Below, piece by piece: positions 1-64,000 of a stretch of DNA of 64,000 nucleotides (the first letter of the stretch is position 1; every line of letters begins with the position of its first letter). A program made the position numbers and the translations under genes. The notes beneath the pieces were generated by a model, which ran no database searches, had not been told where the DNA came from, and saw only the letters and a program-made list of their open reading frames with translations. Origin of the DNA: Panopea generosa (lineage: Eukaryota > Mollusca > Bivalvia > Adapedonta > Hiatellidae); contig CM055895.1 in the NCBI GenBank assembly GCA_029582155.1, positions 61,605,078 through 61,669,077 on the forward strand. The letters are read 5' to 3'.

Positions 1-566
1 CTGGTCCTAAGCACAGGCTAGTGCTAGTTGAATATAAACATGCACATACTATGTACCAAGAAATAGGAAGGATATTCTTAGGATCCATCATTCTTGTGTA
101 TCAAGCTGCTATTTGCTCCTGGTTCTAAGCACAGGTTAGTGCTAGTTGAATATAAACAAGGACATAGTATGTACCAAGAAATAGGTAGCATATTCTGAAA
201 ATCCATCAAAGTTGTGTATCATGTTGGTATTTTGCTCCTGGTCCTAATCACAGGCTAGTGCTAGTTAAATAGTAACAAGCACATAATATGTATCAAGAAA
301 TAGGTAGCATAATTTGAAGATCCATCAATGTTTTGTATCATGCTGCTATTTTGCTCCTGGTCCTAATCACAGGCTAGTGCTAGTTAAATAGAAACAAGCA
401 CATAATATGTACCAAGAAATAGATAGCATATTTTGAAGATCCATCAATGTTTTGTATCATGCTTCTTTTTTGCTCCTGGTCCTGAGCACAGGCTAGTGCT
501 AGTTGAATATAAACAAGCACATAGTATGTACCAAGAAATAGGTGGCATTTTCTGAAGATCCATCAT

Positions 567-1116
567 TGCTGTTATTATTAAGTATGTAAATGTATAAACT
601 AATTTTACAAGTTTAATTTTTATAAAAATGTGGCTGTCACATTTGTGAGCAATGAAGTTTGCTGTTACATTTTGATGGGTGTATGTCCTGTCCTGGCTTT
701 TATAATTTGATTTTGTGATGTGAACAGCTGGAGTGAACACTGACTCTGGGTCCATCCCAGCTGACCATCCAAGCCAATTATACATATCCTGTATATTCTT
801 ACACCTATTAGTTACTCATGCTTGACTGATACCATGTTCACCCAAGCCCAATACACATGATTGTTAATTGACATGGTATTGAGATAATCACACAAACTGT
901 TAATGTTAATTGGGTGTTATGGTTAAATGACTAGAGGTGTTAGATAATTTTCAGCTTCATTGCATATCTTTGTAAAGTATCTTTGTTCACATGTGTTTGG
1001 TGAAAAAAAATATTATCTTACAAAAGTTAATTGAAAAATACCGGATAAAAGTATCAAATACTGTATTTGACTAGTAAAAAGATAATATTGCACATAATAT
1101 ACTCATTACTAATATA
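567..1116 (+). repeat. ~550-bp inter-satellite segment, copy 1
   Basis: First of nine copies of a non-satellite segment that begins after 'gatccatcattgct' and runs from 'attaagtatgtaaatgtata' to 'cattactaatata', where satellite sequence resumes. The same junctions recur in most copies, so it entered once and was then amplified with the array. It has no convincing ORF or terminal inverted repeats. Confidence 0.85.
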
Positions 1117-2435
1117 GTTGAATATAAACAAGTACACAGTATGTACCAAGAAATAGATAGCATATTCTGAAAGTCTGTCTGTTCTGTATGATGCTGCTAT
1201 TTGCTCCTGGTCCTAAGCACAGGCTAGTTCTAGTTGAATATTAACAAGCACATAGTATATATCATGCTGTTATTTGCTCCTGGTTTTAGCACAGGCTAGC
1301 ACTAGTTGAATATAAACAAGCAAACAGTATGTACCAAGAAATAGGTAGCATATTCTGAAGATCCATCAATGTTGTGTATTAAGCTGTTATTTTCTCCTGA
1401 TCCTAATCACAAGCTAGTGCTAGTTGAATGTTAACAACCACATAGTATGTACCAAGAAATAGGTAGCATATCCTGAAAATCCATCAGTGTTGTGTATCAT
1501 GCTGCTATTTGCTCCTGGTCCTAAGCACAGGCTAGTGCTAGTTTGAATATACACAAGCACATAGTATGTACCAAGAAATAGGTAGCATATTCTGAAGATC
1601 CATCAACGTTGTGTATCATGCTGCTATTTGCCCCTGGTTCTAAGCACACGCTAGTGCTAGTTGAATATAAACAAGCACATAGTATGTACCAAGAAATAGG
1701 TAGCATATTCTGAAAATCCATCAACGTTGTGTTTCATGCTGTTATTTGCTCCTGGTCCTAAGCACAGGCTAGTGCTAGTTGAAAATAAACATGCACATAG
1801 TATGTACCAAGAAATAGATACTGTTTTCTGAAGATCCATCAATGTTGTGTATCATGCTGCTATTTGATCCTTGTCCTAAGCACAGGCTAGTGCTAGTTGA
1901 ATATAAACATGCACATAGTATGTACCAAGAAATAGGTAGCATATTCTTAGGATCCATCATTGTTGTGTATCAATCTGCTATTTGCTCCTGGTCCTAAGCA
2001 CAGGCTAGTGCTATTTGAATATAAACAAGCACATAGTATGTGCCAAGAAATAGGTAGCATATTCTGAAGATCCATCAATGTTGTGTATCATGCTGCTATT
2101 TGCTCCTTGTCCTAAGCACAGGCTAGTGCTAGTTGAATATAAACCAGTAAATAGTATGCACCAAGAAATAGGTAGCATATTCTTAGAATCCATCAAAGTT
2201 GTGTATCATGTTGCTATTTTGCTCCTGGTCCTTAGCACAGGCTAGTGCTAGTTAAATAGAAACAAGCATATAGTATGTACTAAGAAATAGGTAGCATATT
2301 TTGAAGATCCATCAATGTTTTGTATCATGCTGCTATTTTGCTCCAGGTCCTAAGCACAGACTAGTGCTAGTTAAATAGAAACAAGCACATAGTATGTACC
2401 AAGATATAGGTAGCATATTCTGAAGATCCATCATT

Positions 2436-2983
2436 GCTGCTATTATTAAGTATGTAAATGTATAAACTAATTTTACAAGTTTAATTTTTATAAAAATGTG
2501 GCTGTCACATTTGTGAGCAATGTAGTTTGCTGTTACATTTTGATGGGTGTATGTCCTGTCCTGGCTTTTATAATTTGATTTTGTGATGTCAACAGCTGGA
2601 GTGATCACTGACTCTGGGTCCATCCAAGGCTACCATCCAAGCCAATTATACATATCCTGTATATTCTTACATCAATTAGTTACTCATGCTTGACTGATAC
2701 CATGTTCACCCAAGCCCAATACACATGATTGTTAATTGACATGGTATTGAGATAATCACACAAACTTAATTGTTAATTGGTTGTTATGGTTAAATGACTA
2801 GAGGTATTAGATAATTTACAGCTTCATTGCATATCTTTGTAAAATATCTTTGTTCACATGTGTTTGGTGAAAAAAAAAATTATCTTATAAAAATTAATTG
2901 AAAAATACCGGATAAAAGTTTCAAATACTGTATTTGACTAGTAAAAAGATAATAATGCACATAATATACTCACCACTCATATA
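2436..2983 (+). repeat. ~550-bp inter-satellite segment, copy 2
   Basis: Same segment, nearly identical to copy 3, which lies about 3,283 bp further on together with its flanks. Confidence 0.85.
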
Positions 2984-5718
2984 GTTGAATATAAACAAGT
3001 ACACAGTATGTACCAAGAAATAGATGGCATACTCTGAAGGTCCATCTTTGTTCTGTATGATGCTGCTATTTGCTCCTGGTCCTAAGCACAGGCTAGATCT
3101 AGTTGAATATAAACAAGCACATAGTATATATCATGCTGCTATTTGCTCCTGGTCCTAAGCACAGGCTAGTGCTAGTTGAATATAAACAAGCACACAGTAT
3201 GTACCAAGAAATAGGTTGCATATTCTGAGGATCCATCATTATTGTGTATCATGCTGCTATTTGCTCCTGGTCCTAAGCACAGGCTAGTGCTAGTTGAATA
3301 TAAATAAGCAAAAAATATGTATCCAAAAATAAGTATCAAATTTTGAAAATCCATCACTGTTGTGTATCATGTTGGTATTTGCTCCTTGTCCTAAGCACAG
3401 GCTAGTGCTAGTTGAATACAAACAAGCACATAGTATGTACCAAGAAATAGGTAGCATTTTCTTATGATCCATCAAAGTTGTGCATCAAGCTGCTATTTGC
3501 TCCTGGTCCTAAGCACAGGCTAGTGCTAGTTAAATAGAAACAAGCACAGAGTATGTACCAAGAAATAGGTAGCATGTTCTGAAGATCCATCAATGTTCTG
3601 TATCATGCTGCTATTAGCTCCTTGTCCTAAGCACAGGCTAGTGCTAGTTGAATATAAACAAGCACATAGTACGTACCAAGAAATAGGAAGCATATTCTTA
3701 GGATCCATCACTGTTGTGTATCAAGCTGCTATTTGCTCCTGGTCCTAAGCACAGGCTAGTGCTAGTTGAATATAAACAAGCACATAGTATGTACCAAGAA
3801 ATAGGTAGCATATTCTGAAGATCCATCAATGTTCTGTATCATGCTGCTATTTTGCTCCTGGTCCTAAGGACAGGTTAGTGCTAGTTAAATAGAAACAAGC
3901 ACATAGTATGTACCAAGAAATAGGTAGCATATTCTGAAGATCCATTAATGTTGTGTATCATGCTGCTATTTGCCTCTGGTCCTAAGCACAGGCTAGTGCT
4001 AGTTGAATATAAACAAGCTCATAGTATGTACCAAGAAATATGTAGCATATTCTGAAGATCCATCAATGTTGTGTATCATGCTGCTATTTGCTCTTGGTCC
4101 TAAGCACATGCTAGTGCTAGTTGAATATAAACATGCACATAGTATGTACCAAGAAATAGGTAGCATATGCTTAGGATCCATCAATGTCGTCTATCATGCT
4201 GCTATTTGCTCCTAGTCCTAAGCACAGGCTAGTGCTAGTTGAATATAAACAAGCACATAGTAATATGTACCAAGAACTAGGTAGCATATTCTTAGGATCC
4301 ATCATTGTTGTGTATATTGCTGCTATTTGCTCCTGGTCCTAAGCACAGGGTAGTGCTAATTATAAACAAACACATAGTATGTACCAAGAAATAGGTAGCA
4401 TATTCTGAAGATCCATCAATGTCGTGTATCATGCTGCTATTTGCTCCTAGTCCTAAGCACAGGCTAGTGCTAGTTGAATATAAACAAGCACATAGTAATA
4501 TGTACCAAGAACTAGGTAGCATATTCTTAGGATCCATCATTGTTTTGTATATTGCTGCTATTTGCTCCTGGTCCTAAGCACAGGGTAGTGCTAATTATAA
4601 ACAAACACATAGTATGTACCAAGAAATATGTAGCATATTCTGAAGATCCATCAATGTTGTGTATCATGCTGCTATTTGCTCCTGGTCCTAAGCACAGGCT
4701 AGTGCTACTTGAATATAAACAAGCACATAGTATGTACCAAGAAATAAGTAGCATATTCTGAAGATCCATCAATGTTTTATATCATGCTACTATTTGCTCC
4801 TGGTTCTAAGCACAGGCTTGTTCTAGATAAATAGAAACAAGCACAGAGTATGTACCAAGAACTAGGTAGCATATTCTTAGGATCCATCATTGTTGTGTAT
4901 CTTGCTGCTATTTGCTCCTGGTCCTAAGCACAGGCTAGTGCTAGTGGAATAAACAAGCACATAGTATGTACCAAGAAATAGGTAGTATATTCTGAAGATC
5001 CATCAATGTTGTATATCATGCTGCTATTTGCTCCTGGTTCTAAGCACAGGCTAGTGCTAGTTAAATAGAAACAAGCACATAGTATGTACCAAGAAATAGG
5101 TAGTATATTCTGAAAATCCATCAATGTTGTGTATCATGTTGGTATTTTGCTCCTGGTCCTAATCACAGGCTAGTGCTAGTTAAATAGAAACAAGCACATA
5201 GTATGTACCAAGAAATAGGTAGCATATTCTGAAAATCCATCAACGTTGTGTATCATGCTGCTATTTGCCCCTGGTTCTAAGCACAGGCTAGTGCTAGTTG
5301 AATATAAACAAGCACATAGTATGTACCAAGAAATAGGTAGCATATTCTGAAAATCCATCAACATTGTGTTTCATGCTGTTATTTGCTCCTTGTCCTAAGC
5401 ACAGGCTAGTGCTAGTTGAATATAAACCAGTAAATAGTATGCACCAAAAAATAGGTAGCATATTCTTAGAATCCATCAAAGTTGTGTATCATGTTGCTAT
5501 TTTGCTCCTGGTCCTTAGCACAGGCTAGTGCTAGTTAAATAGAAACAAGCATATAGTATGTACTAAGAAATAGGTAGCATATTTTGAAGATCCATCAATG
5601 TTTTGTATCATGCTGCTATTTTGCTCCAGGTCCTAAGCACATGCTAGTGCTAGTTAAATAGAAACAAGCACATAGTATGTACCAAGATATAGGTAGCATA
5701 TTCTGAAGATCCATCATT

Positions 5719-6267
5719 GCTGCTATTATTAAGTATGTAAATGTATAAACTAATTTTACAAGTTTAATTTTTATAAAAATGTGGCTGTCACATTTGTGAG
5801 CAATGTAGTTTGCTGTTACATTTTGATGGGTGTATGTCCTGTCCTGGCTTTTATAATTTGATTTTGTGATGTCAACAGCTGGAGTGATCACTGACTCTGG
5901 GTCCATCCAAGGCTACCATCCAAGCCAATTATACATATCCTGTATATTCTTACATCAATTAGTTACTCATGCTTGACTGATACCATGTTCACCCAAGCCC
6001 AATACACATGATTGTTAATTGACATGGTATTGAGATAATCACACAAACTGTTAATGTTAATTGGTTGTTATGGTTGAATGACTAGAGGTATTAGATAATT
6101 TACAGCTTTATTGCATATCTTTGTAAAATATCTTTGTTCACATGTGTTTGGTGAAAAAAAAAATTATCTTATGAAAATTAATTGAAAAATACCGGATAAA
6201 AGTTTCAAATACTGTATTTGACTAGTAAAAAGATAATAATGCACATAATATACTCACCACTCATATA
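5719..6267 (+). repeat. ~550-bp inter-satellite segment, copy 3
   Basis: Same segment; differs from copy 2 at only a few positions, showing a recent duplication of this part of the array. Confidence 0.85.
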
Positions 6268-7039
6268 GTTGAATATAAACAAGTACACAGTATGTACCAA
6301 GAAATAGATGGCATACTCTGAAGGTCCATCTTTGTTCTGTATGATGCTGCTATTTGCTCCTGGTCCTAAGCACAGGCTAGATCTAGTTGAATATAAACAA
6401 GCACATAGTATATATCATGCTGCTATTTGCTCCTGGTCCTAAGCACAGGCTAGTGCTAGTTGAATATAAACAAGCACACAGTATGTACCAAGAAATAGGT
6501 TGCATATTCTGAGGATCCATCATTATTGTGTATCATGCTGCTATTTGCTCCTGGTCCTAAGCACAGGCTAGTGCTAGTTGAATATAAATAAGCAAAAAAT
6601 ATGTATCCAAAAATAAGTATCAAATTTTGAAAATCCATCACTGTTGTGTATCATGCTGCTATTTGCTCCTTGTCCTAAGCACAGGCTAGTGCTAGTTGAA
6701 TACAAACAAGCACATAGTATGTACCAAGAAATAGGTAGCATTTTCTTAGGATCCATCAAAGTTGTGCATCAAGCTGCTATTTGCTCCTGGTCCTAAGCAC
6801 AGGCTAGTGCTAGTTGAATATAAACAAGCACATAGTATATATCATGCTGCTATTTGCTCCTGGTCCTAAGCACAGGCTAGTGCTAGTTGAATATAAACAA
6901 GCACACAGTATGTACCAAGAAATAGGTTGCATATTCTGAGGATCCATCATTATTGTGTATCATGCTGCTATTTGCTCCTGGTCCTAAGCACAGGCTAGTG
7001 CTAGTTGAATATAAACAAGCACATAGTATATATCATGCT

Positions 7040-10000
7040 GCTATTTGCTCCTGGTCCTAAGCACAGGCTAGTGCTAGTTGAATATAAACAAGCACACAGT
7101 ATGTACCAAGAAATAGGTTGCATATTCTGAGGATCCATCATTATTGTGTATCATGCTGCTATTTGCTCCTGGTCCTAAGCACAGGCTAGTGCTAGTTGAA
7201 TATAAATAAGCAAAAAATATGTATCCAAAAATAAGTATCAAATTTTGAAAATCCATCACTGTTGTGTATCATGCTGCTATTTGCTCCTTGTCCTAAGCAC
7301 AGGCTAGTGCTAGTTGAATACAAACAAGCACATAGTATGTACCAAGAAATAGGTAGCATTTTCTTAGGATCCATCAAAGTTGTGCATCAAGCTGCTATTT
7401 GCTCCTGGTCCTAAGCACAGGCTAGTGCTAGTTAAATAGAAACAAGCACAGAGTATGTACCAAGAAATAGGTAGCATGTTCTGAAGATCCATCAATGTTC
7501 TGTATCATGCTGCTATTAGCTCCTTGTCCTAAGCACAGGCTAGTGCTAGTTGAATATAAACAAGCACATAGTATGTACCAAGAAATAGGTAGCATATTCT
7601 TAGGATCCATCACTGTTGTGTATCAAGCTGCTATTTGCTCCTAGTCCTAAGCACAGGCTAGTGCTAGTTGAATATAAACAAGCACATAGTATGTACCAAG
7701 AAATAGGTAGCATATTCTGAAGATCCATCAATGTTATATATCATGCTACTATTTGCTCCTGGTTCTAAGCACAGGCTTGTTCTAGATAAATAGAAACAAG
7801 CACAGAGTATGTACCAAGAACTAGGTAGCATATTCTTAGGATCCATCATTGTTGTGTATCTTGCTGCTATTTGCTCCTGGTCCTAAGCACAGGCTAGTGC
7901 TAGTGGAATAAACAAGCACATAGTATGTACCAAGAAATAGGTAGTATATTCTGAAGATCCATCAATGTTGTATATCATGCTGCTATTTGCTCCTGGTTCT
8001 AAGCACAGGCTAGTGCTAGTTAAATAGAAACAAGCACATAGTATGTACCAAGAAATAGGAAGCATATTCAGAAGATCCATCAATGTTGTGTATCCTGCTG
8101 CTATTTGCTCCTGGTCCTAAGCAAAGACTATTGCTAGTTGAATATAAACAAGCACATAGTATGTACCAAGAAATAGGTAGTATATTCTGAAAATCCATCA
8201 ATGTTGTGTATCATGTTGGTATTTTGCTCCTGGTCCTAATCACAGGCTAGTGCTAGTTAAATAGAAACAAGCACATAGTATGTACCAAGAAATAGGTAGC
8301 ATATTTTGAAGATCCATCAATGTTGTGTATCATGCTGCTATTTGCCTCTGGTCCTAAGCACAGGCTAGTGCTAGTTGAATATAAACAAGCTCATAGTATG
8401 TACCAAGAAATATGTAGCATATTCTGAAGATCCATCAATGTTGTGTATCATGCTGCTATTTGCTCTTGGTCCTAAGCACATGCTAGTGCTAGTTGAATAT
8501 AAACAAGCACATAGTATGTACCAAGAAATAGGTAGCATATGCTTAGGATCCATCAATGTCGTGTATCATGCTGCTATTTGCTCCTAGTCCTAAGCACAGG
8601 CTAGTGCTAGTTGAATATAAACAAGCACATAGTATATATCATGCTGCTATTTGCTCCTGGTCCTAAGCACAGGCTAGTGCTAGTTGAATATAAACAAGCA
8701 CACAGTATGTACCAAGAAATAGGTTGCATATTCTGAGGATCCATCATTATTGTGTATCATGCTGCTATTTGCTCCTGGTCCTAAGCACAGGCTAGTGCTA
8801 GTTGAATATAAATAAGCAAAAAATATGTATCCAAAAATAAGTATCAAATTTTGAAAATCCATCACTGTTGTGTATCATGCTGCTATTTGCTCCTTGTCCT
8901 AAGCACAGGCTAGTGCTAGTTGAATACAAACAAGCACATAGTATGTACCAAGAAATAGGTAGCATTTTCTTAGGATCCATCAAAGTTGTGCATCAAGCTG
9001 CTATTTGCTCCTGGTCCTAAGCACAGGCTAGTGCTAGTTAAATAGAAACAAGCACAGAGTATGTACCAAGAAATAGGTAGCATGTTCTGAAGATCCATCA
9101 ATGTTCTGTATCATGCTGCTATTAGCTCCTTGTCCTAAGCACAGGCTAGTGCTAGTTGAATATAAACAAGCACATAGTATGTACCAAGAAATAGGTAGCA
9201 TATTCTTAGGATCCATCACTGTTGTGTATCAAGCTGCTATTTGCTCCTAGTCCTAAGCACAGGCTAGTGCTAGTTGAATATAAACAAGCACATAGTATGT
9301 ACCAAGAAATAGGTAGCATATTCTGAAGATCCATCAATGTTATATATCATGCTACTATTTGCTCCTGGTTCTAAGCACAGGCTTGTTCTAGATAAATAGA
9401 AACAAGCACAGAGTATGTACCAAGAACTAGGTAGCATATTCTTAGGATCCATCATTGTTGTGTATCTTGCTGCTATTTGCTCCTGGTCCTAAGCACAGGC
9501 TAGTGCTAGTGGAATAAACAAGCACATAGTATGTACCAAGAAATAGGTAGTATATTCTGAAGATCCATCAATGTTGTATATCATGCTGCTATTTGCTCCT
9601 GGTTCTAAGCACAGGCTAGTGCTAGTTAAATAGAAACAAGCACATAGTATGTACCAAGAAATAGGAAGCATATTCAGAAGATCCATCAATGTTGTGTATC
9701 CTGCTGCTATTTGCTCCTGGTCCTAAGCAAAGACTATTGCTAGTTGAATATAAACAAGCACATAGTATGTACCAAGAAATAGGTAGTATATTCTGAAAAT
9801 CCATCAATGTTGTGTATCATGTTGGTATTTTGCTCCTGGTCCTAATCACAGGCTAGTGCTAGTTAAATAGAAACAAGCACATAGTATGTACCAAGAAATA
9901 GGTAGCATATTTTGAAGATCCATCAATGTTGTGTATCATGCTGCTATTTGCCTCTGGTCCTAAGCACAGGCTAGTGCTAGTTGAATATAAACAAGCTCAT

Positions 10001-10240
10001 AGTATGTACCAAGAAATATGTAGCATATTCTGAAGATCCATCAATGTTGTGTATCATGCTGCTATTTGCTCTTGGTCCTAAGCACATGCTAGTGCTAGTT
10101 GAATATAAACAAGCACATAGTATGTACCAAGAAATAGGTAGCATATGCTTAGGATCCATCAATGTCGTGTATCATGCTGCTATTTGCTCCTAGTCCTAAG
10201 CACAGGCTAGTGCTAGTTGAATATAAACAAGCACATAGTA
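7040..10240. repeat. 1,606-bp tandem duplication inside the satellite
   Basis: Landmarks at about 7,074, 7,428, 7,883 and 8,371 recur at 8,680, 9,034, 9,489 and 9,977, a constant 1,606-bp shift with essentially the same variant monomers in the same order. The unit boundaries are approximate. Confidence 0.85.
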
Positions 10241-12055
10241 ATATGTACCAAGAACTAGGTAGCATATTCTTAGGATCCATCATTGTTGTGTATATTGCTG
10301 CTATTTGCTCCTGGTCCTAAGCACAGGGTAGTGCTAATTATAAACAAACACATAGTATGTACCAAGAAATAGGTAGCATATTCTGAAGATCCATCAATGT
10401 CGTGTATCATGCTGCTATTTGCTCCTAGTCCTAAGCACAGGCTAGTGCTAGTTGAATATAAACAAGCACATAGTAATATGTACCAAGAACTAGGTAGCAT
10501 ATTCTTAGGATCCATCATTGTTGTATATATTGCTGCTATTTGCTCCTGGTCCTAAGCACAGGGTAGTGCTAATTAAAAACAAACACATAGAATGTACCAA
10601 GAAATAGGTAGCATATTCTGAAGATCCATCAATATTGTGTATCATGCTGCTATTTGCTCCTGGTCCTAAGCACAGGCTAGTGCTAGTTGAATATAAACAA
10701 GCACATAGTATGTACCAAGAAATAAGTAGCATATTCTGAAGATCCATCAATGTTATATATCATGCTACTATTTGCTCCTGGTTCTAAGCACAGGCTTGTT
10801 CTAGATAAATAGAAACAAGCACATAGTATGTACCAAGAAATAGGTAGTATATTCTGAAGATCCATCAATGTTGTGTATCATGCTGCTATTTTGCTCCTGG
10901 TCCTAAGCACAGACTAGTGCTAGTTGAATAGAAACAAGCACATAGTATGTACCAAGAAATAGGAAGCATATTCTGAAGATCCATCACTGTTTTGTATCAT
11001 GCTTCTATTTTGCTCCTGGTCCTAAGCACAGGCTAGTGCAAGTTGAATATAAACAAGCACATAGTATGTACCGAGATATAGGTAGCATATTTTGAAGATC
11101 CATCAGTGTTGTTTATCATGCTGCTATTTGCTCCTGGTCCTAAGCACAGGCTAGTGCTGGTTGAATATAAACAAGGACATAGTATGTACCAAGAAATAGG
11201 TAGCATATTCTGAAGATCCATTAATGTTGTGTATCATGCTGCTATTTGCTCCTGGTTATAAGCAGAGGCTAGTGCTAGTTGAATAAAAACAAGCACATAG
11301 TTTGTACCAAGAAATATGTAGCATATTCTGAAGATCCATCATTGTTGTGCATCAAGCTGCTATTTGCTCCTGGTCCTAAGCACAGGCTAGTGCTAGTTGA
11401 ATATAAACAAGCACAAAGTATGTACCAAGAAATAGGTAGCATATTCTGAAGATCCATCAATGTTGTGTATCAAGCTGCTATTTGCTCCTGGTCCTAAGCA
11501 CAGGCTAGTGCTAGTTGAATATAAACAAGCACATAGTATGTACTAAGAAATATGTAGCATATTCTGAAGATCCATCAGTGTTGTGTATCATGTTGGTATT
11601 TTGCTCCTGGTCTTAAGCACAGGCTAGTGCTAGTTAAATAGTAACAAGCACATGATATGGACCAAAAAATAGGTAGCATAATTTGAATATCCATCAATGT
11701 TCTGTATCATGCTGCTATTTTGCACCTGGTTCTAAGCACAGGCTAGTGCTAGTTAAATAGAAACAAGCACATAGTATGTACCAAGAAATAGGTAGCATAA
11801 TTTGAAGATCCATCAATGTTCTGTATCATGCTGCTATTTTGCACCTGGTTCTAAGCACAGGCTAGTGCTAGTTAAATAGAAACAAGCACATAGTATGTAC
11901 CAAGAAATAGGTAGCATATTTTGAAGATCCATCAATGTTTTGTATCATGCTGTTATTTTGCTCCTGGTCCTAAGCACAGGCTAGTGCTAGTTGAATAGAA
12001 ACAAGCACATAGTATGTACCACGAAATAGGTAGCATATTCTGAAGATCCATCATT

Positions 12056-12604
12056 GCTGCTATTATTAAGTATGTAAATGTATAAACTAATTTTACAAGT
12101 TTAATTTTTATAAAAAATGTGGCTGTCACATTTGTGAGCAATGTAGTTTGCTGTTACATTTTGATGGGTGAATGTCCTATCCTGGCTTTTATAATTTGTT
12201 TTTGTGATGTCAACAGCTGGAGTGATGGCTGACTCTCGGTCCATCCCAGCTGACCATCCAAGCCAATTATACATATCCTGTATATTCTTACACCAATTAG
12301 TTACTCATGCTTGACTGATACCATGTTCACCCAAGCCCAATACACATGATTGTTAATTGACATGGTATTGAGATAATCACACAAACTGTTAATGTTAATT
12401 GGGTGTTATGGTTAAATGACTAGAGGTGTTAGATAATTTTCAGCTGCATTGCATATCTTTGTAAAGTATCTTTGTTCACATGTGTTTGGTGAAAAAAAAT
12501 ATTATCTTACAAAAGTTAATTGAAAAATACCGGATAAAAGTATCAAATACTGTATTTGACAAGTAAAAAGATAATAATGCACATAATATATTCATTACTA
12601 ATAT
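12056..12604 (+). repeat. ~550-bp inter-satellite segment, copy 4
   Basis: Same segment with slightly diverged bases (for example 'gtgatggctgactctcggtc' in place of 'gtgatcactgactctgggtc'). Confidence 0.85.
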
Positions 12605-14865
12605 AGTTGAATATAAACAAGTACACAGTATGTACCAAGAAAAAGATAGCATATTCTGAAGGCCTGTCTTTGTTCTGTATGATGCTGCTATTTGCTCCTG
12701 GTCCTAAGCACAGGCTAGTGCTAGTTGAATATTAACAAGCACATAGTATGTATCATGCTGCTATTTGCTCCTGGTCTTAGCACAGGCTAGTTGAATATCA
12801 ACAAGCACAAAGTATGTACCAAGAAATAGGTAGCATATTCTGAAGATCCATCAATGTTGTGTATTAAGCTGTTATTTTCTCCTGATCCTAATCACAAGCT
12901 AGTGCTAGTTGAATGTAAACAACCACACAGTATGTACCAAGAAATAGGTAGCATATCCTTAAAATCCATCAGTGTTGTGTATCGTGCTGCTATTTGCTCC
13001 TGGTCCTAAGCACAGGCTAGTGCTAGTTTGGATATAAACAAGCACATAGTATGTACCAAGAAATAAGTAGCATATTCTGAAGAAACATCAATGTTGTGTA
13101 TCATGCTGCTATTTGCCCCTGGTTCTAAGCACAGGCTAGTGCTAGTTGAATATAAACAAGCGCATAGTATGTACCAAGAAATAGATAGCATATTCTGAAG
13201 ATCCATCAACGTTGTGTTTCATGCTGTTATTTGCCCCTGGTTCTAAGCACAGGCTAGTGCTAGTTGAATATAAACAAGAACATAGTATGTACCAAGAAAT
13301 AGGTAGCATATTCTGAAGATCCATCAATGTTGTGTATCATGCTGCTATTTGGCCCCTGGTTCTAAGCACAGGCTAGTGCTAGTTGAATATAAACAAGCAC
13401 ATAGTATGTACCAAGAAATAGATATCATATTCTGAAGATCCATCAATGTTGTGTATTATGCTACTATTTGCTCCTTGTCCTAAGCACAGACTAGTGCTAG
13501 TTGAATATAAACAAGCACATAGTATGTACCAAGAAATAGGTAGCATATTCTGAAGATCCATCAACGTTGTGTTTCATGCTGTTATTTGCCCCTGGTTCTA
13601 AGCACATGCTAGTGCTATCTGAATATAAACAAGCACATAGTATGTACCAAGAAATAGGTACCATATTCTGAAGATCCATCAATGTTGTGAATCATGCTGT
13701 TATTTGCTCCTGGTCCTAAGCACAGACTAGTGCTAGTTGAATATAAACAAGCACATAGTATGTACCAAGAAATAGGTACCATATTCTGAAGATCCATCAA
13801 TGTTGTGTATCATGCTGCTATTTGCTCCTTGTCCTAAGCACAGACTAGTGATAGTTGAATATAAACAAGGACATAGTATGTACCAAGAAATAGGTAGCAT
13901 ATTCTGAAGATCCATCCACGTTGTGTTTCATGCTGTTATTTGCCCCTGGTTCTAAGCACAGGCTAGTGCTAGTTGAATATAAACAAGCACATAGTATGTA
14001 CCAAGAAATAGGTAGAATATTCTGAAGATCAATCAAAGTTGTGTATCATGCTGCTATTTGCTCCTTGTCCTAAGCACAGACTAGTGCTAGTTGAATATAA
14101 ACAAGCACATAGTATGTACCAAGAAATAGGTAGCATATTCTGAAGATCCATCAGTGTTGTGTATCATGCTGCTATTTGCTCCTGGTCCTAAGCACAGGCT
14201 AGTGCTGGTTGAATATAAACAAGGACATAGTATGTACCAACAAATAGGTAGCATATTCTGAAGATCCATTAATGTTGTGTATCATGCTGCTATTTGCTCC
14301 TGGTTTTAAGCACAGACTAGTGCTAGTTGAATATAAACAAGCACATAGTATGTTCTAAGAAATATGTAGAATATTCTGAAGATCCATCATTGTTGTGTAT
14401 CAAGCTTCTATTTGCTCCTGGTCCTAAGCACAGGCTAGTGCTAGTTGAATATAAACAAGCACATAGTATGTACCAATAAATAGGTAGCATATTCTGAAGA
14501 TCCATCAATGTTGTGTATCAAGCTGCTATTTGCTCCTGGTTCTAAGTACAGGCTAGTGCTAGTTGAATAGTAACAAGCACATAATATGTACCAAGAAATA
14601 GGTAGCATAATTTGAAGATCCATCAAAGTTCTGTATCATGCTGCTATTTTGCACCTGGTCCTAAGCACAGGCTAGTGCTAGTTAAATAGAAACAAGCACA
14701 TAGTATGTACCAAGAAATAGGTAGCATATTTTGAAGATCCATCAATGTTTTTTATCATGCTGCTATTTTGCTGCTGGTCCTAAGCACAGGCTAGTGCTAG
14801 TTGAATAGAAACAAGCACATAGTATGTACCAAGAAATAGGTAGCATATTCTGAAGATCCATCATT

Positions 14866-15407
14866 GCTGCTATTATTAAGTATGTAAAGGTATAAACTAA
14901 TTTTACAAGTTTAATTTTTATAAAAATGTGGATGTCACATTTGTGAGCAATGTAGTTTGCTGTTACATTTTGATGGGTGAATGTCCTATCCTTGCTTTTA
15001 TAATTTGTTTTTGTGATGTCAACAGCTGGAGTGATCGCTGACTCTGGGTCCATCCGAGCTGACCATCCAAGCCAATTATACATATCCTGTATATTCTTAC
15101 ACCAATTAGTTACTCATGCTTGACTGATACCATGTTCACCCAAGCCCAATACACATGATTGTTAATTGACATGGTATTGAGATAATCACACAAACTGTTA
15201 ATGTTAATTGGGTGTTATGGTTAAATGACTAGAGGTGTTAGATAATTTTCAGCTTCATTGCATATCTTTGTAAAGTATCTTTGTTCACATGTGTTTGGTG
15301 AAAAAAATATTATCTTACAAAAGTTAATTGAAAAATACTGGATAAAAGTATCAAATACTGTATTTGACTAGTAAAAAGATAATAATGCACATAATATATT
15401 CATTACT
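14866..15407 (+). repeat. ~550-bp inter-satellite segment, copy 5
   Basis: Same segment; the right junction differs, passing from 'cattacta' straight into 'agcacagactagtgctag', which suggests unequal exchange at this copy. Confidence 0.85.
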
Positions 15408-17677
15408 AAGCACAGACTAGTGCTAGTTGAATATAAACAAGTACACAGTATGTACCAAGAAATAGATAGCATATTCTGAAGGTCTGTCTTTGTTCTGTAT
15501 GATGCTGCTATTTGCTCCTGGTCCTAAGCACAGGCTAGTGCTAGTTGAATATTAACAAGTACATAGTATGTATCATGCTGCTATTTGCTCCTGGCACAGG
15601 CTAGTTGAATATCAACAAGCACAAAGTATGTACCAAGAAATAGGTAGCATATTCTGAAGATCCATCAATGTTGTGTATTAAGCTGTTATTTTCTCCTGAT
15701 CCTAATCACAAGCTAGTGATTGTTCAATGCAAACAACCATATAGTATGTACCAAGAAATAGGTAGCATATCCTTAAAATCCGTCAGTGTTGTGTTTCGTG
15801 CTGCTATTTGCTCCTGATCCTAAGCACAGGCTAGTGCTAGTTAGGATATAAACAAGCGCATAGTATGTACCAAGAAATAGGTAGCATATTCTGAAGATCC
15901 ATCAACGTTGTGTTTCATGCTGTTATTTGCCCCTGGTTCTTAGCACAGGCTAGTGCTAGTTGAATATAAACAAGCACATAGTATGTACCAAGAAATAGGT
16001 AGCATATTCTGAAGATCCATCAATGTTGTGTATCATGCTGTTATTTGCCCCTGGTTCTAAGCACAGGCTAGTGCTAGTTGAATATAAACAAGCACATAGT
16101 ATGTACCAAAAAATAGGTAGCATATTCTGAAGATCCATCAACGTTGTGTATCATGCTGTTTTTTTCTCCTGGTCCTAGGCACAGGCTAGTGCTAGTTGAA
16201 TATAAACAAGAACATAGTATGTACCAAGAAATAGGTAGCATATTCTGAAAATCCATCAGTGTTGTGTATCATGCTGCTATTTGATCCAGGTCCTAAGCAC
16301 AGGCTAGTGCTAGTTTGAATATAAAGAAACACGTAGTATGTACCAAGAAATAGGAAGCATATTCTATAGATCCATCAATGTTGTGTATCATGCTGCTATT
16401 TTGCTCCTGGTCCTAAGCACATGCTAGTGCTAGTTGAATATAAACAAGCACATAGTATGTACCAAGAAATAGGTAGCATATTCTGAAGATCCATCAATGT
16501 TGTGTATCATGCTGCTATTTGCCCCTGGTCCTAAGCACAGACTAGTGCTAGTTGAATATAAACAAGCACATAGTATGTACCAAGAAATAGGTAGCATATT
16601 CTTAGAATCCATCATTGTTGTGTATCATGCTGCTATTTGCTCCTTGTCCTAAGCACAGGCTAGTGCTAGTTGAAAATAAACAAGCACACAGTATGTACCA
16701 AGAAATAGGTAGCATATTCTAAGGATCCATCATTGTTGTGTATCATGCTGCTATTTGCTCCTGGTCCTAAGCACAGACTAGTGCTAGTTGAATATAAACA
16801 AGCACAGAGTATGTACCAAGAAATAGGTAGCATATTCTTAGAATCCATCATTGTTGTGTATCATGCTACTATTTGCTCCTGGTCCTAAGCACAGACTAGT
16901 GCTAGTTGAATATAAACAAGCACATAGTATGTACCAAGAAATAGGTAGCATATTCTAAGGATCCATCATTGTTGTGTATCATGCTGCTATTTGCTCCTGG
17001 TCCTAAGCACAGACTAGTGCTAGTTGAATATAAACAAGCACATAGTATGAACCAAGAAATAGGTAGCATATTCTTAGAATCCATCACTGTTGTGTATCGA
17101 GCTGCTATTTGCTCCTTGTCCTAAGCACAGGTTAGTGCTAGTTGAAAATAAACAAGCACATAGTATGTACCAAGAAATAGGTAGCATATTCTGAAGATCC
17201 ATCAATGTTGTGTATCATGCTGCTATTTGCTCTTTGTCCTAAGCACAGACTAGTGCTAGTTGAATATAAACAAGCACATAGTATGTACCAAGAAATAGGT
17301 AGCATATTCTGAAGATCCATCATTGTTGTGTATCATGCTGCTATTTGCTCCTGGTCCTAAGCACAGACTAGTGCTAGTTGAATATAAACAAGCACAGAGT
17401 ATGTACAAAGAAATAGGTAGCATATTCTTAGGATCCATCAAAGTTGTGTATCAAGGTGGTGTTTGCTCCTGGTCCTAAGCACAGACTAGTGCTAGTTGAA
17501 TATAAACAAGCACATAGTATGTACCAAGAAATAGGTAGCATATTCTGAAGATCCATCAATGTTGTGTATCATGCTGCTATTTTGCTCCTGGTCCTAAGCA
17601 CAGGCTAGTGCTAGTTGAATATAAACAAGCACATAGTATGTACCAAGAAATAGGTTGCATATTCTGAAGTTCCATAA

Positions 17678-18238
17678 TTGCTGCTATCATTAAGTATGTA
17701 AACTTATAAACTAATTTCACAAGTTTAATTTTTATAAAAATGTTGCTGTCACATTTGTGAGCAATGTAGTTTGTTGTTGGTTTGCTGTTACATTTTGATG
17801 GGTGTATGTCCTGTCCTGGCTTTTATAATTTGATTTTGTGGTGTCAACAGCTGGAGTGATCACTGACTCTGGGTCCATCCCAGCTGACCATCCAAGCCAA
17901 TTATACATATCCTGTATATTCTAACATCAATTAGTTACTCATGCTTGACTGATACCATGTTCACCCAAGCCCAATACACATGATTGTTAATTGACATGGT
18001 ATTGAGATAATCACACAAACTGGTAATGTTAATTGGGTGTTATGGTTGAATGACAAGAGGTGTTAGATAATTTTCAGCTTCGTTGCATATCTTTGTAAAG
18101 TATCTTTATTCACATGTGTTTGGTGAAACAAATATTATCTTACAAAAATTAATTGAAAAATACCAGATAAAAGTATCAAATACTGTATTTGACTAGTAAA
18201 AAGATGAAAATGCACATGATATACTCATCACTAATATA
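17678..18238 (+). repeat. ~550-bp inter-satellite segment, copy 6
   Basis: Same segment with an extra 'tgttggtttgc' stretch shared with copies 7-9, defining a right-hand subfamily. Confidence 0.85.
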
Positions 18239-19675
18239 GTTGAATATAAACAAGTACACAGTATGTACCAAGAAATAGATAGGATCTTCTGAAGGTCTGT
18301 CTTTCTTCTGTATGATGCTGCTATTGGCTTCTGGTCCTAAGCACAGGTTAGTTCTAGTTGAATATAAACAAGCACATAGTATGTATCATGCTGTTATTTG
18401 CTCCTGGTCTTAGCACAGGCTAGTGCTATTTGAATATCAACAAGCAAACAGTATGTACCAAGAAATAGGTAACATATTCTTAGGATCCATCATTGTTGTG
18501 TATCATGCTGCTATTTGCTCCTTGTCCTAGGCACAGGCTAGTGCTAGTTGAATATAAACAAGCACATAGTATGTACCACGAAATAGGTAGCATTTTCTGA
18601 GGATCCATCATTGTTGTGTATTAAGCTGCTATTTGCTCCTGGTCCTAAGCACAGGCTAGTGCTAGTTGAAAATAAACAAGCACACAGTATGTACCAAGAA
18701 ATAGGTAGCATATTCTAAGGATCCATCATTGTTGTGTATCATGTTGCTATTTGCTCCTGGTCCTAAGCACAGACTAGTGCTAGTTGAATATAAACAAGCA
18801 CAGAGTATGTACCAAGAAATAGGTAGCATATTCTTAGAATCCATCATTGTTGTGTATCATGCTACTATTTGCTCCTGGTCCTCAGCACAGACTAGTGCTA
18901 GTTGAATATAAACAAGCACATAGTATGTACCAAGAAATAGGTAGCATATTCTAAGGATCCATCATTGTTGTGTATCATGCTGCTATTTGCTCCTGGTCCT
19001 AAGCACAGACTAGTGCTAGTTGAATATAAACAAGCACATAGTATGTACCAAGAAATAGGTAGCATATTCTTAGAATCCATCACTGTTGTGTATCGAGCTG
19101 CTATTTGCTCCTTGTCCTAAGCACAGGTTAGTGCTAGTTGAAAATAAACAAGCACACAGTATGTACCAAGAAATAGGTAGCATATTCTGAAGATCCATCA
19201 ATGTTGTGTATCATGCTGCTATTTGCTCCTTGTCCTAAGCACAGACTAGTGCTAGTTGAATATAAACAAGCACATAGTATGTACCAAGAAATAGGTAGCA
19301 TATTCTGAAGATCCATCATTGTTGTGTATCATGCTGCTATTTGCTCCTGGTCCTAAGCACAGACTAGTGCTAGTTGAATATAAACAAGCACAGAGTATGT
19401 ACAAAGAAATAGGTAGCATATTCTTAGGATCCATCAAAGTTGTGTATCAAGGTGGTGTTTTCTCCTGGTCCTAAGCACAGACTAGTGCTAGTTGAATATA
19501 AACAAGCACATAGTATGTACCAAGAAATAGGTAGCATATTCTGAAGATCCATCAATGTTGTGTATCATGCTGCTATTTTGCTCCTGGTCCTAAGCACAGG
19601 CTAGTGCTAGTTGAATATAAACAAGCACATATTATGTACCAAGAAATAGGTTGCATATTCTGAAGATCCATCATT

Positions 19676-20234
19676 GCTGCTATCATTAAGTATGTAAACT
19701 TATCAACTAATTTCACAAGTTTAATTTTTATAAAAATGTTGCTGTCACATTTGTGAGCAATGTAGTTTGTTGTTGGTTTGCTGTTACATTTTGATGGGTG
19801 TATGTCCTGTCCTGGCTTTTATAATTTGATTTTGTGGTGTCAACAGCTGGAGTGATCACTGACTCTGGGTCCATCCCAGCTGACCATCCAAGCCAATTAT
19901 ACATATCCTGTATATTCTAACATCAATTAGTTACTCATGCTTGACTGATACCATGTTCACCCAAGCCCAATACACATGATTGTTAATTGACATGGTATTG
20001 AGATAATCACACAAACTGGTAATGTTAATTGGGTGTTATGGTTGAATGACAAGAGGTGTTAGATAATTTTCAGCTTCGTTGCATATCTTTGTAAAGTATC
20101 TTTTTTCACATGTGTTTGGTGAAAAAAATATTATCTTACAAAAATTAATTGAAAAATACCAGATAAAAGTATCAAATACTGTATTTGACTATTAAAAAGA
20201 TGAAAATGCACATGATATACTCATCACTAATATA
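19676..20234 (+). repeat. ~550-bp inter-satellite segment, copy 7
   Basis: Almost identical to copy 6 and placed about 1,996 bp after it, as part of a larger duplicated block. Confidence 0.85.
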
Positions 20235-23200
20235 GTTGAATATAAACAAGTACACAGTATGTACCAAGAAATAGATAGGATCTTCTGAAGGTCTGTCTTT
20301 CTTCTGTATGATGCTGCTATTGGCTTCTGGTCCTAAGCACAGGTTAGTTCTAGTTGAATATAAACAAGCACATAGTATGTATCATGCTGTTATTTGCTCC
20401 TGGTCTTAGCACAGGCTAGTGCTATTTGAATATCAACAAGCAAACAGTATGTACCAAGAAATAGGTAACATATTCTTAGGATCCATCATTGTTGTGTATC
20501 ATGCTGCTATTTGCTCCTTGTCCTAGGCACAGGCTAGTGCTAGTTGAATATAAACAAGCACATAGTATGTACCACGAAATAGGTAGCATTTTCTGAGGAT
20601 CCATCATTGTTGTGTATTAAGCTGCTTTTTGCTCCTGGTCCTAAGCACAGGCTAGTGCTAGTTGAATGTAAACAAGCACATAGTATGTACCAAGAAATAG
20701 GTAGCATATTCTGAAAATCCATCAGTGTTGTGTATCATGCTGCTATTTGATCCTGGATGTAAGTACAGGCTAGTGCTAGTTTGAATTAAAGAAACACATA
20801 GTATGTACCAAGAAATAGGTAGCATATTCTATAGATCCATCAATGTTGTGTATCATGCTGCTATTTTGCTCCTGGTCCTAAGCGCATGCTAGTGCTAGTT
20901 GAATATAAACAAGCACATAGTATTCTGAAGATCCATCAATGTTATGTATCATGCTGCTATTTGCCCCTGGTCCTAAGCACAGACTAGTGCTAGTTGAATA
21001 TAAACAAGCACATAGTATGTACCAAGAAATAGGTAGCATATTCTTAGAATCCATCATTGTTGTGTATCGAGCTGCTATTTGCTCCTTGTCCTAAGCACAG
21101 GCTAGTGCTAGGTGAAAATAAACAAGCACACAGTATGTACCAAGAAATAGGTAGCATATTTTAAGGATCTATCATTGTTTTGTATCATGCTGCTATTTGC
21201 TCCTGGTCCTAAGCACAGACTAGTGCTAGTTGAATATAAACAAGCACATAGTATGTACCAAGAAATAGGTATCATATTCTGAAGATCCATCAATGTTGTG
21301 TATCATGCTGCTATTTTGCTCCTTGTCCTAAGCACAGGCTAGTGCTAGTTGAATATAAACAAGCACATAGTATGTACCACGAAATAGATAGCATTTTCTG
21401 AGGATCCATCATTGTTGTGTATTAAGCTGCTATTTGGTCCTGGTCCTAAGCACAGGCTAGTGCTAGTTGAATGTAAACAAGCACATTGTATGTACCAAGA
21501 TATAGGTAGCATATTCTGAAAATCCATCAGTGTTGTGTATCATGCTGCTATTTGATCCTGGTCCTAAGCACAGGCTATTGCTATTTGAATATAAACAAGC
21601 ACAAAGTATGTACTAAGAAATATGTAGGATATTCTTAGGATCCATCAGTGTTGTGTATCATGCTGCTTTTTGCTCCTTGTCCTAGGCACAGGCTAGTGCT
21701 AGTTGAATATAGACAAGCACATAGTATTCTGAAGATCCATCAATGTTGTGTATCATGCTGCTATTTGCCCCTGGTCCTAAGCACAGACTAGTGCTAGTTG
21801 AATATAAACAAGCAAACAGTATGTACCAAGAAATAGGTAGCATATTCTTAGGATCCATCATTGTTGTGTATCATGCTGCTATTTGCTCCTTGTCCTAGGA
21901 ACAGGCTAGTGCTAGTTGAATATAAACAAGCACATAGTATGTACCACGAAATAGGTAGCATTTTCTGAGGATCCATCATTGTTGTGTATTAAGCGGCTAT
22001 TTGCTCCTGGTCCTAAGCACAGGCTAGTGCTAGTTGAATGTAAACAAGCACATAGTATGTACCAAGAAATAGGTTGCATATTCTGAAAATCCATCAGTGT
22101 TATGTATCATGCTGCTATTTGATCCTGGTCCTAAGCACAGGCTAGTGCTAGTTTGAATATAAAGAAACACGTAGTATGTACCAAGAAATAGGTAGCATAT
22201 TCTATAGATCCATCAATGTTGTGTATCATGCTGCTATTTTGCTCCTGGTCCTAAGCACACGCTAGTGCTAGTTGAATATAAACAAGCACATAGTATGTAC
22301 CAAAAAATAGGTAGAATATTCTGAAGATCCATCAATGTTGTGTATCGTGCTGCTATTTGCCCCTGGTCCTAAGCACAGACTAGTGCTAGTTGAATATAAA
22401 CAAGCACATAGTATGTACCAAGAAATAGGTAGCATATTCTTAGAATCCATCATTGTTGTGTATCAAGCTGCTATTTGCCCCTGGTCCTAAGCACAGGCTA
22501 GTGCTAGTTGAATATAAGCAAGCACATAGTATGTACCAAGAAATAGGTAGCATATTCTGAAGATCCATCAATGTTGTGTATCATGCTGCTATTTGCCCCT
22601 GGTCCTAAGCACAGGCTAGTGCTAGTTTGAATATAAAGAAACACGTAGTATGTATAAAGAAATAGGTAGCATATTCTGAAGATCCATCAATGTTGTGTAT
22701 CATGCTGCTATTTGCCCCTGGTCCTAAGCACAGGCTAGTGCTAGTTGAATATAAACAAGCACATAGTATGTACAAAGAAATAGGTAGCATATTCTGAAGA
22801 TCCATCAATGTTGTGTATCATGCTGCTATTTGCTCCTGGTCCTAAGCACAGGCTAGTGCTAGTTGAATATAAACAAGCACATAGTATGTACTAAGAAATA
22901 GGTAGCATATTCTTAGGATCCATCATTGTTGTGTATCATGCTGCTATTTTGCTCCTTGTCCTAAGCACAGGCTAGTGCTAGTTAAATAGGAACAAGCACA
23001 TAGTATGTACCAAGAAATTGGTAGCATATTCTTAGGATCCATCATTGTTGTGTATCATGCTGCTATTTGCTCCTGGTCCTAACCACAGGCTAGTGCTAGT
23101 TGAATATAAACAAGCACATAGTATGTACCAAGATATAGGCAAAATATTTTGAAGATCCATCATTGTTGTGTATCATGCTGCTATTTGCTCTGGTCCTAAG

Positions 23201-24816
23201 CACAGACTAGTGCTAGTTGAATATAAACAAGCACATAGTATGTACCAAAAAATAGGTAACATATTTTTTGGATCCATCATTGTTGTGTATCATGCTGCTA
23301 TTTGTTCCTGGTCCTAAGCACAGGCTAGTGCTAGTTGAATATAAAGAAGCACATAGTATGTACCAAGAAATAGGTAGCATATTCTTTGGATCAATCATTG
23401 TTGTGTATCATGCTGCTATTTGCTCCTGGTCCTAAGCACAGTCTAGTGCTAGTTGAATATAAACAAGCACATAGTATGTACCAAGAAATAGGTATCATAT
23501 TCTTAGGATCCATCATTGTTGTGTATCATGCTGCTATTTGCTCCTTGTCCTAAGCACAGGCTAGTGCTAGTTGAATATAAACAAGCACATAGTATGTTCC
23601 AAGAAATAGGTAGCATATTCTTTGGATCCATCATTGTTGTGTATCATGCTGCTATTTGCTCCTGGTCCTAAGCACAGGCTAGTGCTAGTTGAATATAAAC
23701 ATGCACATAGTATGTACCAAGAAATAGGTAGCATATTCTGAAGATCCATCAATGTTGTGTATCATGCTGCTATTTTGCTTGTTGTCCTAAGCACAGGCTA
23801 GTGCTAGTTAAATAGAAATAAGCACATAGTATGTACCAAGAAATAGGTAGCATATTATTAGGATCCATCATTATTGTGTATCATGCTGCTATTTGCTCCT
23901 GTTCCTAAGCACAGGCTAGTGCTAGTTGAAAATAAACAAGCACACAGTATGTACCAAGAAATAGGTAGCATATTCTAAGGATCCATCATTGTTGTGTATC
24001 ATGCTGCTATTTGCTCCCAGTCCTAAGCACAGACTTGTGCTAGTTGAATATTAACAAGCACAGATTATGTACCAAGAAATAGGTAGCATATTCTAAGGAT
24101 CCATCAAAGTTGTGTATCAAGGTGGTATTTGCTCCTGGTCCTAAGCACAGGCTAGTGCTAGTTGAATATAAACAAGCACATAGTATGTACCAAGAAATAG
24201 GTAGCATATTCTAAAGATCCATCATTGTTTTGTATCATGCTGCTATTTGCTCCTGGTCCTAAGCACAGACTAGTGCTAGTTGAATATAAACAAGCACAGA
24301 GTATGTACCAAGAAATAGGTAGCATATTCTTAGGATCCATCAATATGTATATCATGCTGCTATTTGCTCCTGGTCCTAAGCACAGGCTAGTGCTAGTTGA
24401 ATATAAACAAGCACATAGTATGTACCAAGATATAGGTAGCATATTCTAAAGATCCAGCAATGTTGTGTATCATGCTGCTATTTTGCTCCTGGTCCTTAGC
24501 ACAGGCTAGTGCTAGTTGAATATAAACAAGCACATAGTATGTACCAAGAAATAGGTAGCATATTCTTAGGATCCATCAAAGTTGTGTATCAAGGTGGTAT
24601 TTGCTCCTGGTCCTAAGCACAGACTAGTGCTAGTTAAATATAAACAAGCACATAGTATGTACCAAGAAATAGGTAGCATATTCTGAAGATCCATCAATGT
24701 TGTGTATCATGCTGCTATTTTGCTCCTGGTCCTAAGTACAGGCTAGTGCTAGTTGAATATAAACAAGCACATAGTATGTACCAAGAAATAGGTTGCATAT
24801 TCTGAAGATCCATCAT

Positions 24817-25374
24817 TGCTGCTATCATTAAGTATGTAAACTTATCAACTAATTTCACAAGTTTAATTTTTATAAAAATGTTGCTGTCACATTTGTGAGC
24901 AATGTAGTTTGCTGTTGGTTTGCTGTTACATTTTGATGGGTGTATGTCCTGTCCTGGCTTTTATATTTGATTTTGTGGTGTCAACAACTGGAGTGATCAC
25001 TGACTCTGGGTCCATCCCAACTGACCATCCAAGCCAATTATACATATCCTGTATATTCTTACATCAATTAGTTACTCATGCTTGACTGATACCATGTTCA
25101 CCCAAGCCCAATACACATGATTGTTAATTGACATGGTATTGAGATAATCACACAAACTGGTAATGTTAATTGGGTGTTATGGTTGAATGACAAGAGGTGT
25201 TAGATAATTTTCAGCTTCGTTGCATATCTTTGTAAAGTATCTTTATTCACATGTGTTTGGTGAAAAAAATATTATCTTACAAAAATTAATTGAAAAATAC
25301 CAGATAAAAGTATCAAATACTGTATTTGACTAGTAAAAAGATGAAAATGCACATAATATACTCATCACTAATAT
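24817..25374 (+). repeat. ~550-bp inter-satellite segment, copy 8
   Basis: Same right-hand subfamily as copies 6, 7 and 9. Confidence 0.85.
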
Positions 25375-28233
25375 AGTTGAATATAAACAAGTACACAGTA
25401 TGTACCAAGAAATAGATAGCATATTCTGAAGATCTGTCTTTGTTCTGTATGATGCTGCTATTGGCTTCTGGTCCTAAGCACAGGTTAGTTCTAGTTGAAT
25501 ATAAACAAGCACATAGTATGTATCATGCTGTTATTTGCTCCTGGTCTTAGCACAGGCTAGTGCTATTTGAATATCAACAAGCAAACAGTATGTACCAAGA
25601 AATAGGTAGCATATTCTTAGGATCCATCATTGTTGTGTATCATGCTGCTATTTGCTCCTTGTCCTAGGCACAGGCTAGTGCTAGATGAATATAAACAAGC
25701 ACATAGTATGTACCACGAAATAGGTAGCATTTTCTGAGGATCCATCATTGTTGTGTATTAAGCTGCTATTTGCTCCTGGTCCTAAGCACAGGCTAGTGCT
25801 AGTTGAATGTAAACAAGCACATAGTATGTACCAAGAAATAGGTAGCATATTCTTAAAATCCATCAGTGTTGTGTATCATGCTGCTATTTGATCCTGGTCC
25901 TAAGCACAGGCTAGTGCTAGTTTGAATATAAAGAAACACGTAGTAGGTACCAAGAAATAGGTAGCATATTCTGAAGATCCATCAATGTTGTGTATCGTGC
26001 TGCTATTTGCCCCTGGTCCTAAGCACAGACTAGTGCTAGTTGAATATAAACAAGCACATAGTATGTACCAAGAAATAGGTAGCATATTCTTAGAATCCAT
26101 CATTGTTGTGTATCAAGCTGCTAATTGCTCCTGGTCCGAAGCACAGGCTTGTGCTAGTTGAATATAAGCAAGCACATAGTATGTACCAATAAATATGTAG
26201 CATATTCTGAAGATCCATCAATGTTGTGTATCATGCTGCTATTTGCCCCTGGTCCTAAGCACAGGCTAGTGCTAGTTTGAATATAAAGAAACACGTAGTA
26301 TGTACCAAGAAATAGGTAGCATATTCTGAAGATCCATCAATGTTGTGTATCATGCTGCTATTTGCCCCTGGTCCTAAGCACAGGCTAGTGCTAGTTGAAT
26401 ATAAACAAGCACATAGTATGTACAAAGAAATAGGTAGCATATTCTGAAGATCCATCAATGTTGTGTATCATGCTGCTATTTGCTCCTGGTCTTAAGCACA
26501 GGCTAGTGCTAGTTGAATATAAACAAGCACATAGTATGTACCAAGAAATAGGTAGCATATTCTTAGGATCCATCATTGTTGTGTATCATGCTGCTATTTT
26601 GCTCCTGGTCCTAAGCACAGGCTAGAGCTAGTTAAATAGGAACAAGCACATAGTATGTACCAAGAAATTGGTAGCATATTCTTAGGATCCATCATTGTTG
26701 TGTATCATGCTGCTATTTGCTCCTGGTCCTAACCACAGGCTAGTGCTAGTTGAATATAAACAAGCACATAGTATGTACCAAGATATAGGCAAAATATTCT
26801 GAAGATCCATCATTGTTGTGTATCATGCTGCTATTTGCTCCTGGTCCTAAGCACAGACTAGTGCTAGTTGAATATAAACAAGCACATAGTATGTACCAAA
26901 AAATAGGTAACATATTTTTAGGATCCATCATTGTTGTGTATCATGCTGCTATTTGCTCCTGGTCCTAAGCACAGTCTAGTGCTAGTTGAATATAAACAAG
27001 CACATAGTATGTACCAAGAAATAGGTAGCATATTCTTTGGATCAATCATTGTTGTGTATCATGCTGCTATTTGCTCCTGGTCCTAAGCACAGGCTAGTGC
27101 TAGTTGAATATAAACAAGCACATAGTATGTACAAAGAAATAGGTAGCATATTCTTAGAATCCATCATTGTTGTGTATCATGCTGCTATTTGCTCCTGGTC
27201 CTAAGCACAGGCTAGTGCTAGTTGAATATAAACATGCACATAGTATGTACCAAGAAATAGGTAGCATATTCTGAAGATCCATCAATGTTGTGTATCATGC
27301 TGCTATTTTGCTCCTTGTCCTAAGCACAGGCTAGTGCTATTTAAATAGAAATAAGCACATAGTATGTACCAAGAAATAGGTAGCATATTATTAGGATCCA
27401 TCATTATTGTGTATCATGCTGCTATTTGCTCCTGGTCCTAAGCACAGGCTAGTGCTAGTTGAAAATAAACAAGCACACAGTATGTACCAAGAAATAGGTA
27501 GCATATTCTAAGGATCCACAATTGTTGTGTATCATGCTGCTATTTGCTCCCGGTCCTAAGCACAGACTAGTGCTAGTTGAATATAAACAAGCACAGATAA
27601 TGTACCAAGAAATAGGTAGCATATTCTAAAGATCCAGCAATGTTGTGTATCAAGGTGGTATTTGCTCCTGGTCCTAAGCACAGGCTAGTGCTAGTTGAAT
27701 ATAAACAAGCACATAGTATGTACCAAGAAATAGGTAGCATATTCTAAAGATCCATCATTGTTTTGTATCATGCTGCTATTTGCTCCTGGTCCTAAGCACA
27801 GACTAGTGCTAGTTGAATATAAACAAGCACAGAGTATGTACCAAGAAATAGGTAGCATATTCTTAGGATCCATCAAAGTTGTGTATCAAGGTGGTATTTG
27901 CTCCTGGTCCTAAGCACAGACTAGTGCTAGTTGAATATAAACAAGCACATAGTATGTACCAAGAAATAGGTAGCATATTCTAAAGATCGAGCAATGTTGT
28001 GTATCATGCTGCTATTTTGCTCCTGGTCCTTAGCACAGGCTAGTGCTAGTTGAATATAAACAAGCACATAGTATGTACCAAGAAATAGGTAGCATATTCT
28101 AAAGATCCAGCAATGTTGTGTATCATGCTGCTATTTTGCTCCTGGTCCTACGCACAGGCTAGTGCTAGTTGAATATAAACAAGCACATAGTATGTACCAA
28201 GAAATAGGTTGCATAGTCTGAAGATCCATCATT

Positions 28234-28620
28234 GCTGCTATCATTAAGTATGTAAACTTATAAACTAATTTCACAAGTTTAATTTTTATAAAAATGTTGG
28301 TATCACATTTTTGAGCAATGTAGTTTGCTGTTGGTTTGCTGTTACATTTTGATGGGTGTATGTCCTGTCCTGGCTTTTATATTTGATTTTGTGGTGTCAA
28401 CAGCTGGAGTGATCACTGACTCTGGGTCCATCCTAGCTGACCATCCAAGCCAATTATACATATCCTGTATATTCTTACATCAATTAGTTACTCATGCTTG
28501 ACTGATACCATGTTCACCCAAGCCCAATACACATGATTGTTAATTGACATGGTATTGAGATAATCACACAAACTGTTAATGTTAATTGGGTGTTATGGTT
28601 GAATGACTAGAGGTGTTAGT
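28234..28620 (+). repeat. ~550-bp inter-satellite segment, copy 9, truncated at the array edge
   Basis: The copy stops after 'gaatgactagaggtgttagt' and unique AT-rich DNA follows. It lacks the last ~160 bp and marks the right boundary of the whole array. Confidence 0.85.
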
Positions 28621-30886
28621 TAATTTTCTTATTTGAATGTAATGAGTATGTAAAGTTTAGACAAACTTTCTTCAAAACTAATTGGTTAAGAAATAGATCG
28701 CTTAACATGTATTACATAATATTTAGCTTAAAAGATGAGAAAAGTATTGTCAGTATTGCAAGATATCTTTTTAATGCTTTTATACGAAGAAGAGAAATTC
28801 TAGATTTGCCGATTTAAGAAATATTAAGAAGAGTAAACTACCTCATGTATTACTAATTTATAAAGTATTTATATTGTTTCACTTTGTTTTGAATATCATT
28901 ATTCATGACATGATTTAATATTCTTGTTCATTGTAGTCTTAAACTTGGTTTTATATATAGCTACATTTATTTCAAATCATATTTCTTCAAACATAATGTT
29001 ATATCTGTTACTTTAGTAAACTATTGAAATGCTTAAACCTGAAAATATCTAATACAAATGTTGTTATTTTTGGATTAATGTGGCATGTTGTTAGCTTGTA
29101 TTCACTTTAATATGCGGATTCTGTAATATTGACTTGTATAAATGTGATGTGAGCCGGGCCCGAGTAGCTCAGTCGGTTACGCGTCTGACTATCAATCAAG
29201 GGGTCGTGAGTTTGAATCCCCCGCCGGCAACAGTCTCTGTGATGATTGATATATGACATTGTGTCTCATTATCATTCGTCTTTCACCACTGATTCAAGTG
29301 GGTAAGTTATCAGTTACTTGCGGAGATAAGGTGTGCTCGAGTACTGGTTAATCCCAGGAAACTGTGGTTAGGTTAACTGGTCATCTTTTAGCCCCCGATG
29401 GCATAAAAATGATGCTAAATATTCAATCAATCAATCAATTTTATAAATGTATAATATTCAATTTGTGTCACTCTATATGATGTATTTACATGTTGTATAT
29501 TGGGCCAGAGGCCTATATTACTTAATAAAATATGTCTATGTCTACAAAATATTATCTTTATTCAACTAATTGGGAAAAACATTTTTACACAATAATTTAT
29601 TGAAATATTAAACAAACTATATAATGCAGTAATATATATCAGACTTTTTTTACTTATTCAATATAGCATATCAAACACAATACATAATTAATTATAAATA
29701 ATAAATTACATTCTCACTTTCATTAATCACAATAAGATATATTTTACCTGAATATATTTTGTTGGGGAATTCTCACAATTTTATAATTTTGAAAAAACAT
29801 GGGTTTACTACTTGGGGCAATACTAGATGAGTGATTATGAATGGGCATGATATATTGGGGAACAAATTTTGCCAATTTAAAATCTTTGAAAAATCCTTAT
29901 GTACGTCCTTTAAAAATACGTCGCCTATATTTTTCTTTTCACTAAATGATGGAAAGTTTATTGAATCACAAAGAGGAAGGTCCCATTTGAAGATAATGGT
30001 TGATTCCATCCTTGTAGTTTATCTTAATTATGAGAAATTCATTAAAACACAGATCAACATTTTCCTTTTTATTCGTCAATGTTTTAGAATAATCGATACT
30101 GGTCAATGAGTGATTTTATCGCGGGATGCGATTTAATATTTGGTCATCAAAATAAAAGAATTTTACACTACAGAGACAAAATAGAACATAAGTTATTGAA
30201 CAGAATAGCTATAATAAATGATGTTTGATATAAATGTGCAGTTTTATTGCTATGATCAAAACTATATCGGCAATATAGGCCTCTTTAAATGATAAATATC
30301 AGAAGAATTAATATTTACATAAAAAGTATACTCTTGTAATTGTATTTCATTATTTTATTTCTACTGGCTATAGACAAATCATTATCAATTTTTGACGGCT
30401 TTTTGGATAATGATAATTTCTATTTGCATATCAGTACATGTAAATGAATACATTATTTTGTCATTTTAAGCATGCCAGCTATGTAAATAATAGGAAATAT
30501 ATTAATTTTATTTTGTTTTTGATTGATGAAAACTCTGTAGTTATTTTATGAAATCTGTATTGATTTTAACCGTATCCTACAAAAACTAAATTTTTTAAGA
30601 TGGCCTTCTAACTGCTCTTGTACAGAGAGTTGTGACACTTTGACTTTTTTAAAAAAAATTGTCCTTGCAGCTTGTTCAAAACTTTTCATTGGATTTTGAT
30701 GAAACTTGATTGAAAGTTTCAATATGAATCGAAGTTGTGCATATCATCGCGGCTATTTGTTTCAGTGGATTTTAATAACTGGACCAATTTCCGCTCATAA
30801 TACAAGAAGCAGTTGAACTACAGTAATAAGATGAAAAAAAATTGAATAGATTAAGTGAATAAATTAACTCTTTTCATGTTTTTCAG
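28621..30886. other. WDR45B intron, mostly featureless AT-rich DNA
   Basis: Apart from the SINE at 29,151-29,439 no exon was recognised. The stretch near 29,495-29,545 ('gggccagaggcctatattac' then 'taataaaatatgtctatgtc') looks like the 3' tail of a LINE. 30,600-30,770 resembles a dispersed repeat ('tcattggattttgatgaaac'). Confidence 0.5.
29151..29439 (+). mobile_element. tRNA-derived SINE, full-length copy A
   Basis: The head resembles a tRNA with an A-box (gagtagctcagtcggtt) and a B-box (gtgagtttgaatccc); a body of about 200 bp follows with 'ggttaatcccaggaaac' and 'gatggcataaaaatgatgct', ending in a (TCAA)n tail. It is about 90% identical by eye to copy B at 48,441. The long shared body shows it is a SINE, not a working tRNA gene. 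Confidence 0.85.
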
Positions 30887-30972
30887 GGCACGTTAATACG
30901 AGTGTTCGACACAAATAATGGGCAGCAACTCCATGAACTTAGAAGGGGAGCTAATCATGCAAACATTTATTG
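30887..30972 (+). CDS. WDR45B: WDR45B exon with LRRG motif (first exon visible)
   Basis: The exon follows a TTTTTCAG acceptor and starts in phase 0 with GGC ACG TTA (GTL). It encodes 28 codons plus TG of a split Cys codon. It contains LRRG, the basic motif that contacts two phosphoinositides in PROPPINs. The donor reads TG|GTTCGT, which is poor but gives the expected IYC junction with the next exon. Confidence 0.9.
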
Positions 30973-33900
30973 GTTCGTAGAAAGATGCTTTTAGTTATAT
31001 ATATAAGAGCTGAGGATTGCCACGTGTTGAAAGTTTTATATAGTATAATGATCCACCTAATTGCAGGTATAATTGAATACTGATCAGAGGAGCTTAACTA
31101 AAATAATTTTTTTGTTTTATCATTTTAATGTTGTTGTATGGTGTTTAGTGTTGCTTTCAACAACTTTTCAGTTATATCACGATTGTGTCTACCTGAGACA
31201 GTATTCTAAGCGCTGCCACATTGAAGTATAATGCTGCAGACACATGGTGTGATACCCCACCCAGTCACGTTATACTGACACTGGCCCGACTAGATCTAGA
31301 ACTATTCTCTAAATGCTGAGTGCTAAACGAGGAAGCTTAATTTTTATGCTCCCCCAAAGGGGGGAAGCATATAGTTGCTGCTTAGTTTGTTCGTGCATCC
31401 GTGCGTGCATCCCCAAGTTCTTCTCCGGGCTGTTTCTCTATAACCCCATGTTGGAATTTTTAGAAACCTATTAGGATGCATCACTACCAAGTGGAGATGC
31501 ACATATTGTCTTTGTGTTCCGGTTGGATGATTTTTCATTGAGTTATGGCCCTTTAATTGAGTCTGTGACCAAATTTTTGTCCACGCTATTTCTCTACAAC
31601 CCCATGTTGGAATTTTATGAAACTTGCTAGGATGCATCATTACCAAGTGCAGATGTGCATATTGTCTTTGTGTTCTGGTTTGATGATTTTTCACAGAGTT
31701 ATGACCCTTTGAAGTTGTTTGTGACCAAATTCTTGTCCGCGCTATTTCTCTACAACGCTATGTTGAAATTTTATGAAACTTGCTAGGATGCATCGTTACC
31801 ATATGCAGATGGGCATATTATCTTTGTGTTCTGGTTCGATGATTTTTCATGGAGTTATGGCCCTTTAATTCTGTCTGTGACCAAATTCTTGTCTGGTTAT
31901 TTCTCTACGACCCTATGTTGGAATTTTATAAAACTTGCTAGGATGCATCACTACCAAGTGGAGATGCGCATATTGTCTTTGTGTTCCGGTTCGATGATTT
32001 TTCATGGAGTTATGGCCCTTTGATAAATTCTGTGACCAAATTCTTATCCGCCCTATTACTCTACAACCCTATGTTGGAATTTTATGAAACTTGCTAGGAT
32101 GCATCACAACCAAGTGGATGCGTATAATATCTTTGTGTTCCGGTTGGATGATATTTCATGGAGTTATTGCGCTTTAATTAAGTCTGTGACCAAATTCTTG
32201 TCCACGCTATTTTTCTACAACCTCAGATTGGAATTGTATGAAACTTGCTAGGATGCATCATTACCAAGTGCAGATGCGCAAATTGTCTTTGTGTTCCGGT
32301 TTGATGATTTTTCACAGAGTTATGGCCCTTTGATTCTGTCTGTGACAAAATTCTTGTCCGCGCTATTTCTCTACAACCCCATGTTGGAATTTTATGAAAC
32401 TTGCTAGGATGCATCATAATGACCTATTTCAAAGTATGTTGTACAATGTATTATACCACGAAATAAAAAATAATGTAATGACTTCTCTTTAGAACTCTGA
32501 CAGTTACTTCCCCCATTCAATATCATTACCATAATATTATGGTACAGAGTCAAACACTCACTTTGGGGAGTATAAATCGGTTCCACTGATATTTTCTTGT
32601 TCAAGTCTAGTATGAGCAGCCGGAGATCAACTATCTACAGAATGTGAGGCGGATGTTGTACCACTAGACCACTGCTGTGTTCTCTTAATCATTTTAACAA
32701 ATGAGCACAAGTGTAAGATTCTGTTCAGTCATTATATGAGATATATAAAAAGATGCCTGTGCCCTCGATGACACAAAAATGAAGCTAAATATTTATTCAT
32801 GTATTGGATGTTATGTATGAATGGTCACCAGGATACGCCTTGGATTGAAGCTGTAGCCAACACCTATCCATTACATCAAGGCAACTTGCCCTTCCATTTA
32901 TACTTTATTTTGCAGTATCAATTTTAATCAAGACTCAACATTATTGTGTGTATCAAGTGACCATGGAACAGTGCATATATTTTCTACAGAAGACAGCAAG
33001 AAGAACAAACAGTCTAGGTAATTGTCTGTCACAGGACGTTCAATAGCTACATTATGTTACATTGTTAGTTTTAGTTTATACTAATTTGTTTTGACTTCAT
33101 TGAGATGAAAGCTCAGAACTTATATCACCTGCTCTAGAGTCCACTTCCTGGTTAGAATAAGTACTTAGCAGTGTTTTTAGAGGCATTGGATCAAGCTGAG
33201 AATCGAACCAGCCACCCCTGGCGTGATGGAACAACACACTATATACTACACTATCTCCCTCCTATTGTTACATAATCAATATTTATGTTATTATTATTGT
33301 GTCTACCATGGCCCCGATGTTGAGAGCACTATTAGCTTAACACTATGTTAAAATGGTAGCAATTTGCTGGCAGTCTTAGCAAACGTCATTCTACTTATAT
33401 AACCCATTGTACTTGATATGAAAAGTATGAATTTTAAAGATATTGAACATACATGTACAAGATTTCACCTTACAGAATGTTTAACTAATGGAGCTTTGGA
33501 CAACTCAGCTCTTGTATCTACTTAGGGATGTCCACCATGACTGAAGGTTCAAGGAATCGTCTCAAGATAATCTACCTCTGAAGTCATGGGTTCAAGTCCA
33601 CCTCTGTCCATAACACTTATGTTACTGTCGAGGGATGGTGGTTATACTCAGATTCACCCCGAGTTCTTCCTCCACCAATATAAACCTTTCATGTGTTAAA
33701 AATGACCTTAAAACCCATTCAAATGTCTACTCTGGTTGGTCAATTAAATCAATTTTTTTATGTAATTTTGCATGATTATCACGATAAGACAATCATAATA
33801 TTGAGTATTAATTACGGTCAAACCTGTCTTAAGCAGCCTGTCAAGGAAAAGAGCAAACATGGCCTTTTAAAGCATAGAAATGGGAAATCGCAAAATTAAT

Positions 33901-35009
33901 GTTGCTGCTTAAGACAAATTGTTGCTAAATAGAGGTGACCACCAATGCAAGTCTGACGGTCACCCATGACACCATGGCCACATTCTAGGATAATGCATAA
34001 ATTATATTATTTCAAGAAAGAAAGTTGAAGAAACTATTGACAGATGTTATATTATCAGGAAGGAATTAGGAATCTGCCATGTCAAGTCCTTCTAAATTCA
34101 AATGAAAACAAGATCACTTGAAAAATTATGATTTTTGTTTGTTTATTAGTGTATTACATCCAACAGATAGAAATATAAAGCCTGCAAATGGGAAATGTAG
34201 GGCCAGTCTTACACTCGCCTCAAGGCCAAAAATATAATCAAGATTATGTGCATGATTATATGCTTAATTTTTCTCTCCAATTAAAAACACAATTTTCTGT
34301 AGTCTTGCAGGTGCTGGTTTTTTACCAAAATACTTCAGTTCCAAATGGAGTTTCTGTAAGTTCCAAGTACCTGGGGGTGCTCATTGTGTGTGTGCCTTTG
34401 GCCCGGATAGCAATTCTGTGATTGGTAAGTATTGTCATTTGATTTGAGTTTGTTTAAAACTTATAATATTTCATGGCATAACTAAAAAATTAAGTAGGTC
34501 AATAGTGCAGTTGATAGAGTATTGACCATTTAAATCAGAGGACGTGGGTTTGATACTTTGCTCCACCTATCAAAAGCAACACTTAGTCCTGGTTATACAC
34601 AGGAATCTGACTTTTTAGTTCAGATAGAAAATCTGTCCATTGGGATTACTGTTATCGTGTTCTGTTCATTCCCTCCAAGACAGTTATCCCTCTGGACAGA
34701 ATTTTCTACTTCACACCTGTCAATGATTCTTATACTCGACATAGCAAGGTCATCAGGTCATTATGGATTTACTATAGCTTTAAATGGCATCTGTCATTTT
34801 ATCACCATTTTGTTAGAAATAAGACATAATTTTAGTGTTATAGACCAAATCCACAGATCCTCGCTAGATCAGCAGATGATAATGTCATTCTTCTATTTGC
34901 AGTTGTATGTGCAGATGGCAGTTATTATAAGTTTGTATTCAATCAAAAAGGAGAATGTTCCCGTGACGTATACTCACAGTTCCTCGAGATGACGGATGAC
35001 AGATCATAG
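30887..35009 (+). CDS. WDR45B: WD repeat phosphoinositide-interacting protein 3 (WIPI3/WDR45B), C-terminal 138 aa
   Basis: Four exons (30887-30972, 32916-33017, 34303-34424, 34903-35009) join in frame into the last 138 residues plus TAG. The product matches the C-terminal part of WDR45B/WIPI3, a seven-bladed PROPPIN that binds PI3P and PI(3,5)P2 on membranes and acts in autophagosome formation and lysosome biology. Seen directly: GTLIRVFDT near the start, LHELRRGA holding the family's L/F-RRG lipid-binding motif, [32 protein letters not shown], and the end CADGSYYKF...[13 protein letters not shown]. The full protein is usually about 340 aa, so roughly 200 residues are encoded upstream. I found no such exon between 28,621 and 30,886 or in the satellite array. 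The first donor (GTTCGT) is weak. The close match to WDR45B over WDR45/WIPI4 comes from recalled family sequence. Confidence 0.93.
31129..31334 (+). mobile_element. ~210-bp interspersed element, copy 1
   Basis: 'gttgtatggtgtttag' through 'gataccccacccagtcacg' to 'gctgagtgctaaacgagg'; the same sequence recurs at 53,912-54,130. Family unidentified. It lies in a WDR45B intron, directly before the 156-bp array. Confidence 0.7.
31345..31371. repeat. Short hairpin heading the 156-bp array
   Basis: TATGCTCCCCC, a short loop, then GGGGGAAGCATA form an almost perfect inverted repeat. A similar head precedes related repeat blocks in other bivalve genomes as I recall them. Confidence 0.6.
31372..32420 (+). 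repeat. ~156-bp tandem repeat, about 6.5 copies
   Basis: 'atgttggaattttatgaaac', 'ttgctaggatgcatcattac', 'cagatgcgcatattgtcttt' and 'gagttatggcccttt' recur every ~156 bp. The copies are diverged. Several short open frames here are by-products of the repeat. It lies in a WDR45B intron. Confidence 0.85.
32757..32799 (+). mobile_element. SINE tail fragment
   Basis: 'ccctcgatgacacaaaaatg' followed by 'aagctaaatatt' matches only the 3' end of the same SINE family. Confidence 0.5.
32916..33017 (+). CDS. WDR45B: WDR45B exon, blade with [10 protein letters not shown]
   Basis: The acceptor is TTTTGCAG and the donor is AG|GTAATT. The exon completes the split Cys and reads [23 protein letters not shown] and onward to NKQS, ending in phase 2. 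[10 protein letters not shown] is highly conserved in WDR45B. Confidence 0.92.
33100..33255 (-). mobile_element. tRNA-like SINE relic
   Basis: On the reverse strand 'ctggttcgattctcagc' resembles a pol III B-box with a decayed A-box region before it. Different from the copy A family. It lies in a WDR45B intron. Confidence 0.35.
33540..33690 (+). mobile_element. tRNA-like SINE relic
   Basis: 'catgggttcaagtccacctc' resembles a B-box, followed by 'ggatggtggttatactcaga' and 'cttcctccaccaatataaac', a body also seen, diverged, near 59,395-59,445. Confidence 0.4.
34303..34424 (+). CDS. WDR45B: WDR45B exon with [11 protein letters not shown]
   Basis: Two AG sites lie 8 nt apart (34301-34302 and 34309-34310). 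Only the upstream one keeps the phase from the previous exon and gives the expected [13 protein letters not shown] reading; the downstream one shifts the frame. The donor is the strong ATTG|GTAAGT. Ends in phase 1. Confidence 0.92.
34495..34580 (+). mobile_element. tRNA-like SINE relic in the last WDR45B intron
   Basis: 'agtgcagttgatagagtatt' and 'gacgtgggtttgatact' look like decayed A and B boxes. The open frame of 144 codons over this region is not a gene; it only overlaps the true last exon. Confidence 0.35.
34903..35009 (+). CDS. WDR45B: WDR45B terminal coding exon
   Basis: The acceptor TATTTGCAG is followed by [19 protein letters not shown], then [15 protein letters not shown] and TAG at 35007-35009. 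This is the conserved C-terminus of WDR45B. The 3' UTR follows; AATAAA at 35813-35818 is one candidate polyadenylation signal. Confidence 0.94.
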
Positions 35010-35129
35010 CAGCTTACTTATAATACACCTGTTTCGTAGTACATACACCTGTTTTTAATCGCAACATAAAAAATAAGCCACTTGTTGCAGTGTTCATAAT
35101 TGTAAACAATCTACCAGGCTGCCATGTTT

Positions 35130-35745
35130 TAGTACTAGTCTGCAGTTCATGTTACCGTGGCTATCATATTCTAGTGTGCAGTTATGTTACCATGGCTATC
35201 ATATTCTAGTATGCAGTGTATGTTATGATGGCTACTAGATTCTCGCATGCAGTATATGTTACCATGACTACCAGATTCTAGCATGTAGTATATGTTACCA
35301 TGGCTATCATATTCTAGTGTGCAGTGAATGTTACCATGGTTACCAGATTCAAGCATTCAGTATATGTTACCATGACTACCAAACGTTAATATGCAGTTTT
35401 ATGTAACCATGACTACTATATTCTAGTATGCAATATAATGTTACCATGGCTACTGTATTTGATATTTGGTGTACAGTATATGCTAACCATAGCTACAAGA
35501 TTCTAGTATGCAATATATACTGGAAATGGTACCATGACTACTGTATTCTGGTATGTGGTGTACATGTTTATGTTACCATAGCTACAAGATTCTAGTATGC
35601 AGTATATGTTCCCATGGTAAATATACCAGAAATGGTACCATGACTACTGTATTCTGGTATATGGTGTACATGTTTGTGTAACCATAGCTACAAGATTCTA
35701 GCAGGATGTTTATGTTACCTTGGCTACTATAGTCCAGTATGCAGC
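35130..35745 (+). repeat. ~36-bp diverged tandem repeat in the WDR45B 3' flank
   Basis: 'atgttaccatggctatcata' and 'ttctagtatgcagtatatg' recur about every 36 bp at first, then with larger spacing. Probably within the 3' UTR or just beyond it. Confidence 0.75.
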
Positions 35746-35812
35746 ATGTGTGACCAGGAGTATTGACTTTAAGCATTATTGACTTTACGCTTTAAAACAT
35801 TTAATAAATGTT

Positions 35813-35818
35813 GACCAG
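35813..35818 (+). terminator. Candidate WDR45B polyadenylation signal
   Basis: AATAAA on the plus strand about 800 nt after the WDR45B stop. Other AT-rich hexamers lie further on (near 36,525), so the true 3' end is uncertain. Confidence 0.35.
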
Positions 35819-35829
35819 AGACTTGTTTG

Positions 35830-38110
35830 ATATCTTGATTGCTGTCACTGCAATCACTAACTTGTACATTTTGTAGGCAATTTCTATACTGGATGTAGAT
35901 GTGAGGGTCAGGAACATTATGTGATATGGGTGAAGGGAAAGGCGGGGATGGGGAACTCAATGTTTTATTTTAATCTCCGTTTTGGCTTGAAAATATTATT
36001 TGGGTAGAAAGAGACTGAGGTGTTGCTATTTTGTTGGTATTTGCTAAGATATTGCAACAATGGGAAGTGATGTATTTAGTTCTTCGTTGTAGATTTTAGC
36101 TGAAGAAACTTCAATATTTTTGAAAGTTGGCTTCAACAACTTATTTTTCTAACTGTATTACAAACAGCGACTTGATATAAAGTAACCTGACCATGCAGAA
36201 AACAGTTGTTGCATTGTGTACAAATTTGTGTAATTTACTTGTGCATTATTTTGTTTTGATATATAAATCAGGAAAAAAATGAATGTTTGTATAGCTAATG
36301 TTGAATAACATTGTAGCCAACATTTCCTTGCTACGAATTCTAGTGTGGAATTTAATTTGTGTTTTTTTGTGTGAGTAATATTTGGTGGATATTTTAGAAA
36401 AAAAGCATTGATTTGAATAGTGTATTTTATAATATTTTATTTTATTTTGATAATTTTTTTATGTAACATGAACAATTAATGGCATTTAAAAAAAACAACA
36501 CTTTTTAGTAAGTTCAGCGAATTAGATTCAAATAAAAAAAATCAGTTGTTGCTGTTCCAGGATTTTTATTGTTACAAAATTAGGGAGACAAATATGGTTG
36601 TATATTTTTGGTTGTCCATTTCTATGTAAACATTCCTGGAATAAGCCATAATCTGTACTCTGATGGCTGCATATTTAGATCACCCAAGCCAAGGCGAATT
36701 CTTCTGATCACCCTTGTCCCTCTTCTGTTAATTTAAACCAAGCACAAACTCCAGAACCTGCATTTTGAATTTGATCTAGACCATGTTATCACATATGATG
36801 TACAAGCATAAAATCATTTAAAAGCAAAAAACAATTTGGAGTAATGATTTCCACCCATTAAGAATTAACAAAAATGGGGCGGTAATAGCAGGTGATAGAG
36901 TGTTTACCACTAACAACAGAGGTTTCAGGTTTGATCGCCAACTGGACTCAATGGTCTCTCAAATAATATCTTTCAGTACTGCCCAGAAAGGCAACTCGAG
37001 TGAAATTCATATAAGCCCTGAGCTTCTCAATTTAGCCAAAATAAATTTGAATAAGCTAAACTGAACTAAACAAAAATTGATTAACCCTAACATCCATATG
37101 TTCCCCACTAAAGTATCTATAAAGTATATATAAAAAGTCTGTTTTCTTGCCCATAAAATAGGACATGGGCCATTTTTGGGGCCTTGTTACAAGTCACAAG
37201 TTATTATTGAATGTTTGTATCATGTTTATCATGTTTATATTTATATTGCTTGTTATGATTTATGTTAAATGTTATCATCATGATGCTAAATCCCGGTTAC
37301 TCTGCATGTCGGGCATTACTTGATCTGCTCAGACCAACCAATCAAATTTCATGTTGAATTGAAAGCACGTTTTCCATTGGGTTGAAAGTTGGGGGTGGGG
37401 GCACTTTCCAAGGGTTGTATGATATCTTCTGATGGTTATAAAAAAAAACAACAACGGATGGAATAAGCAAAATTGCTTTATATCTAGTCTGTCCCAGTAA
37501 CAGACATCTTCCCATTCAGGTCTCTTATACCCTAGTGTTGAAACACAGAATTCCCTGCCCGTCCCACAATTCGTAGCACTCTAAAGTGGTTACTAAACTG
37601 TGACATCATTCAACTACTGACAAATAGGTGTGCTAAAGTTGGGTGATATTGTAGTGGATAGAGGGTTGGGCCCCCGCACCAGAGGTTGTGGGTTCAATCC
37701 CCATCTTGAAATGATGCCTCTCAATAATAGCAAAGTAATGGGTTCTACCCAAGAAGTGGACTTGAGAGAATATAAGATTTGAGGTTTCTTCACAATCGAG
37801 TTAATATAAATAAGTATTAACTACAAAACACTTACTCAGCTTCATCAAGTGTCACTGCTATGTAAGTCGCTAGCCAAGAGAGTTAAGACATTTACTACAG
37901 TTTTCTCTATCTCAATATATCGTGATTTGTAAATCTCATTTAATGGGGATCGATACGCTAATGGCTGGTTATATTACAGGCCCAGGCCCTAGCTTCACTA
38001 AACATGTCGACTTGAGATTTCCTTCCACTCCAATTTATGAAATGTTATAAATTCATATACATTGATTATTTTGCATGTTATCCTTTACTACTGAGTTGAC
38101 CCTTTACAGA
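35830..38110. other. Intergenic, no gene recognised
   Basis: AT-rich DNA with decayed tRNA-like heads near 36,875-36,945 ('ggtgatagagtgtttaccac') and 37,645-37,700 ('ggttgtgggttcaatcccc'). Nothing else supported. Confidence 0.5.
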
Positions 38111-38145
38111 TACGTGTTTTCCTGCACCAATCACAGAAGGCCTTT

Positions 38146-38212
38146 GAAAACAGTGCAGGAAGAGATCAGATTGTTTGTGACAAGCAATCTGAACACTTCC
38201 TGCACTGTTTTC
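38146..38212. repeat. Strong 28-bp inverted repeat (miRNA-precursor-like hairpin or tiny MITE)
   Basis: Left arm 38146-38173 starts gaaaacagtgcaggaag; right arm 38185-38212 ends cttcctgcactgttttc. The arms pair over 28 bp with two mismatches around an 11-nt loop. Total length 67 nt, the size of a pre-miRNA. No known miRNA seed was recognised; a palindromic transposon remnant is the main alternative. Confidence 0.6.
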
Positions 38213-38257
38213 CACTCTGTCAGTTAATATAAACATAATTCACCCAAAAATTCAAAA

Positions 38258-38325
38258 GGCGTCTATATTAGAGGTGTCCAAAGGCGTCTATATTAGAGGT
38301 GTCCAAAGGCATCTATATGAAGTAA
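38258..38325 (+). repeat. 25-bp repeat, ~2.7 copies
   Basis: 'aaggcgtctatattagaggt' plus 'gtcca' occurs twice, with a third partial copy. Confidence 0.8.
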
Positions 38326-38714
38326 AGGGTTAAGATGTGTTCCATTTTTAATTAAGCTTGAGATGTTAAGTGAAACATGCCCCAATTTATTATTAAAGAT
38401 GCGACATTGTAAAAGAAACGCAATCAATAATGATAAAATTTTCATATGATTTTAAGTACAACCAAAATAACTAATTGATAATATTTTTTGTTTTGATCTT
38501 GTTGTTTTTACTCTTTAAAAAATGTTTGTTATTGTATTCATATTCATTCTGTCCTTGCCCATGCCTTACAATGGCAAAAAATGTGCCTCTGCATGTATTA
38601 TCATAATCAGAGTCATAAATACACCGTCATTTTTGTCATGTACATAAGTTGTGTATATACACGTAAGTTATATGTTTACGATAGTTGATTAAAATTGTTG
38701 TAGATAAATATCCA

Positions 38715-38800
38715 ATTTTAGCTCGACTTTTTCAAAGAAAAAGAGACAGCTATTGTACTCACCTGAATGTCAGCTCAACTTTTTTCACTCGGGATGTGGA
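38715..38800 (+). repeat. Dispersed repeat with small hairpin
   Basis: CTTTTTC at 38727-38733 pairs with GAAAAAG at 38737-38743, followed by 'ctattgtactcacctgaatg'. As I recall it, this resembles a repeat often seen in bivalve DNA. The open frames nearby are not supported as genes. Confidence 0.4.
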
Positions 38801-39078
38801 TGGGGGTGGGAGACTCTGTTCGAATTTAGGCAGAATTATGTCTGTTTTATTCTCGTACAATTTTTTTTGTGCAAAACTAACATTATGAATGATACTTCAG
38901 TAACTACTAGTCATGCGTTAATCAAACTTCATGTCTTCACTACCATTCAGTGCACTGGAGGCTTAATGGAGAACTTATTTTTTAATATAGACAGTTTCTT
39001 TTATTTTAAATCTTTTCTAAATAAACTTTGGTCAAGTCTCTTGGCAAGCTACCTTTATGATAAATATCTTACTCTCCC

Positions 39079-39175
39079 AGGTCAAAGTGTGTTGAGCCAG
39101 GTCAAAGTGTGTTGAGGTCAAAGTGTGTTGAGCCAGGTCAAAGTGTGTTGAGCCAGGTCAAAATGTGTTGAGCAA
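39079..39175 (+). repeat. 20-bp tandem repeat, 5 copies
   Basis: 'ggtcaaagtgtgttgagcca' repeated five times, one copy shortened to 16 bp. Confidence 0.9.
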
Positions 39176-39959
39176 TTTCGGAAAGGGTTAATATATCAGA
39201 TTGTGCTGTCCTCCAACAGCTGATGTTAAGGTATAGCAGACCTCTAAATGAGGTATCTCCAGCTATGAGATAAAGAATGTTAAGTTTACTTGAAACACAA
39301 CAAAGATGTTATAATGATAAATGGAGTATACTATATTTACTTGGGGTATTTGCAAAAAATCAATTAAGCCTTAATTTTATTTTTTATTTTAGAGATTAAA
39401 AGCAATTGTAATGAAAGAAATTAAGCCATTGAAAGATCAAACAGTCTAAAAATGTTGTGTCATTTTAGCAAATTACAGTTCCTGTTGTCAAAAAAATACA
39501 TAAAAAATAACAATATGTTGGGGCGGGTAAAAAATATCAGTGACAAATGTGGATGAAAATGAAGGAATTAATTTATTATGGCCTTAGGTCATTTGACAAA
39601 TGGAAAATGTTGAACCACTTTCTGTTTGCAGAAACTTATCCCTAACTTACAGTGCTGTCTAAAGATGTTTGAATTGTATATAGATGAAAGTTGATTGCAG
39701 CATATCTCTAAGGATACGTCATAATACTTGAGAATATGGTCATCATTTGAAAATGTGCTTCCAGATAGTTATAAGACTTAGTGTTTTTATTGCCTAGTTT
39801 TGTTCAGATTATGTATGTATTCAGCTTTGTTGTAGATCACCTGTAAGTTCTTGGACAAGGTTTTAAACTCGATCAGATGGTTACTGTGTGGAAATGTGTT
39901 TCTGTAATTGTTAAAATGTGAATAATTTGGTCTCGTATTCAGAAGTCAATTCCTGTTTA

Positions 39960-40165
39960 GCACAGTCCAGTGGTCAAGCATCGGACCCAGGATTAGAGGG
40001 TCATGGGTTCGATCCTCCACCACGGCTTTATATGGTGTCCTTGAACAAAATATTTTTTCCACATATGCTTGGTACTAAATCTGCTCTACCAGGAAGATTT
40101 CAGGCATGTTTTGTCTTAAGTTATAACTTGTTTCACAATCAAGTTCAGATTCAAATTCCTCTTTA
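39960..40165 (+). mobile_element. tRNA-like SINE relic
   Basis: 'agtccagtggtcaagcatcg' and 'tcatgggttcgatcctccac' look like A and B boxes. The body with 'caaaatattttttccacat' is shared with 48,795-48,960, so it is a second, older SINE family. Confidence 0.55.
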
Positions 40166-40210
40166 ACTCTTGTTTTGGTGGGGTATGCAATGACATCTAA
40201 ATATATTAAA

Positions 40211-41266
40211 GCAGTTTTCCTCTAGGTATTTCTTTATGGAAACTTACAGCAGTTTCTATTCATGTGTTTGTTTATGGAAACTTTTACAGCAGTTTCTATT
40301 TATGTGTTTGTTTATGGAAACTTTTACAGCAGTTTCTTTTTATGTGTCTGCTTATGGAAACTTTTACAGCAGTTTCCCTTTGGGTATTTGCTTATTGAAA
40401 CTTACAGCAGTTTCTTTTTATGTACCTGCTTATGAAAACTTTTACAGCAGGACACTTTTACAGCAGTTTTTCTTTAGTGATCTGCTTTTGGAAACTTTTA
40501 CAGCAGTTTCTTTTTATGTGTCTGCTTATAGACTCTTTTACAGCCATTTCATTTTGGGTATTTGCTTATGGAAACTTTTACAGCAGTTTCTCTTTATGTG
40601 CCTGCTTATGGAAACTTTTACAGCAGTTTCTCTTTGTTTGCTTATGGAAACATTTACAGCAGTTTCTCTTTATGTGCCTGCTTATGGAAACTTTTACAGC
40701 AGTTTCTCTTTGTTTGCTTATGGAAACATTTACAGCAGTTTCTCTTTATGTGTCTGCTTCTGGAAACTTTTGCAGCAGTTTTTCTTTATGTGTCTGCTTA
40801 TGGAAACTTTTACAGCAGTTTCTCTTTATGCGTCTGTTTATGGAAACATTTACAGCAGTTTCTCTTTATGTGTCTGCTTCTGGAAACTTTTACAGCAGTT
40901 TTTCTTTATGTGTCTGCTTCTGGAAACTTTTGCAGCAGTTTTTCTTTATGTGTCTGCTTCTGGAAACTTTTGCAGCAGTTTTTCTTTATGTGTCTGCTTA
41001 TGGAAACTTTTACAGCAGTTTCTATTTGTGTGTCTGTTTATGGAAACATCTACTAATGGAGACTTTTACAGCAGTTTCTATTTATGTGTCTGCTTATGGA
41101 AACTTTTACAGAAGTTTCTCGTTATGTGTCTGCTTATGGAAACTTTCACAGTAGTTTTTCTTTGTGTATTTTACTTATGGGAAAAAATACAGCAGTTTCT
41201 CTTTATGTGTCTGCTAATGGAATTTTTAACAGCAGTTTGTCTCTAGGTATCTGCTTATGGAAATTG
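40211..41266 (+). repeat. 40-bp tandem repeat, about 26 copies
   Basis: Unit 'cttatggaaacttttacagc' plus 'agtttctctttatgtgtctg'. Because the unit has no stop in any forward frame and 40 is not a multiple of 3, it yields overlapping open frames of up to 336 codons. Their Cys/Phe/Leu-rich translation repeats only because the DNA does, so I do not call a gene. Each unit holds a splice-acceptor-like TTTTACAG. Confidence 0.9.
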
Positions 41267-41269
41267 CTT

Positions 41270-42180
41270 GTGCATCAGGTCAGCAAATTGAGGTTAGTGT
41301 GGCCCTGTATTAAAATTTAAAAATGTTTTTATTAAAGATGGTATTTCAAAGAAAATGTGTCTAACTTCAATCTCTTTTTCATGAAGAGGTGTCCTTTACC
41401 TGTGTTTGGGACCAAATAAGGACCAATTTTCAAATGGCATTAACTAGGTTTCTCTCAAGCCATCCATCAAAAATTTTCAAATCTGGCTAATAAAGGCTAA
41501 AAGAAAATAGGTGATATGTCGTAGTAAGCTTGTACTCTTTTTTTATTGTAAGGACATTAATTGTTTGCTTTTCATGCCATTAAGGAATTAAAGATATCAA
41601 ACAATATATATAGCAACTTGAACAAATTTGGTACTTTCCAAATACTGAAGGTCCAACGCAGTCGCAATATTAAAAGCAAAGAACCCTTAGAATTAATATA
41701 CAGGTTTTGTCATTCTTTATGGTGAACTTTTAATATTAGCATAAGATTCTTACTAAAAAATAAGTATAATTTACAAGTAGAAACATTATGAAACATTTGA
41801 TTGTTAAATAGTTACCTACTTGTCTACAATCATAATGGTGCTCTCTGTGGTTTCATTCCCATCTTTGAAACTACAAACTGTGTACCAGTAAATGACAGGA
41901 CTGGTGTCAAGGTTCAGAGTCAGATTTTATTTTTAGCATACATGTAAAAAATGGAATAATTCCTTATTACACCAAATAATTTGCGAGTTGGTAAAACTAA
42001 TGTGTAAAATAGACACGTTTTTTTATATATGAATATGTTAGATACATGTATATATGTTTATATTAAAAAAAGTACATGTAAGATATAACTTAATAAATGT
42101 TAAAGGTTACAGTTTTATTTCATTTCTTGTAATCCATAAAATTTGTAGGATTTCAGAATCAAATGCTTGGATTCTAGAAT
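41270..42180. other. Intergenic, nothing recognised
   Basis: AT-rich DNA with no exon, repeat unit or inverted repeat that I can support. Confidence 0.5.
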
Positions 42181-42215
42181 CACCGGTCTAGAATAGACCG
42201 TCTTGGTACCCAACC

Positions 42216-42523
42216 CATTGTCAGATACCCACGGGTGTCATTTCCATTACTCTCCATACATCACACGTGGGAAATTATGCTAGCTCTGCAACGTTTTATT
42301 TTAACAAAACAGAACAAAGTACAGCTAATGTTAACATCTTATCAAAATAGCTTTTGCATGAAACTAGCATTGCGTTTGGATAACGTTCCCTTCATGAAAT
42401 CATGAAGGAACCATTCATATGGCTACATGGTGGCTTAGTTAAAACGACGCAAACCTAGTGTAATATCCCACGGGTGATAAACCAAGAGTATCTGAATGTA
42501 TTACACATGGGTATCTGACAATG
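42216..42523. mobile_element. 308-bp MITE with TIRs and 8-bp target duplication (hAT-like)
   Basis: The ends CATTGTCAGATACCC and its complement GGGTATCTGACAATG form matching terminal inverted repeats. 'acccaacc' occurs before the left end (42208-42215) and again at 42525-42532, one base after the right end: an 8-bp target duplication typical of hAT elements. No transposase inside. Confidence 0.75.
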
Positions 42524-43100
42524 CACCCAACCGGGAGACGTTCAAATCGGTTCTCTAAGTTGGATGCCGACAGCAGCAACATTCTAAGAAGGGAGGGGCT
42601 AGTGTATAGTGAATATACGTGTTCACTGTTTAAACAATGGATTTTTTTTAGCTTTTTTGCTGAAGCAATTCACGCTTGTTCTTTGTTAACCCTCGTTAGT
42701 AAATGTCTGCTTGCGGATTTTGACAAGTATCCACATTGAAATTGAAGTAGGGGGCAGTTATTATCTAATGGGGGCAGTAATTATCTACTAGTACATTTGA
42801 GGGAGGTTCCTCCGGGGCCAAGTTTTCAGATCCCTTGCCTTTCACTGTCGAGGTCGTAGATTCAAATTGCACTAAATCCAAAAACACAAAGTTTGCCAAT
42901 TGCTTGCAGAAAGATTATGATTTCTACTCAGATTAATTTGGATATGTCATAGCACTCGAAATGTGTTGAAAATGTGATAAAAAATTTAAACTCCATTGTC
43001 CACAGCAACGTATCTTTCACAGCTAAAGTTGTGGGTTTTGAGCCCAGAGGTCTCTCCAAAGGCTTTGGGTGAGAAAATTTGCTGTTTCTTGTGGATTTTT

Positions 43101-43336
43101 TTGATAGATTGAATATTTAGCATCATTTTATGCCATCGAGGGCCAACACGATCAGTTAACCAAACCACTGTTTCCTGGGATTAACCAGTACTCGAACACA
43201 CCCCATCTTTGCAAGTAACTGATAACTTTCCCACTTGAATCAGTGGTGAAAGACGAATGATTATGAGACACAATGTCGTATATCAATCATCACGGAGACT
43301 GTTGCCGGGCGGGAAATTTGAACTCACGACCCCTGG
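43101..43336 (-). mobile_element. tRNA-derived SINE, copy C, head-truncated
   Basis: Reverse-strand copy of the same family. Tail and body are present, with the B-box region near 43,310-43,330; the A-box part is missing. Confidence 0.8.
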
Positions 43337-43448
43337 ATGTTTCTTGTGGAAGGACAGTTATTCTACACAAGATTTACACATGACCTGCAATGTGCTGAAA
43401 TGATGTTAAATGCTATCAAACTTCACTGAAGTCACGGCTCCTACTAAA

Positions 43449-45243
43449 ACAAGAGGCCCAAGAAGACCTGAGGATGCCCTACTGGCTCATAGTGACCATA
43501 GCACTTTTTGAAATTTCACAATATCATCTTAACAACTTATTGATAACTAATCCCACCACATCCATACTGAACAAAAACTTAATTGCTATGAAAAAGGAAT
43601 TCTTTAAATTCTTTAAATTCCCATACCATTCATTTGTTAAAAAAAATACCCTTCATTTATAAAAAAATATAAAGCACCTGTACAAGACCCTTTTACAACC
43701 CAGCCCTTTGATTTGTCAGAATTTCAATCATCCACTCTTAGGGATTTGTTATGAGCAGAAATGCCTTAGATACTAAAAAGAAGCTTTTTTGTACACATGG
43801 ATGCGAAAATGAAAAAAATCAGTTTTCCCTATAATATTCCTATGTAAAAGTCACATTACACGGCCCCTATTATATCCCAGCCCTTTGATATGCAGAATCT
43901 TCAATCCTTGCTGATGTAAGGATAATTTATATCAAATATTAACAAGTTTGACTGAAAGGTTATTATGAGGAAGCTTTGTGTAAATTCCAAATTTTAACAA
44001 TGTTGCCCCACCCACCCCCTGGCCCCTTATCGAAATTAAATCTTCTTTTTTGAACAAAATTGAATTTATTGTTACTAGACAATGCTTTAGATCTCAAATT
44101 TAACATATCGACACAAATTGACGAAAAAAATGAGAATTTTTCATTTTCCCATAGAATTCCTATGTAAACCTCTGTCCCCTTACAGGATCCCTATACATCC
44201 CAGTGCCCCTTGATTTGTACAAACTTAACTCTTAATCATAGGGATAATTTATATCAAATATGAACAAATCTGACTAACTGGTTATTGAGTATTCCTATAT
44301 AAAACTCAAAGTCCCCTTACAGGGCCCATATAAATACAAGACCCTTGATTTGTACAATCTTTAAACCCATACTCATTGGGATAATCTATATCAAGTATGA
44401 ACAAATTTGACTGCCCGGTTGTTGAGAAGATTTTTAAAAATGTTCTATTTAAACCCTTTTTTGATCCACCTTGGCCCATTATAGAAAGCGATTTCTCCTT
44501 ATTGAACTAAATTTTATTTCCTATGACTAGACGATACTTCTGAACTCAAATTAAATTATAATTTTGCATAAATAGATGAAAAAAAGGGAATATTCCGATT
44601 TCCCATAGGATCCCTATGTAAAATTATAAGTCCCCTTACAGGGCCCCTATAAATATTAGCCCCTTAATTCTTATCTGCAATCAAACCCCTACACACAGGA
44701 ATAATTTATGCCAAATATAAACAAATCTGACATAATGGTTATTAAGAAAACAATTTTTGTAATTCCCAATTTTTACTCCCAATTTTTTTGGGGCCCCTCC
44801 TGACCCCTTAGGACAGTCAGTATTTTTTACAAATCTGAACCTGCTTGACCAAACAATGCTTCTGTGAAAATAAAGGCAAAATCTGTTGTTTTTTTAAAAA
44901 AAAAATGTATAATGACATGCGTCCCCTAATTGAACTCGCAGGGCGAGGTCATTTTTAACCCCAGGGACACCATTTGAACAAATTTAACAGAACTATAGTT
45001 GGTTATCATTACTACATAAATATTTTCAAAATCTGTTGGGCGGTTCACAAGAAGATCTTTAAATTTTGGACTATTTTTATTAACGGCAGCAGTCTTGAAT
45101 TTCAGATTGAAAAAAAAATCTTAATAGTCTCCTATGCAACAGAAACAACCATGTGAAGTTTTGAGAATAATTGGCCTAGTGGTTTCAGAGAAAGTGCTAC
45201 TAATGCACGACAGACGACGGACAATGCGCAATCACCAGTAGAG
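43449..45243 (+). repeat. Diverged ~300-bp dispersed repeat block
   Basis: Begins 'aagaggcccaagaagacctg' and ends 'gcacgacagacgacggacaa'. In between 'cctatgtaaa', 'cttacagggcccctat', 'ataatttatatcaaatat' and 'aacaaatctgac' recur every ~280-330 bp. Start and end phrases resemble a repeat widespread in bivalves (recalled, not searched). No gene seen. Confidence 0.65.
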
Positions 45244-45249
45244 CAAAAT

Positions 45250-46540
45250 ATAGGTAGATTCTGAAATGGGCGCAATTGCTGGAATAATAATACATTCAGA
45301 ATGCCATTACATGTACATCTCAAATTATTTATAATAATTATCATCAACAGTTTGAATTGAATTGCATCCAAACAGCTCTGTTGTCCATGTTAAGATGCTA
45401 TACAATTATAGAAAGGGATAAAACTCTTAATATGCTCCACTTCATGTCAATTATTATCGCCAAGTTCCAACTGAATTGCATCAAAAGTGCAAGAGTTAGT
45501 GTCACAAGGTAAATATTCACTATATTATATAGCTATAATAAAATATGGCAAAGGAGTGTTTTTCCAGGATACATGATCTAATAGGAATGCCGCAGGAATA
45601 TGTCCCTGTCTACTCCATGTTGATTATTGCCTTAACGTTTCAACTGAATACCATCAAAACAAGGAAAAATTAGCCTTACAAGTCAACATCTCAATAGTAG
45701 ATAATGTAATTTTTATGTTCCTTTACACAGCAAAATCATGTCACACTCCTTCTTCAAGTAATCAAGTTTATCCAGTATATTGTATCAATAAAGTTGTTCA
45801 AGTTGTTTAATTAACATAAAGATGGTGGTTGTAAATATATCAATACAAAATCACTGTGTTGTATTTGTTTATTTATTCAAATTATTTGGTTTGTACATCT
45901 AATTTCATTTAATGTTTGTATTCACTTTTTATTTTACCATATATCCTCGATCTGTAAACCAATCTTGAAAACTTTGATGGGTTAAATACTAATTGCTAAT
46001 TATCACAATACACAGGTTTTGTATGTTCAAATAGTTAGATTTACTGAAACAATTATCATCTGACAGCAGTATGGCAGTTAGTATACTGCAGCGTGTAACC
46101 ACTTTCATTTCAACTACTGTATGGAGACGTGCTGCATCTAAGCAACTGATGTTTTTTACCATTGACCAACCAGTGAAATTTTACAGAAAAGGATAGCCGA
46201 TAAGCAAATTCAGTAGCAGATACCCATAGGGAGAATTTTTACAATTATTTTGATAATCATTTTAATTCTATTTTTATCCCAAGCCAAAATTGATGTGCAG
46301 TTCCCAAGCTCTGGCTAGTTATAACAACCCATGAATGAATGAATAGGGTTTTACGGCTCCCTGAAACCACACAGGGGTTGATAATTTAACCACAATAGCG
46401 AATATGACAAAAAATGATAAAATGAACATGACACCCATTCAGAGGATTCCTACCCCTCTGCAAAGATTGACAGTGATTCTATTCTTAGCCAGAACCACAC
46501 GGGCTTATAACAATCAAACATTGATTTAAAGTACATGTGC
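45250..46540. other. Intergenic between converging genes
   Basis: Weak repeats at 45,360-45,680 ('ccaactgaattgcatcaaaa' and a diverged second copy) and a possible dispersed element at 46,320-46,520 ('gaatgaatagggttttacgg'). No gene. Confidence 0.4.
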
Positions 46541-46541
46541 C

Positions 46542-46547
46542 TTTATT
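46542..46547 (-). terminator. RSL1D1 polyadenylation signal
   Basis: AATAAA on the minus strand about 170 nt after the RSL1D1 stop codon; no better hexamer is seen nearer the stop. Confidence 0.5.
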
Positions 46548-46716
46548 TGAACTGGCACTAAGAGATATTTCTCACCAAGGTTCAGGAAAAAAATCATGTT
46601 TTCAAGAATCATCACATGATAAATAGATGATATTAGACATTCACAGATGATGACTTGTGAAATATGTATAGGATAAAATATTAAGTGGGTTTTACATTTC
46701 ATTCTTAAAATATAAA

Positions 46717-47150
46717 TTATGCCGGTTTCTTTACTTTTCTCATTTTTTTCACTGCTTTTGTTCTTGATGGTTTTCCACCTTTTACTGCTTTTTCATCTTT
46801 ATTTTCAATGTCTTGTGATTTTACCAATGTTTTTCTTGCAGTAGTTTTTGTTGTTTTCTTTCCCTTAGTTTTCTTTTTATTTGTTTTAATTTTTGTTTTT
46901 CCTGTAGAAATGTTTTCATCCATTTCTTCCTTTACTTCAAGTTTTGGCTTCTTTGCCACTACTTCTTTGATGCCTTCTTCTCTATCACGCATTCTTTTCA
47001 ATTCCTTTGCCTCTTCTTTCTTTGATAAGACACGCACAAAGCCATTTGGACGAACCAGAACTTTTCCTTGCTCAACTGTAGTAACATCATCAATGTAGGT
47101 TGCTACTGCTTTAACCTTCACCTCAGGCATGTCAATGTCATTAGGAGCTC
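46717..47150 (-). CDS. RSL1D1: RSL1D1 exon 7, basic C-terminal tail
   Basis: Acceptor CCTTGCAG. The exon starts with GAPNDIDMPE and ends KKVKKPA or close to it, then TAA at 46717-46719. Most of the exon is a Lys/Glu/Arg-rich region (KKEEAKELKRMRDREE, repeated KK-T-K runs), likely disordered and nucleolar-targeting. Terminal residues read MRKVKKPA. Confidence 0.9.
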
Positions 47151-50100
47151 CTGCAAGGTCAAAGGTCATCAATATAAAATGTCAGTAAGACTGGTTTAGT
47201 ACATGAATTCATCCTACAACATGAATCAGTATGCTGTTTTTTACACTGATAATGGTCATTAATAGCAACCTAACTTTGTTTGCATGATGGCTCCAGTTAA
47301 ATCTTGATAGTCATAGTTATACAACACAATGGATTAAATTATTTTTGAAATTTACAGAGCAGCAAGTGCAGTTTTTATGAAGATCAAATGAAAATTGTGG
47401 TAGTTTCAAGATAGCTATTCAAAGTTTATTATTAAATTAAACCAGTTCAAGATATAATTTTATGGTTGTAAAACTAATGTGCCAGTTTGATGAAGATCCA
47501 ATAAAAAAGCAGTTGTTGGAGTTAACAAAGCTGAGAGTAAAGAGATAGATGACAGACAAAACAACACTTCGAGACTTTGACTGAGGTGCCCAAGCTAAAC
47601 ACATAAAAACTGCATGCACTAAATGTATTACTTGTACTTTTTTTCTTTTTCATCAAAGCCTTACCAAAGCTAACATAAAGCGGTACAGCTGTTGTGTCTG
47701 ATGATTTAATATACAGGTTACGAATGTTTGCCACCCCCCCAGGAACTTTTTCTGCAATCTGATTGGCTACCGCAAGTGTGTTGTCAACTATTTCTTCTTT
47801 ACTCATATCACTGTGAGCAATGTAGGCCATACTGAAATAAAAGTTAGTCGTTTATGCATAAATTACACCTTTCACATGCAATAATATCTACTTAATGGCT
47901 TTACACAGAACTGCCTTTAATTACTTTTAGCTGAAAAATAATTATCTGCCCCATTTATAACACATCCAATTGTCAGTCATGTTTTTGTGAAATGCCATTT
48001 GTTAACACTTTGGACTTCTCAGAAATGAATCACATGTCGATCATGTGATGCAAAGTGTGTGCAAGTAGAATGTCAACATTTCAAAACAAAGGTATTTTTG
48101 TCCAAATTATCAATACGTCAAAAAATATAACAGGATTCAAAAAAAAAAATGTAAGTACTATAAATTTAGCAGTTAAGTTCATTGATTTTATAAGTCCCTC
48201 TAAAATCAAATTTTCAAACAAGACTAAAGAGCAAGTATGAGGGAGAGATCTGTATGTTTTTACCTGGAGGACCCTGTTCCTTGTAGGATACACCTACTGT
48301 TATGTACCACTGTTTCTATCTCATTCTTCACATCTTTTGACCCAAGATTTATCTGCAACGGACATGTCCTGAAATCAGAGAAACACAAAACTCATTACAG
48401 AAATTCAAATAAATATATCCCTAGCCATCTGGTTTTTTTTTGAGCCGGGCCCAATTAGCTCAATCGGTTACGCGTCTGACTATCAATCCAGGGATCGTGA
48501 GTTCGAATCCCCGCCCGGCAACAGTCTCCGTGATGATTGATATACGACATTGTGTCTCATTATCATTCTTCTCTCACCGCTGATTCAAGTGGAAAAGTTA
48601 TCAGTTTCTTGCGGGTGTGCTCGAGTACTGGTTAATCCCAGGAAACAATGGTTAGGTTAACTGATCGTCTGTTAGCCCTTGATGGCATAAAAATGACGCT
48701 AAATATTCAATCAATCAATCAACATTATTTTTTTGAATGGGGTTTGGCACCATTTTCACCACATTATACAGGTTAATATGTATGGCACCCTGTGGCATGC
48801 ATGGTGTAACTAGTGATACAGCACTGAATCCAGGATTGAAGAGTTGTGGGTTTGATCCCCTGTCATGGTTATGTGTTGAATTTGGCAAAATATTTTTTCT
48901 GCTAATGCTTAGAACTGGTTTTACCCATGGAAGATAAAACTGGTTTTACCCATGGAAGATATCAAAGAAGATTTACAAAAACTTGTTTCACAATGAATGT
49001 AAATTCACTACCACATTTATTGGTAGAGGGAGACTTCAAGAGTGAATCTGAGTCCTTCTCTAACTAATTGGTTATTTTTTCCATAAAGTTTTTGGACCAA
49101 GCTAGGATCAAACCCATGGCCTCAGTGGTGAGAATGAACCTATTTGGCCATAGAAATTTTCTCTTTTCTAAAAACGATGATGATGAACAATAAAGCATAA
49201 TAAAATTTCAGTCTGGAATTACACAACTTGTTGAGGTTTGATTTTTTAGGTAAATACTGGTATTTTAGTATACTGTTATTTATAAAATACTGTACACTTC
49301 AGACCAATGCAGTTCTCCATGTCTTCCACTTGCTATAGTACCTTCATGAAACACCAGAAACAAAGGTTCATAAACAGACCGGAGAGCGATTTCCCCACCA
49401 CACAAATCTACGCCAGAAAAATAATCCAGAGAACCTTTTGTTTGTCTGCTAATATTAAGCATAATTTTTATGCCATTAAGGGCTAGCAGATGATCAGTTA
49501 ATCTAACCACTCTTTCCTGGAATCTGATAACTTCTCATTTGAATCAGTGATGAGAGACAAATGACAATAAGACACAATATAGTATAAACTAAGAGGTATA
49601 AACCTTTGAGAAAGACAATTCAAGTAATACCTCTTGAAAAATATTCATAATCAAAATTTACCTTCAATGGCACTACTGTATTGTCGTCTACCCAGTAACA
49701 TTAATCTAGGGAACAAGATTTTTGTCAAGATTTACTGGTATCAAGTTCTAAGAAAAAAATGAAAACAAGGACAAAGTTAATGTATACTTGGTTTACACAC
49801 AATATTATCACTGTCATGTACACTACTTTAGTTTTTAAACCATGTGCACTTTGGAAATATGCACTCATTGAAAAGGTTTCAATGTTAACATTTATACCAA
49901 TTGAATCTTACTTTTTCTTTGCAAAAAATATCTTGCCCAATAGTCCTGGCAGTACTCCAAACACACAACTATCTGCCAGGTAGAGGTCATAAGCTTTGGC
50001 CAAACTGCGCTTTGTGGATGGCATACTGTAGTCTGTACGGAGTGCCTTAATTGGTATTATCTGTGAATATATAAGCAAATTTTAAACATTCAAATGATCA

Positions 50101-53100
50101 GACTTGTGTCAAAGAAAATCGATGTTTGCATGTAAACTGCATACTTGATTTTTTTTAAATAAAAACAAATATAGAGGATATAGACTTACAATGAATGCAT
50201 TCAAAATTACAATAAAAACATGCAGGTTATCATGATACTGGTGTTGGGTGTAACTGTTATACTGGATTGTTATATTAGACATACACTTTAAGATACGAAA
50301 ACACAGGGTTTATTTGGAAATGAAAAAATGGCAACAATATATGAAGTACATGTACCAAGTTATTTAGTAACATCCAAAGTAACAACAAATAACACCAACA
50401 GACACAAATTAATACTGTAGCATATGAACATATACACTCGTGCTAGATATGCTGAGCTTTAATATGTCTTCCTGTGTTGTGTTTTCCTATCTCTTCCTGT
50501 GTTGTGTTTTCATATCTCTTCCTGTGTTGTATTTTCATATCTCTTTTTTTCATATCTCTTCCTGTGTTGTGTTTTCATATCTCTTCCTGTGTTGCATTTT
50601 CATGTCTCTTCATGTGTTGCATTTTCATACCTCTTCTTGTGTTGTGTTTTCATATCTCTTCCTGTGTTGCATTTTCATGTCTCTTCATGTGTTGCATTTT
50701 CATACCTCTTCTTGTGTTGTGTTTTCATATCTCTTCCTGTGTTGCATTTTCATATCTCTTCCCGTGTTGTGTATTCATATCTCTTCCTGTGTTGCATTTT
50801 CATGTCTCTTCGAGTGTTGCATTTCATACCTCTACTTGTGTTGTGTTTTCATATCTCTTCCTGTGTTGCATTTTCAAATCTCTTCCCGTGCTATATTTTA
50901 ATATCTCTTCCTGTGTTGTGTTTTCATATCTCTTCCTGTGTTGTGTTTTCATATCTCTTGAATGTATATATATCAACAGGAATTCAATTTTTATGAAATC
51001 ATAAGCAGCATTTGTCTTGAAATAGTACTCAATGTCATGCCACCATTAACATGAAAACATGTTCTACAACAGCTATAATGTGCGAGGGGGGATCAGAAAG
51101 TTTGTAGACTTTTGCCATAACTTATTTATATCCATTATAAAATGCACAATAGTGTTATTGTATTTGACATTAATGTATATGGGACATATTTTGAAAATTT
51201 TAGTATGATATGTCAACTATTAAAAAAATAAGACGCTATTCAAAGCACAGCAGCTAGATATGATGATGTTGTATTCAACAAAAAACAAAGTAAATATTTT
51301 AAACAGGTGCTTTTGTATCCAATTTACTGAGTCACTCCTCAAAAAACTCTCCTCCGTGGTCTACACGTTTTTGCCACCATTTACACCATTGAATAAATAT
51401 GTTAATGTAATCTGAAGATGGTTAACTGGACAAAAAATTATGTAAAACATGCTTTAATTCCAATATGTTTTTTTAGATGCACATAATTGTTACTAATTTT
51501 TTAAAGGATGTAAACAAGCATACGATACAGCACATTGATACTTTTTATTTAAAAATAAAACCCGTTTTGGCAATGCTAAGCTTGTTTGAATAGTAGAGGT
51601 AGAAAAAAAAGAAGCAAGAACTGCCCCGACTACATAAATCGACGTTTCCATAGTTACTACAGAATATAAACTAATGATGGAAAATGATCAAATTTATGCA
51701 AACTGCACATATATAGCGGCACAGGCATTAGAATACAATAAATAAAAAAGTTATGGCAAAAGTACACAAACTTTCTGTTCCCCCCTCGTATGTGTATTAT
51801 ATAACTCGGGTATATAAATTGTCACAAAATATTTCGCACAATCATTATAATATTATGTACCGCTGGGCAGTCCTTAAAAAAATAATTGTTTTCTGTGCTC
51901 CTACCTACTCACTCAAAATTGCAGCTATTCAAACTTTTTTTTCATAATTTCTGTCAATTTTTCTTTAAAATGACTATATGCAAAATCAAAATCTGGCAAA
52001 AAAAAAAATTAGTTACCTACCTACCGACATGAAAAATTCTGGGTCGGAGCACAGCAAACTAACATTTTTTTAAGGATGGCCTCACTGACTACATCAGAAA
52101 AAATAGTTTTCCATAAGGAACTTGATTCATATGCAATTATAAATAGCATCAAACCAACATTAGACGGAATATCGGATATGAGCAAAACAATAAAAGTGTA
52201 AAAGGATTTTTTTCCTTAAAAATATACCCAATATATAAAATAATAATGCACACATGTGTTTGTTTGGATTCATTACATTGAAAATGCAGAAAGTGTTATA
52301 ATAAATAGCATATAAACTTTGATCAGTATTTGTTTAGCCCATATCTATAACAGTTGGTCATTTAAATGTAGCAAATTATGATTTTTTAAATTTTAGAATT
52401 GGTTAAAAACATTATTTTTTCCCTTATGTATACATGTATTATGCCTAGATAATATTCACTGAACTCTTATTGCCATAAGGGTATTTTCTACTTGCCAAAA
52501 TAACATACTGGAAAGGTATTTCCTTTGTTGGCAACCATGTTAAGACTTAATGAGAGTTCACACATCAAATGAGTCATGTGATTTATTTTTAAGGGCTATT
52601 TGACCTGTTATATTGGTTACATATTGCTGGATTTTGTTGATCTTAGAATAAGTAAAAATGAAAAGGAAAAGGTCGTCAAACATGATAAATATTTTTAGAA
52701 TAAGGATTTCATCTCAATTTTACCGCTCTGATCAAAATATTGCGTTGTCATATTTTGACAGATTTGACATTACAAATCATTTCTATTTTATTTATAAATG
52801 ATGAGATGCTTTCATTCATTTTAATATAATTCCAGTAGAACTTTGATCGCTCGAACTCACAAGACTGGACAAAATAGTTTGAGTCAGCTGTAGTTCAAGT
52901 CAAGCCTGGTACAACAAACATTATCTTGTACATGGTGTAGAAGTTTAAGTTATTGAATCCCATGTGTACACTTTGAACAGGTGCAATAAATGATGTAAAT
53001 GATGGGTATTTCTTGTTTATTAGGAATATCCAATATACCACATAAGATAATTTTCAAATATAATTAATTGTATTACACTATAATTACTTAATTTACCCTT

Positions 53101-56100
53101 TTTTTTTATCATATATACAAATGTATAAATAACAATATTTAGCTTTCGGTGTGCATGAGAATGTAAATGACATTAATAATCACACTCCGGTTTTACCGGG
53201 TCCTTCACCAAGTTGCTCAGCAATCGTCAGAGGCTGACTTAGTTATCCCCCCATTAACATGTTCTTCACTAAGTTGCTCAGTCGTTTCTTCTTCAGGTAA
53301 ATGTGGTGTTAAATGAGACATTGTGCAATGAGACTGAACTTCGCATTTCAAACATTTATAGGGTAAAATTGTATGCGACACTCTTTACTTTTAAATGTTT
53401 GCAATATAAACTGGTTTCAATTTAATTTCATCTCGAATTACAAATAAATATCAAATTAAGAATCAAAATAACTTAATAAATGCAACATGCAGTATACAAG
53501 TAAAGCTAATGTGTAACCAATTATAAATATGCTCACCAAATTATCATAACAAGAGCTGTCAGAAGACAACAAAGCTCGCCTCTGGGTGTCTAAGTCCAAA
53601 AAGGGCCATAAGTGTGGCAAAAATGCAACCCAGAGTAATGGTTCTTGTCTGTGTGTGTGTTCCATTGATGATGGTGAACACACATGTGAAGGTTCATTCA
53701 CATCCAATGAGTGGTTACATAGATATCTTAAACTTAAATGCAACTAAAAAGTTTAACTTGGGTGTCTAAGTCCAAAAAGGGCCATTAGTGTGCCAAAATG
53801 CAACCCAGAGTTATGGTTCTTGTCTCTGTGTGTTTCACTGATGATGGTGAACACACATGCGAAGTTTCATTCATATCCAATGAGTGGTTGCATAGATATC
53901 TTACATGATAAATTGTTGTTGTTGTTGTTGTATGGTGTTTAGCATTGCTTTCAACAATTTTTCAGTCATATCGCGACGGTGTCTACTTGAGACAGTATTA
54001 TGAGCGCTGTCACACTGGAGTATCAAGCCGCAGACACATGGTATGATACCCCACCCAGTCACATTATACTGACACCGGGTCGACCAGACCTAGAACTCTC
54101 CACTAAATGCTGAGCGTTAAGCGAGGTGAAGTAAAAAAAGGGCCATAACGGTGCCAAAAGGCAACCCAGAGTTATGTTTTTTGTCTCTGTGTGTTTCAAT
54201 GATGATGGTGAACACACATGCAAAGTTTCATTCATATCCAATGGTGGTTGCATAGATATCTTACATGATAACAAAACAAAATTTAACCTGAAAAATTAAG
54301 TTGAAACTTGGCCATAAGTGTGCCAAAATGCAACCCACAGTTATGTTTTTTGTCTCTGTGTGTTTCAATGATGATGGTGAACACACATGCAAAGTTTCAT
54401 TTATATCCAATGAGTGGTTGCATAGATAATTTTTATCTTACGTGATAAAAAACTTCAACCTGAAAAATTAAGTCGAAAAAGGGCCATAACTGTGCCAAAA
54501 TGCAACACAGAGTTACGGTTCTTATCTCTGTGTGTTCCATTGATGATGATGAACACACATGTGAAGGTTCATTGGCATCCAATGAGTGGTTGCATAACTC
54601 AATGCAAAGTTTAACCTTGGTGTCTAAGTCCAAAAAGGGCCATAACTGTGCCAAAATGCAATCCAGTGTTATGGTTCTTGTCTTTGTGTGTTCCATTGAT
54701 GATGGTGAACATACATATGAAATTTCATTCACATCCAATGAGTGGTTGCATAGATATGTGAAACTTGTACGCAACTAAACGCAAAGTTAAACCTGGGTGT
54801 CTAAGTCCAAAATGGGCCATAACTGTGCCAAAATGCAATCCAGAGTTATGGTTCTTGTCTCTGTGTGTTCCATTGATGATGGTAAACACACATGCAAAGT
54901 TTCATTGACATCCAATGAGTGGTTGCATAGATATCTGAAACTTGTACGCAAAAGTTTAACCTGGGTGTCTACAAAAGACGACGCTGGGGTCATGACAACA
55001 GCTCTCCTTGGACTTCGTCCCAGCGAGCTAATAAACATCTTGCTCTTTAAGACAATGGGAATATTATGTGTAGAAATTACGTCACAACTTTGAATGGGTG
55101 AACAAACATGGCAAACTTACCTTGGAGATACATGTGACTTTTTCTTTTGTGAAGATGTCCTCATAGTGTTGTACAGTAGCATCATACTCCCTATTCTTTT
55201 TGTCAAGATCCTTCACAAACACACACACCTCCCTGGTGCTGAAGTGTATGGAGTGTGGCAGTGACCTGCAAAGAGAAGAAAACAATTAAACAATGTACAA
55301 ATGTATACAAATTTCCCTGGTGCTGAAGTGTATGGAGTGTGGCAGTGACCTGCAAAGAGAAGAAAACAATTAAACAATGTAAAAATGTATACAAATTTCC
55401 CGGGTGCTGAAGTGTATGAAGTGTGGCAACAACCTGCAAACAGAAACAATGTACACAAATATACAAATCTCCCTGGTGCTGAAGTGTACGGAGTGTGGCA
55501 ACAACCTGCACACACAAACAATAAAACAGTGTACACAAATATACACATCTCCCTGATGCTGAAGTGTACGGAGTGTGGCAACAACCTGCACACACAAACA
55601 ATTAAACAATGTACACAAATATACAAATCTCCCTGATGCTGAAAGGTACGGAGTGTGGTAACAACCTGCACACACAAACAATTAGACAACATACACAAAT
55701 ATACAAATCTCCCTGGTGCTGAAGTGTACGGAGTGTGGCAACAACCTGCACACACAAACAATTAAACAATGTACACAAATATACAAATCTCCCTGATGCT
55801 GAAGTGTACGGAGTGTGGCAACAATCTGCAAACAGAAACAATTAAACAATGTACACAAATATACAAATTTCCCTGGTGCTGAAGTGTATGGAGTGCGGCA
55901 ACAACCTGCAAACAGAAACAATTAGACAACGTACACAAATATACACATCTCCCTGATGCTGAAGTGTATGGAGTGTGGCAACAACCTGCACACACAAACA
56001 ATAAAACAATGTACACAAATATACAAATCTCCCTGGTGCTGAAGTGTATGGAGTGTGGCAACAATCTGCAAACAGAAACAATTAAACAATGTACACAAAT

Positions 56101-59100
56101 ATACAAATCTCCCTGGTGCTGAAGTGTATGGAGTGTGGCAACAACCTGCACACACAAACAATAAAACAATGTACACAAATATACAAATCTGCCTGGTGCT
56201 GAAGTGTACAGAGTGTGGCAACAACCTGCACACACAAACAATTAAACAGTGTACACAAATATACAAATCTGCCTGGTGCTGAAGTGTACGGAGTGTGGCA
56301 ACAACCTGCACACACAAACAATTAAACAGTGTACACAAATATACAAATCTCCCTGATGCTGAAGTGTACGGAGTGTGGCAACAACCTGCACACACAAACA
56401 ATTAAACAATGTACACAAATATACTAATCTCCCTGGTGCTGAAGTGTACAGAGTGTGGCAACAACCTGCAAACAGAAACAATTAGACAATATACACAAAT
56501 TACTATACAAATCTTCCTGGTGCTGAAGTGTTTGCAGGAAAGTGTAAGCTGTAATAGTGTTAAACTATACTATCATATTCAATATCTCTTCTCTTAAAAC
56601 TGCCTGTTTTTGGGGTATGTTTTTGAGTGTAAGATGTAACACAGAGCCCCAGATAACTGTTAATGCTGATGAGTAATTACTCATCAAAATCAGAATAGAG
56701 GAGTATACATGAGTTTTTCAGAATAGTGATGAGTATTGCATATATGTTATTCAACCTAACCCATGTTAAGCTGTAGCCTACAGTGGGGAGGTACTATAAT
56801 GGCCCCTTAGAGCATGTGGTTGTTGAATACAGACCAAATTTGGTTGTAAATATAAAACTAATATAAAACTAACATGATTGGCTGCTTAACACAAATGCCT
56901 GCGCAACAGAGGTAATTGCAAACTCCTCTTAAATTGCTAGGGACTTTTTGTGTTTAGCTGTTCAAATGAACATCAAACTTTCCATTTTGCCTTTTATATT
57001 TTATCAGTCATTATGCTGCTCTATCTCTGGATTTCTTACAGACCTTTGCTGAGTAGTTACATTAGCAGAAACATCATCTTTTGGTGAAAAATGAACTTAA
57101 TTTAGTATTTTCTTATCAAATATGTAAAAAGCAATGCATAATGATTGAAATAAGTGCATTTAAACACCTTAAGATTTCACAATTACAAACTCCACATGCT
57201 CCATTTCCCTGCAGCCAAAAAATTGCCGGGCTATCTGGAACCCAGCCAGGTTTAAGTATCAATGATAAATCAAACCTCTTAACAACATTGTTTATTAATT
57301 GCACCGACTGGATTATCATTCTAACTGGTAAAATTAATTACTGAAATGAGTTAAATTGAAACCATTTAGCTATTTTTATATATACTGATAAGACAATAAA
57401 TAAGTGCAATGAAGATAGATTTTCAGAGAATGTAACTTATTTACGTATATAAAAATTGATTTAAGTGTAAGACTTGTTGCTTAAGCATAATTGATACACA
57501 TGTAAAACAACTAGAATGCGTAGCCATCAATTTTTAATGCGTCATATAGGCAAATACAAATACGCATCTTATCTGGGGCTCTGTAATAACTGTACAATCA
57601 TGTTTAATATTTTTCTCTCAAACCTTACAACTGTCTTATGTTTAATTTAAACTTATTTATTTTACTTTGATTGTGAAACAACTTTAAAAAATTAAGTCCT
57701 CCTGGGTAGATCCAGTTCTAAGCACATGCAAGAAAAGTGTCTTGCTCAGGGACACCATAGCTGTGGCAGAGAATCAAGCCCATGACCCTCTGATCATGGG
57801 GCTGATGCTCTCTCTACCACATACAGGAAAAGTGTCTTGCTCAGGACACCACACATAGCCATGGCAGAGAATCAAATCCATGGCCCTCTGATCATGGGGC
57901 TGATGCTCTCTCTACCACTGGACCGCGTACTCCACAATATTTCTTCTCTCATATGTTAAAACCGTCTTATATTTGAGTATGTTCTTGAGTGTAAGCTGTA
58001 GTACTAATCATGTTTAATATCTAAATGAAATTATGTCCACTTTTAATCCTTGTATTCATATCCTATAAACATATTACCATGCGAAATAAATATTGTCATA
58101 TTTGTCTCAAACCTTACAATGGAATAGTCTTGTGTTTAAGTTTGGGTATATTCTTGAGTGTAAGCTGTAAATCAATCTTGTCTGGCTGATCCACAATGTT
58201 GACAGACTTGTCCTTCATCTTCATCAGGGCCAGGAGCGCCTCTACACCCTTCTCAACCTGAAAAATATACATAACAAAACCTTTCAAACATTTTCAAATT
58301 CATTTCACAAGATATGACTTGCATCTGAAAATCATGAATGGGTGCAGTTAGATTCTATACAGTATGGATGCAACAAACCAAGATTCTTGTGGAATGAGAT
58401 TATCCAGATAATTTTATGCAGAGCTTTTGGCAAAAAAATTGTTTTGTTATATCCAAACTCGTAAAGTCTGTATAACTGCACCCATTCATGTATTTAAATT
58501 TAAATGTAAGTAAAAGTGGTGTTCCTGTATTCATCTGTAATTCAAAACCATGAAAGATACTTATAACCACACATGTGGAGCAAACATCATTTGTGGAACT
58601 TTATGCAAACATCCTTCTAAACTTTCCATTTCTTTCAGTATCAATATACTTAAGTGTAACAGTTAACTTATCATGAAATCAATACTTACATTTTCACTAT
58701 TCTGTTATTTTATTTTTCTATTGTAGATATTGAATATTTTGACAAAATACCTTTGTTTTGGACAAAGATATTCTACATAAGCCATCTTTACAAGCACTTT
58801 GCATCATATGGTCCGACGCATGATTCAATTCTGAGAAGTCTATATATAGCCCCCAGTGGCAATAATATATCTGGTGTAAACAATTTCGCTTCATGAAAAA
58901 CATGACACTTCATGTGTGATAAACAAGACAGTTTGTCAGTGTAAATTAATTAAAAGTGATGCAGTCACAGTGTATAATTTAAGTTGTTATCATCATGTAT
59001 GAATTATTAGGTATAATTAATGTACAAAGATGTATTTATAGTTGGAAAAAAACTAACAAACTCACAAAAAAAGTGTGATTTACTTAAATATTTTTCAATC

Positions 59101-60336
59101 AATTCATCAATTGTACTCATATGAGCTTTTAATAAATCTGGTTGAAAATTTCACTTATAAATTTGGGAGCCATAAAAAAAACCATGTTATATTCAATTTT
59201 GCATTGTCTCAGACATGTCAGATCAATTATATAGCAACCACAGTAATTCTTAAAAGTAGTTGGGTTCTTCATGGCAAACTGGTCTAAGGCGCTGCCTCAT
59301 GATCACATACCTCACATCGCTTAGGTCATAGGTTTTGGTGTCACTTGCTAAAAAAACTTTATATGTGAAAGTTTGCCAGTTACTTGTGAAAGAACGGTGG
59401 TTCTACTCAGATTTGCTCAGGGGTTTTCCTCCACCAATAAAACTAGATAAGCTATATCCTCGCAGTTCCCTGGTTCGATATGCTAACGTACTAATTCAAA
59501 ACAATAAATGAGTTGTTAAGTTATTTCACAAGAAAATTTCTACTAACTTGTTTGAATTATTCCACCTCCCTCTTAAAAAATGTTCCAATTGATAATATTC
59601 ACTAAGGAGACCATGTAAAATCAGTCAAACAACAGTCATGTAAATGAATATAGCAGTCTAAATACACAACCTCAAATTGAGGATAGGACGTCAGAGCAGA
59701 CGGCCACTTTAACCACGTGACTTAAAAAGTCGAACACATACAATACTATTAATTATGATTTCTTTTTTAATTTAATCAATTAAAAACACCATTTCAAAGC
59801 AATGAAGTCTTTTCATAGCAGGTAGGGGTTTAAGTCTTATGTGTTTTCCATTTTGCTAAATAGAGGACATACAAATATATCCCCTCTTTTCAATTTAAAT
59901 ACAAAAGTGCTGCAAATACATTGGGCCTAAATGTTTACATGAGTTCATATTATTCAGAATATCCCATACATTTAGAACATGAATACTTGCTTCTGACTGG
60001 CTGCGAGTAGACTTTAAAAATAATAAAAAAGTAAAAACTGGAAAACTTGGGCAAAGGGTTATCAGTACGAAAAATGCATTTTTTTTTCTAGACCTAAATA
60101 CATATTTCAACTTCCGCCATGAGATTCCCATTGATAAAATGGCGACAAAAGCAGACGAAGACATTTCAAATTTTGGGAACAAAAATGAGGGGTTTTAATG
60201 ACCATAATTTGGGAAAAGTGTTTTAAGGTAAATTTTCAACTATCCATAAACATTTTGATTACCTACCTCCTTTGAATACACAAAACAATTTGGCAGGTTT
60301 GCATGGTTGAGTAACTTTGTAGAATATATATATAAT

Positions 60337-60371
<35 letters not shown>

Positions 60372-62469
60372 CTTTATTAACCTCCAATACTGAAGAGTTA
60401 CAAAAAACACATGAGAAAATGAAAAAGCAACATACAATTATACAAAACAATATATACATTACATTACAATACAATACAATATATCAATAAAGCAACACAC
60501 ATTTTCTCGCCCGAACACACGCACGCACATACACACACGCGCGTGCATTAATCAAAAGCATGTTAATATTACCAGAGGAAAGGCTTCAAATGGGGAAAAA
60601 AAAACAGAAGACAAAACGGAATAACGAAACGTATGAGGAGAAAATGGTAATACAAACGATCTTAAAGAATAGCAAGGACTCGTCATTCAATCCATCATGC
60701 GATGAAAATACCTTACAATAATCTTTAAACATTTTACTTGTAATTCGTCACAGATTAGAAATTGACGTAGGCCAGCGCATAGCATGGCTATTTGACGAAC
60801 ATTATTTTCGTATACGCGGATAGAATGTTTAATTATAGTTTTCCAACAGTATTTTGATGGGAAACTTCCATCCTTTAAGAAATCATCGAATATATGTTGA
60901 AGACGATATTTTGCCAATACCCTATAAATATCAGGAATGAATCCACTTTTACGATATGGCGCATCGTTATATCGGACAAGTCTATTAAGGAATATATTCT
61001 TTGCAAGAAAATGACCCTGGAGATTACACAGTTGACCAAAAAATGTCAGTTTACGGTAATCTATCTCTGATTCTATAGACCTACTGCCTACCATGCATAA
61101 AGAAACGTGAGTCCGCGTATTTGTAGAAATGCCTTGCAAAAATTTAATGCACATTCGATGACAGCGTTCCATATCTAATAACTGTGCACCATTCATGTAA
61201 TTCCATAATTCGCAACCATAAAGAGCCTTTGGAAGAACAACAGATTTATAAATATTATATGACGTTAAGGGATGTAAGCCTTGCTCATGGACACCACTAC
61301 ATACAACGCCAAAAAATGCTCTTCTTAGTTTATTTGCGGCTTCATTTATGGCCAACTCTGTATCATAATATTTATGAAAAGTAATTCCCAAATGAGTGTA
61401 TTGGTCACACTCAGCTACATGTTTGGGACCTAATCGCCATGTGCGTTTAATATTTTTAAAATCACGATAGACTTCATTAAAAACAACAACTGCGCATTTT
61501 TTTGCATTATAATCATAACGCCAGTGACAGGCATATCGGTAGCAAATGTTCATCATTTGATCTAGAGCGGACTTCGAAAGGGAGATCAAACACATATCAT
61601 CTGCGACAGTCGGGCTGGAAATATTTAAATCAAACGAGCATAGACCTAAGCCTGAATCATGCAGCTCTTTTATTAGTCCATCAATGAATAATAAATAGAG
61701 CATGGGACTTGTTACCCCACCCTGTCGGGTTCCCTGTAGAACTGGGAACCAGTCTGAATAAAACCCCTGAAATTTGACACAGCTCTCTAAATCTGAGTAT
61801 AGGCTCACGAAAGCTTTGTAAATCTGCATATCTAATTGAAGATCGTACAATTTACTAAACAAACCATCATGCCAAACCCTATCAAATGCTTTCTGTGCAT
61901 CAAGGTAACATACAAACAGCTTAGAGTCTAACTCCTTACTTAGGCAAATGCATTCCTTTACAGTGTAAGATGTCATAACACAGCCCAATTTTTTTTGAAA
62001 ACCGCATTGAAGACTGTTGAACTTTAAAGAGTTACCATCAGTATCAATTTTGTTAAGAAGTATATTTTCATACATAGCGAGAAAATAAAAATCCTCGAAC
62101 CAAGGTTTGTCTCGTACTCGATTTAGGGCATTCTACGATATATCACATGAAGTGCGTTGAAAATGGCTTTAAAACCCATTAAAAAATAATGCTTATTTAA
62201 TAGTCAGCAATTGCTCCTGAGTTCATATATGGCTCAACTCATTCAAATGATTTGTGATATAAAAAAAAATAATATATAATATAGTTTGGTTTCTTCAAAT
62301 CATGAATGCCAGTGGTGCCATACACAAAAGATGGCATTCTTATTATCTAACAAAGATAATAAAGTTTGATTTCGGCAAACAAAAATAACAATCATTTACT
62401 GCCTTATTGGTGCCAATTAATAATAATATATACCTGCGTTCTTTCAATCATTTTGTTTATTTCTATCAT
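46717..62469 (-). CDS. RSL1D1: Ribosomal L1 domain-containing protein 1 (RSL1D1-like), complete, 7 exons, 391 aa
   Basis: Seven exons join in frame (5' to 3' on the minus strand): 62434-62469, 58118-58257, 55121-55265, 49912-50060, 48264-48368, 47665-47831, 46717-47150; 1,176 nt including TAA. The product looks like RSL1D1/CSIG (yeast Cic1/Utp30 relatives), a nucleolar ribosome-biogenesis factor with a ribosomal L1 fold. Seen: VEKGVEALLAL at the N-terminus, LTLKNIPK then SLPHSIHF, a DLYLADSCVFGVLPGLLGKIFFAKK block typical of L1 domains, then EKVPGGVANIRNLYIK and AVPLYVSFG closing the domain. Residues from about 270 are a Lys/Glu-rich basic tail, as expected for a nucleolar protein. It is shorter than the human protein (490 aa), mainly in the tail. 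All splice phases agree. An in-frame Met lies six codons inside the chosen start, so translation could begin at 62451. Confidence 0.9.
47665..47831 (-). CDS. RSL1D1: RSL1D1 exon 6
   Basis: Acceptor TATTTCAG, donor TTTG|GTAAGG. It reads MAYIAHSDMSKEEIVDNTLA, then EKVPGGVANIRNLYIKSSDT and AVPLYVSF, the last helix and strand of the ribosomal L1 fold. Confidence 0.9.
48264..48368 (-). CDS. RSL1D1: RSL1D1 exon 5
   Basis: Acceptor ATTTCAG, donor CAG|GTAAAA. It reads TCPLQINLGSKDVKNEIETV then VHNSRCILQGTGSS; this corresponds to the segment before the GHVGM-like strand of the L1 domain. Phase 2 at the end. Confidence 0.85.
48441..48722 (+). mobile_element. tRNA-derived SINE, full-length copy B
   Basis: Same family as copy A: GAGCCGGGCCC start, A-box, B-box gtgagttcgaatccc (closer to consensus than copy A), the same body and a (TCAA)n tail. 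It lies in RSL1D1 intron 4, opposite to the gene. Confidence 0.87.
48795..48960 (+). mobile_element. tRNA-like SINE relic, second family
   Basis: 'gttgtgggtttgatcccctg' then 'ggcaaaatattttttctgct' and 'ggttttacccatggaagat'; the body is similar to 39,960-40,165. A 29-bp piece ('aactggttttacccatggaa' and on) is tandemly doubled at the end. Confidence 0.5.
49438..49587 (-). mobile_element. tRNA-derived SINE, copy D, partial
   Basis: A diverged tail-half on the reverse strand ('atgccattaagggctagcag', 'gaatcagtgatgagagacaa') in RSL1D1 intron 4. Confidence 0.65.
49912..50060 (-). CDS. RSL1D1: RSL1D1 exon 4
   Basis: Acceptor ATTCACAG, donor AAAAA|GTAAGA. It reads IIPIKALRTDYSMPSTKRSL then AKAYDLYLADSCVFGVLPGL and LGKIFFAKK. 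The pattern YDLxLAD..V..LLP.LLGK.FF..KK is the L1-domain signature region. Ends in phase 2. Confidence 0.9.
50466..50958 (+). repeat. 25-bp tandem repeat, about 20 copies
   Basis: Unit 'cctgtgttgtgttttcatat' plus 'ctctt', with variants such as gttgcattttcatgtctctt. It lies in RSL1D1 intron 3. Overlapping open frames of about 150-175 codons arise from it and are not genes. Confidence 0.9.
51083..51788 (-). mobile_element. Mariner-type DNA transposon relic, internally deleted
   Basis: 41-bp terminal inverted repeats (left 51083-51123, right 51748-51788) begin CGAGGGGGGA, match at 38 of 41 positions, and the right end is followed by TA. A short reverse frame ending at 51332-51334 reads FIQWCKWWQKRVDHGGEFFE then E and stop, the typical C-terminal W...K.C/V...GG.YF/FFE of mariner transposases. 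The rest of the transposase is lost. In RSL1D1 intron 3. Confidence 0.85.
51332..51418 (-). pseudogene. C-terminal remnant of mariner transposase
   Basis: About 28 codons plus TGA inside the 706-bp element: DYINIFIQWCKW then WQKRVDHGGEFFEE. A stop lies a few codons upstream, and none of the catalytic D..D..D region is present. The match to the mariner C-terminus is by recalled pattern. Confidence 0.7.
51866..52081. mobile_element. 216-bp MITE
   Basis: The ends pair over about 40 bp with mismatches: left GGCAGTCCTTAAAAAAAT...CTGTGCTCC, right GGAGCACAG...ATTTTTTTAAGGATGGCC. No ORF inside. It lies in RSL1D1 intron 3, just after the mariner relic. Confidence 0.75.
52090..53540. other. RSL1D1 intron 3, nothing recognised
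   Basis: AT-rich intron DNA without a repeat unit, inverted repeat or exon I can support. Confidence 0.5.
53552..55005 (+). repeat. ~170-bp repeat block with short terminal inverted repeats
   Basis: Starts AGAGCTGT and ends ACAGCTCT (perfect 8-bp inverted ends). Inside, 'gggccataactgtgccaaaa', 'cagagttatggttcttgtct', 'gatgatggtgaacacaca' and 'ccaatgagtggttgcataga' recur about every 160-175 bp, seven times. A ~210-bp element is nested at 53,912-54,130. In RSL1D1 intron 3. Confidence 0.75.
53912..54130 (+). mobile_element. ~210-bp interspersed element, copy 2, nested in a tandem array
   Basis: Second copy, preceded by a (GTT)n run. It interrupts the ~170-bp repeat block at 53,552-55,005, so it inserted after that block had formed. 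Confidence 0.7.
55121..55265 (-). CDS. RSL1D1: RSL1D1 exon 3
   Basis: Acceptor CTTTGCAG, donor AAG|GTAAGT. With the split codon it reads LSLPHSIHFSTREVCVFVKD and on to TKEKVTCISK, phase 0 at the end. PHSI followed by a (V/I)C(V/L)F-K-D strand matches the L1-domain start in RSL1D1. Its first ~36 nt and acceptor recur in an upstream 80-bp tandem array. Confidence 0.9.
55300..56540 (-). repeat. 80-bp tandem array derived from RSL1D1 exon 3 5' end
   Basis: About 16 direct copies, very regular (80 bp) from 55,441 on. Read on the minus strand, each unit carries a pyrimidine stretch and TGCAG acceptor, then ~36 nt matching the start of exon 3 (cacactccatacacttcagc). The two copies next to the exon keep its exact 'gtcactgcc'; the others have 'gttgttgcc'. 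Open frames of 79-182 codons across it are by-products. Confidence 0.9.
56641..57584. mobile_element. 944-bp element with 16-bp terminal inverted repeats
   Basis: ACAGAGCCCCAGATAA at the left end and its exact complement at the right end (57569-57584). TAAC occurs next to both ends, a possible target duplication. Inside is a perfect 18-bp palindrome GATGAGTAATTACTCATC (56668-56685). An 87-codon open frame at 57,081-57,344 has no recognisable domain. It splits a duplicated exon 2 fragment in RSL1D1 intron 2. Confidence 0.7.
57715..57930 (-). mobile_element. tRNA-like SINE relic, tandemly doubled
   Basis: 'aaaagtgtcttgctcaggg', 'tggcagagaatcaa' and 'ccctctgatcatggggctga' occur twice about 110 bp apart on this strand. 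Read on the reverse strand, they include a B-box-like sequence. In RSL1D1 intron 2. Confidence 0.5.
58118..58257 (-). CDS. RSL1D1: RSL1D1 exon 2
   Basis: Acceptor TTTTTCAG, donor ATT|GTAAGG. It reads VEKGVEALLALMKMKDKS then NIVDQPDKIDLQLTLKNIPK, ending in phase 2. The 3' end and donor of this exon have degenerate copies in the following intron. Confidence 0.88.
58333..58490. mobile_element. 158-bp MITE with perfect 18-bp TIRs
   Basis: CATGAATGGGTGCAGTTA at the left and its complement TAACTGCACCCATTCATG at the right. No coding capacity. It lies in RSL1D1 intron 1, next to exon 2. Confidence 0.7.
58500..60320. other. RSL1D1 intron 1, mostly unannotated
   Basis: A decayed tRNA-like SINE seems present at 59,270-59,450 ('taaggcgctgcctcatgatc', 'cttaggtcataggttttggt'). 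Otherwise AT-rich DNA without an exon. Confidence 0.4.
60323..60376. repeat. (TA)n microsatellite at the LINE 3' end
   Basis: TA runs interrupted by 'aatcttta'. On the minus strand this directly follows the LINE's AATAAAG, so it is probably the element's own 3' tail. Confidence 0.7.
60505..60548. repeat. CA-rich simple repeat
   Basis: 'cacacgcacgcacatacaca' and following bases in the LINE 3' UTR. Confidence 0.6.
60687..62075 (-). CDS. LINE reverse transcriptase fragment, 462 aa
   Basis: Reverse transcriptase of a non-LTR retrotransposon, which copies element RNA into DNA at a nicked target site. Visible motifs: CGFQKKLGC (24-32), motif A CYLDAQKAFDRVWH (56-69, catalytic Asp 59), GTRQGGVTSPMLY (115-127), catalytic ADD (158-160, written VADD rather than the usual F/Y-ADD), motif D-like YNAKKCAVV, then YTHLGITF and the LINE-type VLPKALYGCELW. 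No stop or frameshift breaks the frame, so insertion is fairly recent. The N-terminal endonuclease is absent, so the copy should be immobile on its own. Clade not assigned; CR1/L2/I-like groups are possible. Confidence 0.9.
   Translation of the reverse strand: MYENILLNKIDTDGNSLKFNSLQCGFQKKLGCVMTSYTVKECICLSKELDSKLFVCYLDAQKAFDRVWHDGLFSKLYDLQLDMQIYKAFVSLYSDLESCVKFQGFYSDWFPVLQGTRQGGVTSPMLYLLFIDGLIKELHDSGLGLCSFDLNISSPTVADDMCLISLSKSALDQMMNICYRYACHWRYDYNAKKCAVVVFNEVYRDFKNIKRTWRLGPKHVAECDQYTHLGITFHKYYDTELAINEAANKLRRAFFGVVCSGVHEQGLHPLTSYNIYKSVVLPKALYGCELWNYMNGAQLLDMERCHRMCIKFLQGISTNTRTHVSLCMVGSRSIESEIDYRKLTFFGQLCNLQGHFLAKNIFLNRLVRYNDAPYRKSGFIPDIYRVLAKYRLQHIFDDFLKDGSFPSKYCWKTIIKHSIRVYENNVRQIAMLCAGLRQFLICDELQVKCLKIIVRYFHRMMD
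62434..62469 (-). CDS. RSL1D1: RSL1D1 exon 1 (start codon)
   Basis: Encodes MIEINKMIERTQ, then donor CAG|GTATAT. An in-frame stop (TGA) lies directly upstream, so ATG at 62469 is the first possible start; the second Met is at 62451. The exon was chosen because it ends in phase 0 and runs smoothly into VEKGVEALL of exon 2. It is short, so it is the least certain exon. Confidence 0.7.
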
Positions 62470-62560
62470 TCACACGTGTTGTCATTCGGATTACTTTAGG
62501 AAAAACACTTCCGGGGTTCATAGTCTTAATCATCTGCGACCGACGCACTGCACATATCCA
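62470..62560 (-). promoter_or_regulatory. RSL1D1 proximal promoter / 5' leader with E-box and ETS-like site
   Basis: A canonical E-box CACGTG at 62473-62478 lies 4 nt before the first ATG, and CCGGAAG (minus strand) at 62508-62514 is an ETS/GABP-type core. Both motif types are common at housekeeping and ribosome-biogenesis promoters (Myc and ETS targets). No TATA box was noted. Role inferred from motif and position only. Confidence 0.4.
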
Positions 62561-63940
62561 CATGCCAGGCATTGGGGATAAGCGGCGATGAGTTCAGCAA
62601 AATGGGCAAACTCAATAAAACTGTGAAACATTGTGGAGCGAGATGTAACAGAATGATTAAAACTATGTCGAAGATAGCGATATATAATTTTCTCATATAA
62701 AGTAAAAGATCGTAATTAATGTCATAAGTAAATTTTAGAAAAACTAGAAAATTGCAGTTATGGTTAATAGAGGGCCAACAAACTGCCATTACACTTTGGT
62801 AAGAACAAGAATTATATAGAGAACCTTCTATACAAGTCCTTGGTATGTAGGAGGAATGTATCTTATTTGTATCAAAACGAAAACGTGTTTAAGTGTCAGT
62901 TCTTTAGTTCAAACAATATAATATTCACAATATCGACACATATACATGGTAGCAGTGATTTAATTACATGTTTGTGTCTTCTATGTCTCTGATGGTAGTC
63001 ATATTCCGTGTGCACATCAAATTACAAGTAAAAAAGAATTCCGAGTCGGAAGAAAGCTATACTACCTTTAATACATATTTCAAAATAATTTAATTGATTT
63101 ATACACAGGTATGATAGTGGCTTCTTTGTGTCGGATTTAGAAATCTTGGAGTACTTAACATTGAAGGTATTAATAGACAATTAAGATTGAATGAAGATGT
63201 TTAACAATTTATGTCCGTCTTTATATGGTATCTTCGTAAAAAGTTTACAACGCATTTAATTCTCATCATCATGCAACTAGAGGCAGTTCCTGTAATTTTA
63301 TTATGCCGTGTGGTTTCACTAGTTTTACATCTGTGATGGTATTCAGGATTAGAAACAATTACCTCATACCAGTGTTTTTAAGTCATTGCTCACTATTAAG
63401 AGAATTAAAAACAAACATGTCTTTAAAAAAGGGTGAAAAAAATATCTATCATCTCGCAAATTTCAGAGGACTCTGTGAGTCTATTTTTAATAGTTTTACG
63501 ATTTTCAAAGTTTTGAAATGTTGTTAATGTGGATTTATTTAACATAAGTATATTTTTTTGTGATATGTTGATCCTTGGCAGTGTGATGAAAAAAAAACAT
63601 TGAAAATAGATGGTAAAACTTTATATATGTTTTAGTCTATCCGAGGAATTAGAGTGCCTTGGTCTATCCTGGGGAAATATATGTTTCCAAATTAAACAAG
63701 ATTCAAATTTCAGTCTGTGATTATTGATATTTTAAATGTTTAATTAGTTAACTAAATTAATATTTTATTTCACTAGATCTACTGTACATGGTACTGCTTA
63801 GAACTGTATAACTTTTATTATATGTTAATGCTAACAGACAATATAATTTGCCGATAAATCATTTCAGGTGCATAACGACTACATAAGTAAATAATAAATT
63901 ACATTATATCTGAAAATTGAAATTCTTGTTTAATGGATAA
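62560..63940. other. Upstream of RSL1D1, no gene recognised
   Basis: AT-rich DNA. No exon, repeat or RNA gene I can support before the last ~50 bases of the window. Confidence 0.5.
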
Positions 63941-64000
63941 CCATACCTCCGGTCGCAGTTGAGAGGATCAAGACTAAATTTGACCCGGAAGCGGATTCTA

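Follow-up and report, generated by a model that had tools for sequence, protein, structure and literature searches.

Copies of both splice boundaries in intron 2 of an RSL1D1 homologue of Panopea generosa

How can a gene work when one of its introns is filled with copies of a splice site, and where do such copies come from? The question is raised by a homologue of RSL1D1 on the minus strand of the analyzed window, a 64,000-nucleotide stretch of the genome of the bivalve Panopea generosa. About half of intron 2 of the gene consists of repeated copies of splice signals from the intron's own two ends. The decoy acceptors are near-identical, and the cell must therefore keep picking the right copy. 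We propose, with a probability of about 80%, that intron 2 is a two-sided minisatellite of the type named 'mirage' in amphioxus, which grew near-neutrally and is tolerated through splicing to whichever copy makes the exon shortest.

The protein encoded by the spliced exons 2 and 3 matches human RSL1D1 (PDB 8fkp_SL) with E=1.1e-5, and an exon farther downstream, near 47.8 kb, matches the Pfam family Ribosomal_L1 at 3.1e-9. Exons 2 and 3 have one strong genome match each, both at this locus, and a genome search with the two exons found no second copy of RSL1D1. The reading frame alone indicates that the acceptor in use is probably the one preceding position 55265. The exons flanking intron 2 are:

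55121..55265, minus strand: exon 3; true acceptor before 55265, donor AAG/GTAAGT after 55121, frame open when joined to exon 2
58118..58257, minus strand: exon 2; true donor att/GTAAGG after 58118

The acceptor array

The junction array is composed of 16 TGCAG acceptors, the true site and 15 decoys, arranged in register. The first exonic bases of the decoys are located at 56465, 56385, ..., 55505, 55433 and 55349, and the true exon starts at 55265. In each decoy, a pyrimidine tract leads to TGCAG, after which ~52 nt are homologous to exon 3, so that the tandem copies span the intron-exon boundary at all 16 junctions. The sequence-only reading of this DNA had recognized about 16 copies of the intron 2/exon 3 junction, in agreement with this layout. 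It had limited the exon part of each unit to about 36 nt, which is too short, as columns 37–52 agree at 12 of 16 positions, a value reached by 1 of 20,000 shuffles. The regular 80-bp spacing that it described holds for 12 intervals, but the last three toward the exon measure 72, 84 and 84 bp. TGCAG is kept in 15/15 decoys; they were located by this string itself, and the in-register spacing leaves no full array unit without it. Tandem Repeats Finder (TRF) delimits the 80-bp array to 55444–56531 and calls periods of 160 and 240 at 55214–56531. The array can be divided into four parts:

55266..55349, minus strand: decoy 1, an 84-bp unit whose junction matches the true one exactly for 32 nt on the intron side and 36 nt on the exon side
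55350..55433, minus strand: decoy 2, an 84-bp hybrid unit with an interior-type start and an exon-proximal-type end, 78/84 identical to the decoy 1 unit
55434..56465, minus strand: interior decoys 3 to 15, spaced by 80 bp, and by 72 bp at the exon-proximal end
56466..56540, minus strand: intronic portion of the farthest decoy, and a truncated stub (~56500–56540) at the far end of the array

Decoy 1, the nearest to the exon, shares 68 consecutive bases with the true acceptor and is the only decoy with the exact junction GTCACTGCC. Two exon-nearest units had been credited with this junction; one is decoy 1, and the other is the real exon. The 13 interior decoys have a mean identity of 91–95% at every distance, with no drop as distance grows, and the exon-edge units differ from them in both tract and junction. 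The interior units are thus homogenized, with the boundary units excluded. The homogenization had been described as recent, against which stand the 19 of 80 columns that vary among the interior decoys.

Tandem arrays are difficult to assemble, and the number of units would be wrong if a shorter or longer array had been expanded or collapsed in the assembly. The authors of PMC3087553 describe, in the passages available, an amphioxus mirage as apparently misassembled in a genome draft, and C12 of the P. generosa genome contains near-duplicate inverted loci, possibly retained haplotypes. However, the units carry distinct substitutions, the window contains no N, and structures of the same type recur at other exons. 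Furthermore, the array was found at a single place in the 1.47-Gb genome in a DNA search that skipped simple and very common words. We therefore consider an assembly artefact highly improbable.

Consequences of decoy use and splice-site strength

Splicing to any of the 15 decoys would lead to a stop codon before the exon 3 donor, as had been predicted. The stop follows after 23 codons in 11 decoys, and after 47, 103, 103 and 126 codons in the other four. Since all 15 decoys would truncate the protein, the earlier argument that splicing has to be held to the last acceptor stands, provided that the gene works.

Splice-site strength was scored with approximate matrices. The true acceptor and decoy 1 both score 17.4, and the other 14 decoys 7.3–11.6, so that local site strength may contribute to the choice in RSL1D1. 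The decoy scores overlap those of four other scored acceptors of the gene (5.4–11.2), and all 15 decoys are among the 16 highest-scoring of the 168 AGs in the intron. The strength of the decoys, the identity of decoy 1 to the true site and the premature stops are compatible with regulation, in which decoys draw splicing away from the true acceptor, the resulting transcripts are degraded because of the premature stop, and the copy number tunes RSL1D1 output. However, the invariance of the decoy AG is not beyond chance (P ~0.58; ~0.26 for the whole TGCAG), and the copied codons show no sign of protein-level constraint, as the variant codons of the 13 interior decoys comprise five synonymous and six nonsynonymous cases. 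The same ratio led us to reject selection on the decoy reading frame. Similar arrays at unrelated exons, also as donors, and published mirages, which reportedly leave splicing undisturbed according to the available part of PMC3087553, likewise argue against a regulatory role. We consider the regulatory use of decoys, put forward in the sequence-only reading, unsupported and unlikely.

CAG/GT is present at 14/16 junctions, and most acceptors are thus directly followed by GT. The decoys could in principle serve as alternative mini-exons or in recursive splicing, but the best donor-like sites in the array score 4.5, 3.3 and 2.7, whereas three genuine donors of the gene reach 6.2, 8.2 and 12.7, the last being that of exon 3 (all from an approximate matrix). 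Donors inside the array that would make mini-exons were rejected because of these weak scores, and we regard this possibility as the most far-fetched of those considered. RNA structure that hides the decoy AGs was also rejected, as the true AG has a predicted accessibility of 0.01, and the decoy AGs range from 0.01 to 0.51.

Copies of the exon 2 end and arrays in other genes

Intron 2 also contains three decayed copies of the 3' end of exon 2 with its donor region, which the sequence-only reading did not describe. For comparison, the maximum local alignment score in 900 shuffled segments was 41.

57936..58013, minus strand: copy B, decayed exon 2 3' end and donor region; local alignment score 57, donor GT lost
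57609..57648, minus strand: copy C, decayed exon 2 end; core score 47, longer alignment 57714–57609 with score 50
56642..57583, no strand assigned: 942-bp element with terminal inverted repeats, CAGAGCCCCAGATAA ... TTATCTGGGGCTCTG, between copies C and D
56567..56639, minus strand: copy D, decayed exon 2 end; alignment score 50, donor not kept
56541..56554, minus strand: stub E, possibly from the exon 2 end (TTACAGCTTACACT); score 32, within the null range, placed by position only

Copy C retains the donor gtt/GTAAGG after 57629, with a score of 5.3 compared with 6.2 for the true exon 2 donor. Stub E adjoins the exon 3 array. The presence of exon 2-end copies beside the exon 3 array indicates that both boundaries of intron 2 were copied. 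The exon 2 end together with copy B (57925–58190) matches one place only, itself, in a genome search that skipped simple and very common words, which speaks against a dispersed repeat as the source of the exon 2 copies. TRF runs on 56540–58300, with and without the 942-bp element, called no array over copies A to E; this negative says little, since the runs also missed a 98-bp duplication reported there by an earlier TRF run.

Junction arrays are not confined to RSL1D1. Local repeats overlap the match in 6 of the 50 Helicase_C exon matches examined, and four of these six, each in another gene, have clear donor-side arrays. One of them, in an EIF4A3-like gene (C4:69467255–69468362), has 12 copies, with CAG/GTAAGT at 10/12 donors. 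The reading frame is kept by the exon-proximal donor only in three of the four donor-side arrays, and by the two nearest donors in the fourth. No junction array was found in the 57 RRM matches examined, and the frequency of arrays therefore varies with gene family or sampling. Because the true RSL1D1 acceptor ties with decoy 1, to which it is identical over 68 bases, and most EIF4A3-like donors share one consensus, local strength alone cannot decide between the copies. If the genes function, the choice must depend on position or on broader context.

The copies encode the motif LPHSI, which is also present in human RSL1D1, and the exon is therefore their source. We hypothesize that tandem copying, probably by slippage or unequal exchange, multiplied a segment of 80–84 bp that straddles the intron 2/exon 3 junction (~28–32 nt intronic, 52 nt exonic) in the direction of the intron and gave rise to the 15 decoy acceptors. 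An apparently older round would have copied the exon 2 end with its donor, and these copies have since decayed and now lie apart, with other sequence between them. Homogenization would have acted on interior units and spared those at the exon edge. Splicing presumably picks the junction nearest the exon body, which gives the shortest exon, in line with exon definition of a 145-nt exon with a strong donor. The decoys would be removed with the intron, and leaked decoy use would end in a premature stop. Such arrays may be tolerated because splicing takes the shortest-exon copy and unused copies leave with the intron, so that the growth of minisatellites across splice junctions could be near-neutral. 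That the copies lie on the intron side of the junction in use is partly a matter of necessity, since any other layout would disrupt the gene and be eliminated.

We speculate, more tentatively, that junction copying is a general mutational process in this genome, that the arrays form a natural series showing the shortest-exon rule, and that array length possibly tunes RNA-processing genes such as RSL1D1 and EIF4A3. Arrays of near-identical splice sites, set apart chiefly by how far each lies from the exon body, offer a ready-made experiment on spliceosome choice. If common in minisatellite-rich animals, such arrays would cause annotation errors and might also make expression variable.

Comparison with known systems

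The RSL1D1 structure is of a known kind, the amphioxus mirage minisatellite. Literature searches on mirages, minisatellites and amphioxus returned such arrays only in PMC3087553 and PMC3902484, as judged by title, abstract start or passage. A search combining tandem duplication, intron-exon boundary and splice site in molluscs returned no match. Among the matches listed for minisatellites, bivalves and splice sites, the titles and abstract starts mention no mirage outside amphioxus, and those listed for RSL1D1 splicing mention nothing relevant.

Mirages are described in the amphioxus globins BflGb6 and BflGb9, Adh3, troponin C and PGBD5, in the passages available from PMC3087553 and PMC3902484. 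Like the RSL1D1 array, they are tandem, minisatellite-like copies of an intron-exon boundary, on the acceptor or donor side, with splice signals, and they have homogenized interiors with edge units excluded (PMC3087553). The amphioxus units are 10–160 bp long, with 3 or 6 copies in BflGb6, whereas the RSL1D1 intron has 16 acceptor copies and the decayed donor-side copies. The same passages of PMC3087553 and PMC3902484 include no case in which both ends of one intron are copied. The productive copy is used in the globin and Adh3 mirages (PMC3087553).

The productive copy is also used in the human CBS variant 844_845ins68, in which the intron 7/exon 8 junction is duplicated, giving two candidate sites; splicing strongly favors the distal site, and the extra copy is removed (excerpts of PMC2630376). 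These excerpts call the sites 'donor', although at an intron/exon junction they are acceptors. Unlike the RSL1D1 array, the CBS variant is a single, polymorphic 68-bp duplicate. The human CBS VNTR c.1444_1467+7(16_21), which, judging by its name, spans a donor, differs from the RSL1D1 array in its 31-bp unit and donor-side location. It resembles the array in its 16–21 copies and in unit coordinates that run from exon into intron (excerpts of PMC2630376). Intron creation by tandem genomic duplication, as described in the available parts of PMC3443670 and PMC2812944, likewise reshapes introns through duplication across or near splice signals. That process makes a new intron, whereas in RSL1D1 the ends of an intron already present were copied into it, and the arrays show this as one route for intron growth.

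Copied boundaries of RSL1D1 intron 2

The minus-strand gene in the Panopea generosa window is a homologue of RSL1D1. The protein encoded by spliced exons 2 and 3 matches human RSL1D1 (PDB 8fkp_SL) with an E-value of 1.1e-5, and a downstream exon at approximately 47.8 kb matches the Pfam family Ribosomal_L1 (3.1e-9). Exons were also located near 50.0 kb and 47.7 kb using tblastn with an approximate sequence of human RSL1D1 as the query. In the 1.474-Gb genome (39 contigs, the window being C2:61605078–61669077), exons 2 and 3 have one strong match apiece, both at this locus. The remaining eight of ten matches are weaker, and all lie inside the acceptor array of intron 2.

The acceptor array is composed of 15 extra TGCAG acceptors, or decoys, positioned 5' of exon 3 and numbered outwards from it, with spacings, read towards exon 3, of 80 bp twelve times and then of 72, 84, and 84 bp. 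It occupies 1275 of the 2852 bases of the intron. Each decoy acceptor is followed by exon 3 sequence, and the similarity spans about 52 nt; in columns 37–52, 12 of 16 positions are identical to exon 3, which was equalled in 1 of 20000 shuffles. Several units encode LPHSIHFSTREICIF, the human RSL1D1 counterpart of which is LPHSIRSDSEDICLF. Since this conserved motif is common to the decoy units and human RSL1D1, exon 3 is the source of the array. The 13 interior decoys (3–15) have a mean identity of 91–95% at every distance, and 19 of their 80 columns are variable. The units at the exon edge are of a different type from the interior ones, and decoy 2 is a hybrid.

The second boundary of intron 2 is copied too, which the sequence-only reading overlooked. 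Three stretches (copies B, C, and D) resemble the end of exon 2 with its donor region, with the alignment scores listed below against a maximum of 41 among 900 shuffled segments:

58118, minus strand: exon 2 end and donor (att/GTAAGG)
58013–57936, minus strand: copy B of the exon 2 end (score 57)
57723–57918: 98-bp duplication between copies B and C
57648–57609, minus strand: copy C of the exon 2 end (score 47; 50 in a longer alignment)
56642–57583: terminal-inverted-repeat element of 942 bp, inside intron 2 and flanked by copies C and D
56639–56567, minus strand: copy D of the exon 2 end (score 50)
55265–55121, minus strand: exon 3

Among the three copies, the donor is kept in copy C only (GTT/GTAAGG). 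A 14-nt stub at 56554 adjoins the exon 3 array, and its alignment falls within the null range. In a DNA search, the exon 2 end and copy B have one matching place in the genome. The exon 2-end array is apparently older than the acceptor array.

Positions 1–28231 of the window are occupied by long arrays of satellite type, which have a unit of 118 bp and also higher-order periods. A 177-bp tandem array (54135–54934) closely follows exon 3, within intron 3, and a 481-residue open frame at 60687–62132 contains a reverse transcriptase domain (RVT_1, 3.5e-19).

Decoy fate and acceptor strength

Joining exon 2 to any of the 15 decoys places a stop ahead of the exon 3 donor, which bears out the earlier claim that decoy splicing would soon run into a stop. 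The stop comes after 23 codons for 11 decoys, and after 47, 103, 103, and 126 codons for the other four.

Acceptors were scored with an approximate matrix. The true acceptor and decoy 1, whose sequences agree fully over the preceding 32 nt and the following 36 nt, share the longest pyrimidine run (13) and a score of 17.4. The remaining 14 decoys score 7.3–11.6, and four other RSL1D1 acceptors score 11.2, 8.0, 5.4, and 5.9. The decoys are 15 of the best 16 among 168 intronic AGs. Given this ranking and the other acceptors of the gene, the 14 lower-scoring decoys are not poor acceptors. The invariance of the decoy AG does not indicate selection, because 76% of decoy columns are invariant anyway (chance P of about 0.58 for an invariant AG and 0.26 for TGCAG).

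Junction arrays elsewhere in the genome

Same-strand repeats within 150 nt of exon matches were surveyed for two domains. Junction-copying repeats were found in none of the 57 RRM_1 matches tested (of 109), and repeats lie nearby in five: four are intronic arrays near the exon, two of these in near-duplicate loci, and the fifth is coding Gly-rich sequence. On contig C12, RRM gene clusters at 45.91–45.93 Mb and 69.30–69.33 Mb are inverted near-duplicates, about 92–98% identical in four locus pairs, with differing array lengths; either they are genuinely duplicated or one is a retained haplotype.

Fifty of the 135 Helicase_C matches were examined in three batches, with flanks as a rule of 600, 500, and 300 nt. 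They were hand-picked approximately in listed order, omitting mobile-element-like groups and, in later batches, also long open frames; each batch was chosen before its flanks were inspected. Repeats overlap the exon match in six of the 50, and in a seventh case (L101) an intronic array adjoins the exon. Four of the six overlaps are clear donor-side arrays:

L093, C4:69467255–69468362, EIF4A3-like by PDB match: exon end and donor in 12 copies at 42 bp, CAG/GTAAGT in 10 of them
L075, probably SMARCAD1-like by PDB match: at least six donor copies spaced 88, 158, 88, 88, and 88 bp, all GTAATG
L071, DDX54-like: five donor copies
L102, DEAD-box helicase, PDB matches at the cut-off all DDX18: five donor copies at 64 bp, GT in four

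The frame stays open with the first donor only in L093, L075, and L102, and with the first two in L071. Loci L085 and L087 (C15, 54.19 and 55.88 Mb) are near-copies of a helicase exon, 90% identical over 1196 bases. At each, an array of 38-bp, acceptor-like units runs up to the exon; it ends over the acceptor and includes very little exon sequence, and these loci are not counted as proven junction arrays.

For comparison, at the RRM loci a local repeat overlaps 22 of 100 anchors lying outside exons, in a set that includes near-duplicate loci and has longer flanks than the Helicase_C matches. Therefore, arrays are dense near the surveyed genes but show no preference for splice junctions, which are, if anything, spared.

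Probable position of the used junction and comparison with known systems

Tandem copying across a junction would spare the coding sequence if the exon-proximal junction is used, and copies could therefore accumulate inward into the intron. The exon-proximal choice would be the last acceptor or the first donor, giving the shortest exon either way. Local strength does not separate several of the copies; splicing therefore probably distinguishes them by where they lie with respect to the body of the exon, as exon definition predicts.

The human 68-bp duplicate of an intron 7/exon 8 junction, CBS 844_845ins68, is a direct precedent for choosing one of duplicated junctions, the distal copy being reported as strongly favoured by splicing (PMC2630376). 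In the features that sequence can test, the RSL1D1 array qualifies as a mirage, an amphioxus minisatellite of tandem intron-exon boundary copies with splice signals. Regular splicing is reportedly undisturbed by mirages of the amphioxus globin and Adh3 genes (PMC3087553), and those of Adh and troponin C are likewise reported without interference in splicing (PMC3902484). As described for amphioxus mirages, the interior of the RSL1D1 array is homogenised and its edges are excluded (PMC3087553). The RSL1D1 array differs from them in copy number, in the copying of both boundaries of one intron, and in the genome in which it occurs.
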